From the NCBI GenBank assembly GCA_022606135.1, contig JABYQN010000003.1:2728001-2792000 (forward strand): DNA of 64,000 nt, written 5' to 3'. A program made the position numbers and the translations under genes. Positions 1 to 64,000 of the stretch are shown one piece after another; positions within the stretch are counted from its first letter, which is position 1; each line of letters begins with the position of its first letter. This DNA is from Fomes fomentarius. Its lineage: Eukaryota > Basidiomycota > Agaricomycetes > Polyporales > Polyporaceae. The notes below the pieces were generated by a model. That model did not search any database and had not been told where the DNA came from. It saw only the letters and a list, made by a program, of their open reading frames with translations.

Positions 1-402
1 AACGGAGAGACGTAACAACGTCGTGAGTGACCAGACCCGTCGCGATCGGGCGGCCATCGACGGCTGTTATGGGTATGGATTCGTCCTTCAGACGACGTGG
101 GAGGCTATGCCTATTGGCAAAGGCCAGCGAGACACATGATGCAGTGGCTCCGCTATCAACGAGAGCATGCGTATGGATTGGTTTTCTATTGGGAAACTCG
201 AGGACAATTGGAACAAAGAAATGGTCAGTGGAAAATTGTGAATTATGGACATGCGAAGATAAACGGAATCGTGGTGCGCCAGCAGGTCTGGGTATCCACA
301 CGCCGTTGTCTAAACGGACGTGCATTGGAGCACCCGGCGCGGGTGCCTGAGTCCCTTGTGGTGCCGGGAGCTCCGGGACCTTTACATTACTCCCGGCTAG
401 GC
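1..402 (-). CDS. gypsy pol, N-terminal part with retropepsin-like protease (partial)
   Basis: This frame is -1 relative to gag and overlaps its last codons. It is open from the gag end to the window edge. It begins with a Pro/Ala-rich linker and then carries a retroviral-type aspartic protease region with the catalytic motif ALVDSGATASC (encoded near 165-135), followed by an ITAVDGRPI stretch typical of the flap region. A possible internal ATG lies at 325-323, but the heptamer at 403-409 suggests that pol is made by ribosomal frameshifting from gag. The protease would cleave the Gag-Pol polyprotein. The remainder of pol lies outside the window. Confidence 0.8.
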
Positions 403-409
403 TTTTCCC
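363..409 (-). promoter_or_regulatory. predicted -1 programmed ribosomal frameshift signal (slippery heptamer plus stem-loop)
   Basis: On the minus strand the heptamer G GGA AAA (403-409) is in the X XXY YYZ register relative to the gag frame. The gag stop codon follows three bases after it (397-399). Five nucleotides downstream of the heptamer there is a perfect 8-bp inverted repeat, GCCGGGAG (390-397) and CTCCCGGC (363-370), with a 19-nt loop. Slipping back one base enters the open pol frame. Heptamer, short spacer and GC-rich stem together match the known architecture of -1 frameshift sites. Confidence 0.75.
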
Positions 410-1596
410 GACGAGGGATTAGCCTTAGCCTTGCGCTGCGCATAGCGCAGCTTCGCTTCTGCAGACATATTCGGGCAGTCCGAAACGAGGTGCTTACCTA
501 CACCACAATAGAAGCACAAGCCTTCTTTGCGGCGGCGTTCGCGTTCTTCGGGCGTGATCTTGCCATGCTTGATAGCGTCGACCTCCATGGGAACGACGTC
601 ATTTGATCCCGAGGGCACGGGTGCAGCGGGCGTAAATGTTTGGGCAGCAGTAGTGGTGGTAGTCCCTGAGCGAGAAGGGAAGGTGCGGTCAGTAGTACGG
701 GGCGTGTTCTGGGACTGGCGCCCTGCGGTGTTAGACTTCGAAAAACCCTTACGGTTCTCATCCATCCGCAGTGAGTGGAGCTTGTTGTCAACTTCGACAA
801 CAATTGGGATCCAGTCTGTCAGAACGTGTGGACGTGGGTGTATGATGAGTTGGAGTCTAAGCTCAGGCTTCAAGCCACGGTCGAAACGACGAATTGCGTA
901 GCTGTCTGACCACTCCACGTAGTTCAGACACTCCTCGAAATCATTTGCGTACGACGCCGCGGAACCAGTCTGAGTAAGCGATTCGAGCCTCCGAATCATC
1001 TTAGACTCCAGATCGGGGTCATCGAAGCGCTGGCGGAACGCAGCGAGTAGCGTGCTCCACTGGTCCATGATGTTTGGATTGGTCCGCTTCATGGCCTTGA
1101 GCCATGCTCGCGGTGCACCGGGACCCAGCCAACTCGAAAAGAAACGGGACTTAGCTGAATCAGGACCCTCTCTGAGCGCAGCCTGGGCGCTTATTCCGTT
1201 CTCAACGGCGTCGACAAAGGCTTCGACCTCGGTGGACTTGCCGGTGAAGACGACGGGGTCACGAAACCGTGAGTTGCCAGAGGCAGAGGAGTGCGAGGAT
1301 CCCGTGCCGATTTGCTGGAGTCGCATGGTGATGGCCTCGAGGGCTTGGGTCTGAGCGATCTGCTGTCGGCGGGTAGCCTCGGCTGCTTGAGACATGGCGT
1401 CCATGCTCTGTACGAGTTGGAACACGACGGGGTCAGCTGCTTGCTCTTGGGGAGCTTGGGGCTGCGGAGGCTGCTGAGGAGCGTGCTGTTGAGCATCCTG
1501 GGTTGGGTTGAATTGCTGAGGTGGCGGGACGAAATTTGTAGGGGGGCCTTGACCTCCCCAAGCGTCCATGCCCTCCATGGGAATCGAAGAGTTCAA
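397..1596 (-). CDS. gypsy Gag (capsid and nucleocapsid), 399 aa
   Basis: Gag is the structural polyprotein of the element and forms the virus-like particle that packages element RNA. The N-terminus (to about residue 100) is Gln/Pro-rich. Residues of about 110-270 form a retrotransposon-gag capsid region, with the recognisable pattern of Trp, FRQRFDDP, a leucine-rich helix and SAASYANDF. Near the C-terminus is a single CCHC zinc knuckle, CFYCGVGKHLVSDC (C-x2-C-x4-H-x4-C), which binds RNA. The ATG at 1596 follows the 5' ORF after a 356-nt gap. The stop lies next to the frameshift heptamer. The frame is intact. Confidence 0.9.
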   Translation of the reverse strand: MNSSIPMEGMDAWGGQGPPTNFVPPPQQFNPTQDAQQHAPQQPPQPQAPQEQAADPVVFQLVQSMDAMSQAAEATRRQQIAQTQALEAITMRLQQIGTGSSHSSASGNSRFRDPVVFTGKSTEVEAFVDAVENGISAQAALREGPDSAKSRFFSSWLGPGAPRAWLKAMKRTNPNIMDQWSTLLAAFRQRFDDPDLESKMIRRLESLTQTGSAASYANDFEECLNYVEWSDSYAIRRFDRGLKPELRLQLIIHPRPHVLTDWIPIVVEVDNKLHSLRMDENRKGFSKSNTAGRQSQNTPRTTDRTFPSRSGTTTTTAAQTFTPAAPVPSGSNDVVPMEVDAIKHGKITPEERERRRKEGLCFYCGVGKHLVSDCPNMSAEAKLRYAQRKAKANPSSGKA

Positions 1597-1952
1597 TCGA
1601 CAGCGAGCGCGGCGCGCTTGACGGATGAGGAAAAGGAAATAACGTTACCGGGTGAGAATGTCGACGATGACGCCGACGCCGAGGACGGAATCGGATACGA
1701 AGCGTTTAAGGTTTTTGAGTTTGATGGTCGAACCAAACTGTAACGGCCCGGATATCGAGAGGAGGGCGAGGGCGAGGCAAGACCGTTACGACGGGCGAGG
1801 ACGAGAGCGAGAGGACAAGAACGTGGTCCCCGGCGAAACTGCGTTGGTTCGACGGGGAATACAGGACGAGCACGACAAGTATAAGACTCGATCACGCAGG
1901 CTACGGTACCTAGATCGAGATACGGAAATACAGAACGAGCGGCGGGGGCGCA

Positions 1953-3011
1953 TCAGCGCATCAAACAGTAACTACAAAGTCCGTATGTGCTAGAATGGCC
2001 ATGAGGATCGCGTGATGGCGCGAGCGCCATTACACCCCCGTCGCTTGACAAGTCCGAGCTTGAGACTGTTTCAACAGTAGCTTTCGGACGGCGTTGTGCT
2101 CCCTTGACCGACCTCCAATAGTCAAGAGCAGCCTGCTGTTCGTCGGAATCATAATCCGAGCCAAGCTCCTGTTGCATGGAGCGTTGTGCGGAATACTTAT
2201 CGAATTCCTTTCGTTGAGCTTCTGGGTCCAGCTCATCGGAGTCTATAGCGACGGCACCCCAGTTGCGCGCGTCGACGGTCTTACCCTTCGTCATAGTGGA
2301 AGGTCCTTCACCTCGAGATGATGACTGGTCTCGAGGCCTGTGCACAGTTTTCATCCGCTTTCGGATGCGACTCCGTTGTTCTTCAGACAGAGATTGCTCT
2401 GCCGTATTGACGACACGTTGTTGCTCGTCATTCAGTCGTGCGGGTCTCACAGTTTGCGCAGATTTATTGTGAGGTGGTAGGTCACGCAGCGTCGCGCCCT
2501 CCAGGCTGCGCGCGCGTCTCTTACGACGTACCTCGGTCCATTGACCGCCGCTAGGATCCTCCAACGACGCATTCGCGATCGTTGGGACACTCTCCGAACC
2601 GTCCGGATGTATGGAAGAAAGCATCTTATTCTCTTTATTAGAAGACGACAGAGAACAGTCACTCGCAGCACCAGGCTGCGAGGACGGGGTATGCGGACGT
2701 GCCTCCTGCCCGCGACGCGGGACAGGGTGTGTTCCGGAACTGCGTGGGTGTGCCTCCTGGTCGCTGAACGAACCACGGTATGCCCCAGCGGGAGAACGGC
2801 CGGCCTGGCTATAGAGAACGCCAGGCCTAACTCGAGCGTCCGAGCGAATGCTCGAAACGTTCGAGTCGGATTGTTCACTGAGGGGAGAGGAATCAGCCCC
2901 ACGTGCAGAGCCAGTGTGCAACGTACCAGTTGGCGGCGCAAGGCCACTATGAGCTCCAGGGCGGGGGCCCTTAGCCCTTTGACGGAGGTTGTAACGGAGA
3001 GTAGTCGACAT
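1953..3011 (-). CDS. gypsy ORF1, basic disordered protein, 352 aa
   Basis: This ORF precedes gag and starts MSTTLRYNLRQRAKGP. It is rich in Ser, Arg, Pro and Gly, with a central GGQWTEVRRKRRARSLEG segment and an acidic C-terminal part (residues DARNWGAVAIDSDELDPEAQ, about 260-280). I recognise this layout from 5' ORFs of basidiomycete gypsy elements, where this protein precedes or is part of Gag. No enzymatic motif is visible. It could be an extended N-terminal Gag expressed by reinitiation or splicing. The arginine-rich part suggests nucleic-acid binding, which is inference. Confidence 0.7.
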   Translation of the reverse strand: MSTTLRYNLRQRAKGPRPGAHSGLAPPTGTLHTGSARGADSSPLSEQSDSNVSSIRSDARVRPGVLYSQAGRSPAGAYRGSFSDQEAHPRSSGTHPVPRRGQEARPHTPSSQPGAASDCSLSSSNKENKMLSSIHPDGSESVPTIANASLEDPSGGQWTEVRRKRRARSLEGATLRDLPPHNKSAQTVRPARLNDEQQRVVNTAEQSLSEEQRSRIRKRMKTVHRPRDQSSSRGEGPSTMTKGKTVDARNWGAVAIDSDELDPEAQRKEFDKYSAQRSMQQELGSDYDSDEQQAALDYWRSVKGAQRRPKATVETVSSSDLSSDGGVMALAPSRDPHGHSSTYGLCSYCLMR

Positions 3012-3120
3012 AGAGTTTCTTCGGGTTTTCGGTGAACTAGATAGACAATGTAGTTAAGCCAAGAGAGAGAGATTGTCGCCAGAGAGGAAGGCCGAGTTGA
3101 TCAGACTCGGGGTGATCCAG

Positions 3121-3153
3121 TCGACGACGGAGAGAGAGGAGAGAGAGAGAGAG
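3121..3153. repeat. GA-rich simple repeat in the gypsy leader
   Basis: An almost pure run of GA dinucleotides lies at 3130-3152. On the element's coding strand it is a CT tract in the leader between LTR and ORF1. Confidence 0.8.
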
Positions 3154-3169
3154 TTTAGAGTCGATGTGC

Positions 3170-3507
3170 TGTCAAAAATATGTAGCGCTGGCAAGTCCTA
3201 ATTAGGATAATGGTCGCGCTACACGGAAGAGCGCTCGGCAGAGACAGGTGTAAAGACTGTTTGTTCTGTTCCAAGTACGCTAGGGTACAAACACTGCGGG
3301 GACGAGTACTTATACGAGTCGTATGGAGCACGTGAGGCATGAGTAAAGACAGGTACGGTGAGTAAGCACCAAGGATACGACTGAGCAAGCAATGAGTGAG
3401 CGAAGGGGAAGAATATCGGGGAAATGGTAAGCAGGGATGATGGGATGATGGTTGGAATGTCGAGATCATACGGAGTCCGAAAGGATGGAGGAGAGCGAGG
3501 CGTTACA
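3170..3507 (-). repeat. putative 5' LTR of the gypsy element
   Basis: On the minus strand the segment starts TGTAACGCC and ends TTTTTGACA, so it has TG...CA ends and a plausible length of 338 bp. It contains a TATAAG box (complement near 3310) upstream of the gag side. The expected tRNA-primer site is not clear next to its inner end, and the partner LTR is outside the window, so both borders are inferred. Confidence 0.45.
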
Positions 3508-4151
3508 GCGTACCAAGACCGTGTCTAGGAATCTGCTTCTCTACTTACGACTCGTGCGGACAATCCGTCAGTCCAACATCGGGCTTCTGTTCTTCCTGCC
3601 CTGGTTGCACTGTCCTATTTTGAGTCCTGGTAGGATCTTTGTATGCATACTGCAGGATCCCGCTGATGCAGGACTTGTTGTCATATTACACCCGTGGGCC
3701 GTGAGTACGCCCACCCACAATCAACACCGCCTCCTGCCCTGTATGAGCTTGTGATGTACGTTAGGTCAGTGCATGCCGCTGTCTGCAATGCAACATGGCT
3801 TACCTTGGGTCTGCGTGCCTTGTTCTACTCACAATGTGGACAGCGAAGCACCGATGAGCACTCACGATGTCGTCGTGGCTTATTGAATCCCTTTGCCCTC
3901 GCAGTGCCCTGTCGACATATCAGGGAGGATCAGTGTTCTTAGAAGTCGATGGATCGATTCTATAGTACTTACTTTGACTGGTTTCTTCGTAGATCATACC
4001 TCCGCACCCTTCGCCGGTCCCTAATTAGCTCCTCGAGGTACCCCTGGTTTTATGCATGAGCGTGGCAGTCGACAGCCAGCTTGCCCGCTATAAGTGGCAC
4101 CGGTGAGAGATACAAACTTTCGAACGCCTTTCGTACTCCACTGAACTGACC
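3508..4151. other. intergenic, promoter side of the first DUF6533 gene
   Basis: No supported gene is seen here. A TATAAG box lies at 4089-4094, about 60 bp before the ATG of the DUF6533 gene at 4152. Confidence 0.5.
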
Positions 4152-6110
4152 ATGTCTGACTCGGACCCAGGCCCGGATGCTGCTGAGCTTATCTCGACCT
4201 ACCAGAGTCTGTACGTCTTCGCGTCACATCCTTAGACTGATACCTCTGCTTATAGCTCGATGCGACAGATTCGTAGACAACGCATGTGCCTTCGCTGTCC
4301 TAGGTTTGAGGAGGCTTGATAACATACTCAGCTCTGTCTCTGACTGCATCATACAGCCTTCGTCATCTACGACTATGCCATCACCCTCGGGCAGGAAATC
4401 GAGATGTTCTGGAAACGGAAGTTCACTGGGGCGACCGCTCTGTTCTTACTCAACAGGTATCTCCTTGTGCTCGATTACATCTTCAACATAGCCACCATTG
4501 AAAGATCATCCGAGGCCGTAAGTCGTACTTATATGTATCCCTCCCTCGACTAGTCCCCATTCTTACGTTGAACAGGCGTACGTGCAGTTCTTCGTGTAGC
4601 GCAGCTACTCGGAACTCATGAGTTTGGATAGATGTGTCGCCCTAGTCAAAACAGAGAACGTGACGTACAATCTACAGTACCTCCCCTGGGCAGGTGAGGA
4701 CTTCTTGAACATGCATATCCGATGTCCCTCTGTTGACAATACAGGATCTATGTAGTGTTCGGCGCTCTGCGAGCATATGCTCTAACCCGGCAGAATCTAC
4801 CACTCTCGCTCTTCATCGGAGTGCTCACGCTTGTCCCATTCGGGTTGAACATGGTATGACCGATCATACTGCGGTTCCGAATCCCCCGTGTCGTCTAGAT
4901 GATAATTATCGTATATCATAGAGTCAGTTTGGCTCTGGACTAACAGGGACGATCGACCCCATCTTCGGCTGCACGGAAATCCTTCCTGTTGATCCAAACC
5001 TTGCGAAAAAGTAGGTAGCCTTGTGGCTAAATTGTGCCAAGCCCTCCCTTAATTGACGAACTTCTCCTCCCGGACAGATGTGAGCTTGGATTATAGCACC
5101 AAACCACACATTTGCTGACTGTACGCGGATATGCGGACTCGGATGATCGTGTGAAGTCACGATAGCGTCGCGGACAACACAGATAGCTGCGGACCTGCTC
5201 CTCATCGCGATAACTTGGGTATCTCTCCCGCGCCGCTTGCAGATGATGAATATCAGGTCATCTTTCGCCACCGTGCTTTACCAGGATGGTGAGCATGCGC
5301 TTGTCTCAGCCCATCCTGGGAGAAGACTGAATTGTCTGCCGCAGGTCTCATCTATTTTCTGTAGGTTCCTCAGTGTCCTGGACTCCTAGAATCTGAACTT
5401 GATGATATTTCACGGTTAGAGTACTCTTTGTACTAAATAGCCTACACCTCGTCTTCACGATGGTCTCGGTGCGTCACGGTCTACTGATCATATGTCACTG
5501 TATCAATGGAAACACTCCATGCAGATTGTGGACCCGCTGAACCCCGTCAGCAACGTCACGATCTTCACGCTCCCGTGCGTTTCTCCCGCCTTCTCTCCGA
5601 AATTCTTTATGCGCGAGCCACTCACGCATCTGCTGTTCATCTCCCTCCCCCAGGATCACTGCGGTCCTCGTCTCGCGCTTCCTCCTAGACCTGCAGCACG
5701 CGAACCGGGAAACGCTCCACCTCGACTCACAGGGCGAGCCAGGCGAGGACGGACATGCGGACAGCAACATTGGCTCACTCGTGTTTGAGCGCGTCGTCGG
5801 CTCGATCGCATCCACGATCGACTTTGCGAACGGCGAAGAGGGCGAAGAGGACGATGATGAATACCAGGAGGGACGTGGACGAGGCGCGGAGATGCAAGAG
5901 CTCGCGAAGCTCTCAAGCGCCGGATCAGATGCGGATGGGTCGGAAGCGCAGTCCAGTGGCGCTGTGAATGAGGGTGATGATGTGGAGGTGGCTAGGATTC
6001 AGATGGATGCACGAGAGAGGGATGGGGGCGAGAGTCGTTTGAGCGAGTGGAGAGTCTCGTCAAACCGAGGCAGTGTGAGTGGAACTGCGACATCAGCAGT
6101 GTGTGGATGA
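4152..6110 (+). CDS. DUF6533-type multi-pass membrane protein (copy 1)
   Basis: The gene belongs to the basidiomycete DUF6533 family of predicted plasma-membrane proteins, whose function is unknown. Exons that fit in phase are 4152-4210, 4269-4303, 4357-4517, 4600-4693, 4756-4853 and 4922-5010, then a 2-nt exon 5078-5079, 5157-5288, 5345-5360, less certain ones up to about 5640, and a final exon from 5654 to the stop. Diagnostic segments are VIYDYAITLGQEIEMFWKR, LFLLNRYLLVLDYIF, VFGALRAYAL, LFIGVLTLVPFGLN, IASRTTQIAADLLLIAITW and VLVSRFLLDLQ. Several hydrophobic helices are followed by an acidic cytoplasm-like tail of about 110 residues. Exon lengths of 59, 35, 161, 98 and 89 recur in the paralogs. 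The exons around 5361-5650 are not resolved. Confidence 0.8.
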
Positions 6111-6931
6111 GCGCACCAGATACACAGGCTTGAATGGCAATGGTGTGTTGTAGTAGCTCTCTGATTCTGTTGGCAGAACTTACTCTTGATGTCTTTTGAT
6201 CGTTCTCACACGGGCTTCATAAGGTTCGTCAAACATCAAACAAGTTCAAGTGTTTGTGGAACCATGATTGATTGTGCCCCAGGCCGATGGTTCTCCGGGC
6301 TGTGTGCATCTCACAGCCAGCGCTCAACTAATCGGAAACAGGGGGGCAAATATTCACGACGTGGTCTACCATTGACTTAGTCAGTACTTTCTTCTGATAT
6401 GGGATCTAGCAATGCTAGGATTCGACGGGAATATGCTTTCAATTGAGGCGTCTGTTGATGTGAGTACTTCTGACCTTGATCTGCTTCAAGTGATCTTAAG
6501 ACAAGGCCACCTCCAGAGCTTCGACGCCGAAGCTCTGCTACGTAGGCGTCCGCGAAGCTGATATTCAACGGCTTTTCTTCCTCGTATGCACTGACTCAAC
6601 GGATACGCGCCCTACGGGAGCGTGTATTCGGTACATAGTTTGATTCTGCGGTTCTTCGCTCAGGGGATTGAATGGAACCCCTCCAATAGTGTTGCTCCGC
6701 AATATTTCCCCAGGATGCTATCAGTCAAAGTAAAGTTCGCTTGATTGATTTTTGTCTTCGCAGAAAGACGCTACATTTTGCACCGACTCAATTCGGACAA
6801 CGTGCGAGAATTCGTTACATATATACAACCCAAGGTTGGTGGAGGGTGAGACTCAGCGTGTTCCCCCCCCCCCCCCATCCCCCCAATACCCCCAACCACT
6901 TTTCCAGATATCCTTGGAGTCGCGTCCAGTT
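6111..6931. other. intergenic with long C homopolymer
   Basis: No supported gene is seen. A run of 14 C residues lies at 6863-6876, followed by further C-rich stretches, shortly before the DUF6534 start codon. Confidence 0.5.
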
Positions 6932-9062
6932 ATGCATGACAAGATCACCCTCGATGACACTTTCGGTGCACTTCTTCTGGGGACGTTCTTTAGTCTCTTG
7001 TAGGTGTCTTCTTCTTATACAGCTGTGATACGCTGATCACTGTGCTCACGAAACTGTAGACTGTCGGGAATCAATTTGGGTCAGACATACCATTACTTTC
7101 GCTCCTTCCCTTCCGACGGAAAATACATGAAAGCCACCGTATGTCGCTACATGTTCATAATTTTGGTCCTTGCTCACCTAAACCTCCTGCTGGCGTTGGG
7201 CAGGTCTTGATTGTATTGTACGTGCCCAGGGTTTACTCATGGTCCCAGTTTCATCAAAGCTTCGCTACCACAGTGTATCCTCCTCAATCTCCTCTGTCTT
7301 TTATATGCACATGAGGTATGTGCACCACTAGACCTACTGGCCATGCGTATACGTATCAACTGATCAAATTTTCGGTGTCAGTTACTACTACCTCGTCGCC
7401 AGCTACTCCCACCCGGAGCGCTTGTCACGAACTGAATGGTATGTCTGAGTGCTATGAGATGGCGTTACTACCATTCCTGAACAGATTAATCTTGAAGGTC
7501 CTTCCGAGTGCGTACTGTTGATTTATGGGATTGTGAACTTTCAAGATTTCGAAACTCACGTGTCTCAGGCCATGACCCCACCCATCGTACGTCCATCTCA
7601 TCTCACTCAAATACCCGTAATTCAGTCGAAATTCGCCCTTTCCCCAGATTGTTACCATATTTTCAACGCAATGGTGAGCTTGAGTACATGCCAACTCACC
7701 CAAGCGGTAATAAATCAACGACGTTAGCTTCTATGCTAGACGGATCTACATCAGTATGTAGCTTTCATGTGACAGCACAGCGCGCGAGCTTAGAAGTGAT
7801 GGTCACAGTGGGGTCTAGTACCATGCGGAGACTTCTCATACCGACAGTATGTGCTCTGACATACGGCCGAGTTCCGTTTGTGTTCGCTTATCTCCCATCG
7901 CCTAGGGAATGATTGCTCTGAGCGCTGTCGGTGAGTGTATGCTTTCACCGTCTGCACAGGAAGTCTTGATGAAGTATGAATCCACACCGACTTCCTACTA
8001 GCTTTTGGCATTGGTACGTCGCAGATCCCCTCTGTCGCGAGCCCTAAAGCTGATCCCTACCGCTGACTATACTAGTTACCACCTTTGTGACGTGCGTTGA
8101 TGCACTAGTCTTCTTATTGCATGTGCTGAACGCAACTACTGTAGGCTTCGATATAGCCTTTTCGAAGAATGGGTCCCTCACGTTGTGAGTGAAACCCGTC
8201 GAACCCATCAGGGAACTAACTTACACCCTGGCGCTTCTGCTAAGTGGCTTTCTTCAGCGTCATTCGCGCTTGCTTCCATAACAGACATCCTGCTAACCAG
8301 TATGATGGTCGCGATCCTGAGGAGACGTCGTCCCGCCTTCAAAAAGTGAGGACTCATCTTTGCATGCAATTATTCCGAAAGATGATTTGACCAGCTGCGG
8401 GATATATCACCAGTACTGAGACCGTGCTGAATATCCTTGTTATATATACAATCAACACTGGTGAGTGCCTTGCCCTTCAGCTCGAGCGATGTCAGTACCA
8501 CTCAGCCTCGAGTGTATAGGTCTCATGACAACGTAAGAGTCTCAGGGGTGACTGACGTGTGACAGGATTTTGACATGTGGCTCTTATAGCATATTGGAAC
8601 TGGCTTCATTCGTGATGGTACGCCTTTACTATGACTAATCCTCAGCTATGAAGCTAAGCTAACAGGATTCATTCAGGCCCTTATTCGCAGGGAAGACATG
8701 ATTTTCATCGCCATCAATATGTCCATTACACACAGTGAGCTGTAATCATATGATTGCTTTGGTATCGTCATAGCTAACAGAGAAGTACTCTGTCACTTCC
8801 TAGCATACGCCACTTCAATGCTTGCAGTGTTAGTGACCGACCCTACATTCTCTCCGGTTGGCAGTACCAACTCACGACTTACCCTGATAGATTAAACTCT
8901 CGTCAAGCACTGGCAGCAACTCTTAATGCTACTCCACACTTTGATACCTTCCACATGGCCGTTATACAACCCGAGAGGGACACAAGCTCAATTCGTTTCC
9001 AAGTGTGGGCGACACGACCAAGACCGCTGTCAGCATCAATTCACAGGAGGATGGTTCTCTAG
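6932..9062 (+). CDS. DUF6534-type multi-pass membrane protein, exon model partly unresolved
   Basis: The first exons (6932-6999, 7060-7138) encode MHDKITLDDTFGALLLGTFF and the HYFRSFP-like motif seen at the N-terminus of fungal DUF6534 proteins. Later blocks fit the family: YYYLVASYSHPERL (about 7382-7435), ASITDILLTSMMVAILRRRRPAFKK (about 8265-8345), TETVLNILVIYTINTG (about 8415-8460), ILELASFVM, MIFIAINMSITH and YATSMLAV followed by LNSRQALAATLN (from about 8890). The stop is TAG at 9060-9062. About 15 short introns are needed. Around 7435-7560 a conserved Trp codon appears split and would become a stop with the obvious splice sites, so this copy may be damaged. The family is predicted to be membrane-embedded and has no assigned function. 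Confidence 0.65.
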
Positions 9063-10458
9063 GACCAGTATGAGATATATAAAGAAGTACGGCGTCCATT
9101 CAAAGGCTTTCATGGTTCCGAAAGTGCGCAAAGTCCAGTGTGCAAGTTGAAGTGGTCTCACGGCTTGCGCAGTTGGAACTTATCTCGTAGTGAATGGAAT
9201 ACTTTTTTATGCATTCATCGTCGTTAATTCGTGCTTTCTGCACCTGGAGCAAGCTCGGTAGACTGGATGCATCCTTAGATGGTGCATCACCGCCCCAAAG
9301 ATGCATCTGAGTGACGATGCAACGTGGAACTGATTATTTTTAGGTCACTGTTACACCGGTCAAGTCGCACAACAGATGTCAAATACACAGGAGATGGCAT
9401 TGATTTGGGAAGTCACGGTTCCAAAAGACTCCCTCTGGGCTATAGACCAGTGTTACATACTCACTACAGGAGTGCGAGCATAGGTTTAGAGAGAACAGTT
9501 TCGAAGAAGGACATCTAGCGTGCGAAGAGCATAGCTCCCATAGGTCAATGCGAATGAATTCCTACTTACCAGCTTAGTGTAACTCATTGTACCACAACCC
9601 ACAACCCCCTGAGAGACACACTGTATTATTTTGACGATCCATATTCGAGCGTAGAGTGCATTGGTGTGTTCCTGATCTCGAGCGGTGGGTGTGTATCTCA
9701 TAATAAGTTGTTACGGCATAAAGCAAACCTTTCAAAAAACCTTTTTGTGGACTTGTATGGGATTATGATACAACTGAAAACATTGGAAGCACTCGGAGGT
9801 TCCGCAGCCACCCGGGTTTAAGGTTCAAGTCCGAGGTGTTCAGCGTTTATCTACCGGACTTCAGATCTGCAGAGATCTGCGCACTCTTGTCTCCTACCCT
9901 TGTTCCGCCTGATGCCAAAGCACTGTGAAAAAGACTTGCTATCTCCACAACTCGTAATCTTCTTGTCCCAACCTCAGGCAACAAGGCTAGTCGCACGGCG
10001 GAATCGCATCATGTCGACTTTCCGAAAACGACTCAAGCTTTCTTCTACCGAGGTTCCCTGAGAAGCGCTTATTCTCTCTGAAGTCCGAGTTGCTTTACCT
10101 GCAACTTCAAAATCAATTGCGATAATCGCATCGACGAACCACTGGTCTTGCCTGATTATTATATGGAGAGTACCAGATCTGATGCCTCCGCTATAAGATA
10201 AGACCCGCCACGACGCCACGATCGGCAAGCTCGAGTCACAGCCTCGCCATCTCACTGGACGAACATTGACGCCCTCGAGCTCGGTACTATGCTTGTGCGT
10301 TCATTACCTATGAGCATCCGACTGTACTCGGGGCGCTGACTCAGAGTCATAAGCTCGTAACTAGCCTCGAATGTCGCGATCGACAGGTCGGAGTCATACC
10401 TGCGGAAGCTGCCCTATAGTCGCCTCCAGCATGTTCACGCGACGCGGTACGTATATGA
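9063..10458. other. intergenic, no supported gene
   Basis: Several short open frames lack family motifs or splice support. A segment near 9575-9620 resembles 29150-29190 in base sequence (shared CTTAGTGTAACTC-like and ACCCC blocks), so it may be an old repeat. Confidence 0.4.
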
Positions 10459-11429
10459 ATGCCGTTGGTGCCAGGCGCACCTCGCCCTTCATCCCTCCCA
10501 TCCCTTACAAAGTGCATGCTCCCCTGTCGCATTCACGTCCTTGCAACCTTCACAGTCACGCTCGCCACGCTGTCCGTAATCACTTACGCATACACCTCGC
10601 TCACGCCAAACGATGGAAGTTCCCCAGCTAAGACGCTCTTGCCTGATGAAATGCCGCTCATCGTATATAATCACGATCGTATCATGCTGCCCCACGACGA
10701 GGTATGTGCTCTACTGGCCCCCCTCGTGAATCCTGGATCCTAAACGACACTCCAGTCACGCCCCTACCCACCTGCGCTCGCGGCGCGCAAGGTAGACGTC
10801 CACGATACGTCCGACCACTCTGGGTCAGGTTCCAACACCACAAACGTCTCACACTCCGCGGACGACTCCAATAAGACTGGGAATACCATCGTCCTCCCTG
10901 CGGTCATCTCCGTCGCCCTCTTTGTCCTCCTCACCTTCATCGCCCTCCGGCTCACGCACATATACCGCGAACGCGTCACGCCGTCCTATCGACCTCCTGT
11001 CGTCCGTAAGGAACCTCCACGGCCGCGCCTGTGGGATGTCTCGCTCCAGAGTGCTGCGTACCCGGTGTCTTGCTCTGGGAAGTGGTGCAACCTGATGGTA
11101 CGTCTGACCAGGTATGCGCATGGTGTACAAGCAAGCTGACATCGATATCTCGTTAGCCCGTTACCGTCCAGTATCTGACAGAAGAAAAAATGGATTTGTG
11201 GGCCGGAAGGCCGCCCCCTACAATGCGCAGTCAACCTAGCCGCTGCTCGAGCCGCGACAGCGGGCAGAGCTTCCGCTCGACGTCATTAGAAAAACATGGG
11301 TCCACCTCCGGTACAGTAGATGACTCGCGGGTCCGTGTAGCGGTGCTGGTCGCAATGCCAGCCCTGAGATGTTCAGACCGACCTGTTCCGACTACTTTGG
11401 GTCTTATGGATGTTGTGACATTGTCTTAG
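10459..11429 (+). CDS. predicted single-pass membrane protein with Ser/Thr-rich ectodomain, 285 aa
   Basis: Three exons fit exactly in phase: 10459-10701, 10756-11097 and 11157-11429. The N-terminus has a hydrophobic segment (VLATFTVTLATLSVITYAY, about residues 27-45) that could be a signal anchor. A Ser/Thr/Asn-rich region follows, then a strong transmembrane helix (NTIVLPAVISVALFVLLTF, about 125-143) and a basic segment RLTHIYRERVTPSYRPP. The C-terminus VAVLVAMP...TLGLMDVVTL resembles the tails of other basidiomycete single-pass proteins that I have seen without a known role. No enzyme motif is visible. The ATG at 10455 is out of frame, which supports 10459 as the start. Confidence 0.7.
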
Positions 11430-12312
11430 TGTGAGTAGTAGATCACTTGGCGCATACCTGTACCATCAGTAGGCCAGACATCCATGCAAGTCATGTAAAA
11501 AGATAGATCAAAACATCAGCTGCATGATTAAGAAAAGACGCTATATTCAAGACGTATTGACCACGAAGTTGCAGTCAACTGTAAGGCCATATATATCACT
11601 GGACGTGGTAGTGACTGCCGGGTAGTTGAGCTGACACTTGTCACAACTGGACAGGTCAACGATTGTAAGCAAAATACATGCGTTCAACGACCGCAATGAC
11701 GATAATTAGAAACGGTACCATACATCATGTTGACAGTAACCTGTGCGGAGTAGACTGCAGAGCATAAAAAATGCGAGGATGAAAGTCATCTGCAACATAC
11801 AGTTGAATGATCCCCGCCGGAGGTCCACCCAGATGGACCTCAGTTCAGGTTGGGTTGTATTGATGTAACGGTACATTATGCTGCCTCACTGTACCGTTCC
11901 AGCGAGTCGCATTTCATTTCTTGGTCGTCGAAGGTGTGAGTCCAAGAAGCAGCTCCATCGGCTCCGGCAAACGCCGGGATGACGTTCGCTGTACATGGGA
12001 GCGCTTGCACCTGGCTTCTTACAATAACACGACACACCTGCCTTGCCTTCTGAACTACCGACTTCGCCACAAAACTTAGCGTGCCTCTCTAATCACTCGT
12101 CTACCGGTCAACACGGCGCAGATCTTGCTTATACATGAAACGCAAGGAACAGATGCGGCAGCGGGCATTCGTGCACAGGCTGCAGGATTCAGCCAGAGTG
12201 AAGGATGGCGATATAGGCAAAGAGATACGGGTACGTTCCATCGTGTCGTCTACGCTAACACGCTAACCAAGGGCTCTATGTACAGTAAGGTCTACTTATG
12301 ACCTCAACGCCC
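11430..12312. other. non-coding 3' flank of the dehydrogenase gene
   Basis: No gene is supported. From 11579 the sequence is shared with 43407-44151 in inverted orientation. A stretch at about 12125-12260 is conserved between the two copies and is open in one frame in both, but no start or family motif was found. Confidence 0.4.
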
Positions 12313-14061
12313 TCAGTTGACCTGCTGTTCGAGCCATTCCCATACCCGTTGAGCAAGGTCTCGGTCATACCCCTCAGGGTTATAAAACTCCTCCACGCGA
12401 GCCCATGGGATCAACCACTATGACATGGTGATATTGAGTGGTGATCCTGGAGCCTGATGTGCGAAATAGTACGTACCTTGCCATTCAACTCGACACCCTC
12501 AGAGGATGCCCCGGCGTAGAGCGGCGTCCACGCACCCATGTGCGCGGGCCACATCACCGTGTTCTGGATGTCCCATCCCCCGGTCAGCATGTCTAAGCAA
12601 GCTCCACCGCGAAAGGAAGACATACCAAGACTGCCTGCCTGACGACGTTGACATGGCGCATCAGCTCCGTCCTCAAGAGCCCCGGGTTCAATGCGACGCT
12701 GACGATACCCTGGTCGCCATACCGCCGCGCGAGCTCGAACGAGACGAGCACGTCCCCGAGCTTGCTCTGGCAGTACAGCGCCGTTGACGATAACTTCCGG
12801 CGCGCGGGCCCGTCCTTCAGCGTATCGAAGTCGATGTGTCCCACGTACGCGTACCCGGACGAGGTCGTGACGATGCGCGCGTGGTGATCTGAGGACGTTT
12901 CTTTGCCCTTGAGGAGCGCGGGGAGGAGGAGTTGTGTGAGAAGGAAATGGCCGAGGACGTTCGTCCCGAATTGCATGTCATACCCGTCCGCGGTGACGTC
13001 CGTGACTGGGCACCACATCACGCCTCTGGACCGATTCCGGATAGTCCGTCAGCATTTCAGGCCGTAGCAAGGTGGGATTGCAGGTAGCAAAGGAAGACGC
13101 ACGCGTTATTGAAGAGCGTATGGAGCTCAGACTCGTTCGACAGGAACTCCTGCGCCGCTTTCCGCACAGACGCGAGGCTGCTGAGGTCGAGCTGGATATG
13201 GTGCGCCTCCTTGCCTGTCTCCGCCTTCAGCTCCTCAATGGCTTTCAACGCCTTGTCGCGACTCCGCGCGGCCATATACACCTTCGCGTTGTGTTTCAGG
13301 AGCTCCTTGATGATCTCCTTGCCAATCCCAGTGTTCCCACCTACACATACATGCAAGCCCATTCAGCTCACCGCGCTCAATGAGGCCATAGGAGTCGACA
13401 CCTACCAGTGACGAACATGACGCGACCCGACAGGTCGGGAAGCTGGTCGGGTGTAAACTTTGACTTTGGCGGGCGCAGCGCGTGTTGGAGGAGCTTCGCC
13501 TGACCCTTCAGCTGGAAGGACTGCTCTTGTAGGAACGACATTTCGGTTGGGTGGTATGGTACAACAAGAACCAGTCGGACGAAAACCAAGATTTAAAAAG
13601 AGAGGAGGACAATGGGTGACCGGTGACCATCCGCCTCCTCGACGACGACATCTTGTACTCTGCGACTCAGCCGCGGGAGTCGGTAACCAGTACTAGTGTG
13701 CAGACCATCAGGCCTTGGCCTCAGGGATCATCGCGCTGCACGATTTTCGCGGTGATCTACCTCATGTAACTTTCGTACTGCGGCCTCCTGTGCCTCACTA
13801 GCTACTTATGTTATGTACTGCGCAAATCCTCCATCGCCGCCCGAGTCGGATCCACGACGCGTCATGAAGGCTTGAAGAGCGGCACGACCGATCATGTGTT
13901 TCTTTCTACCTCACGTTCTCCCCACCAGCGTAGTCAAACTGCACGCCCCTGCTCGACCCATCTCCCGACGTTCGAACGCATTCAAGGCAATCTCAGAAGT
14001 ACACAATTACTGGACATCGATCAGGTCCACGATACAAACAGTCACAAAGTTTACTCAATAC
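11579..14061 (-). repeat. left arm of inverted segmental duplication carrying a dehydrogenase gene
   Basis: This 2.5-kb segment is the reverse complement, with divergence, of 41671-44151. Similarity covers the dehydrogenase gene and both flanks. The outer edge is recognisable at CTGTAAGGCCAT (11579, matching 44151), and the inner edge at the CAATAC near 14061 (matching about 41671). Confidence 0.85.
12313..13541 (-). CDS. short-chain dehydrogenase/reductase, WW-oxidoreductase/retinol-dehydrogenase type, 321 aa (copy 1)
   Basis: The protein is an NAD(P)-dependent oxidoreductase of the SDR family. Five exons fit exactly: 13406-13541, 13103-13340, 12626-13025, 12477-12563 and 12313-12417. Motifs are the cofactor-binding TGGNTGIG (about residues 46-53), DLSSL, the NNAG stretch split by intron 2 (conserved as NNA|GVMW), catalytic Ser in [11 protein letters not shown], and Y-x-x-x-K in LYCQSKLGD. 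The C-terminal [15 protein letters not shown] block is typical of fungal retinol dehydrogenase-like SDRs. The substrate is unknown. It differs from the copy at 42171 by scattered substitutions and both frames are open, so both may work. Confidence 0.9.
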
Positions 14062-14376
14062 AGCTGTTTCGGTAAAAAATGCCCGACATGCGCATTCGTA
14101 CGAGTTGACCCACTCACCCGCCCGAATACTCGTCGGGTTCGCAAGGGCTGAGTCAGACTGAGAACCGCTGTGCACAGTCATCAGCAGTCCGTCCAATTTT
14201 CAAATGTCACAATAGCTTGGTTCCTAGGACAGTGATCGATGTGTGCGATCATCCCCCCTTTTCAACGCAAAGGTGTGAGCGTCCATGATCCCCGACGTGT
14301 CGATACATCGACCACTCACCATCAATATGTTGAACTCTGTACTTGATGGGGCGTTGGTTTGAGTAACAAAAAACTA
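13542..14376. other. dehydrogenase promoter flank and duplication junction
   Basis: No gene is seen. The segment to about 14061 is shared with 41671-42170. From about 14100 onward it is shared, inverted, with the region downstream of the tRNA at 27207-27490. Two independent duplicated blocks therefore abut here. Confidence 0.5.
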
Positions 14377-14455
14377 TGACCACCGCAGGGGTCGAACCTG
14401 CAATCTCCTGATTACCGAGTCGTAGTCAGACGCGTTGCCATTACGCCAGGCGGCC
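14377..14455 (-). tRNA. tRNA-Arg (anticodon ACG) with 7-nt intron, copy 1
   Basis: The cloverleaf folds with acceptor stem GGCCGCC/GGTGGTC, D-stem GCGT/ACGC, anticodon stem TCTGA/TCAGG and T-arm GCAGGTTCGACCCCTGC. The anticodon loop reads CT-ACG-A followed by the intron CTCGGTA and a final A, which is the canonical position after base 37. ACG after A-to-I editing would read CGU, CGC and CGA. The discriminator base is A. Confidence 0.85.
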
Positions 14456-14527
14456 ATATTTGATACTGACCTTGTACAGTATAATTTGCCGTGACTACTT
14501 AGTACCCGAAGAACGAGAGGAATGCTA

Positions 14528-15214
14528 CAAGCCCACCTTGCCGATCATTGCCTCGTTCTTGGCTTCAAGTCGTACTCCGGATCCTTGGGATTTGTGAATG
14601 TAGCTCGATGTGCAGGAGCCGCTTGTCAAGCGACTCAGGAATGTCTCGCTATCTGGCGCCGTACTCACTATCCAGGACGTCGCAATTGTTGAAACTTCAT
14701 CGTAAGGAGCAGCTAGTGATATATGAATGCGCGTGAGCACTGTTCACCATAGTTGACTCGACAGAAGAAGCAGCTCTGTTCACCTAGGAATAGGCTATCA
14801 TGAACTCGTCGAGGCGCTTGTGCACGGTGTAATCGTAACAAGACTTGTCTCTACGTTACAGATCCGGGTATGGATGAATATTAATCTCCTATTAGGCGGC
14901 AAACGAAACCGATGAGACGGTAGTGCGCGACGAACGACGGTGACGATTCACAACGAGCCTTCTAGGTTCGAGTCCTTCTCGGCACCGACCCAGACCCTGG
15001 TGACCTTCATCTCCGCACTCTGGGGACCCTCAGTAACAAATATGCATGAGCGGCATATCGTAGTGCGCTCAGTGCGGGAGACCCACTTGGGGAACGTAGT
15101 ACGGTCCGCAGGCCTGGGACCAGCGGCATAGTAACCAACGAAAGTATTCGCAGCGGTGGCGACTTTTGTGAAGAGCGAGAGTGTAACAAGTGAGAGGAGA
15201 GAAAGGAAGACGAT
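14528..15214 (-). pseudogene. GH5 glucanase pseudogene, truncated
   Basis: On the minus strand the 5' end (15214 to about 14960) matches the GH5 signal peptide and first exons. It shows TFVGYYAAG and LQSAEMKVTRVWVG in place of TFAGSNLYYAAG and LQSAGMKVLRVWLDG of the intact gene at 25446. The start codon is altered. At 14575-14530 the remnant ends in EAKNEAMIGKVGL, matching exon 4 of the intact gene including its acid/base motif. Most of the middle is missing or scrambled, and the 3' half including the nucleophile is absent. It is next to the tRNA as in the intact locus. Confidence 0.75.
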
Positions 15215-17346
15215 TGTTGTGTGCCGTTGTCAATCATACTGGATGTCTGTGGTTGAGCAGGATGCGGTCAGCCCCAGGCCGGAGTATGCCATGTTATGAG
15301 AAGTCATACGGTCCTCCTGAACCAAGAGGAAAGCCTAACGTATTCGAATTGGAACTACGTGAACCTGTGTTTATTTCACAACGACACACGAGCGGTGCCC
15401 GCTCATGCCCAATACATTCAAGTACACCCTCCTAACAGCGCTTGCACTCCTCAGGTGGAGGACACGAGTCTTTTCCTTGGGGCATGTTTCAACCTGAGCG
15501 GGTGACATCAAGAATAATTGGATAGTTGCTCAGCAGTGGTGGGCGCATGGAATGAACGCATATGGAGTGCTCGCCACATGCTGTTCAACGAAACGATGAA
15601 GGTGCTAACCATCTGATGTCTTTGGAGTTCAATGAACGCTACAGGAGACATCGGTCTTGCTCTCATATGATGTCCTCTGTGACCTAGATACGTTGTTTCT
15701 CAGTCCGAGCACATCGAGACCGCATGATGATCCAGTACAAGATGTAGGGATGTACTCAGATAGCTCATCGTGCGACTGGTGACAGGCGTAAAAGCTTAGA
15801 CGGAGGGAATGGAATGGTCAACATCGCCGCGAAGTCGAGCTTCTTGATCGCTTGACTAGGATGCAATGCGCTAGAACTTGCGATTCCATGCAGCCATCCT
15901 TGTGTAGGATTGGCGCTGTCAGCGGCCGTGATACGAGAGGTGGTCGACGTTGATGGGGAACCATGAGGGGATAATCTGACGCGATTTGTTTTAGTTAGCT
16001 TTCGTCTCCTGTGGTTTGACCTACACAGCTTGGGGGGCGCGTGGCCTTCCTTCGGCTCATGGTACGCGGGATGGAAGAGATGAGCGCCAGACATCGTTGC
16101 GATACAAACCGCCCATACGCCTTGCACATAGGGCGATACTAACGGAGAGCGCGCAATTGTGCATGTGATGTATGGCCGGACATCCACATCGAGAGCATCG
16201 GACGCACATAAGGTGAGGTTTTGATCACGCCGGTATATACGGGCATGTCGAAACATCTTGACAATGATTTTGAGCGTGACTCCGCGGGCACTTGCGCGGA
16301 TCGCAAGCAACCATCGGGATGATGAAGATCAGAGAGACTCTGCATTTCTATCAGCGCCGAAGAACTCCTAGTTCACCCGCGCATCCCGGAGTACGTACTC
16401 ACCGGTCCCATCTTGTAAGGCTTGACTCAACCGAGGGCCTGTGGGAGTCGCATAGCAGCAGTGGATGGAAACTGAGGAAGGGTGGTGCGTCCCAGCAACC
16501 ACAGTCTGAGTTCGCGAATGGGGACTCTGTCACGACGGTCAGCATCGGATGGGGTGCAAACGTTGCTGTTGGCAGACTCTCCATGGTGCCCCACCGAGAG
16601 TTCCGCGACGCGGTCGCCAACCATACAACGTCGGCGGCCATGCGTGCGATGCTGACACGGGGATGTGGAGAACAAGGATTACCGTTCACAGACAGTCCAC
16701 AGAAGAGACAAGCGCCTCGCAAAGCCGGTCCGCCTATCCGAAGCGGGGAGAGTGGGAGGGGAGGGCGCGACAAGGCCGCGGGCTAGGCTTGAAACCAACG
16801 GAGATAGAGGATCGCGGACAATTAGGCAGTGCGAATCGCGACATGCCATGTTGTCTGATACACGCATCGCAAGTGCGGTGTTTTGCATCTTGTCGCGACC
16901 CCGAGAGGGGCACTACGGCGCGCCTTTACGCTGATGCGCCTCCCACGGGAACGCCAGGCCCAAAGTTTCCTGCCTCTTGCATAATTGTTTGTGAGAGCAT
17001 CAAGAGCGCGAATGGAAATCGGGATGGAATCGGTTGTTCGTATGCTGTCCGTAGTCATTGCGCGTTTCCTGTTCCATCATGGTTCGGGTTTCAGACGTGC
17101 ACGAGGCGCATTGCCCAGTGCCATGAGCGCAAGGAGTTGGGCAAGCTCGCACGAAAATATTGGCTGTGAGCTCGACAGGATCTGTCTTCAGAGCGGTGAG
17201 CGACAGGGGTATATAGACGTATAAAAGCGATTCGGAGAATAGCACCTCTCCAACACCATCCGCACCAGAGCAAGTTTGCTTTCGAGCTTCCATCCGGAGT
17301 ACTCACCTAAACCTTCAAATACCTCAAACCCCTTCCTATTCACGCC
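15215..17346. other. intergenic, no convincing gene
   Basis: Open frames of 120-206 codons occur on both strands around 15765-17170. They overlap one another, lack recognisable motifs and lack consistent splice structure, so none is called. A TATAAAA box at 17220-17226 precedes the next gene. Confidence 0.4.
17220..17226 (+). promoter_or_regulatory. TATA box
   Basis: TATAAAA lies about 120 bp upstream of the ATG at 17347, in a CT/CA-rich leader, and is likely the core promoter of that gene. Confidence 0.5.
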
Positions 17347-17856
17347 ATGTCCCACTCCATCACTCACCCCCACGGCCTCCATATCGTCATCCCTGCCACC
17401 GAGTCCCGCGTACCCACGGCGAACGTGACCAAAGACGAGACGCCCCTCGATACTCCGGGACACAGCCACACTCTCGATACCCCTCACGTCCTTGACACTC
17501 CCGGCCACGGTCATGGTCTGAGCATCGCCGGAATGTCGCCGGCGCCATTCGAGGAAGATTCTGCTGGACACGGACACGGGCTCTTCCGCGTGCCTACCAA
17601 CGACGTGCCCACCCTGACGAAGCCGAAGCCTTCCGCTCGCGTTGCGCGCCGGAGCAGCTTGTTCCAGAGCACCGATGTCCAATTTGACGAGCCGCAGCAC
17701 GTCGAGCATTCGTTTACGGAGATGCCGCACCTCAACCTTCCCCCAACTTCCGAGGCGGAAGAGCCGTCGACGGCTGAGTTCGATGGGTCCTTCGAGAACG
17801 GTGCTTCGAAGGAGAGCCACGAGGAGGCCAACGAGCATATCGCGTCACACGCGTAA
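17347..17856 (+). CDS. hypothetical acidic, His/Gly/Pro-containing protein, 169 aa
   Basis: This single-exon frame opens MSHSITHPHGLHIVIPATES and contains repeated DTPGH and GHGHGL motifs (about residues 35-90). A Ser/basic patch KPSARVARRSSLF and an acidic Glu-rich C-terminus follow. It appears intrinsically disordered. The short GHGH units could bind metal, but this is only a suggestion from composition. A TATA box and pyrimidine-rich leader upstream and the codon-like base pattern support a real gene. I do not recognise a family. Confidence 0.6.
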   Translation: MSHSITHPHGLHIVIPATESRVPTANVTKDETPLDTPGHSHTLDTPHVLDTPGHGHGLSIAGMSPAPFEEDSAGHGHGLFRVPTNDVPTLTKPKPSARVARRSSLFQSTDVQFDEPQHVEHSFTEMPHLNLPPTSEAEEPSTAEFDGSFENGASKESHEEANEHIASHA

Positions 17857-18122
17857 GCTTGCGAGAATATGCGAGCACTCCGAAAGTGCCGGGTTAGAGT
17901 GGGGTCAAAGTATGCGGAGCTACCTATTTATTGGATTCTTGCAGAGGAGGTTAGACGTTCGGGCACTCACTGTATCACTGGCACTTAATTATTCTCCAAG
18001 TGTAGCATATCCAGATCTTCTTGTAGACCCTAGAAACACACTATACATAGCGACACGATAATTCAGCGTATACTACAGCGACATAGCACATGAGAAGCCG
18101 CAACGCACAATTCCGCAGAGAT

Positions 18123-19202
18123 TCAATGTCCTGCAGTCCCACAACGATCTTCGAGCTCCTGCTCCTCCTTACGCAACCTACTCATAGTCGCTTCAAGCAC
18201 CTTCCTCCGTCTCTCTTCTGGGGTGTCGCTTGAACTACCCGAGGGAATCGGGCCACCAAGTGTGTAAGAGCCTCCCAAAACGTGTTCTTGCGCTTCGGCT
18301 TCGAGCGCGGAGTGCGGAGACTCCATATTGGGGGTTGTGAGGTGATGGGTGCCTGCTGCTGTAGCGCGTTCAAACTCAGCAACCTCCCTGTTGAGCGTCG
18401 AATTGAGCTCCTTGAACTATGGCAGAAGATGAGTCGCTTCGCCAAGAGATCGACGGGTAGGGGGTACCCACGTTATTGTCATGATCGCCCCAAACATTAT
18501 GCGTAAGCTCATGACATAGCACTCTCCGCACTTCCCTGTAGGTACGGAATCCATCGTATCTGTCCGTGCGCAGGCGTAATTTGATAGCCTGTCCAGCGTT
18601 CACGTTCAGTCCGAGAAGATGAGGTTGTTCATGAGGCGCAAGCTCGGTCAGCACCCCGACCGAGAACTGATGCTTGCGCATAACATGGCGAATAGCGGGA
18701 TCGTTCGCAAGGCGTGTGAAGAGGTCACGCGCAGAAGATGGGTTCGGGAGGTGGGGCAGTGGTTCAATCCGGTGGAACGCATATTGGGCATCGGCCGAAG
18801 CCGTTGAACTCCCCGTGGATCGGACCTGATCGAGGAGTGAGGTCAAGGGGAAATGGAAAGCCACACGCACCAACGTACCTTGACCGGCGCCCGCTGCGCC
18901 CTCTCTCGCAGGATACGCTCCTTCCGCTGATGCTCGCTCTCGGTGGCTCGTAATCCTTCTAGTTCCTCCGCGGTCGGCCCGATGAGTTGCACCTTCGCGC
19001 CATCCTTCAGGCCGGCCTCGACGATCGTGGCGTCGTCCGGCACGGATATCTTGCCTTTGTAAAGTAACTTCTGATTTGCAGCAGGCACGGATGTGAGCTC
19101 TTCGAGACAAGTGTGCAGGTAAGCGAGAGTCGAGTCTGGGAGCAGCGAGAGAGGGTGGCTGTTGCCGCGGTAGGTCAAGGTAATGTTGAGCTCGGTAGCC
19201 AT
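18123..19202 (-). CDS. ubiquitin-like domain plus WLM metalloprotease, 323 aa
   Basis: Exons 18879-19202, 18472-18825 and 18123-18416 fit in phase. Residues 1-75 form a ubiquitin-like fold (MATELNITLTYRGN...LLYKGKIS...GLKDGAKVQLIG). A charged linker follows, then a WLM (Wss1-like metalloprotease) domain with the zinc motif HELTHNVWGDHD at the end of exon 2, matching HExxHxxxxxHD. The C-terminal third is charged and helical, with RRRKVLEATMSRLRKEEQELEDR. WLM proteases such as yeast Wss1 act in DNA-protein crosslink and SUMO/ubiquitin-linked repair. The UBL-WLM arrangement resembles a fission-yeast-type homolog rather than Wss1 itself. An intron separates the zinc motif from the following Phe. 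Confidence 0.88.
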
Positions 19203-20197
19203 GAGTATGCTAGACGGAAGTTGGGTAGATGTTGGCGACGGCGGTATGTATAAAGTACGATTCCAGAGGTAGACTACCTCGGGCTTCCTGACGAGTTGCG
19301 TGAACGTGAGTCTTGGGTCACATAATGTGCCATCAGGGCACCGAGGAGAGTTAATACTAGATGTGAACGAGATGTCTATATATCGTACGCACTGTCAGCT
19401 TGGTCTTGGTGGATTCCGTGTCGCGCTGCTTGGCGTGTACGGCCCTTGGTGTTGCAACTTCAGAAAATGTCGCCCAAGGCACGTACAAACACGAAAGTGA
19501 ATGCGTCGTTGGCACTGAGATGCAGAGAGTGGTACAGGACGATGGAAGAAACAGGCTGAGGTTCAGGCATGAGGCCGCTGAGCCGTGTCAGTTGGCCCGC
19601 AATGACATAGGCGCCGGCTTACTGACTCTGCTTAGTCATTGACCAGTGTTGTCATGATGATGATGAAGTCTCGGTATAACGAGTACAGTTATTCCTTTAA
19701 TCCCTGAATGCTGAATTAACCTCAGAAGACCTCGGAGCATCGATGGGCAAGATAATTGTATTAGTAACATTTGCCTGAGAAGATTACAATCATCCGAAGA
19801 AATCTGTTGGCGATGATCCCGAGGACGATCCTCAAGCTAGCCTTCGGAGCCGCAAGAGAAGGCATACTCAGCATAGGGCCGAGTCATGAGCTATTGGAAC
19901 AGCCGTTGGAAGCAGTGACTTGAATGGTTTTCTGTTATAGCTGCATGTTTTTTAGAATTTTCAAACTGCTTCGACAGAACAAACTTACACAGTTGCCTAA
20001 AAGAGCGATACACCCCCACGTGGAGGCAATTCAGATGAGCCAGCGCAGCGGGGCCTCGCGTGACCTTGACGCATCCACCCACTCCCGAACCCTGCCCGAA
20101 CCTCTCTGAGTCTCTAAGATCTTCCGCCTCTCCCCTCCCTCGAATTCCCTCCCTTGCCCTGCTCATCGCGCGAAAGGAAACATCTCGTCGTAAAAAC
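19203..20197. other. intergenic between divergent genes
   Basis: No gene motif is visible in this stretch between the starts of two divergent genes. It probably holds both promoters. A pyrimidine-rich tract at 20080-20190 precedes the next ATG. Confidence 0.45.
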
Positions 20198-21192
20198 ATG
20201 TCTTCCATATTCCAGGGCCGTCGCAAACAGCAGAGACCGGTTCCAACGGTCAACACGCATGGTATGAGCGTTCACCAAGTCTGGCGATCTCTCCTGCTCA
20301 CGTCGACGCCCATCTCGCTCCTTAGATCCATGGGGTCTGCGCGACAGCCTCCCACACGACGAATCTGAAGCAAGTTCTTCGGGCACACGAACTACCGCTG
20401 TGAGGATCATGCACACAGTCCGCAGGCTGTCGTATGGCAGCACCCCAAAGAAACGCGAGCGTGGGTTCTCGGTGCGTGGCCCACACCGCTATTCTCTTCT
20501 CGCCCTCATTCTCGCTGTCTGTTCACTTGCAGGAAGGGGGCATGTACTCGACGCCGGCGGAGAGCAGTCCACCAACACCCTCAGGGTACAGTTTTCACGA
20601 CAGGCCCGATACACGGCCGACGATCGAACAAATAGCCATGGGCCTTCATATCTCCCGCACCCCCCATATTTTGTCCCCTCGCTCTTCCTCCTCTTCATAC
20701 TCTCACCCACACCATCACCATAGCCGACGCAGCGTGGACTCGCCACGGACGCACACGCATGACCAACTCCTGACGCGCCCAACCCCACACACGCGCCGTT
20801 CCTCCACGTCCGCCATCGTCCTTCCGCCACCTCCCCCACGCTCATCTCTCAAGAAATCGACGCGTCCACCGACGGCAGAGAGCGCGACCCTGGCCCCATC
20901 GGCTTCTGATGCATCGTTGTCCACGCTGACGACTCAGACGTCGAACGGGCCGTCGACCCCGAGGTCCACACAAAGTGCTCCTGCGACGTCATTCTCTGGG
21001 AAACTGCGGCTCGAGATGCTGCGACTGCTCCCCAGTCGGAAAGGCTCTTTCTCTGCCGGGAGCTCGCGATCCGACAACCCTGGGCTCATGACACCATCGT
21101 CGGACGCGGACTCGCTGTCGGGGGGGCTCACGCCTCGGAAGTCGGTTCGGTTCTCTGCGGGGGTGCGCGACTCTTCGACGGAGGTGCCGTAG
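20198..21192 (+). CDS. disordered Ser/Pro/Thr-rich protein with PP1-type docking motif, 258 aa
   Basis: Exons 20198-20261, 20419-20471 and 20533-21192 join in phase to give MSSIFQGRRKQQRPV, RRLSYGSTPKKRERGFS, then a long Ser/Pro-rich region. Features are a His-rich SHPHHHHSRR segment, a run of prolines followed by RSSLKKS, and near the C-terminus the conserved-looking GKLRLEMLRLLPSRKGS and SGGLTPRKSVRFSAG. KSVRF matches the RVxF docking consensus for protein phosphatase 1. Many SP/TP sites suggest heavy phosphorylation. Function is unknown. The PP1 idea is inference from a short motif. Confidence 0.7.
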
Positions 21193-21833
21193 AGTATCGT
21201 TAGTCCCTCTCCTCCCTCGATTATCATACTTATTGGTTTATCGGTTTGGTTCTACACCTACGTTCGTCACTAGTCTCCTTACATTTCCGCCTGGGACGGT
21301 TTTCCGGCGCAGTGCGGGCCGCCTATCTATATTCTAACTTGCATGTTGTCTCACGCATCCAGTCATCCTCCACAGCGTCACATCGCCTAATGTAGCTACC
21401 TAGATTTCACACATTACACCCTACGGAAGAGCCTCGAGTTACATCACACTATTGTCATGTGTAAGAGTAGATGAGAATGCGAGTGTCGCCGTCAGCGATT
21501 TCGGTATCTCAATTCGTGACCTTGGCTTGACTCACAGTGTGGAGTTCAGGAGTGCCGATACAGAGTCACTAATGCGCAATGATTCTTGAATGATGCAATC
21601 CCATGTTTGCGTAGTCGCGGGTATGTCATGAGCGCTTTGTCCACTTGTGCCCGGGGGCTTGAAGTTGTTGTCATCCGCCATCATCTTCCGACGTTCCTTT
21701 CTTGTTTTCCTCCCTCTACTCTCCTACGCCTCTACATCGTTCTCTTCACGACCTATTCACGCATTTATCGCATCTACACACTGGGGATTGTGTCCCACAA
21801 GACCTGCACTAGAATCATTCATCAAGATCGACG
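21193..21833. other. intergenic, 3' flank and DnaJ promoter
   Basis: No gene is seen. Pyrimidine-rich blocks at 21690-21740 lie upstream of the DnaJ start. Confidence 0.4.
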
Positions 21834-24117
21834 ATGGCGCCGGTAGAGACGGAGTACTATGACCTGGTGCGTAGCGGGAACAGCTTGGCGAATGTCGCCA
21901 GGGTCCAATGTTGTAACTTCGGATAGTTGGGAGTGCCTACGGACGTGAACGATACGGACTTGAAGAAGGCGTACCGGAAGCAGGCGATCAAAGTGCGTCT
22001 CCGAAATATTTTTTCCTCTCCTTCGTCTTCTCACCTTGACCCTTCGTTCTACTTCCATTCCCCTGTTATAACAACACGTTCTCAAATGTCCGCTGTGGCG
22101 TATAGTATCACCCGGACAAGAACCCATCCCCCGACGCTGAGGAGAAGTTCAAAGACATCAGGTTTGTTCCCCGGGCTCTCTTGCCGAGTACAAGGCTTCC
22201 CCTTGCTCATGTCGTCCCGTAGCAAAGCGTACCAAATCCTCTCTGATCCTGTGAGTACCCAGTATGTAGTTTCAATCTCTCTCATTTTCGACGAATACCC
22301 TCCCAGAACCTACGCGCAGTCTACGACAAGAATGGCGCCACGATGGTACGCGTCCTTATCGCAAAGGCTATGCGATTGTATGTTTATCCAATCATGGAAC
22401 TATAGGTGGACAAGGAAGGCGGCGTCGGCATGGACGACGCAGCCGGATTCTTCGCAAACGTCTTTGGTGGGGAGAGGTTCCGAGACTACGTGAGTTCGTC
22501 CTTTCAATTTTCACTCTCCTCTTGCCAACGTCGATGCTTCCAGATCGGCGAAATATCATTGATGAAGGAGATGACCTCCGTCGCCACAACCATGATGACA
22601 GAAGAAGAAAAGACCGAAATCGAACGTGAGATGAACGAGGGCATCACGCCAGCCTCCCCAACTCCCGTGACTCCTTCCTTGGCCCCACCCCCGCCTCACC
22701 CCGTGCTTTCCCGGCCGACGGTGCTTCTTCAACGACGGGCGCGACGCTCGCTCCCTCGCCGGCTCGCTCGCCATCCCCATCGTCCGTGGCCTCGCCTGGA
22801 CCCGGAACTCCCGGGCCGGAGAGGGACCCACTTGCTGCAGCGTCCAGGAGTCCAGCCTCGTCCTCCACGAACTTGAAAGATAAGGACAAGGACAAGGACA
22901 AGGAAAAGCATTTGCAGAAGGAGAAGGAGACGCATGGGAAGAAGCGCAAGTTGACGCCTGAGCAGAAGCAGAAGCTGCAGGAGCTGGACGACGAACGCAA
23001 GAAGAGCATGGAGGAGCGCATCGACACGCTCAGCAAGAAGCTCATCGAAAGGCTGCGGCCGTTCATCGAGGCGAAACATCCCGGAGCCAAAGACGACCCG
23101 GAGACGGTGGCGTTCGAGAGTAAGATCAGGAGAGAAGCGGACGACATGAAGCTGGAGAGTTTCGGTGTCGAGTTGCTCCAGACGATCGGCAATATCTACA
23201 TCATGAAGGCGACGTCGTTCTTGAAGTCGCGGAAGTTCCTTGGAATGTGGGTCATCGCGTGACCCTGCTCTTCGTTGTGTCTGACGATGGACGGTCCAGT
23301 CCCGGCTTCTTCTCGAGGCTCAAGGAGAAGGGCGCGATGGCGAAGGATGCTTGGGGTGTAATCGGCAGCGCGTGAGTGTCTACTCCCCAGACTCCCGACT
23401 GCGATTGCGGTATGGGTACTGACTGTGTTCCAGTCTTGGTGTGCAGCAGACAATAGCGGTAAGCCTTCACTAGTACGGTGGTCATACGAGCAAGCCGCTC
23501 ACAATGGACATGCAGGAAATGGAGAAGTTGCAAGCCAGAGGGCAAGTCGCCGAGGAGGAGCTCCGTGCGCTAGAAGAAGACGTCACTGGCAAGATCATGC
23601 TTGCGTCTTGGAGAGGAACTCGATTCGAAGTTTCGCAGGTGCTCCGCGAAGTAAGTGCAGCATGGACCACCCACTAACCTCGCCACTGATGATGAACTGC
23701 ATTCAATAGGTTGTCGATCGTGTTTTGAAAGAGCCCGGCGTATCAGACCAGGTGCTCCTCAATCGCGCCAAGGGCTTGCTATTGATCGGCGCCGTGTTCA
23801 AGCAGACCGTGCCCGATGAGACTGATGAAGAACGTCGCGAACTTGAACGGTTTGTACTCACCAGACTTCCAGTGAGCGATTGGCTGATGGCTCAATCGTA
23901 TCTAATCAGGATGGTCGCAGAAGCCGCAGCCGGCAAGTCCAAGCACCATCAAGTGCGTGCTGCTCAACGGGCCAAGAGTCGAGAAGCTGCTGCTGCTGCT
24001 GCGGCGGCGGCGGCGGCGGCGGACAATGCCCCCAAGGATCTCAAGGACGTAACTCCTGCCAATGGTGACGGCACGCACGCAGATAAAGAGAACGCCCCAC
24101 CGGCAAACGCTGCTTGA
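21834..24117 (+). CDS. type II/III DnaJ co-chaperone with C-terminal DnaJ-X domain (Caj1-like)
   Basis: The protein is a J-domain co-chaperone that stimulates Hsp70 ATPase. Exons are 21834-21866, 21927-21992, 22106-22161, 22223-22250, 22307-22345, 22406-22489, 22544-23246, 23300-23371, 23434-23458, 23516-23650 and 23710-24117. The J domain includes YYDLLGVP, KKAYRKQAIK and the HPD motif in YHPDKNP. After a Pro/Ser linker and a Lys/Glu-rich coiled-coil segment (KDKDKDKDKEKHLQKEKE...), the X-domain follows with FFSRLKEKGAMAKDAWGVIGSALGVQQT. The C-terminus carries poly-Ala encoded by GCT/GCG repeats. Exon 7 is one base short of the phase needed. The frame changes in the Pro-rich part near 22660-22700, probably an indel at a C run or an unrecognised intron. 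A final intron at 23850-23910 is possible. Confidence 0.85.
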
Positions 24118-25445
24118 ACTCTATGGTCGAGAACTACCTGATTCCGATTACCGTCGGTCATACATTTGACAGATACGGAGATACCGTACACGCTCTTTTA
24201 ATGGTTTCCAATCTACATCTATCTGTTCCTCCCTCGAATTACGATCTACTTACTCTATTACTGTTGGTGCGTCTCGTTTGTTTCTGGTTGTTCGTTGGTC
24301 TGATAGACTATCTGGTAGTACACGTTAGCATATACTCTTCTCTGCTCCGCTCTGTTTGCTATGTGTTACGCCATGTGGACAATCGAGTAATCACCGTGCT
24401 CTTTGCTTTACGTCATCATATATTCTCCAATCCTCAGTTTCACCTTCCGAAATTTTGTGAGTGGTCGTGGTCGTCGATGGTACACGCAGGCTGGCAGCGT
24501 TGTGACATGTGTATTGTCATCGGACCCTTGGTTCGTACTCCCATTGTGTGCAGTACTCACATGGCTAGAACCTAGGTGGAAATGCGGATATCGGTTATCT
24601 CTGGTCGTTGAATTACGAGCAAGAGGGCATACGACATCTCGGTTCGCAGTCAATGTCGACTAACCACGTCGAGGTGCGTATTCCTTGCTTCTCCATGTTA
24701 CGCAGCCATGGTTCTGACTATACCATGCGCACAATAGCTTGGTCTCGCCTCAAAGATCGATCATGACTTCCCAGGTCTTCGAGACCACCCATAAGGAGAT
24801 GATGATGGTCGTGCCCGTTCTTCTTAACCCCATTTGCAGTTTCACACTGTCTATTGCCGCACACGACAGAAGGATGTGCGCCACACGGTCGATATTCTCA
24901 TAGAAACACCCGAACGTCTCGGACCTTGGGGGTGCTTTCGTCTTTGGTCATGCAGGGAGGACGTCCGTCGCCAGCTGACCATGACGAAGGCGAGCGAAGT
25001 CGCCCCAGCTGCTTCTTGCAACAAGGTTCTTGGTTCGGTGCTCATCCTCCTTAAGCACAAATTGACCACGGACAGGCATCAGATGGTTGAAACTTGACAG
25101 CATTGGAAATGTCCCGCACATGTCACATGTCTCCACCCACTCGTGGGCTCAGCCGACTGCTATATGTCACCTTTTGTACTAACCTTGGCTCTTGGATAGC
25201 ACAGCGAGTCTTGTGGTCTATTCTGGTGTGCAACGACACGGCGTTGGCGGTGCGACGCTCTCGTGAGGTGTACTGATCGCACTCACCGTGCATGTGCTCT
25301 CGGTCGCGGACTCTCCGCTCTTAGAACGAGCTCGCTTCTTAGCCGGGATCACTGTTATGACGTGCATAGCTGTCCTATGCATGTGGCATGTGTGGACATA
25401 ATGACGGGCACTATAAATACCGGGTAAGGCCAACCGCACTCGACG
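24118..25445. other. intergenic, no supported gene
   Basis: Short open frames have no recognisable motif. The 3' part is presumably the GH5 promoter. Confidence 0.4.
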
Positions 25446-26988
25446 ATGGTCGCTTTCTCCCTTCTTTCAGTTGTTACGCTCTCGATCTTCGGACAGCTTG
25501 CGGCTACCGCGAAAACCTTCGCTGGCTCAAACTTGTACTATGCTGCTGGTCTTACTACAGACCAACGCACTACTCTGCTCAAGTGAGAACTCTTTTTTTG
25601 TGGCCACGGGCAGGACTGATCGTTGCTCGTTGTTCAGGGGACTGCAGAGCGCTGGCATGAAAGTCCTCCGAGTCTGGCTCGACGGCCAGCAGACTGCCCA
25701 GAAGGTTCGTCATGACCCATTTCGTCGCTGTATCGCACACTCTCACCCTACACTCTAACTGGCAGGGCACCGGCCTCGACCCATTCCCCGACCTTGAAGC
25801 ATCGCGGATCTGCAACGGTGACGAGTCTTGCTACGACAACACCGTGCTCGAGCGCCTCGACGCGTTCATGGTCGACGCGCAATCTTACGGCATCAAGGTC
25901 GGAACTGCTCCCTTTCGCAATGTGAGGCGCGTCCGACTGACTGACGTACCATGATAATGTGCAGCTCATTATCTCCATGCACAGCTTCAACGCGCTACAG
26001 GCCGGCGACGTCTACGGCCGGCAGTACGGCACCGGATACTTCTACGAGCAAGACGCTCCTCAGCAGGCGTTCGATAAGCGGATCGTCCACATTCTGAACC
26101 ATAACCACACTACCCTTGGTCGCCCATGGAAGCAGCTCAAGGAATACATCTTTGGATTCGAAGCCGAGAACGAGGCTATGATCGGCAAGGTGGGCTTGCA
26201 ACCTTCCTCTCACGCTTTCCAAGTGTAGGCGGCGGTACTGACTAGCCATCATAATTAAGGGGGAAGCCTACATCCAGGCGCACCAGTACTGGCAGTGCGA
26301 CCGCGCGAAGACTATCAAGGGTCAGCTTGGTGACAACAGTGGGGTAAGTCCAGCCATATGAAGAATGCGAGTCGACAGTGGTCTAAACCACAACGAGAAG
26401 ATCCTTGTCGTCACTGGCGGCGAGTCCTGGGTCCACGAATCCGTGCAATCCGACTGGCTCAACTGCGACGCCATCGACGTCATCTCGCTGCACGCCTATG
26501 GTGTTGGGGACTTCTCTACGTCCAGCCTTCAGCCATACGTCGACGAAGCCAAGAAAGCCGGTAAGCTGATGATGATGCAGGAATGGTAAGCTCGTCGACA
26601 TTATCCGCCTCGTATCCCCAGCCCTGTTGGCAATATCTCTGCTTGGTATCTGCGTAGGGGTGCATGCTACTTCAACACCGAGAATAACAACTGCCCGCGA
26701 AGCGACACACCCCTAGACGTCAACACTCGTAACACAAACATCAAGAATTGGGCTGGGCAGATTACTGCTGCCGGACTTCCATGGCTGTACTGGCAGGTTC
26801 TCCCGAACGCGGACCCACATGTACGTCGCTTCGCGTCCTCTGATATGACATTCCTGAACTGCTCTCTGTAGGAGGGTTACGACTATGAGATCGGGATCGG
26901 TGAGCCCTCGTGGGCTACACTTCAGAGTGCGGCCAAGGCTGCTGCAAGCGGGACCGGACCGTTCGACTTCTCGCCCTATCTCTTGTAG
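25446..26988 (+). CDS. secreted glycoside hydrolase family 5-like (clan GH-A) glucanase or mannanase, 370 aa
   Basis: Eight exons fit in phase: 25446-25582, 25638-25704, 25766-25897, 25965-26189, 26260-26343, 26398-26585, 26658-26820 and 26872-26988. A signal peptide (VAFSLLSVVTLSIFGQLAATA) is followed by FAGSNLYYAAG. The catalytic acid/base is in FGFEAENEAM and the nucleophile in MMMQEWGACYF. Other GH-A features are GMKVLRVWLDG, LIISMHSFN, DVISLHAYGVG and LPWLYWQV. It is likely extracellular and acts on a beta-glucan or mannan. The subfamily cannot be told by eye. A tRNA-Arg gene lies 139 bp downstream, and the pair was copied, inverted, to 14100-15214. Confidence 0.88.
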
Positions 26989-27127
26989 TCAGGCGGCAGT
27001 CGTATATGTTATGCAAGAGCGATAGACCAGTCAGTAGGAAGTGTTCAGATAATGGGGCTCAGATAATGTGCCCTGTATGAGCTTTGCATGCGCGTGATAT
27101 ACTTTAAATGGGTGCACAAATAAATAT

Positions 27128-27206
27128 GGCCGCCTGGCGTAATGGCAACGCGTCTGACTACGACTTGGTAATCAGGAGATTGCAGGTTCGACCCCTGCGG
27201 TGGTCA
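27128..27206 (+). tRNA. tRNA-Arg (anticodon ACG) with 7-nt intron, copy 2
   Basis: The sequence is identical to the copy at 14377-14455 except for one base in the intron (CTTGGTA instead of CTCGGTA). All stems pair, the anticodon is ACG, and the intron sits after base 37. Confidence 0.87.
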
Positions 27207-27490
27207 TAATTGTTTTGTCAGTTATACCAACGAACCCACATCAAACTCGATGTATCAGCACCCAATGCACCATGTCGGGGATCTTGGGTCCTCAAGCCCT
27301 CTTGCCTTCGTGGGGGTGATCGGACGTACATATCCATCACTATCCTAAGAAACAATTGGTTATGGTGACATTTGGAACTTGATTGGAAGGATCGTTAATA
27401 AGGCTGTGCGCTCAGTACAGTCAATCCCATCAGTCATCCTGGATCGGCTCTTGCGAACGCGGCGACTCGGGCGGGCGAGTGGGTATGTAC

Positions 27491-29550
27491 ATCATCCCTG
27501 AGTCTGGGCCGCTCATTGATACCACGCACATAATCCTCACTGGTCGGTTATTCCTCGCATGCGATGCGCGATAGTCAAAACATAAGTAGAAGGTACCCAC
27601 TAACCTTTGCCTTTATGCTTCATGATGCACTGATGCACACCAGAGCGCTCATACAACATCCACAGCGGAATCCTTTCTGACCATACCATACTCATCAAAC
27701 CGGTAAGCTCTTTTACAACTTGTTGATACCCGTCGCGACGCCGCTGAGAAGGGTCCTTAGCCTTCGCTCACCAGCAGGCGTCATGCTCCTGTTGGAACTG
27801 TACTGCTACAAGACTCCCACTCTCTCTTCGAGCTGATCTCTGCTTTATACTAGCTCTGCCACCCCACCCGTCCACTTCCTGTCATCATCCAACTCTGCAT
27901 CTTCCAGGAATCAGTCCATGTCACCCTGCATCCCGAGCTCATCGACACCCTTGGTCACCATGCACAGGTCGTATCCGTTTCGCCTATTGTGCTCCCCGAC
28001 ATGCTAACGGGGGCAGGCCCTCCCGCAGAGCACGACGGTGACTTAGTAATCTATTCGGATCCGATGACCCACACATCTTCTCCCTCTGAGTGCGAGATCG
28101 AGGTGGCCTCGGCATTCTGGGCTCTCGACACTACATCGAAGGGCCCCACTTTTCGGTCATGTCGTTGGAACCCGAGACCGGCCAAGACGATTCGAGGTCT
28201 GGGGATGTTGATCGCCAGAAACAGTCCCCCGCCGCGCTCGACATCCCCCGCAATGCGATCACGTCCCTTGGCCTGGATGTGGTAACTCGTGCTGTAGACG
28301 TCATTCCTCCGGCACCTCAGGATCCTGTGGCGCGAGCCGGGTTCGGCCCTCATTCGGCCCTAGAGATGCACAGTTTTGTAGCAGCATGCCTACACCTCAA
28401 CAAGGCCATTTCACGTCGCCTCACGACAATGCTGGGAGAGAAAGACTTGCCTCTCCACAGGGTAACACCTGGAAACGAGAACATTGAAGACACTGAGAAC
28501 GTTAGTGTCGATAATGAGGCTCCGGAGGCTGTTAGGCACCACCAAGACCAATCACTTCTGCAGCAGGACACGGTGGGAGCTTCTGTCCTCTGCCCAAGCG
28601 AGACGGAGTTCACCCTTTGTTGGTCGATGATTGCATGTCGGGGGAAGGGTGCAGAGGATGTGGCTAGCTGCAGCGGTGGACGAGTCGGCGGGTGTTGCGC
28701 TCGTCCGCGCTGCCTTGAGCGTCGGAGACGAGGACATGGACAATGGAGGTGAGAGTTGGTGTACAGTAGGATAATGTGCGCGTTTGAAGGACGCCGTCTG
28801 ATCGTGCGAGTACTGCATTTTCAAGTTGTTGCAGAGAAGGGTTGATCACGGATGCTTGCGTGTACTTCCCCTCTGGCTTTCCCGGACCGCACACCTGAGT
28901 CAAGTCACATTGAGGACAACGTTGAACGTTTGACGACTCGGACTATACCATTATCCTAACTTCATAGTCCTCAAACTGGTGGCATAATAGTCAGCCCATG
29001 GTACAGTCACATCTTTAGGAGATTATCAGCCTGTCCTTGCGGAAGGAATTTCGGAAGTCGCCGTGTCTCAGGGCTGCGCTTTCAACTAGTAGTGACTTCG
29101 ACTTACAACGTTTGCTCCAATGGATTATGCCGATTGAACTCAGCCCAGCCGACTCCTAATAAGCTAGTATAACTCTTACTACCCCACCCTAACCCCTCTA
29201 TTGCGTGATGCACGTATTCAGGTCCAGCCACATCACCATTCCAGGCCGCGGGTTCCATCCTAACCATACACAGATTACTACGGTCAACGCCAACATACAC
29301 AGCGCCGACAGTAATTCTCCTCTACGGAGGAGGTACAGATCTTATCTCAATACGGGACCTTGGGATGCCGTAGACGACATATAGAGTTCACCTTACACGC
29401 CGGGATAGTCTTCTATCCCTGCGACTTGACCATCTGGGTTCGTTTGTTCGCCAAAACATTAGTTCATCATGATAAGAACATGATCCGCTCGGCACTTGTG
29501 TTGAGCCTCTCGAAATCCCTCTGTATCCGACAGTCGCCTTTGAACAGACG
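27491..29550. other. mostly unassigned, with open frames at 27989-28752
   Basis: Two overlapping plus-strand frames (27989-28285 and 28090-28752, the latter 220 codons with an acidic, hydrophilic product MSLEPETGQDDSRSGDVDR...) could belong to a spliced gene of unknown type. No motif, signal peptide or homologous copy in the window supports them. The rest shows no gene. Confidence 0.3.
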
Positions 29551-31235
29551 ATGACTACAGCAGATACTCCCAACGTTGCAGACATCATTTCCGAGTATGC
29601 AGGCTTGTACGTGTCTAACTTCGTAGTCGCGACCTGGCCCTTCATTCTACGACAGGACAGTCCTGAAGGACTGTAACATTGCCTGCACCTGTAAGGCCAT
29701 CTCCTCTGCTGTTGGACTTGAGCTTACCTCCTGCCCTTCCAGCTCTCATCTTTTACGAATATTGTATCACTTTCGACCAAGAGTATATCTTATTCTGGAA
29801 GCGCAAACGCAACGGCGTGTCTATTCTTTACTTTTTGAACCGATACTTCTATCTCGTGTATACGGTGTTCCATGAGGCCAACTATGTCACAATGTCGGAT
29901 AGGGTGAGTACCTCTCTTCGTCATTCTGGTCCTCTCATGACTCCAATATTACGCCCATTATAGAGGTAGGACAATTTCCATAGGGGTTCGGGCCCCTTCG
30001 TCGACAACTCCTAGACGTGCTTATCCCGCATCGTAGCTGTTCCTTCGTGGCGAGAGTGGATTTTGGATTGAATATGTTTGCATATCTTATATGGGCAGGC
30101 ACGTCTCTCTCAAATTCTCAATATCCATCGATTGCTGCTGGACTGAAGCATCTGTTCATAGTCTTCTCAGGGCTACGTGCATCCACATTGAAAAGAAGTC
30201 TGGCGTTGGGCATCGTTGTGTTCCTTCTCTCCATCGTACCCATTGGTATCAATTTGGTATTTTTTTGGAGTCCCCAGGGGGGAGATGATTCTTAATGATG
30301 AATTTTGGACAGAGTCAGTTCGGCAATGGGCTATCCGGAGCCGTCGTCCAGGCGACAGGTTGTCAGGGTGTTGACAATACTTCACTATCTGTCTTTAAGA
30401 TGTGCGTCGCTGATTCTCTTTGTCTCTCGCATGGACTAATATCTATGCAGTTGTACGTCTTCGCAACCTAACCTCCTCAATTATGCTAACTGTATACGCA
30501 CCCTAAGATGTGATCGTGTCCTGCACTTGTCTGATGACTGCGGATATGCTCCTGATTTGGATCACATGGTCCACATTCCCTCAACGATACAAGGTCGAAT
30601 GGTCACCACAGAGGATGACGTTCACAAGTGTTCTGTTGCAAGATGGTGAGAAGCTCCCAGATCAAGCGAGTTCTTACAGCTAACAGCTTGTTGGCAGGTA
30701 CTATATACTTTGTGTATGCTGCTGCTGCACACATGTACCGAGACTCAATCCTCATGTTGTTCCGCTAGTGTCTTGCTCCTGTTGAACACTCTGCATCTCG
30801 TTCTCACAATGCTCTCAGTACGTTGCTCTGCCAGGTGTCTTGTCCGTGTGTATGACTCACGTTATACAGTATCACCCGGCCACTCAAAACGCCAGCTACG
30901 TGACCCTCTTCACAGAGCTGTAAGCGCCAACTAAGCCCTGATATCAGGCTGAAGTCTCATGGCTCTCTAGCGTCACTGCAATACTCGTATTGCGGTTCCT
31001 CCTCGATCTTCAAGCAGCAGAGCGCACGGCTCGTGACCTGAGCCTGTCCGAGGATGAAGTCCGGGCTGACGAGGTGTCATCTTCGAGCGGGCTGGTGTTC
31101 GAGCAGATTGTCGGATCTCTCACTTCAACGGCGATGAGTTTCGGCGGCTCAGAGGACCTACCTCATGTGGATATCGTCGACAGCGTGCCACTGGATGACA
31201 TTCAGCTGGTAGAGAAGCAGTCTCAAGTCAACTAG
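29551..31235 (+). CDS. DUF6533-type multi-pass membrane protein (copy 2)
   Basis: Exons 29551-29606, 29656-29690 (35 nt as in the paralogs) and 29743-29903 (161 nt as in copy 1) encode the start and the diagnostic LIFYEYCITFDQEYILFWKR and LYFLNRYFYLVYTVFHE. Later segments are IVFSGLRASTLKRSLALGIV, INL followed by SQFGNGLSGAVV, IVSCTCLMTADMLLIWITW and LRFLLDLQAAERTARDLS. The stop is at 31233-31235. In-frame joining at 30401-30508 requires a 2-nt exon (TT, 30451-30452) between two normal introns. The C-terminal tail is short and acidic. Function is unknown. Membrane location follows from at least six hydrophobic stretches. Confidence 0.8.
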
Positions 31236-32692
31236 GGAGATGAGGTGTGCAAGTCTATGGAGGAGATAGATCGATCATTTCTCTTCTGTCGGAGGTCATG
31301 TCTGTTTCGACTGGTGGACATCAGGTTGTCAGTCATTTATTGGAACCAATCTTCCTCAGATGTACCCTTTGCTTGATTTATTATCAGTATCTGCCTACCT
31401 GAAAATGGCAATGGAAACACTGCTGCTAATGTGAAAGGGCCCTCCATGCAAACCTGACCACAAACGGAGTAACCGGCAAGTACCCGGGCGAGCTCAATGC
31501 ATGGGCTACTACCGCCCGCTTCTCCTCGCGACCTCCTTGACACTAATGCTAAGTGGTGAGATCAGGAGAACGTGTGCATATGAATTCGATTCTTAATCTC
31601 TGAAGTAGTACTCATGGTGGTTGCCAGTGAAAGGCATGTTCTCATTGACAGATTCGGACGTCCCATTGACCCACCATGCATATGCGATAAGTAAGAAGTG
31701 TAGGATCGATGTTGGACTCTAATGTGGAGAGCAGTGGAGTCTAATCAGAGGATGTGGCGCGGTCAGATGTGGGAGGGAGAAGCTGGAAGCTAGGATGTGG
31801 CGCGGTCCAATCAGAGGATGTGGCGCGGTCCTCAAATTTGTATTTAGCGATCAGACACAAGTGCTTCTTTTCCACCATTGATACCGTAGTACCAGAATCA
31901 ACACGATGTAGCTCCAGGAGGAGTCCTTCGATCCAGATCAAAGCAGCCATCATAAACAGTTCAGACGTCTGGCACATGTTGTTCAGGCGCAATGGCTTAA
32001 CGACCCTGGCAGCCTCTTGGAAGAAAGAAGTAATATGAAGCTCTTGGCAGAGACGTGTTTGAATGCTCACCATTCTCCAAATCCTGCCACCGCGCACAAC
32101 CTATGTACTTTCTACTCTTGTCCATGACTGTGATGATGACCACAGCATGACAATCTTGAGTAGTGGTTGGTTTTGTTCAAGGCAAGAGTCCACTATCTTG
32201 TCAAGGTGCGTCCAGCTGGCTCGAACGAGGCTGCTCGGCCCTCTGAATGACAGACGCAGCGAATTTGGAGATTGGAGGCTACTACCTATACCTGTACATT
32301 GTCAACGACTACAGATCGTCACGCTAAATACGCAAGTTTGGGTTCCGGCCTGTGTACCCTAGTAGTAGCCGCTGCGCTAGGGATAATGTACATTGATCAG
32401 TTACTAGGAACTCAAGAAGTTGGATCTATCCCAGTGGGGTTATAGTAACCGTGGGGCACTCTCATATGTAAGTATACAGAAAACATGTCCGTCTGAGCAA
32501 TGACTAGTGATTAGTCATACAAGGCGATTGTTACGCATCAGATTAGGGCAAGGTCTAGGCAGAATCCTGAGTATCCCTTTACTTGCCAGAATGTCCCTCT
32601 TTTGTGATGGGGATAGAGTCGGTGATGTCTGATATCATCTGCAAGTCTTGGGAGAGCCCGAACATGATTGTCAAGTCGAGCGAGTCAAGCGA
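31236..32692. other. intergenic with short direct repeats
   Basis: Apart from the 16-bp repeats at 31749-31830, no gene or motif is supported. Confidence 0.4.
31749..31830. repeat. three 16-bp direct repeats
   Basis: AGGATGTGGCGCGGTC occurs at 31749-31764, 31792-31807 and 31815-31830. The first and third copies also share the preceding AATCAG. Confidence 0.85.
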
Positions 32693-34336
32693 TCATCTTG
32701 AGCAGCCTGGTGTGCTTGTGTGAAACTGGGATGTGGCGAAGCGCAGAGTACTCTCCGAGTCTACACTAGAGGCGTTGCGGCATTGGTCGGCTTCTTGCAG
32801 ATCAAGGAGAAAGCGGGAGACGAGGACGCCAGTTACTCTGCAGGCAGAACCAAGAGACGAGAAAACAAGATGTGAGCGAGGATCATGGGCATCACTGAAC
32901 GTCGTGACACTCACAGTTCTATAAAAGAAGACATTCCGCTTGCTCCACCAGTGCCGAAGATCTATGTTCGCAAAGTCATCATCAGGGTCATGTACCGGAA
33001 GGAATATATAGCTACCGAAAGAAACGTGAATGTGATTTGCAGAGTATTCATGATCAGTAAGAGGCTGAAGATTGACTTAGTATACACAGAAGGTGAGAAA
33101 TAAGAGGTACTCACATGAAGTATATAGTACCTGCATGAGATGATTGTACAGTGGTCAGTATCAATCCTTGGTCGTCACGAGACCGAGGGTCTAGGGTCTA
33201 GGGTCTAGGGTCTAGGCTTACCATCGAGTAGTAGGATTCGAGCAAGTGATGAGTGGACTCCGGCGCGAAAAAGACATCGACGAGAGAGGGAGCACCAAGT
33301 AATCACAATGAGCATGATATCGCCCAAAATGAAACTGGACCGCGATATAAACGTCACTACCCATTGGAAGGACGGGTTAGTGCATCGATTGCAATGAATA
33401 AATCTCTTCTTACACACATCTGCATGATGATCACGTCAGAGTGCGATAGCGCAAAGGTAGTGTAGGTGTAGACATACTTAATAGTAAGTTCGTGGGGGAT
33501 ATGGATCTCCTGATGCATCTGGCATCCTGTCAACGGGTCCACTGTGCCATCCATCCCATATCGGAAGAGATACTGGGTCCATGTCAACATCAGGGTTCCA
33601 CCTCACAAGCATGAACTACTTGGAAGAAACGGCGTATGAAGTTGACGCCCATTGGAATAACTGAGAGGAGAAATACGAGTATCGATAGGGGGCGGCTCCT
33701 GCTTAATGCAAGGGCACGCATCGCAGAGAATGCTACAATGTCGTACATGATCAGTTCCCGTTCATGTCATCCAAAAACAGAATCTTGCTCACCACCCCAA
33801 GGCAGTAGCTGTAGAATCTCAACCACGAAGTCGGCAATGATGAGACGACTGCAACTGTGTGTGATTTCAGTCTATCTTCCGTGTGAGTGTTGACTGATCC
33901 GAGTTCCATACCTCTGGGAAGTATATGCGTCAGTCAGCTGCACTTCTCACAAGAGTGGTAGAGTGACTCACCTCGTCCGAAGTTCCAAGCGGTGTTAGCC
34001 AGTCGAGGAGGTGCTTCAGGAGGGTCATACACTTGTTGGAGAAGAACAGGATCGATGCGGCCGTGATCGGCCTTCTCCAGAACACCTCAACCTCTCGGCC
34101 AGTGTTCAGTAGATAGTCATAGATCATAAAGACTTGTATATGCGCATGTCAGAGTCGGCGGGACAAGATGCACTGAAGGCAAATGTGAAGTGCTCTACCT
34201 GCTGCGGCATTCGCCAAGTAGCTTGCAACCGTGCTTCATCATGAAAACATGGTGAGTAAGATCCTTTGAGACTATGGAGCTACTAGCATACGTACTTGGC
34301 ATACCATTCATCACTGATCTCCGCAGGGGATGTCAT
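32693..34336 (-). CDS. DUF6533-type multi-pass membrane protein (copy 3)
   Basis: The minus-strand start at 34336 encodes MTSPAEISDEWYAK, followed after introns by ATVASYLANAA and the diagnostic VFMIYDYLLNTGREVEVFWRR and ASILFFSNKCMTLLKHLLDWL. Further down are GTVDPLTGCQ, FISRSSFILGDIMLIVITW and VLVSRFLLDLQEADQ. The reading frame between exon end 33478 and exon start 33356 works only with a 2-nt exon (AT) at 33418-33419. The acidic tail is shorter than in copies 4-6. Some middle exons (33600-33930) are not resolved, so intactness is not certain. It points towards copy 2 (tail to tail). Confidence 0.7.
33187..33214. repeat. (GGGTCTA)4 telomere-like tandem repeat
   Basis: Four perfect 7-bp units lie within an intron-dense part of DUF6533 copy 3. 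Confidence 0.9.
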
Positions 34337-34769
34337 TGTTAGCGATGGCCAGAGAATTGAACGTTAGAGATGAGAAGGCGAAGGAGACCGCACAAGCACC
34401 TCCAATGGGCCACCAATGTGCGTGAATGCACCAGCCATACTAGCTAGGATATTTATACTGAGACTGCGCATAGCGCAGTCCATTCATTCAATCAGACACT
34501 GGAGAGGGATACTTTTGCCACTATCCCACTACTGGACTGCCTCATCATAACCTAATACACGGGAACCACCCATAGGATCACATATGAGGGGAGAAATGGA
34601 AGATCACTGAACATGCATGCCATTCAACGCTTCTACTTGGATACGTTGATCTTGTGGCGAGGAACTAAGTATGTAGATGGAATCTGTTGAATGATGGATG
34701 GAATCCAGCGGGCGCGGATCATCACAGTTCTGAGAGGAATGGAAAGAGGAGGAATGGCAATGAGTGAAG
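34337..34769. other. promoter flank of DUF6533 copy 3, copia insertion site
   Basis: No gene is supported. The 5-bp target sequence TGAAG (34765-34769) is repeated right after the copia element at 41191-41195. Confidence 0.6.
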
Positions 34770-35312
34770 TGTTGAACTTCCGGACTACCGGCTGTGCTCG
34801 GACCAGAGTTGTGTACACTTGTTTATGGTCATATGATTAGATAGGCTGTGTTCCTACTTACCATATACGGTTTCCTTTGCTTTCTTACTGTACTTTCCCA
34901 TGACCATATGGTTCCTGTGCGTACCAGTGCGTTCTACACTGCACCGGACTCTTCCAGACCTTATGTCTGACTCATGCTATGACTGTATCTGACTCATACG
35001 CTGATACTGACTCTTACTCATCGTCTTATGGCTACATGTGACTGCTTCATTCGCTGACTCATGGACTTGTTCCTCATGTATATAAGCAGTCCCTTCTATG
35101 CCCTCTGCTCTTCAGTCGTTCACTCACTGACTGAAGAGTAAGTCCCTTACATACATATGCTCTACTACCTCTTACTGACTTAGTACTTGTAGTCTCTCTT
35201 GTTGTGACTTACAGGTACTTCACTATGCAATATAGTCGTTCACTCACTGACTGAAGATCTCTCTTGATGTGACTTACAGTCGCTCCCCGCCTTACAGGTT
35301 CAGAGTTCATCA
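34770..35312 (+). repeat. copia 5' LTR
   Basis: It starts TGTTGAACTT and ends GAGTTCATCA. It contains a TATATAAG promoter box (near 35077), an internal 24-bp direct repeat (35114-35137 and 35234-35257), and a consensus donor GTAAGT at 35138 with a possible acceptor ending at 35214. Confidence 0.95.
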
Positions 35313-35331
35313 GGTTATGAGCCCTGCGCTC
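35313..35331 (+). promoter_or_regulatory. copia primer-binding site, complementary to initiator tRNA-Met anticodon region
   Basis: The first base after the LTR starts GGTTATGAGCCCTGCGCTC. Its complement contains GGGCTCATAACC, the anticodon stem-loop (CAT) of initiator tRNA-Met, not the CCA end. This is the half-tRNA priming known from Drosophila copia and some fungal copia elements. Confidence 0.75.
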
Positions 35332-36363
35332 TAATCAGTTGCTTCTCTGTCGACACTCTGCGCGCAAACTCTATTCGTCAACTCTCTGCCCGTGCACTCT
35401 CCTCCACTTTCCCTAACTCTTGACTGTGCCCTCTGACACTGCTGCCAGGGGGACTTTACTGCGCTCGTGACGCAGCCCTGAGCGCTTTTAGTAGTTGCTA
35501 TCTAGTATCTTTGTACAACCTTTGGTGCTTTCGCGGCACACGGGTTTTCAAGTATCCTCAGCCAGGCCACGCACTTGCACCCGCCAGCTGTTGTAGCCGG
35601 GGTGGTTATCACCTTTGGACCGGAGGACAACCATTTGGACCCTCCTTACTATACTCTTTTTGATACCTAGACTCGTATAGCTTTTCTTGGGCACAGTTGG
35701 CGACTTCTATCTGGATTGTTGGGAATATCGGCTTCCTGACCTTCTGGCTCACCTCAATAGGTGTTCCTCTCTACCAGATCTCGCACGTGGCAAGTCAATC
35801 ATCGCGTTTTTCTCTGAACCATCGTACTGGAGCCGCCTACTACTGCCAATAGTCCTCAGCTCAGCTCCGACTCTGAAGCTGAAGTCAACGCTGAACTTGC
35901 AGAACATCATTCTACTGCATCAGCGTTTGATTGCTCGGAACAGCCCCATCTCTTTGATCTAGACGATCAGGTCGATCGTTATCACTACGTCTACGACGAC
36001 GGAGAGCAGGAGTGGGACCAGTGCAACGTACAGCTCTGTCCCAATCGCTATAATCAACTCCCTCTTCCGTATGAACCGACCTTCCACTGGGCATATCCAG
36101 CAACTTGGCAGCAGGACACCGACCCACAACACGGAGTTCCTCTTCCCTATCTTCAGGAAGAAACTCACGCACAGCCCTCCTCGTCTCGTCCTAATTTCTA
36201 TCTCCGATCGCTCTTCGGAAACTCCCCTCCTGTCGATTCAAGTCCTCTTCCTCCAGTCTACCTTCCTCCTCCTATCGTCACTGCGCCCCCTGTCACGCCT
36301 ATCACATTCATTCTAGAATTCAAGGAGGAATATCTCGATTCTCCCCAATACCTCTTATCCATC
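35332..36363 (+). other. copia leader with 182-codon open frame lacking ATG
   Basis: From 35818 to 36363 the frame is open and in register with the gag ATG at 36364. It encodes a plausible Pro/Ser/Tyr/Asp-rich sequence with no in-frame ATG. It may be an N-terminal Gag extension reached through leader splicing or a non-AUG start, or chance. Confidence 0.5.
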
Positions 36364-39300
36364 ATGGGAGATATCAAAGTCGACTCTATCCCTGTCCTCT
36401 CTTCGGCAAATCAGTACAACAACTGGTCTGCCAAGATGAAGGGCTATTTCATCTTCATGGACTGTTGGAGTGTTGTCAAAGGCGCTACTCGTCCTACTGA
36501 GCAAGCTGCCAAGGACAAGTGGGATAAACTTGATGGGCAAGCTCGCGGCATGATGTACATGCGTGTCGCACCAAACTTTCACTACGTTCTGGACACTCAG
36601 ATTCCTGTCTCGGGTGGACAACCCAGGGACATGACTGCTGCTGAGTCCTGGGAAGCATTACAGAACAAGTTTGGCAAGCCTAACAGTGCCCACGTCTGGG
36701 GTTTGTTCGAGTCACTCGTTGCTGAGCCTCGAATGAACGAACAGAAGCCCCTTCAGGATCAGATGATGCGTCTTATCACACGCCTGCGCGAAATTAGTAG
36801 CAACGGCGTCACGCTCTCTGACAACATGCAAGCCCTTCTCTTGATGTCCAAGATCCCAGAGTCGTACCGGTCGATGGTCTCTGCGCTTATGGCAACTACA
36901 GACCTTGACAAGGTCACTCTCGACAACATCCAGTCGAAGACCTTGGCTGAGGAGTCCATGCGCAAGAACGGCCAGTCTGCGAACAAGGTCTCCCAGACCA
37001 AGCCGAAGCCTAAGGGTCCCTGCTCTCATTGCGGAAGTGGCTCTCATCACGAGTCCAACTGCTATCAGAAGTACCCTGAGAAGCATCCCAAAGGCAAGGG
37101 CAAGGGTAAAGGGAAGGACAAAGACAAGGATAAGGACAAGGGGAAGAATAAGGACACTTCTCATAACCATGCGCACGTCACTACCGAGTCTGTATCATCT
37201 GTACTTGTAGCCGGTTCGTCTAACATCGCTGCTTCTTTCTACGATGAGGCTATGGCCTCGAACAGTGTGAACTGGACTGCATGGCTGATGAACTCTGGAG
37301 CCTCTCAACATATCACTGGTGATCTCTCTGAGTTCATTGAGTACCAACCCTTCGATATGCCTGTACTGTTTAACACTGCTGGACAAGGTGATAGCAGCGT
37401 CATTCAGGCACTTGGGGAAGGAACTCTGTCTGGAGAAACCTGGTTAGACGGTCAGAAGGTAGCAATTACTCTGAACCACGTCTACTACATACCAGGCACC
37501 ATTGGTCACATCTTCTCGACTGGCTCCATTGAGCGCAATGGTTACTCCCTCTTTCAAGGGGATGGGCGCATGTGCATTTTCGACAAGCTGCCTGACGGCG
37601 CTGTCAAACATGGTTCGACGATTCATATCAAGGGTCGTAAGATCCTGGAGGCGCGATACAACCCTTCGTCTAATTGTTATTGGACTATTATTGAGCTTCA
37701 CAACAGCAAGCGCGTCCATCTCAATGTCCATAAGTTCAAGACCTGGCACCGTCGCTTCGGTCATGCAGGCAAGGATGTTCTGCGCAACCTTCCTAAACAT
37801 ACTAAGGGGGTTGATGCTGTTGATCCTGCAGATGAAGAACCATGTGATGGATGTGCTTTTGGCAAATCCACTCGTAACCCCTTTCCACCTTCTGAGAAGC
37901 GCGCTACTGAAGTTCTCGAGCGAGTCCATATGGACCTCGACGGACCGATGCGCACTCAGGCTATCGGAGGTTGGAAATACTTCGCCGGTTTCATTGATGA
38001 CTATTCTGGTCTCGCTCGTGCTTACTTCCTTAAACACAAGTCTGATGTGATCCAAGCGTTCAAAGACTATAAGGCATGGGCTGAGAACCAGACCGGCAAG
38101 AAGATCAAATCGATCCGCTCAGATCGAGGGGGGAATACACATCAGACGAGTTCTCTACACTTCTTCGTTCGCACGGTATTGAGCACCAGAAGACTCTACC
38201 GGGTTCGCCTCAACAGAATGGACGTGCTGAGCGCTGGAATCGTACTATTACTGAAAAGGCTCCGTCTATGCTCCACCAAGCAGGCCTTAGTCATGGTTTC
38301 TGGCAACTTGCTCTTGACGCAGCTGTTCATATCTACAATCGTCAACCTATGCGACGACACAAGTGGTCGTGCCCCATCACTGTTTGGGATGGTACTGTTC
38401 CGGACGTCTCTTACTTCAGAGTGTTTGGGTGCAAAGCTTTTGTCCACGTGCAGAAGGCAAAGCGCGAAGGGAAACTCGACAAGAAGGCTGTCGAGATGAT
38501 CTTCGTTGGGTATGAGTCTGGTTCCAAGGGGTATAGGTTTTGGAATCCAGCCAACCGCTCTATCGTCGTGTCCCGCGATGCAACATTTGATGAAGAGTCT
38601 TTCCCTGCTCGTAACTTACCTGGCAACCGTCCTTCTACCCCGGACGACAGTCCGTTCTCAGATGATCAATCAGATGATTCCTCGAACGATGACTCTGATT
38701 TGGTCGATCCCAATGATGCAATTCCTTTCATTCCTCCCAACCTCCTCGAACCACCACAACCTGACCCTCCAGTGGATGCTGATCCCGCTCCTCCTGCAGA
38801 AGCTCCTGCTGAGCCTCCTCCTCCTCCGCAACGTCCTCCTACGCCGCCTCCTGTCGTTCCTCCTCGTCCTCCTCACAAACGTGGTCGTCACCCTCCAGTG
38901 GGAGCTAATGAACCAAGCATTGCTCGTGACCGTCCTCGTCGCAAAAAAGCTGGTATTCCCCACAAGGACAGGACTGATAACAACGTGTATGACGATCCTG
39001 CACGTGCTGATAATCAGATCGACAAGGATGGCAATCTGCGCGAAGCGGAGATGATACTCGCTTTTCTAGCTGCTGCTCAGTATAAAGCTGGCTTACCTCA
39101 GTCGCATAAGGAAGCCATGCGCTCACCTGATGCTGGGAAATGGCGCGAAGCTGAGAAGTCGGAGTTTGAGTCGCTTATGGAGAATAAGACTTGGGTTCTC
39201 GTTCCTCGTCCCAAGGGCCGGCATGTTGTCTCTAACCACTGGGTCTATGACATCAAACATGATGGGCGGTACAAAGCTCATCTGGTTGCAAAGGGTTTCA

Positions 39301-40636
39301 CTCAGGTGTGGGGAGAGGACTACCATGAGATGTTCTCTCCAGTGGCGCGGTTTGAGTCTATCCGGTATTTACTTGCGCATGCAGCACTTGAGGACTGGGA
39401 CATCGAGTCAATGGATGTCAAGACCGTGTTCCTGAATGGTGATCTAGATGAGGAGATTTATATGGAACAGCCGGAAGGCTGGGTCGTTCCTGGGAAGGAA
39501 GATCACGTCTGTCTACTCAAAAAGGCTATCTATGGTCTTAAGCAGGTGTCGCGTCAGTGGAATGCGAAAATCCATCAATTGCTTCTAGATCTGGGATTTA
39601 CACGGACATATTCTGATGCTGGGATTTACGTATATCGGCGACAAGGGGGGATCACGTCACAATTGTCGTTCTTTATGTCGACGATCTACTTCTGATGGGC
39701 GATCAGTCTAGTCATATCAAACAAGTCAAGCGTTCACTTTCTAAGCAGTACAAGATGACGGACTTGGGATCTGTACAGCGCTTCCTTGGTCTTCGAATCA
39801 CTCGTGATCGATCTACTCGTATGATCGACATCGACCAGGAAGAGTACATCCAGTCTGTTCTCGAGCGCTTTCAGATGGCTGACTGTAAACCCTCACGTAC
39901 ACCCCTTCCTGCTGGTGCTGTCTTGGCAAGTGCCAACGAACCAGCTTCCAATCAGTTCAGGCAACGCTACCAGAGTCTCATTGGCAGTCTTTTGTACGCC
40001 ATGCTCGGAACGCGTCCTGATATCTCCTTCGCTGTCACATGGTTATCGAAGTACAATGCCAATCCCTCTGAAGCACACATGAGTTATGCGAAGTATGTCC
40101 TGCGTTACCTTCTAGGGACAAAGGCGTATCGCTTGCGCTACAAGGGAGCGTCTAATGACGGTCTGATCTCCTATTCGGATTCAGATTGGGCCGAAGACCA
40201 TGATGATCGGCATTCTACCTCTGGCTTCGTCTTCTTGATGGCAGGTGGTGCTATACCGTGGGCTTCGAGGTGTCAGCCTACCATTTCGCTCTCCTCTACT
40301 GAGGCGGAATATAAAGCGGCCTCTGATACCTGTCGTCAGTTGATCTGGCTGAGGACGTTTGGCGATGAACTTGGTGATGACTTGACCAGGCCGACACCCA
40401 TGTGTCTAGACAACCAGGGTTCAATTTTCCTGTCAGTCAATCCAGTAGTCAACCGGCGTACCAAGCACATAGAGATTCGCTACCACTTCATTCATGAACA
40501 GGTGGAGTCTGGCTCTGTTGAGATCTTCTATGTTGCGACTGCGGATCAGTTGGCTGATTATCTCACAAAGAACGTGCCTTATTCCATTTTGGCAAAGTTC
40601 GTTGATGAGATCGGTCTTGTTTCCGTTGCATCTTGA
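36364..40636 (+). pseudogene. copia gag-pol polyprotein, interrupted by two single-base frameshifts
   Basis: The segment 36364-38130 encodes Gag (ANQYNNWSAKMKGYF start), a CCHC zinc knuckle (CSHCGSGSHHESNC), a Lys-rich linker, the protease region (WLMNSGASQH, with Asn where the catalytic Asp is expected) and integrase (HRRFGHAGKDVLRNL, the CDGC zinc part, DDYSG). The frame shifts at a G6 run (38128-38133). The second part (to 39645) carries the end of integrase and RT (HWVYDIKHDGRYKAHLVAKGF, MDVKTVFLNGDL). Another shift at a G6 run (39645-39650) lies just before the YVDD motif. The last part (39651-40636) encodes RT end and RNase H (SYSDSDWAEDHDDR, STEAEYKAA). As sequenced it cannot make one polyprotein. 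Confidence 0.88.
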
Positions 40637-40647
40637 ACGAGTGGGAG

Positions 40648-41190
40648 TGTTGAACTTCTGGACTACCGGCTGTGCTCGGACCGGAGTTGTGTACACTTGT
40701 TTATGGTCATATGATTAGATAGGCTGTGTTCCTACTTACCATATACGGTTTCCTTTGCTTTCTTACTGTACTTTCCCATGACCATATGGTTCCTGTGCGT
40801 ACCAGTGCGTTCTACACTGCACCGGACTCTTCCAGACCTTATGTCTGACTCATGCTATGACTGTATCTGACTCATACGCTGATACGGACTCTTACTCATC
40901 GTCTTATGGCTACATGTGACTGCTTCATTCGCTGACTCATGGACTTGTTCCTCATGTATATAAGCAGTCCCTTCTATGCCCTCTGCTCTTCAGTCGTTCA
41001 CTCACTGACTGAAGAGTAAGTCCCTTACATACATATGCTCTACTACCTCTTACTGACTTAGTACTTGTAGTCTCTCTTGTTGTGACTTACAGGTACTTCA
41101 CTATGCAATATAGTCGTTCACTCACTGACTGAAGATCTCTCTTGATGTGACTTACAGTCGCTCCCCGCCTTACAGGTTCAGAGTTCATCA
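40648..41190 (+). repeat. copia 3' LTR
   Basis: Its length equals that of the 5' LTR, and it differs at about three positions (for example CTTCTGGACT against CTTCCGGACT). TGAAG follows at 41191-41195. Confidence 0.95.
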
Positions 41191-41195
41191 TGAAG

Positions 41196-42170
41196 TGAAT
41201 CAGAGAAAGAAGCTCGAGAGGTCAAATTGAAGCATCGATTTCGAGTCAAGAATCGGGTAGTGACCATGCATTCATCCGAGATGAAATGGAAACTCTATCA
41301 TAGGGCGCATCTCAGCCGGGCGTTTGAGCCACCGACTGGCGCATCTTTTCCATCATAGGAAACATAGTACATGGAATCTCTGCCCATTGACCGGTATACG
41401 AAGAACATACATATATATGTACCAGAGCTAGGCCACTGAGGTGCCATGGTTCCTCCCCCTCGTCCGAGTAGGGTCACGTTCATGGCAGACATAACCCAAA
41501 TATCCAGATAGAATTTATGCGATCAGCAGCCTAAAAGGGTGGCAATATACCCTCTCAGAGAATGTTCATTGTAATGGATAACCAGTCATAGACCTTCGTT
41601 GTCGAGAAGCCTCCAGCTTGTAATCATGAGGAATGTATGGAAGTATGGTACATATCACTGATAGGGACGCGTATTGAGTAAACTTTGTGACTGTTTGTAT
41701 GGGTGGCCCGTCTGATCAATGTCCAGTACTTACATATGTACTGCTGAGATTGCCTTGAATTCATTCGAATGTCGGGAAATGTCGGGTCGAACAGGGGCGT
41801 GCAGTTTGATCACGCTACATAGTGAGGAGAAAGGTGAAAAGAAACACATGATCGGTCGTGCCAATCTTCAAGCTTCATGATGCGTCGTGGGTCCAACGGC
41901 GATGGAGGATTTGCGCAGTGACATAGTGAGGCACAGGAGGCTGTGGGAAAGCTACATGAGGTAAGTAGATCACTGCGAAATCGTGCAGCACGACGATCTC
42001 TGATGCGACCTAAGGCCTGATGATCCGCACACTGGTTGTCAGCGTTGCTTGTGATACCGACTCCCGCGGCCGAGTCGCAGAGTACAAGATGTCGTCGTCG
42101 AGGAGGCGGATGGTCACTGGTCGTCCATTGTCCTCCTCTGGTTCTTGTTGTACCATAACACCCAACCAAA
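41196..42170. other. intergenic, then dehydrogenase promoter
   Basis: No gene is supported. From 41671 the sequence is the inverted counterpart of 13542-14061. Confidence 0.5.
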
Positions 42171-44151
42171 ATGCCGCTGTCATTCCTACAAGAGCAGTGC
42201 TTCCAGCTGAAGGGTCAGGCGAAGCTCCTCCAGCAGTCGCTGCACCTGCCAAAGTCAAAGTTTACACCCGACCAGCTCCCCGACCTGTCGGGTCGCATCA
42301 TGCTCGTCACCGGTAGGTGTCGACTACTATGGCCTCATTGAGCGCGGTGACCTGAATGGGTTCCGCATGTGTGCGTAGGTGGGAACACCGGGATTGGCAA
42401 GGAGATCATCAAGGAGCTCCTGAAACATAACGCGAAGGTGTATATGGCCGCGCGGAGCCGCGACAAGGCGTTGAAGGCCATTGAGGAGCTGAAGGCGGAG
42501 ACAGGCAAGGAGGCGCACTATATCCAGCTCGACCTCACCAGCCTCACGTCTGTGCGGAAAGCGGTGCAGGATTTCCTGTCGAATGAGTCTGAGCTCCATA
42601 TGCTCTTCAATAATGCGTGCGTCTTCCTTTGCTGCCCGGCATCCCACCTTGCTGCAGCCTGAAACGCTGACGGACTATCCGGAATCGGTCCAGAGGTGTG
42701 ATGTGGTGTCCAGTTACGGACGTCACTGCGGACGGGTACGACATGCAATTCGGGATGAATGTCCTCGGCCATTTTCTTCTCACACAACTCCTCCTCCCCG
42801 TGCTCCTCAAGGGCAAAGAAACGTCCTCGGATCACCATGCACGCATCGTCACGACCTCGTCTGCGTACGCATACGTGGGGCACATCGACTTCGACACGCT
42901 CAAGGACGGGCCCGCGCGCCGGAAGCTCTCGACAGAGGCACTGTACAACCAGAGCAAGCTCGGGGACGTGCTCGTCTCGTTCGAGCTCGCGCGGCGGTAT
43001 GGCGACCAGGGTATCGTCAGCGTCACATTGAACCCGGGGATCTTAAAGACAGAGCTGATGCGCCATGTCAACGTCATCAAGCATGCGATTTTGGTATATC
43101 TTCCTTTTGCGGTAGGGCTTGCTTGTACATGCTGACCGGGGGGTGGGACACGCAGGACACGATAATGTGGCCCGCGCACATGGGTGCATGGACGCCGCTC
43201 TACGCCGGCGCATCTTCTGAGGGTGTCGAGTTGAATGGTAAGGTACGTAATATTCCACGCAGCATGCTCCAGGATCACCACTCAATATCACCATGTCATA
43301 GTACTTGATCCCATGGGCTCGCGTGGAGGAGTTTTGGAACCCTGAGGGGTATGACCGAGACCTTGCTCGACAGTTGTGGAAATGGCTCGAACAGCAGGTC
43401 AACTGAGGCCGTTGAGCGGTCATGATACCCATATAAGTAGACCTTACTGTACATATAGCACTTGCTTAGCGTAGACGACACAATGGAACATACCCATGCC
43501 TCTTTGCCTCGTGATATCTCCATCCTTCACTGCACCACTCTGGTCGAATCCTGTAGCCTTTTGCACGAATGCCCGCTGCCGCATTTGTTCCTTGCGTTTT
43601 GTGATAAAGCGGTAAGTAGTTCAGAGGCACAGACGCATAGCAGGTGTGTCATGTAGTCGAAGCCCGGTGCAAGCCTGTGCAAGCGCTCCCGTGTACAAAG
43701 ATCACCCCGGCGTTTGCTGGAGTTGATGGACATCGTGGACTGTCTGAAATCCAAGCGCGTAAGGGTGATTGTAGTCGCTTCTTGGTCTCACACCTTCGAC
43801 AACGAGGAAACTCGACTTGCTAGAACGGTAGGGGGAGGCAGCATTATGGCCTGTCACGTCAATGCCCTGCCACACAACAACTATCATGACGAGCTTGGAT
43901 CGACCTCCGAGCGGCAGGGTCACCTTCGATGATTTGACCGACGTATGTCGCAGATGACTTTCATCCTCATGCTCTACAGTCTCCTCCGCACAGGTTATTG
44001 TCACCATGATGTATGGTACCGTTTCGAATCCTCGTCATTGGGGTCGTTGAGTGCATGTATTTTGCTCACAATCGTTGACCTGCCCAGTTGTGATAAGTGT
44101 CAGCTCCATTACCCGCGGTACCACGTCCAGTGGCATACATGGCCTTACAGA
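41671..44151 (+). repeat. right arm of the inverted dehydrogenase duplication
   Basis: It corresponds to 11579-14061 in inverted orientation, with gene and flanks conserved. The copia element inserted about 480 bp outside this arm. Confidence 0.85.
42171..43406 (+). CDS. short-chain dehydrogenase/reductase, WW-oxidoreductase/retinol-dehydrogenase type, 323 aa (copy 2)
   Basis: Exons 42171-42312, 42379-42616, 42694-43093, 43156-43242 and 43302-43406 sum to 972 nt and fit in phase. Exons 2 to 5 have exactly the same lengths as in copy 1, and exon 1 is two codons longer. Motifs are TGGNTGIG, DLTSL, NNAG across intron 2, [11 protein letters not shown] and catalytic YNQSK. The protein is an NAD(P)-dependent oxidoreductase of unknown substrate, probably acting on a lipid-like alcohol or ketone by family analogy. 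The only clear differences from copy 1 are scattered substitutions and the N-terminus (MPLSF against MSF). Confidence 0.9.
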
Positions 44152-45230
44152 TGACGGAACCGGGATGGCGAGCAATTCACCTGCCAGACACCACTTCGAC
44201 AACGGCATCACCCTCATGACTGGACTTTATCTGCCCATCTTCCGTGACGGGGCAACTCAATCTTCTGTGTTTCACATATGCATGAAGTCTCCACCACTCA
44301 CCAATAGGGACTGTCGCATTATCGGGCCTGACTATCTATCATATTTCCACTAGGAATGTAAGGATTGAAACCATGCGTTTTGTTGGGCTCAACTCATGTT
44401 TCAGTTTTCTACCACATTCCGCGGACGGAAGTCCGTTGTACCTCCGATCGCAGCAGGTGCGTACTGGAAATAGCCGTCGAAGTGTTCAAGAATCAAACCT
44501 GCATCTATCAAGGAGCCGCATGCCGCTTACATACACTCGCTGAGAAGCAAGGTACGAGTTTCAGAATGCAAAATAGGCAGAACCATAGACACCGCAACAT
44601 TCATCCAGAGAATCAAATGGACATACACAGCTATCATACTCTCTCCATTGTCATAGAATTTCTTGTGGCTTATCGACCCACACACGACCACAGGGCCCTG
44701 CTCAGAGTGACAAACCGCTGCTCAAGATCTTATAGGGCAGTTCTCTGCAACACACCGTCATGCTGGTGCAACGTATGTCATTTCCGAGCCATCACAGATG
44801 GAACCTCTCACGTTGATAACGCACAGACTTCCTTAGTATCCCCGCCTACGATTCATTCGCGGCTCGCCCCGTCTGCTATATAGAGGTAGCGGGCATTGTT
44901 GCGGTTGATCAACTTACGTGAATCTGCAAATAAAGTTCCTTCCCATGATTTACGTCTGCCATACGCGAGGCACGTAGTATGAAGGGAAGTTGATCCATCG
45001 TGGCTGAGTCCCGTCAGCTCCAAAGGAGGCTGTACAAGATCTAACTACGCACTACATAGTTCCGGATCTATTCGCAGCTCATCCATTCCTCCGTCGGTAC
45101 ATGGAAGCTATGTGGCTCTGCACCACCAGTCGGCTTCTATGTGCGATCCTGGCTGGTCTTCGTTCGAGTTGTTGAGTATATAAAGCATGGCCACCCGCTT
45201 GCTGCCCTTCCCCAGTTCTCCTCCTTTGCC
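43407..45230. other. intergenic, partly duplicated
   Basis: The segment to 44151 is shared with 11579-12312. No gene is supported in 44152-45170. A TATATAAA box lies at 45177-45184. Confidence 0.45.
45177..45184 (+). promoter_or_regulatory. TATA box of DUF6533 copy 4
   Basis: TATATAAA lies 47 bp before the ATG at 45231. Confidence 0.6.
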
Positions 45231-47018
45231 ATGTCCTCCAATTCTACCGATGCTGACTTCGCCGGAATTTTGGCTCTCTACCAGACCTTGTAAGCATCCC
45301 AAAACAAACTCTCTGCATTTCATCATTGACTCATGCGCTCCAGCCGTCCAAACAATTACTGTACGGTGGCAACAGCAGGTCAGCCTCCGTCGGCATCTGG
45401 TCTGTTCTGATATATACTGAATGGTTGCGCTGCCCTCAGTTTTCCTCATATACGACGCTCTTGTCACTATGGATCGTGAAGTAGAGTGCTTCTGGCGGGT
45501 GGAAGGCAGAGTTACCGGTCCCAAAATTCTGTTCTTCACAAACAGATTCACATCAATACTCCCGTATGTCCTCCACTTGATGCAGCAAATGCAACTTTCG
45601 GATGAAGTAAGTCTATGAACCTCACTCAGTCCAGCTCTTCACGAACTTGCCGCTTATCAGCACTCCCCAGAGGTATGGCAGCTGTCTGATTATGTCTCTG
45701 GAGAAGGCGAATTGCTGAATGGTACACAAAGCTGTACATATCTCGCACGAATAGCGCGTGCTTTTGACTCTGCGCAGTTTCTTCCCTCGGCGGGTGAGCA
45801 GGTCTTTTTTGCCAGTGTTCACTATGCACGAACGAGGGGCTCATACAGCGGCATCAGGGTTCTCTGCTCTCCGTGTACTCGTGCTGAGCGGGAACAACAT
45901 CCCCATATCCATTCTGGTTTTCATTCTTGGTCTTGTGCCCTTCGGTACCACCATGGTATGATACTCCTCGGCTCGGGCTCGTTCTCATATATTCAAAGCC
46001 ACGAAATCCACCAGGTAGCGTTGTCTTTTCCTAATTACGGGAAGGCGTTTGCAGGGATTGGGTGCATGTGGGATGTAGAGATCACATCTCAAACCAATAT
46101 CAGGTTCGTCTGCCACACGGTGACTTGTATCACCTGCTGATTCAAAGATCAGAAGTACGCATATGTGTATCCAGAGAAGCTAGATACACCGCTGACACCT
46201 CACCATGCATCGGCTCAAAAGTGATCTTCATCTCCAGGATTTTTCTGATCGTTTCAGACACCATCCTCATTCTGATTACCTGGCGGAGTCCCATGACTCG
46301 TAACAGGCGTGGCAAGATCCATTCAGGAACGAGACGGACACTGGGCACGATCATCGTACAAAATGGTACGCACGATTTCTCGATCTCTCCATTACTGCTT
46401 TTGATCAAGAACAATGTTCCAGGGACCGTATACTTCGTGTGCGTTAGTGTTGGTTTGTATCGACAGTGCCGGCTGGGTGTACTGAACTCCTCCTCTTCAC
46501 AGAGTCCTACTGTGTCTGAATGTCTTACATCTGGCATTCTCATTCGACAATGTAAGTTAATACATCAGAGAAGTGAAGTGTTGCGAGTGACCCGTGACAT
46601 GTATGCATGCAGATCGTCGGCGATGGAAACCGGCATAGTCTCATCCCCGCCTTCACCGCTCCGTACGTCCACGATCATCCGACTACTTACTGGTCATCAC
46701 ACCAACCTTCTTGCACTATCTCATACTCCCCTCCACCGTATGTATAGGATAACGACTGTCCTGACCTCGCACTTTCTCCTCCAACTCCAAGAAGCACATC
46801 GGAGGACCGTGAAGGTAGACTCCGACGATGTCCTCAACCTCGGAGATCACAGCGGCAGCACCCCGAGCTTTGTAGCCCAGGTCATTGGGTCGATCGGCTC
46901 TGAACTCCGATTTTCGGAACATGAGGATGAGGGCAGCGCTGCTTGCAATGAGCTGGAGCATGCTGCATGCACAGACGTCCAGGAGGTCCACCTTCATGAA
47001 CGCCACCGCTACACCTAG
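45231..47018 (+). CDS. DUF6533-type multi-pass membrane protein (copy 4)
   Basis: Exons in phase are 45231-45289, 45344-45378, 45440-45606, 45661-45793, 45858-45955, 46015-46103, a 17-nt exon 46148-46164, then 46222 onward to the stop at 47016-47018, with further introns. Exons 2, 5 and 6 have the same lengths (35, 98, 89) as in copy 1. The protein shows FLIYDALVTMDREVECFWR, PKILFFTNRFTSILPYVLH, FSALRVLVLSGNNIPISILV, FISRIFLIVSDTILILITW and ILTSHFLLQLQEAHRR, followed by a long acidic tail. It faces the ruined chitin deacetylase at 47290-48640. This appears to be an intact copy. Its role is unknown. Confidence 0.83.
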
Positions 47019-47289
47019 TCGGCACCCATGCGTACACATACTTGAGCCCCGCTCCGCTCTTCCTAATAGTAGATGCTATGCCGAATCGATAGATATCTGC
47101 TACCTTGTAGACTGTACGCACTTTCTCATGGCTCCCCGGTATGTTCTTGTGCCAGCATGTATCTTCAACTCGCCACGAGACGTCGACCCGTAAGTCTACC
47201 ATATGAGTCGGATGACCCAAGAGAAGCGACCTTTGCAGGCATGAATAATCTGAGGGAGGTATGCGGCTGGCTCACTTTCGCTTGCTCCC

Positions 47290-48640
47290 TTGTACGGTAC
47301 TAAGAGCGGGGCGTTCCCGAGGATGCTCTGGAACGTCGAGAACTGTCTACTCACCGCCCGCGACGTACCAATCGTTAGTGTCGAACGAACCGCCAGGACT
47401 GGTCGTCCAGATGATTGGCCGGAGGCCCAACGCGTTGTTATTTGGAGATCGCACAGATACGGTTGTCTTGAACGGAAATGTGACGCTAAGGAAGATCTGA
47501 AGGGTGTCCAGCCGAGCTTGGCGACAATCCGCTCATTCGTCATTGCAGTGAGGGGCTATGTCACACAATGTCAACGGTCGCATCATAGCGAAGACAACTG
47601 GTGCACGTACATGGTATGAACTGTGTGCACAGAGATCTCGTCACTAGCCATGCACTCAGCGATCAGGTTCTCGGGCCACGAGATGACACGCGAGCCGACG
47701 ACGGAGAACGTGGCGGAGATGCCGTGGTACTGCCAGATCTTACTGTATGGTAAAATCTCGTCAAGTCGCGTCCCACACAGTATACCTGACTTGCAATCCT
47801 CACGACGCTGTGAGGGGCCCCTTAGCATGCCAATCAAAAAATGATCAAACTACAGCATTCACTGTAAGGAGCAGCGCCGCCATCGAAACTGAAACGGGGT
47901 AGACCACTATGTCGTTCCTGGACGTGTACTAGCCGCACGTCCACCATCCACGCTGCTCGGCCTGCGCAGCGGCCGCGGGGTCGCCTGCACAGGAGCCGTC
48001 CTTAGTGGGCGAGAAATCGGGGGTGTCCCATCCACTGCTTGACTTCATCCGAGTATAGTCCCGTTGCACGACTACGAGCCATGCGATGGCGCAGAACAAG
48101 GCGACGGTGGAGTACGTACCAGTCGGAGGAACGACGTCCCGAGCAGGCCAGTCGACCTGATTGAAGACGACTGTTCTCGGCGTTGGTCGACCCCACGACA
48201 ACTATGTGAGATGCTGCAGAAACACGTAACACGTACACTTTTCGGGGAGCGGCGGGGCCCCGGGTAAAGTGGGATGCGCGCCAGCCGGGTAGGTGGTGGA
48301 GAGCGTACATAGAAGATAAAAGTGAGACCTGTCGGCATGTTCGCGCTGATGAGCGACATCCGGGGGATGGAGTACGAACCAGTGCCGGCAAATGTGTCTG
48401 CGAGGGCAGCTGCCGACGCACCAGCGGGGGCGCAGCGGGAGAATGCGGCAGGCGGGTAGATCGTGGATAGGAACTGATGGGACCGGTCGGCATATTTGCA
48501 CGGACGAATGACAGGGGGGGAGGCCGAGTGGTACGGACGAACCCCGACGAATGTGCCTCTGAGAGCGGCTGCTGACGCAGCAATAGGGCCATCGGTCAAG
48601 CTGGTGATGATCCATCCAGTAATGAGACATCTGCTGGAGT
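47290..48640 (-). pseudogene. chitin deacetylase (CE4) pseudogene
   Basis: The minus strand retains recognisable blocks of the intact gene at 55113-56951: DTPDFSPTKDGSCAGDP (followed by EQRGWWTCG and then a stop), HGISATFSVVGSRVISWPEN, SVHTVHT where the zinc motif HTWSHH should be, and TNERIVAKLGW. The Ser/Pro-rich N-terminal region is partly duplicated in tandem (two FAGTGSY/SANMPTG-like blocks near 48340-48560). The FDDGP catalytic motif region and the last exon with the GPI signal are lost. The microexon position (47804-47807) is still bordered by AG and GT. The gene is dead by several independent lesions. Confidence 0.85.
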
Positions 48641-49959
48641 AGCGGGAAGGCGGCCCTGGTCTAGCGGTTGTGTGCATCTGTATGCATATTGGGCAGATGA
48701 AAAGGAGCTCCGCTGCCCCCTGCTCGAAGAATAGAGATCAAAAGAGTAAATAACACTGGTACGTTGAAGGGAGCCTGGTAGAGGGTCAAGTTGTGAATTG
48801 GATAACTTGACGATGCCGATGAGACAAGGTGGACAGACGCTCGTCATGCGGCCCGACCAGCTCCGATAGAGACCTTGACGTGAACTTGAAGCCTCTTCAC
48901 TCAATCGTAGCCAATCAAGTGATCATCTCGATAAATTCTTACTGAGATACTCTGAGCTCCGTCTGCCTGTAGGTTGTGTAGTTGCGCCTGCGTCCGTCGT
49001 ACGCCGGCTGACTTACAGCCTCAGACTCACGACCAAGACGCATACATTGTTCATTTATGTGCGTCAGGATCGAGTTCAAACTCTTTCAGAGGTAATGTCA
49101 TTTCTACTCTAGTATCGAGAGAAGGCCTATTATAAAACGAGCCTTCAAGCCATATAGTCCATGACTCCCGAGAGGTTACTACGAAATTCGTGCATATGGG
49201 GCGTGGCCCCACCCACTATATGCGAAAATAACGAATGTATGCTGTGAGTTCACTATAAAGGCGTCCCCTGATTTTGTTTCCTACCACTTGATACTGCCCG
49301 TGTCGAAGTTGAAAATGTGCACAGTACTATCGTGCACGTCCTAAGTTGAGGATTCGACCCTTTCACTCACAATGAGTCTAGATAGCGACCTTCGGAACCC
49401 AGGACAAGCGAAAACTGGTGTTTTGAGTGGGCGAGTCTCGGAAATGCGCTCGGTGCGTGTCCAGTTCAACTTTTCTTCTTTGTACTAGTATCACATAAGT
49501 GTTTCCGCTACAGACCACTGTCAGGTCTCCGCTGCTTGAATTAGAGCTCTTCGTGCGGTTCAAGACCTACCCACCGCAAGGTGCTCCCCTCTACGGCCCT
49601 CTGGGGACGAGCAGTCTCTGCTCACACGCAGTATAACAGCGGCAACACGAACATCCTGACTCCGGTAGCCTCAAACACGATTGCGAGAGTACATAGTGGA
49701 GTATCAGCATGTCGTCCGAGAGGTTTTACTCATACGAACATACACCGTGCGTTGTCTTCATGCACTAGATTGGCCCCATCAGCAAGCCACGGTTTTCAAG
49801 TTCGAGAGGGCGCGATTATGGACGAAGAAGATCCATGGGCATAGGGAATTCAGCGTGCATGCCAACGCGGTGTTGTGCGGGATGATGCGGAGGACAGAGA
49901 GAAATAACGCGACCCACTACCGCAGTATGTGTGTGAATCGAGCAAATATCTTTGAGAGT
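48641..49959. other. intergenic, no supported gene
   Basis: Nothing recognisable was found. Short frames near 49680-49990 have no motif. Confidence 0.35.
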
Positions 49960-49979
49960 GAGACCCTCTCGATCTGCGC

Positions 49980-50420
49980 CTGGACCTGACACACTACCTT
50001 ACCATATTGTCCAGGTCCATCCTCTGCGGTTGACGCGAGTGCTCCGGCATCAAGACGCATCACTTTGGGCTGAATTCTATATTCCACAAATCTCATTGAG
50101 GTACGTACACTCATGTGTCGCATCTGCGAGCAGACCGAGTTGACAGGAACGTTGAGATTCCGATCTAGAAATCATGTTCTTGCTGTTTGTCAGATATGTG
50201 CATCTAGACCTTGCGTTGTGGTCAAATGATGAAATAGCGTGTCCCTTAGGCACGTCAGGATAGAAGACAGCATGCTGTGGATGAAAATACATGTTGGATC
50301 CCCTCAGTTCGGAAGTTGGCTCATATTCTCGGAACGTCACAAGCCGGTCTTCTCGAGTGTCTGTGCCTGCGAATAGTCCAAAATAGATACACCTAGTGAT
50401 CGTTGTGTGAAACTGAGTAG
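49980..50420 (-). pseudogene. remnant of an unidentified gene, left-arm copy
   Basis: The minus-strand segment matches 62480-62926 in sequence. It contains the partly conserved FHPQHAVFYPDVPKGH against IFHPDGHKGQ of the right arm and DRLVTFREYEPTSE against HRLATFRIRANFRTE. The frame is interrupted. The family is not recognised. Confidence 0.45.
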
Positions 50421-51057
50421 CCGTTGCGAGTACTCATCGGTGACGGCAGTTGGGATGTCCCCTCAGGCTCTTCTCCGACGCCTCCCCTGAGCGGATTCCT
50501 GTGACAGTACTCAATGTTGTGGTCCCTATCTAACAATATAGTACTGTCCCGCTTGTCCCGCTTGTCCCGCGCGAAGCGCTCTGTTGATCTCATCCGTCTC
50601 TTCGACCATAGCAATGGCAGGTCAGTGTCTATGGATGTCGGGAGCCGAGAGATGCAGCTTGCTTAGGTTCATGAAATTCAACACGGGGTGTAGACGTTTC
50701 TTACACTCGACTTTGACAGCTTCATGTTGTGTGGTTGTGAAGCAAGTTCCGACTCGGAGACATGAGCTGAGACTAGTCACGACAGATGCTCTAGTCGTGC
50801 ATCAATCAAACAAGGTGTATCCTCAGTGTATCATCGTCTCCGGAATTTGCAGTGTTAGTTGAGCACCTCAGCAGACGGTCTTGCCCATCAGAATCACTGC
50901 ATGTGATCCAAATATTGTTGAGTACGGTCGAGGGAGACATGGTATACTGAGATGTCCTTTCAGGCGACTTGGTTACTACTCGTTAGGGAGTGGCATGGGT
51001 CGGGTCAAACCCGCATGGGTACGGGAACGGGTGAGGCAATGAGAGACCCGTCAAAAA

Positions 51058-51087
51058 CCCGTACCCGTACCCGTACCCGTACCCGTG
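51058..51087. repeat. (CCCGTA)n short tandem repeat
   Basis: Four and a half 6-bp units are present. Related CGGGTA/TACCCG units are scattered at 50999-51045 and 51266-51330. Confidence 0.85.
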
Positions 51088-51453
51088 CTCGTATCAAACA
51101 AGTCACTGCATCCATGAAGCAGTGTGGTGTCCTCTGCTTCTTTTGTGATTGACGATAATGCGGGATTTGTGGTGCTCAGGGGGCGAATAGAATTCATCCT
51201 TACGATGGTTCGTAGGAGACAATATGCCCGGAATAGTTGTGACATAGCCTGTAATGCGGGATACCTGTACCCGTACCCGCTGGCCATCCGTTCTTGTCGC
51301 CGCGGGTACTGACAGAAGTACGGGTCGGGTTATGTCATGGGGGTATGACCCGGATCGATCTAGTCCTCCCCAACCTCTACATATGACTAGTATATGGGCA
51401 ACACATACTATAAGATCCCCCGCTACTCACCCACAATTCAAAGTCACTGTGCC

Positions 51454-53446
51454 ATGTCCTCTGACTCCACAGATACAGATGTTGCTGCACTTGTGGCCTT
51501 GTATAGCAACTTGTAGGTATACTGCCCCAGTTGTGTTTCAAATGTCACCTTCTGACTGCTTGCATATGAATGTAGGCACCTCACGAATTACTGTAATGTG
51601 GCAGCAAACGGTCAGTTTCACTCAGAGATTGACTCCTTGTGACTTACACTGTTTGCTGCAATGCCCTTAGTGTTGCTTATATATGCCACTCTTGTCACCT
51701 TCGACCACGAAGTGAACTTGTTCTGGTCAGGCAAAATGACTGGGGCTAGGATTCTGTTTTTTGCAAACAGATACCTATCCCTGTGCTGGATGGTTCTCAG
51801 TTTGATCACACTTGCACCCTTCTCTGACAAGGCAAGCTATGAAGCACTAGTATGGCTAGTGCAAATCTCTAACACTCTGCTGCCCCGCATTGATAATGCT
51901 GATTCAGAGGTGTGATGGCTTGCTAGTGACAGTTTTCCCAGAGCAGATTGCTGATGACTCATGAGCATTATAGCTGCACATACATGGAAAGAGTGGAACT
52001 TGTTTTGAACTGTCTTCAATTTACGGCACCAGCTGGTGAGTTATTCTTTTTGTCTTGCATCCTGATCGTGTATCAAAGGTTTATGCTAGAACACTCCAGT
52101 GTTCTCTACACTCCGTGCATTTGTGCTGAGCAGAAACAAAACCCTCTCAATTTGTGTCCTCACTCTTGGTCTTGTACCAGTTGGGACCAATCTGGTATGA
52201 TGAGAGTCCTTCAATACCACCTATGCTCTGTACTGACTTCTACAAAGGCACCAGTGCTTGTGCCCAATTATGGGAAACATTTTGCCAGCTTTCAATGTCT
52301 GTTGTTTTATCAGATGCCATCATCCATGACCAGTCTCAAGTTTGTCCTCACATAGCTTGCTTGCATCAACATCCACTAACATGTAGACAGATGTGAAGCT
52401 CCTGCATGCCACAGCCAGCTGAGATGACTAACTCATGATTGATCCTACTAGTGACAATTGTGTCAAGGGTATCACTCATTGTTGCAGATGGGATTCTTAT
52501 TCTGATCACCTGGACAAGTCCAATGACCCGAGGTTTACATACCAATATCCACAAAGACAAGAGACAGTCACTGGGTGCAATTCTGATCCAAAATGGTGAG
52601 CAGTGGCCACTATCTCTTTGCACGCACTACATTGTTCATGATATGGGAACTGTAGGGACTATGTACTTCATGTGAGTGGGCATTGGGCTGATGAGTACAG
52701 TCTGTGTTGAACAACCCTCACAAAGTGTGCTGCTGTGTCTCAATATTTGCCATCTGTCATTCTCCTTGACAAATGTAAGCCCAGAGTTCAGAAACATACA
52801 CAGCCATTATTTATATTTGCTCATGCCAATGAAATTATGTATGTAGTTCTTTGGTTCTGGAGGTGGGGAAAGTGAAGTCACTGAGTTCACTGCTCCGTGC
52901 GTTTATGACTAGAGTTACTGCATATACTAGCTGATTTGCACCTTTGATCCCCTGTCTAGGATAACAACAATCCTCATCTCGCACTTCCTCCTCGACCTCC
53001 AAGAAGCATACCGACGAACAGTCAGGGTCGACCCCGACAATATCCTCAATCTCGGAAGCAACAACAGCACACCAAGCTTCGTAGACCGAGTCATTGGGTC
53101 AATCGGCTCTGACATCCATTTCCCTGCACCTGATGCCGAAGACAACTCAGACACCACTGATCCCGGACCGGAGAATGCACCAGGAAATAGGTCAGAAGAC
53201 AGGGAGAACATCCGGCGAATCCTCTCCGACTCTGAAGGCCAGCTTGGAGACGAGGAGGCGATTCCCATTGAAATCACTGCCGGGTCGAGCGGTTTCGCCA
53301 GTGTTATCAACATTGGAGGACCGGCTAAACGGCAGGAGGACGGTCTTACTCACGCCGACGCACCATGGGAGGATGGCAAAGATATCCTTGAGGTTCCCCG
53401 TACACCGGTTGGGCATGTTGGCTCGGAAAATAGGGTTTTTCCATGA
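51454..53446 (+). pseudogene. DUF6533-type membrane protein gene (copy 5), probably broken by a 7-nt insertion
   Basis: Exons 51454-51512, 51576-51610 and 51671 onward encode MSSDSTDTDVAALVALYSNL and VLLIYATLVTFDHEVNLFW, then ARILFFANRYLSLCWMVL. Intron 3 begins with GC (AAG|GCAAGC). The next exon should read like copy 6 (RCDGLL..FPEQIAD), but a 7-base insertion near 51957-51964, absent from copy 6, brings stops into frame. Downstream exons remain good: VLVPNYGKHFASF, the 2-nt exon 52391-52392, TIVSRVSLIVADGILILITW, ILISHFLLDLQEAYRRT and a 160-residue acidic tail. It may be a recent pseudogene unless the extra bases are spliced out. A TATAAG box lies at 51409-51414. Confidence 0.6.
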
Positions 53447-53935
53447 GCGACCATGACATGCCTCTACACACACTAGATCCTCACACATACATGCAGTTCC
53501 GAGTTATACTAACACTCTTGCTTCTTGAAGACCCCCAATCCTGTTCCGATCTGTATTTATTCGTACCGTATGCTGCTCTGGCATGGTGCATGAGTGTATC
53601 CGGTCGTTCATGGTTCGCGTTCTGTACGTGACAGGCTTTGGACAGCTGTCGTGCATCTTGTGTACCCAGATCTTTGTATTTATTCGCATACATCACAGAC
53701 ACTATGGATTGATATTTATTCTGTACGAACGTCGCTTACTATCCTCAAGAGACAACCCGTGGCAGAGGTAAGTAACACACCACTTCTTCCCATGTGACAC
53801 ACACCCCGATTTTCAATGATGTTCGTGCTTGTGCCTCGCACTGTGCAGCCAGCAGTGCAGCGCCGACTGTGCTCGTGAAGCTGAACAACAACCCGGGATG
53901 AGATTGAACAGCTGTGTCACCATCCCGAATATGTA

Positions 53936-55112
53936 CATGAAACTACGAGAAACGTTCGTGGTGCTGCCTTTCATCCGACACGATCAAAAGGTACCGCTCT
54001 GTCCTCCGCTCCCCGACTGACGAGAACGCCACGCACTGACCCTTCGAGATGAAAGGACCAAGAATGCTACCCCGGTCCACCGTAATGCCCATTGTACAGT
54101 GGAGACGGCACGCGAGCTGACAACGCCGACTCAGAACGTCGCGCAGGCGAGGAACGTCAGGAGCTTGCCTTCAAAACCTGTTGTCAAGCAACGTTGCATC
54201 CATACAACCTTCCGATCTACTCACCCCCACCCACTTCGACGGGTCCGTCAGCTTGCCAATCAATAGCGAAGAGAATATTAGCACAAGCACTAGCAGGACC
54301 ATCTTCGAGACTGAGCCGTGCCCATCCCAACCTATCGGGACAGACATTGCCACACTTCCAAAGCCGGGGCTGCTCAGCTTGCGAACCCGCCCCTGGGTCA
54401 CTCACGTACTCGTCCGTCGTCCTTTACGGGCAAGAAGTTAGAAAAGGTCGTAGCCACCTCTGAACGGAGTCGACACCCCGAACGTACTAAGTGTATACTC
54501 ACTCACCCATCATCCGAAGAGACTGAGCTGCATTTCTAGATAGGCACATGCTGCTCCACTATACCTCTTTGCCTCTTCATCCCGTCAATCGTTAGAAGCA
54601 ATGCCATGGCCATCTCCACCGGCGCATAGAACCCACTGCTTCGAGAGTGATAGCTTGGACTGCCAAACGTGCTAGGCATCATCGGTAAACGAGGTGGATA
54701 GAGAGAAGAGAGACTGTGGAGGACCACAGACGATTGCGCGGACAGAAGTGGTGAGCGTTGACCGACAAGATAATCTCATTCTCCTGCTCACAGTAAACGC
54801 ATATATGCAATCCGTACGGACTTTCTCAGACAGCGCACCACACCACTAGACTTACAGGGTACGCGTCACCTACAGTAGAGAGCCATACTCAAGGGCGCAT
54901 ATAGCTCATGGAATTAGCATCAGCAGCAGCAAGAAAGTCAGCCGACCGACATATCTACGAGGGGAAGCAGGTCCATTTATATCAATTTGGTATATTGTAA
55001 TCGTCTCTAATAGATGCCAGATCGACGACGCATGCACAGCCAGCAAGCGGCCAACAACCAGGGCACACACATGCCACCGTCAGTAACTCAGCGCTCGCAC
55101 TACAATTCGCAC
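53936..55112. other. spacer of the inverted duplication, no supported gene
   Basis: Short plus-strand frames at 54092-54540 have no motif. The segment lies downstream of the chitin deacetylase stop. Confidence 0.4.
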
Positions 55113-56951
55113 TCATAGCGCGCCGGCAACCGCAGCAACGACCGCCGCGCCGACCCCAGCAACGAGCAGCGCGGGCGACATCCTCGTCGCGACCGCGCCG
55201 TTCCCGCCCTCGTCCGCCGCGCCAGAGTTGCCGGAAGAAGAAGAGTTGGATCCCGTCGAGGAGTTGGCCTGGACGATGTTCGTCGTGGCCGTCTCCTTGT
55301 ACATGTCGTTGAGCGGGATGCTCAGGCAAGTACCGATCGACTCGAGCTTGAACGGCGGGTTGTGCTTGAGCGCGGCGTCCAGCGTGTACCCGACAGCGAG
55401 GTCGACGGTCACCTCGAACAGGTCGTGCTCGAGGACGATAAAGCTGTGAGATGAGCGGTTAGAGAGCACCGAGGGGAGTTGAGGTAATAACACTTACCCA
55501 GTGTCCATGAGCGAGGCGTTCCCGAGAATGCCCTGGAACGTTGCGAACTGGTCGACGGCAGTCTGCTCACCGCCCGCGACGTGCCAATCGTTGGTGTCGA
55601 ACGGACCACCAGGGCCGGTCGTCCAGAGGATTGGCCGAAGGCCCAACGCGTTGGAGATTGCGCGGACACGGTTGTCTTAGATGGAAAGTGTCACCCACAG
55701 ATGCGGACACCATGACAAGGCAATCACTTACCGATATCACCGAAAGGCGCACGCATGGTGGTAGGAGTGACACCAAGGACGGTCTGGATAGCTTTACGTG
55801 TCCAGCCGAGCTCGGCGACAATCTGCTCGTTCGTCATCGCAGTGAGGGGCTATCTCGTACGGTGTCAGCGGTCGTATATCACAGGGGAAGACGACTAGGC
55901 ACGTACGTGGTGCGACCAGGTGTGCACAGAAATTTCGTGACCGGCCATGTACTCGGCGATCAGGATCTCGGGGTACGAGATGACACGCGAGCCGACAACA
56001 AAGAAGGTGGCAGAAATGTCGTGGTCGTCGAGGTACTGCAGGAGTGTACTGTATGATAAATAAAATGTCGTCAAGTCGCGTCCCACCCAGTATACCTAGT
56101 TTCCATTACTCACGGCGCTATGATGGACCCATTAGCATGTCAATCAAAAAGACGATGAAACCACGGTACTCACTATGAGGAGCAGGACCGTCATCGAAAC
56201 TGACACCCCACGTAAACTTGTCGGGGCAGACGACGATGTCATTTCCAGAGGTGTACTTGCCGCACGTCCACCATCCACGCTGCTCAGCCTGCGCAGCGGC
56301 GGCGGGGTCGCCTGCACAGGAGCCGTCCTTAGTGGGCGAGAAGTCGGGGATGTCGTGGCCATCGAGCTCTTTGAGCCACTGTTTCACCTCATCCGAGTCT
56401 AGTCCCGTCGCACGACTATGAGTCACGCGATAGCGCAGAACAAGGCGACGGTGGAGTACGTACCAGTCGGGGGAACAACGTCAAGAGCAGGCCAGTCGGC
56501 CTGACTGAAGACGACTGTTCTCAGAGAGTCAGACCCCTATGATGCTGTTGGAGACGCTCGAGGGACACGTACACTTTGCAGGGAGCGGCGGAGCACCCGA
56601 GACAGTGGGCTGTGCACCAGCCGGGTAGGTGGTGGAGAGCGTAGGAAGGGGACCACTCGGCATGTTCGCGCTGATGAGCGACAGCGGGGGGACCGAGTAG
56701 GAACCAGTGCCAACAAAGGTACCTGCTGGGGCGGCTGCCGACGTCGTAGCAGCTGGGGCGCCGGTCGTGCCAGCAGCGGTGGTTCCGCTAGCAGCAGAAG
56801 TTGTCGCGGAAGACGACTGGGTGCCAGCAGCAGGAGCGGGGGCGGCCTGGCGTTTGTGTGCGTGTGCATGCGCGTTGGGGCCGTGGGCATTGACGAGGTC
56901 GACAGAGAGGGTAGCGACGAAAAGAGCGGACAGCGCGTTCAATGGCAACAT
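55113..56951 (-). CDS. chitin deacetylase, carbohydrate esterase family 4, GPI-anchored, 475 aa
   Basis: The enzyme removes acetyl groups from chitin to give chitosan in the cell wall. Exons 56573-56951, 56464-56514, 56174-56398, 56114-56117 (4 nt), 55907-56048, 55732-55849, 55498-55675 and 55113-55443 sum to 1428 nt in phase. A signal peptide (LNALSALFVATLSVDLVNA) precedes a His/Ala/Ser/Thr-rich linker. The NodB domain shows the catalytic/zinc motif SFDDGPAPH, the second motif SVHTWSHHPLT, MRAPFGDIDNRVRAI, and ILWTTGPGG. The C-terminus has a Ser/Asn/Gly-rich stalk and a hydrophobic tail (LLVAGVGAAVVAAVAGAL) typical of a GPI signal. It lies in the spacer between two inverted DUF6533 copies. 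Confidence 0.92.
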
Positions 56952-59019
56952 GATTGCAGATGGTAGAGGTCAAGCCGCAGAGGGCGCAACTCGCAATGCG
57001 GACGAAGTAGTATGGGACAAGGAGGTCGGGAGGAGAGAGATGCAGATTAGAAGAAAGGAGTGGATGTGGAGTAAAACTCTGGCATTGGCAACGCGCCCAG
57101 AACGCGCGCCCTCGTCTATGCTGTGCCGACAAGCGGAGACTCGCCGATTCATCATTCTCCCAGTCCTCCTATCCTCAGTCTGGGCCCACGCTCGTCCATC
57201 CTCCTCGCAGGCCCACGCACGGCCTCCAGCGGAATTGGTGAGTACTCGCCTCAAGACGACCCCTTGCACACCCTCACGGATCAGAAAACAAGAAAACTGC
57301 CCTCGTCTTGGCAGGGCGCTGAACGATGGGAAGTCACCTGACGACGGCGGACGCCGCGATGGCAAGCGCGACGCGACGCGACTCTACGACTCACCTTGAA
57401 GCTGCACGACTAGCCAGCGATATCGAAGAGGCAAGATATCTGACTGACTTGAAAAGAACAGGTGAGTACATAGATGTGTTCACGAACTGTGTGTTTAGCT
57501 ACTTACCTTGTACTGGCTTCGACTCCCACTACAATCATACTCGCACAGACCTCGAGCCCGCAAGCGAGAGAAGAGCGACAGACAGACAGGTGAGGGTCAG
57601 CTTGCACAGTGATTGGGAGTGCGGGAAGAAGGAGGACGGCGCACCGTCTCCCACAAGCTCTTATATTAGCACAGACTCAAAGTTCAGTTAGCGACGCCCT
57701 ACAGAAGACGGCCAATAATAACCGCAATGCGAATCCGTGCCCACTGCCATGATTGCAACACCTGTAGCCGGAGAACGGAAGGCTATGACCACTGATTGTG
57801 AGTCCTGGCTGGCCCATGCACTGATCTTGACTATGTAGTGACTGATTGAGTGTCCGGCGGCGTTATCATCTTTGCGCTAACACGAGGAACATTCGTAGAA
57901 GATATAAATGGCAAGACCCTCGTAACACTGATCGTCATTCGAGTTTCACACACGCCGAAGAAACCTACAAGCTCAGAGCATCTGAGGACTCGTACTGCTT
58001 CTCTCTATCGGGGCAGCAGTGGTGCAAGAAGTCCTTCATATCACTGTAAGCTTTTCTTCGATAGACTTCTTCACAACATTCCCCCACGGTAGAGACCGCC
58101 CATATCTGCCGCCGTTCCCTACAGGAAGCAGTTCCGAGATTCACGGGTATGCATCGTAGCTTCCCGACTGACTACGTCTATATACTCCGCCTCTTGTACT
58201 CGCCGCCTGTCCCACGCATCCACTTCTTCCAGGATGTCTACGGCTACAGAGAGCTCTCATACCCCAGCACAGTCTTTTCTCGGGAGATTGCAGCATGCAG
58301 TCGCACACTTGGTGGCAGACACTCGCCTCTTTCGCGTGGCTGGCCAATTTGCAGTAACATCTTCTCAATAACACGCACATGCCACTCCCCTAACATCACA
58401 GGCACACGCTCACGAGCGGCCCGGGCCAAAGACCCTAACATCGTTCTTTCCATCCGCTTCGCCCTCCTCAAGTGGCTCCTCACGTCCGTGATCATTCTCC
58501 TCCGCCTAGCTTTCTTCACCAAGTCGCACTCCTTGCCATATTCACCGGGCGCATGGTACCGCTCATCGCCCTCGTCGTCGTAGGCGCCGAGTCCATCCTC
58601 CTGTTCGCCCGTGCCCTCTTCCTCGAGCCCGCATTCACGCTCTTCGAAGCGACGCTCCTCGCGCACGGCGAGACGCAGCTCGTTTTGATGGGAACATCTC
58701 GCACCGAGAGATCGGCCGCGCGGAGTCTCAGGAGCGCGCTCGTGAAGCTGCTCCAACCGTTTTCAAAGGACGGTATCGTGTGCTATCTGGTGACTCAGCA
58801 GCTGAATATGATACCAGCGGTGGGGACGATGCTCTTCCTATTGTACAATGGGTGTAACATCAGACCGGGGTGGCATGCGGGGTAACTTCCAGCGGAAGGG
58901 GTTCTCGAAGGCCCAGCACGCGGCATATGTCGAGAGTCGGCGAGCGGAGTGTGTACACAGCGTGCGTCACTCGGAACATTGATATTGTTACTTGTCCGAT
59001 TCAAAAGCGACACACCAGG
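56952..59019. other. chitin deacetylase promoter side, possible spliced gene at 57326
   Basis: A plus-strand exon 57326-57461 (MGSHLTTADAAMASATRRD...EEARYLTDLKRT) joins in phase to 57549-57589 (DLEPASERRATDRQ), giving a helical, charged start of a possible small protein. Further exons cannot be followed. Open frames at 58149-58885 have hydrophobic stretches (VPLIALVVVGAESILLFARALF) but no family was recognised. Confidence 0.35.
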
Positions 59020-59551
59020 TTCGGGATGGCGACGCTGCTGCTCAATTTCAACCCGCTAGTCTGAAGTCGGGCTGTTGTTTGACTTCACGAACACCGTCGG
59101 CGCTGCACTATAGGCCCGGGCTACACAGCTCGAGGCACCGAGGCACAAGTGAATATCATTGAATAACAGGGTGTGTCACAGGGGGAAGAATTAAGCAGAG
59201 TCGTATGTACCTTTGCTGCAGGTTGTCTCTGTAGGATAGCAAGCAACATTCTCTGCATGTAGAATAAATATCCTGAACGGTGTCTGCGAAGTATGTGGAT
59301 AAATACAAGAAACTGGATACATGAGAAAAGCTGACCGGAGTCCGCTACCACAAAACAAAGATCACGAACACAACCAGAAGGGCTCATGTACTATGCCAGT
59401 AGTACATGCTTGTATAAATAAATACAGACCAAACATTGAAAACAGAACTAGGAACTCCAAGAAGAATCTCGATCACTGTCAGTGCCGCTGAAGAGTGGAT
59501 CCCGCATCTATGTGGAAAGATCTCGTGTGTGTATGCCCATGGCATGGTCGC

Positions 59552-61519
59552 TCATGGGAAAGCTCTGGTCTCCAAGCAACCATGCACGACCGGTGTACGG
59601 GGGACCTCGAGGATGACCTCGCTGTCCTCCCATGCAGCGTCGGCAAGACCGTCCTCCTCCTGCCTGCACTCTGGTCTCCCAATGTTGATAACAGGACTGC
59701 TCAGCCCAATGATCCCGATGTGAGTGGCCTCCTCATCTCCAAGATGGCCTTCAGAGTCAGAGTGGATTGGTTGGATGTCCTCCCTGTCTCCTTGTGCATC
59801 CTCCGCATCAGTACAAGTGGGATGATCATCCTCACCCGGCCGCTCAGGCGTGGCAAAATGGATGTCAGAGCCAATTGACCCGATCATTCGGTCTACAAAG
59901 CTTGGGGTGCTGCTATTGCTCCCGAGATTGAGGGCATCATCAGAGTCAACCCTGACTGTTTGCTGGTATGCTTCTTGGAGGTCAAGGAGGAAGTGTGAGA
60001 TGAGGATAGTTGTGATCCTGGACAAGCAATAAAAGATGTAAATCAGCTAGTAAATGCAGTAACTGTGGTCAATAACACACGGAGTGGTGAACACAATGAT
60101 GTCACTTTCTACATATCCAATGCCAAAGATCTACATGCACAGTTGCACAGTTTCACTGGTGTGAGCATACATCAACAATGTCCATATATGTTTTAGACTC
60201 TGGGCTTACATTTGCTAAGGAGAATGCCAGGTGGAGAACATTGAGACACAGTAGCACACTTTGTGAGGAATGTTCAGCACAGACTGTACTCATCAGCCCA
60301 ATGCCAACTCACATGAAGTAGATAGTTCCTGTAGTTCCCATATCACATACAGTGCACATATAAAGAGATGATGGCAGCTGCTCACCATTTTGGACCAGGA
60401 TTGCACCCAATGACTGTCTCTTGTCTTTGTGGATATTGATACGTAGACCTTGAGTCATTGGACTCATCCAGGTGATCAGAATAAGGATAGCATCAGACAC
60501 AATGACTGATATCCTAGACACAAAAATCACTAATATCAATGGTCCAGTGAGTTGTCTTAGTTGGTCTCATCAGCTCCAAAATGCGAGACTCCTACATCTT
60601 CTCTACATGTTAGCCAATATTGAAGTGAATAAGGTATGTGCAGACGAACTTGAGAGCAGTTCCAGGTGACATTTCAAGATCCATCACACATCCAAGGTTG
60701 GCAAAAGTTTCCCCATGATTGGGCACCAACACTGTTCCCTTTGTAAAAGTTAGTGAAGAGTATATGTGGTGCTAAATGCACTTATCATACCAGATTGGGC
60801 CCAACTGGTATAAGACCAAGAGTGAGGACACAAATTGATAGGGTTTTGTTTCTGCTCAGCACAAATGCACGCAGTGTAGAAAACACTAGAGTGTTTTAGC
60901 ATAAACCTTTGATACACAACTAGGATGCAAGGCAGAAAGAATAACTCACCAGCTGGTGGGATATATCGAAGACAGGTCAAAACAAGTTCCACTCTTTCCA
61001 TGTATGTGCAGCTATAGTGCTCATCAGCAATCTGTTCTGGGGAGAATGTCAGTAGTAAGCCATCACACCTCTGAGTCAGCATTTTCAGCAGGGGGCAGCA
61101 GAGTGTCAGATATTTGCAACAGTCATAGAGCTTGACAACTTGCCTTGTCTGAGAAGGGTGCATATAAGATTAAGTTGAGAACAATCCAGAACAGGGATAG
61201 GTATCTGTTTGCAAGAAACAAAATCCTAGCCCCAGACATTCTGCCTGTCCAGAACCAGTCTACTTCGTGGCTGAAGGTGAGAAGAGTGTCATATATGAGG
61301 AGCACTAAGGGCAACCAGTGTCAGTCACAAGAAATCGTTTTCAGAGTGAAACTGACTGCTAGCTGCCACAGAGCAGTAGTTTCCAAGGTCTCTACATCCA
61401 TATGCAAGCAATCAGGCTCTAAAACAAATGCAATGAATCCTTGGGAGTAAGTATACTTACAGCTTGGCATACGAAGTCACAAAATCAGCAACATCTGTAT
61501 CTGTGAAGTTGGAGGACAT
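59552..61519 (-). CDS. DUF6533-type multi-pass membrane protein (copy 6)
   Basis: The first exon 61461-61519 (59 nt) encodes MSSNFTDTDVADFVTSYAKL and the second (35 nt) DLGNYCSVAAS. The third shows LLIYDTLLTFSHEVDWFW and ARILFLANRYLSLFWIVLN. Intron 3 starts AAG|GCAAGT, a GC-AG intron, and joins in frame to RCDGLLLTFSPEQIADEHY. Further segments are NHGETFANLGCVM, the 2-nt exon 60596-60597, FVSRISVIVSDAILILITW, ILISHFLLDLQEAYQQT and an acidic tail of about 130 residues ending EVPRTPVVHGCLETRAFP, close to copy 5. This appears to be the intact partner of the damaged copy 5. Confidence 0.8.
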
Positions 61520-62480
61520 GAGTATCAAATAGTAGTGGGTGGGGAGTGATCCTATGCATCCCTCATATAGTCAAATAATATAGAGATTGGAGAGGACTAG
61601 ATCAGACAACTGACTGTTCACCCAGTGTTCACCAAGATCCAGACATGACGGCGTAGTGCGGCTAAATATGCAATCACAGAGCTCCATTGAGATAGAAGCA
61701 ATGTCAAAGTGTAACTGCAACTTCATCCTGTGCACTTTCCTCATGTCAGAGCCATGCGAGAATAGTACTGCTAGAAGATGACCTCGGCTGAGTCTTCTTC
61801 TGTGGATGTTGACTGTACATCTTTGGTGTTGTGATATCTCAACCTAGGTCGAAAGTGTTAGGAGCACTAACCGGGTCGCCTGAAAGAACATCTCAGTATA
61901 TCATGTCGCCGTCAACACTCAACAAGATTCAGATCCATTGGGCTGTTAGTTACTAGTTACAGTCAATGTGCATGGGACCATGTGCAGAGGTGCTCGACAA
62001 ACACTGAAGATTCCGGGAATGGTGATACATGACTAGGATATACCGTATTTGCTTGATGAACTACCGAAGCATCCATCTAGTCGCATCTCATGTATCTCCG
62101 AGTCGGGACTTGCTTCACAAACCCTGCGCTCATCTAGATCAGAAGGAAATATGGAAGTGTGATGTTCGAATCCACTGGCAAAGAAAGCTTTGACACAAAT
62201 TTCCAAAGCGAGGGCAAGAGACCTATCCTACATGTTGAGCTGAGATGAACCTTAGCGACCCGCATCTTCGAAGACTCATAGATTCTGCCCTGCCATTGCT
62301 GTGATTGGAAGAGTTACATGACATCAACAGAGCGCTTTGCGAGGGACAAGCCAGATAGTTGAGATAAGAACGTGAGTACTACCATCAGCCATCGAAGTCC
62401 GCTCAGGGGGTGTGCCGGAGAAGAGGGGACATCGAGTCCCAACTGCCATCATCGATGAACACGCGGCAACGCCGACTCAT
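61520..62480. other. DUF6533 copy 6 upstream flank
   Basis: No gene is supported. Similarity to 50500-51453 in inverted orientation continues here. Confidence 0.4.
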
Positions 62481-62527
62481 TGCCACACAATGATCACTGC
62501 GTGTAGCTATCTTGTGAGTATTCACAG

Positions 62528-62926
62528 GTAGAGACACTCGAGAAGTTAGAACACCGGCTTGCGACGTTCCGAATCCGAGCCAACTTCCGAACAGAGATGC
62601 ATGTATCTTCATCTACGGATGCTATCTTCCATCCTGATGGGCACAAGGGACAGGAGAGCTTCACCAGAGATGAGAATTATCGCAGAGCGTACCTTCACAA
62701 TGGCGTCTCAGTCGAGCTCACTGCGCTCGTTGACAGGCTGCAGATGATTCTTCAAGATCTCAAGTTGTGGTCTGAACCCGGATCTCGACCTTCCTGTCAA
62801 CACGATCTGGTTGCATATTTAACATATGAGTGTCTCTGCATAGAACTTGTTGTATTCAGAGACCAGAAAGTGATGCGCCTTAATGTGATGCAGCATCTTG
62901 AGCCTCGCGTCAACCACACAGCCTAA
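62528..62926 (+). pseudogene. conserved open frame of unknown type, right-arm copy (133 codons after a possible acceptor)
   Basis: After TTCACAG the frame is open for VETLEKLEHRLATFRIRANF...LTALVDRLQMILQDLKLW...NHTA, with a stop at 62924-62926. It has coding-like composition and matches the damaged left-arm remnant. No start exon was found, so it is listed as a gene remnant. It could be the last exon of a live gene. Confidence 0.4.
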
Positions 62927-62960
62927 GGGACCCGGGAACTACACGTCAGGCCGCCGTCCA

Positions 62961-64000
62961 CGCGCAGAGAGGTGGTCACTCACACCGCTCACCCATCTTC
63001 GCTCGATTCACACCACAGATACCGTAGCAGCCCATGCTACTGATAACTGGGCTGTGTCATTGTGCTCAGCACTCCGTGTCAACTCGTGCAACACCGCGCT
63101 GGTGTGAATCACTTCAAACCAATTTTCTTCTGCCCATGGATCACTCGTGCCCTCAACCACCGAGGCCTACTGATGGTGTCAATTCATACAAATGACATGT
63201 TCGCGCGCGTACCCGGACACCTCGCAGACGACACGCGTGAACTACCCTATGAATTTCTCGCAATCGTGCCCATCCATAGAGGGACATGAGGGGGGATACC
63301 TAGCGATAATTTAGTCTTGAATCGCATGAGGAACTCTGCTTTGAGCAGCGGAAGCTCGATGATCTGCAGCGGAAACAGTCATGTAATATAAGAGCCAAAC
63401 GTGACTGAACTGGACACGCACCTCCAAGTCATGCATTTCCGAGACTTGCTCCCCCAGAACACCTATACCAGCAGACGCCGTCCATCCTAGCTCCTTGAAG
63501 GCCGTTTTGAAGACTCATTGCGAGTGAAAGGGTCGGAGTTTTACGGTAGGACACGCATGATAGCGCGTCTGGTACTGACGTACATGCACAACTTCAACTT
63601 CGCCACTGCCAGTAAGAAGGAACATCACGAAACTTCTTCACGATGACTCACAGTATGAAGTCGTAGATTTGGCATTCAGTTGGGGTGAATGAGAGGTCAA
63701 GTCGTGCCTACGTACTACTACTCGTCGTACAGGTTCATGACCTCTCCGTGATTTGGATGATGGATGGTATGGCTTTGATATTCGTCTTCTAAAAGTCTCT
63801 CCCGGTACTTGTTAGAATGGCGTTACCTCTTGAACCAGTGTGAACTCGAGCCTGATGCACGTAGAAGAATAATTTACGGGTCTTGCGTGAATCTGAGGCT
63901 GTAAGTCAGTGTTGCGATGAGGCGGCGTATGACAGACGCGGGCAAATCTGTTGCATTACTCACAGGTAGACGGAGCTCAGAGTATCCGAGTAAGAATATA
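62961..64000. other. intergenic, no supported gene
   Basis: I see no recognisable motif on either strand. Confidence 0.35.

Follow-up and report, generated by a model that had tools for sequence, protein, structure and literature searches.

The analyzed window is a stretch of 64,000 nt of contig C3 (positions 2728001-2792000) in the genome of Fomes fomentarius (Polyporales), which is 40.9 Mb in size and comprises 24 contigs. The window holds six copies of genes of the DUF6533 family (PF20151), a predicted membrane-protein family with over a hundred members in this fungus. All 14 scanned gene models matched DUF6533 above the Pfam cut-off, and a Pfam search of the genome gave at least 150 matches above this cut-off, which is a lower bound since 150 of the 215 candidates were scored. 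Strong local expansion of the family was observed, with 43 of these at least 150 matches located on C3 at about 2.52-3.38 Mb, a region including the window. No match was obtained in a sequence search against solved structures. The window also contains two tRNA genes with equal Rfam scores, possibly duplicates (14377-14455, minus strand, and 27128-27206, plus strand), and a short tandem repeat of GGGTCTA units at about 33187-33215, in or near the 3' part of copy 3.

Two sites in the DUF6533 genes were analyzed. Site A consists of the DUF6533 exon, intron 1, two letters (NN), intron 2, and the exon with the conserved Cys, while site B consists of the loop exon, intron 1, NN, intron 2, and the helix exon (TIVSR). 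Upstream of the helix exon, all six window copies carry the block AG/NN/GT (slashes mark exon borders), giving the following models of site B:

5011..5077, + strand, copy 1 intron 1 (67 nt, GTAGGT..CAG)
5078..5079, + strand, copy 1 predicted 2-nt exon AT (Lys-Phe junction)
5080..5156, + strand, copy 1 intron 2 (77 nt, GTGAGC..AAG)
30402..30450, + strand, copy 2 intron 1
30451..30452, + strand, copy 2 predicted 2-nt exon TT (Ile-Tyr junction)
30453..30507, + strand, copy 2 intron 2
33420..33477, - strand, copy 3 intron 1
33418..33419, - strand, copy 3 predicted 2-nt exon AT (Lys-Leu)
33357..33417, - strand, copy 3 intron 2
46104..46152, + strand, copy 4 intron 1 (chosen by loop-exon homology; second by score, 10.9 vs 11.6)
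46153..46154, + strand, copy 4 predicted 2-nt exon AA (Arg-Met; CAG/AA/GTACGC)
46155..46221, + strand, copy 4 intron 2
52340..52390, + strand, copy 5 intron 1
52391..52392, + strand, copy 5 predicted 2-nt exon AT (Lys-Leu)
52393..52451, + strand, copy 5 intron 2
60598..60649, - strand, copy 6 intron 1
60596..60597, - strand, copy 6 predicted 2-nt exon AT (Lys-Leu)
60530..60595, - strand, copy 6 intron 2

A 2-nt exon at site B had been proposed in an earlier note on this DNA, and this reading is supported by the present analysis of the sequence. The AG/AT/GT blocks that it reported at 5078-5079, 33418-33419, 52391-52392, and 60596-60597 and the AG/TT/GT block of copy 2 at 30451-30452 were all found there. 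Likewise, in copies 1, 3, 5, and 6 the upstream exon ends with AA in phase 2, the helix exon begins with TC or TG in phase 1, and the flanking introns are 51-77 nt long, as claimed. The upstream-exon phase is no separate evidence, as it was set in advance in the models of the window copies and results from the frame rule in the family-wide enumeration. The 17-nt exon assumed for copy 4 proved unnecessary because CAG/AA/GTACGC is present at 46153-46154, and a 2-nt exon takes its place. The four copies with AG/AT/GT were thus described correctly, but the extent was understated, since all six window copies, as well as paralogs, carry AG/NN/GT.

A second block of this kind, absent from the earlier note, was found at site A in all six copies. 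The exon following the DUF6533 exon starts one base before the conserved Cys codon, and therefore a DUF6533 exon ending in phase 0 requires two more bases. The models of site A are as follows:

4518..4575, + strand, copy 1 intron 1 (GTAAGT..CAG)
4576..4577, + strand, copy 1 predicted 2-nt exon GC (Ala, before the conserved Cys)
4578..4631, + strand, copy 1 intron 2 (GTACGT..TAG)
29904..29963, + strand, copy 2 intron 1
29964..29965, + strand, copy 2 predicted 2-nt exon AG (Ser)
29966..30036, + strand, copy 2 intron 2
33914..33971, - strand, copy 3 intron 1
33912..33913, - strand, copy 3 predicted 2-nt exon AG (Ser)
33855..33911, - strand, copy 3 intron 2
45607..45670, + strand, copy 4 intron 1
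45671..45672, + strand, copy 4 predicted 2-nt exon AG (Ser)
45673..45731, + strand, copy 4 intron 2
51832..51907, + strand, copy 5 intron 1 (GC donor after Ser-Asp-Lys, by eye)
51908..51909, + strand, copy 5 predicted 2-nt exon AG (Ser)
51910..51973, + strand, copy 5 intron 2
61071..61143, - strand, copy 6 intron 1 (GC donor, by eye)
61069..61070, - strand, copy 6 predicted 2-nt exon AG (Ser)
61012..61068, - strand, copy 6 intron 2

For copies 5 and 6, the script returned unlikely donors at 51850 and 61182 (the latter with a score of 0.6) because it allowed GT only, and the GC donors found by eye were preferred. GC-AG introns adjoin the 2-nt exons at these two sites and at site B of locus L009, which reads AG/AT/GCAAGT.

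The survey of paralogs covered 110 of the 150 listed DUF6533 loci; two of the other 40 belong to the window, where their sequence was read directly. With a helix profile, 106 of the 110 loci could be anchored, a few of the anchors being weak (E up to 0.7), and the AG of the helix acceptor was at the same base and phase in 99 of the 106. The spacing was counted as AG-N{m}-GT located 45-90 nt upstream of the acceptor, with m of 0-24, using neither the frame nor an upstream donor. At site B, the relaxed motif with m=2 was present in 85 of 99 loci, compared with 4-34 loci (mean, 13.9) for the other 24 spacings; at site A, it was present in 70 of 77 evaluable loci, compared with 3-39 (mean, 13.7). 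The strict motif YAG-N2-GTRNGY was found at 35/99 and 26/77 loci, respectively, and other spacings yielded a mean of 0.83 and a maximum of 5. At an ordinary acceptor of the same genes, used as a control, m=2 occurred in only 8 of 87 cases by the relaxed motif and in one of 87 by the strict one. The m=0 count at site A is raised (35/77) because NN is often AG, and the m=6 count is raised there probably because GT occurs twice in the donor consensus GTNNGT. The contrast between spacings agrees with the view of the earlier note that the arrangement did not arise by chance, the loci being paralogs that share ancestry and hence are not independent. The 53 spliced models had a median pairwise protein identity of 0.35 and formed 32, 23, or 6 single-linkage clusters at 60, 50, or 40%. 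Pairwise identity of intron DNA in gapped global alignments was uninformative (median, 0.65) and was dropped.

Frame-aware enumeration of exon lengths from 1 to 30 gave length 2 as the best solution in 69 of 90 loci at site B and in 62 of 77 at site A, where 29 of the 106 loci without a clear anchor were left out. The splice-site matrices were derived from the same DUF6533 genes. With the outer sites fixed, length 2 was the best in 64/89 and 54/77 loci, respectively, and in 3.7% and 4.3% of dinucleotide shuffles. Since the latter test borrows the upstream donor from the frame-aware models, the spacing count was relied on instead. Median lengths of the flanking introns in the selected models were 56 and 59 nt at site B and 57 and 57 nt at site A. 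As in ultrashort microexons, a canonical acceptor and a canonical donor lie 2 nt apart with introns of normal length on both sides, and the two letters are needed for the reading frame, according to the enumeration, the paralogs lacking an intron, and the analysis of single-intron alternatives.

At site B, the 2-nt exon was selected (the best or within 3 score units of the best) in 74 of the 106 anchored loci and was not selected in 32. Twelve loci show AG/NN/GT yet were unselected or unscored (L020, L022, L037, L043, L047, L049, L054, L074, L095, L096, L108, and L114); nine of them were re-fitted, and in these re-fits L020, L043, and L108 look doubtful, with a poor fit. An 8-nt exon, equal to 2 nt plus two codons, fits site B of L024, L046, L073, and L084, and these genes give similar products (TAIR, QGLR, QGKR, and QGQH). 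Loci L012, L028, and L098 lack intron 1 and carry the two letters in frame on the upstream exon with a phase-1 donor. Intron 2 is missing in L081, in which the two letters, read by eye, are located in frame on the helix exon; the sequence of L078 indicates that it probably lacks intron 2 as well. In the tree, L012, L028, L098, and L081 occupied three places, some nodes being weakly supported. Two of the 106 anchored loci, L041 and L117, were assigned no site B state.

A different structure was found in a clade of eight genes (L034, L059, L072, L093, L097, L111, L112, and L115), which had a support of 0.99 in a midpoint-rooted tree of 101 genes with several weak nodes. Their site B lacks AG/NN/GT and reads ...T/G[GTRNG...YAG]TRNGY...AG/TG or a close variant, so that the external donor is interrupted between G1 and T2 by an inner intron (in brackets). 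Once the inner intron is removed, G and T would come together as a donor, and the next codon in frame would be Leu in five of the eight genes and Pro, Met, or Val in the others. The [D1,2] twin intron (stwintron) was the best model in all eight, and site B of this clade appears to be a stwintron of this type. The frame-free [D1,2] motif was present in all eight genes, in none of the 91 other loci, and in 7 of 1,600 shuffles. By score, [D1,2] was also listed for L073 (-0.2) and L108 (16.0 vs 12.9, with a shortened loop exon), neither of which has the strict motif. The remark in the earlier note that the intron pair could be processed like a twin intron fits this one clade. At site A, 2 nt is still preferred in all seven of the eight genes that could be evaluated. 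The topology of the tree suggests that an older 2-nt state gave rise to the stwintron a single time, perhaps by way of a state with one intron, into whose donor a new intron was then inserted.

The two letters behave as coding sequence. At site B, the second letter is the first base of a mostly Leu or Phe codon (Leu or Phe in 58 of 74 genes) and is T or C in 67 of 74, compared with about half in background AGNNGT. The first letter is a third codon base and was a purine in 17 of the 20 genes with AA before it and a pyrimidine in all 12 genes with CA before it (Fisher p 2e-6, inflated by relatedness). The site A codon specifies Ser in 28 and Gly in 14 of 68 genes.

Comparison with database entries was also performed. 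Searches returned 91 proteins, 64 of which were above the 35% identity cut, and 22 deposited F. fomentarius proteins (tag C8Q74DRAFT) were found. None of the 16 F. fomentarius models covering site B was gap-free relative to the nearest of our 53 models, which was sometimes a paralog (e.g., for P0003, P0020, and P0049); residues were inserted or dropped, differently in each deposited model. Since the compared models break at this site, the receptor-like DUF6533 family is likely mis-annotated in F. fomentarius, and some models from other polypores look broken at the same place. At site A, 2 of 18 covering models, P0006 (L071) and P0083 (L026), have exactly the predicted product, which could be obtained from no single GT/GC-AG intron. 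Among proteins from other species, 12 of 23 were gap-free at site B by script and 11 were not. Eight of the gap-free ones have a recognizable helix motif (P0002, P0041, P0042, P0045, P0048, P0056, P0081, and P0082), of which P0002, P0041, P0042, and P0045 come from other polypores; P0050, P0054, P0084, and P0087 have no helix motif and were not counted as support. No clear F. fomentarius transcript was present among the matches of the protein searches. P0055 (320 aa on a 1,116-base contig) reads NKL through site B but matched at only 33%, and P0026, P0030, P0031, and P0038, long proteins on short contigs, were too diverged to use.

Several features can be read directly in the sequence, namely, the AG/NN/GT blocks, their spacing, the frame of the helix exon asking for two letters, the intron-lacking paralogs, and the clade fitting [D1,2]. 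From these we infer inclusion of the two letters in the mature mRNA, and very probably the two bases at both sites are joined into the mRNA as 2-nt exons in most of the examined genes. It is most unlikely that AG/NN/GT is coincidental and that one intron with different borders is spliced out instead, even though at site B the deposited models resort to a variety of solutions with a single intron or with partial retention. In 47 of 74 genes, a search up to 15 nt from the outer sites revealed no single GT/GC-AG intron that is open and keeps the frame. The other 27 genes have some alternative, mostly with GC or weak GT donors that differ between paralogs, L079 and L082 being clear exceptions. Among the 74 genes, the frame stays open in 3 if intron 1 is retained, in 5 if intron 2 is retained, and in none if both are. 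Single-intron models, intron retention, and GC donors near the outer sites were rejected for most genes; moreover, a single intron would explain neither the peak at m=2 nor the paralogs lacking an intron.

It is extremely unlikely that every intron pair represents a stwintron or a zero-length recursive site, with no letters between the introns being kept. The stwintron structure fits the eight-gene clade, and AGAG/GT at site A could act as a zero-length ratchet point, given the m=0 count. However, AG/GT appears at site A because NN is often AG there, the frame set by the flanking exons breaks at both sites if the two letters are dropped, and the strict split donor was absent from the 91 other loci. 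Zero-length recursive sites and twin introns were rejected for most genes. It is also very unlikely that the 2-nt exons are mostly skipped or mis-spliced, resulting in truncated products or a regulatory switch. Skipping of NN shifts the frame and leads to a stop codon within 140 nt of the helix exon in 56 of 74 genes at site B and within 60 nt in 17 of 68 at site A, and the donor of intron 2 is the weaker one. On the contrary, NN shows a coding pattern and diverged paralogs conserve the downstream helix, both of which suggest that the full-length protein is under selection.

For the 2-nt exons, a stepwise mechanism could be proposed. The acceptor of intron 1 and the donor of intron 2 would be too close for simultaneous binding, so two ordered reactions are expected. 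Each short intron may be recognized in turn by intron definition, and the short introns at site B are as expected for this mode. Removal of intron 1 would join NN to the upstream exon and leave the donor of intron 2 intact, after which intron 2 could be removed by a second, ordinary splicing reaction. Donor scores were 3.05 for intron 1, 1.75 for intron 2, and 2.64 for ordinary donors of the same genes. Intron 1 is probably the one removed first, since its donor is stronger and since the inside-out order is forced in the stwintron clade. The same stepwise logic was proposed for a 1-nt exon of Arabidopsis in a report whose available text also recounts a precedent for the opposite order, the 9-nt exon of potato invertase (PMC4674806). 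Overall, it is likely that the genes have two obligate 2-nt exons each, spliced stepwise, that the intron pair switches between four states (2 nt apart, 8 nt apart, merged after one or the other intron has been lost, and nested in the manner of a [D1,2] stwintron), and that microexons and twin introns are the ends of one evolutionary path.

Ultrashort exons as such are already known, and 2 nt is near the smallest size known. In the ascomycete genus Fusarium, CYP621A contains a 1-nt exon supported by RNA reads (PMC12940212). As in DUF6533 genes, out-of-phase exons of a fungal coding gene are joined there by an ultrashort exon between short introns, and a relative without the intron (intronless in that study) served as a control. 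Unlike the single 1-nt site of this one orthologous gene, the case described here concerns predicted exons of 2 nt, two sites per gene, and a large basidiomycete paralog family. APC11 of plants such as Arabidopsis and plant VPS55 have RNA-verified 1-nt exons and are low-copy (PMC4674806, PMC8831610); these exons are likewise conserved and shorter than 3 nt, and in relatives that lack the introns the nucleotide is part of a larger exon, but the available text of these reports does not mention conversion to a twin intron. According to the accessible descriptions, a [D1,2] stwintron consists of two adjacent short U2 introns removed stepwise (PMC12403724, PMC6616335), a structure that fits the eight paralogs; it leaves no exon between the introns, whereas most DUF6533 genes need two letters there. 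Human GRK6 (minor transcript) and SEPT7 are described as having annotated 2-bp exons (PMC9929638), which have the same length but occur in two genes, while those in DUF6533 genes recur in a family and are predicted to be constitutive. Searches of the open-licence literature returned no description of 2-nt exons for DUF6533 genes or for basidiomycetes, and no microexon is mentioned in the accessible parts of published work on DUF6533. Within the reach of these searches, what is new is the scale, the occurrence of two such sites in each gene, and the conversion to a stwintron.

If confirmed by RNA, 2-nt exons would represent a stable heritable architecture in scores of paralogs with two sites per gene, and these genes would be natural replicates for testing the use and order of an acceptor and a donor two bases apart. 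The stwintron clade and the intron-lacking paralogs offer a direct test of the origins of twin introns and microexons. One member of the family, SNB1, is described in the available account as required for mushroom patterning.

Many tiny exons in a basidiomycete multigene family have a parallel in the P450 genes of Phanerochaete chrysosporium, for which the available text reports microexons, the shortest being 6 bp, and frequent introns of 45-55 bp (PMC1184071). A further microexon downstream of the helix exon was detected by a simple pattern in 43 of the 106 DUF6533 loci, e.g., L038, L063, and L075; it is usually 16 nt long (37 of 43) and often encodes TLYF.
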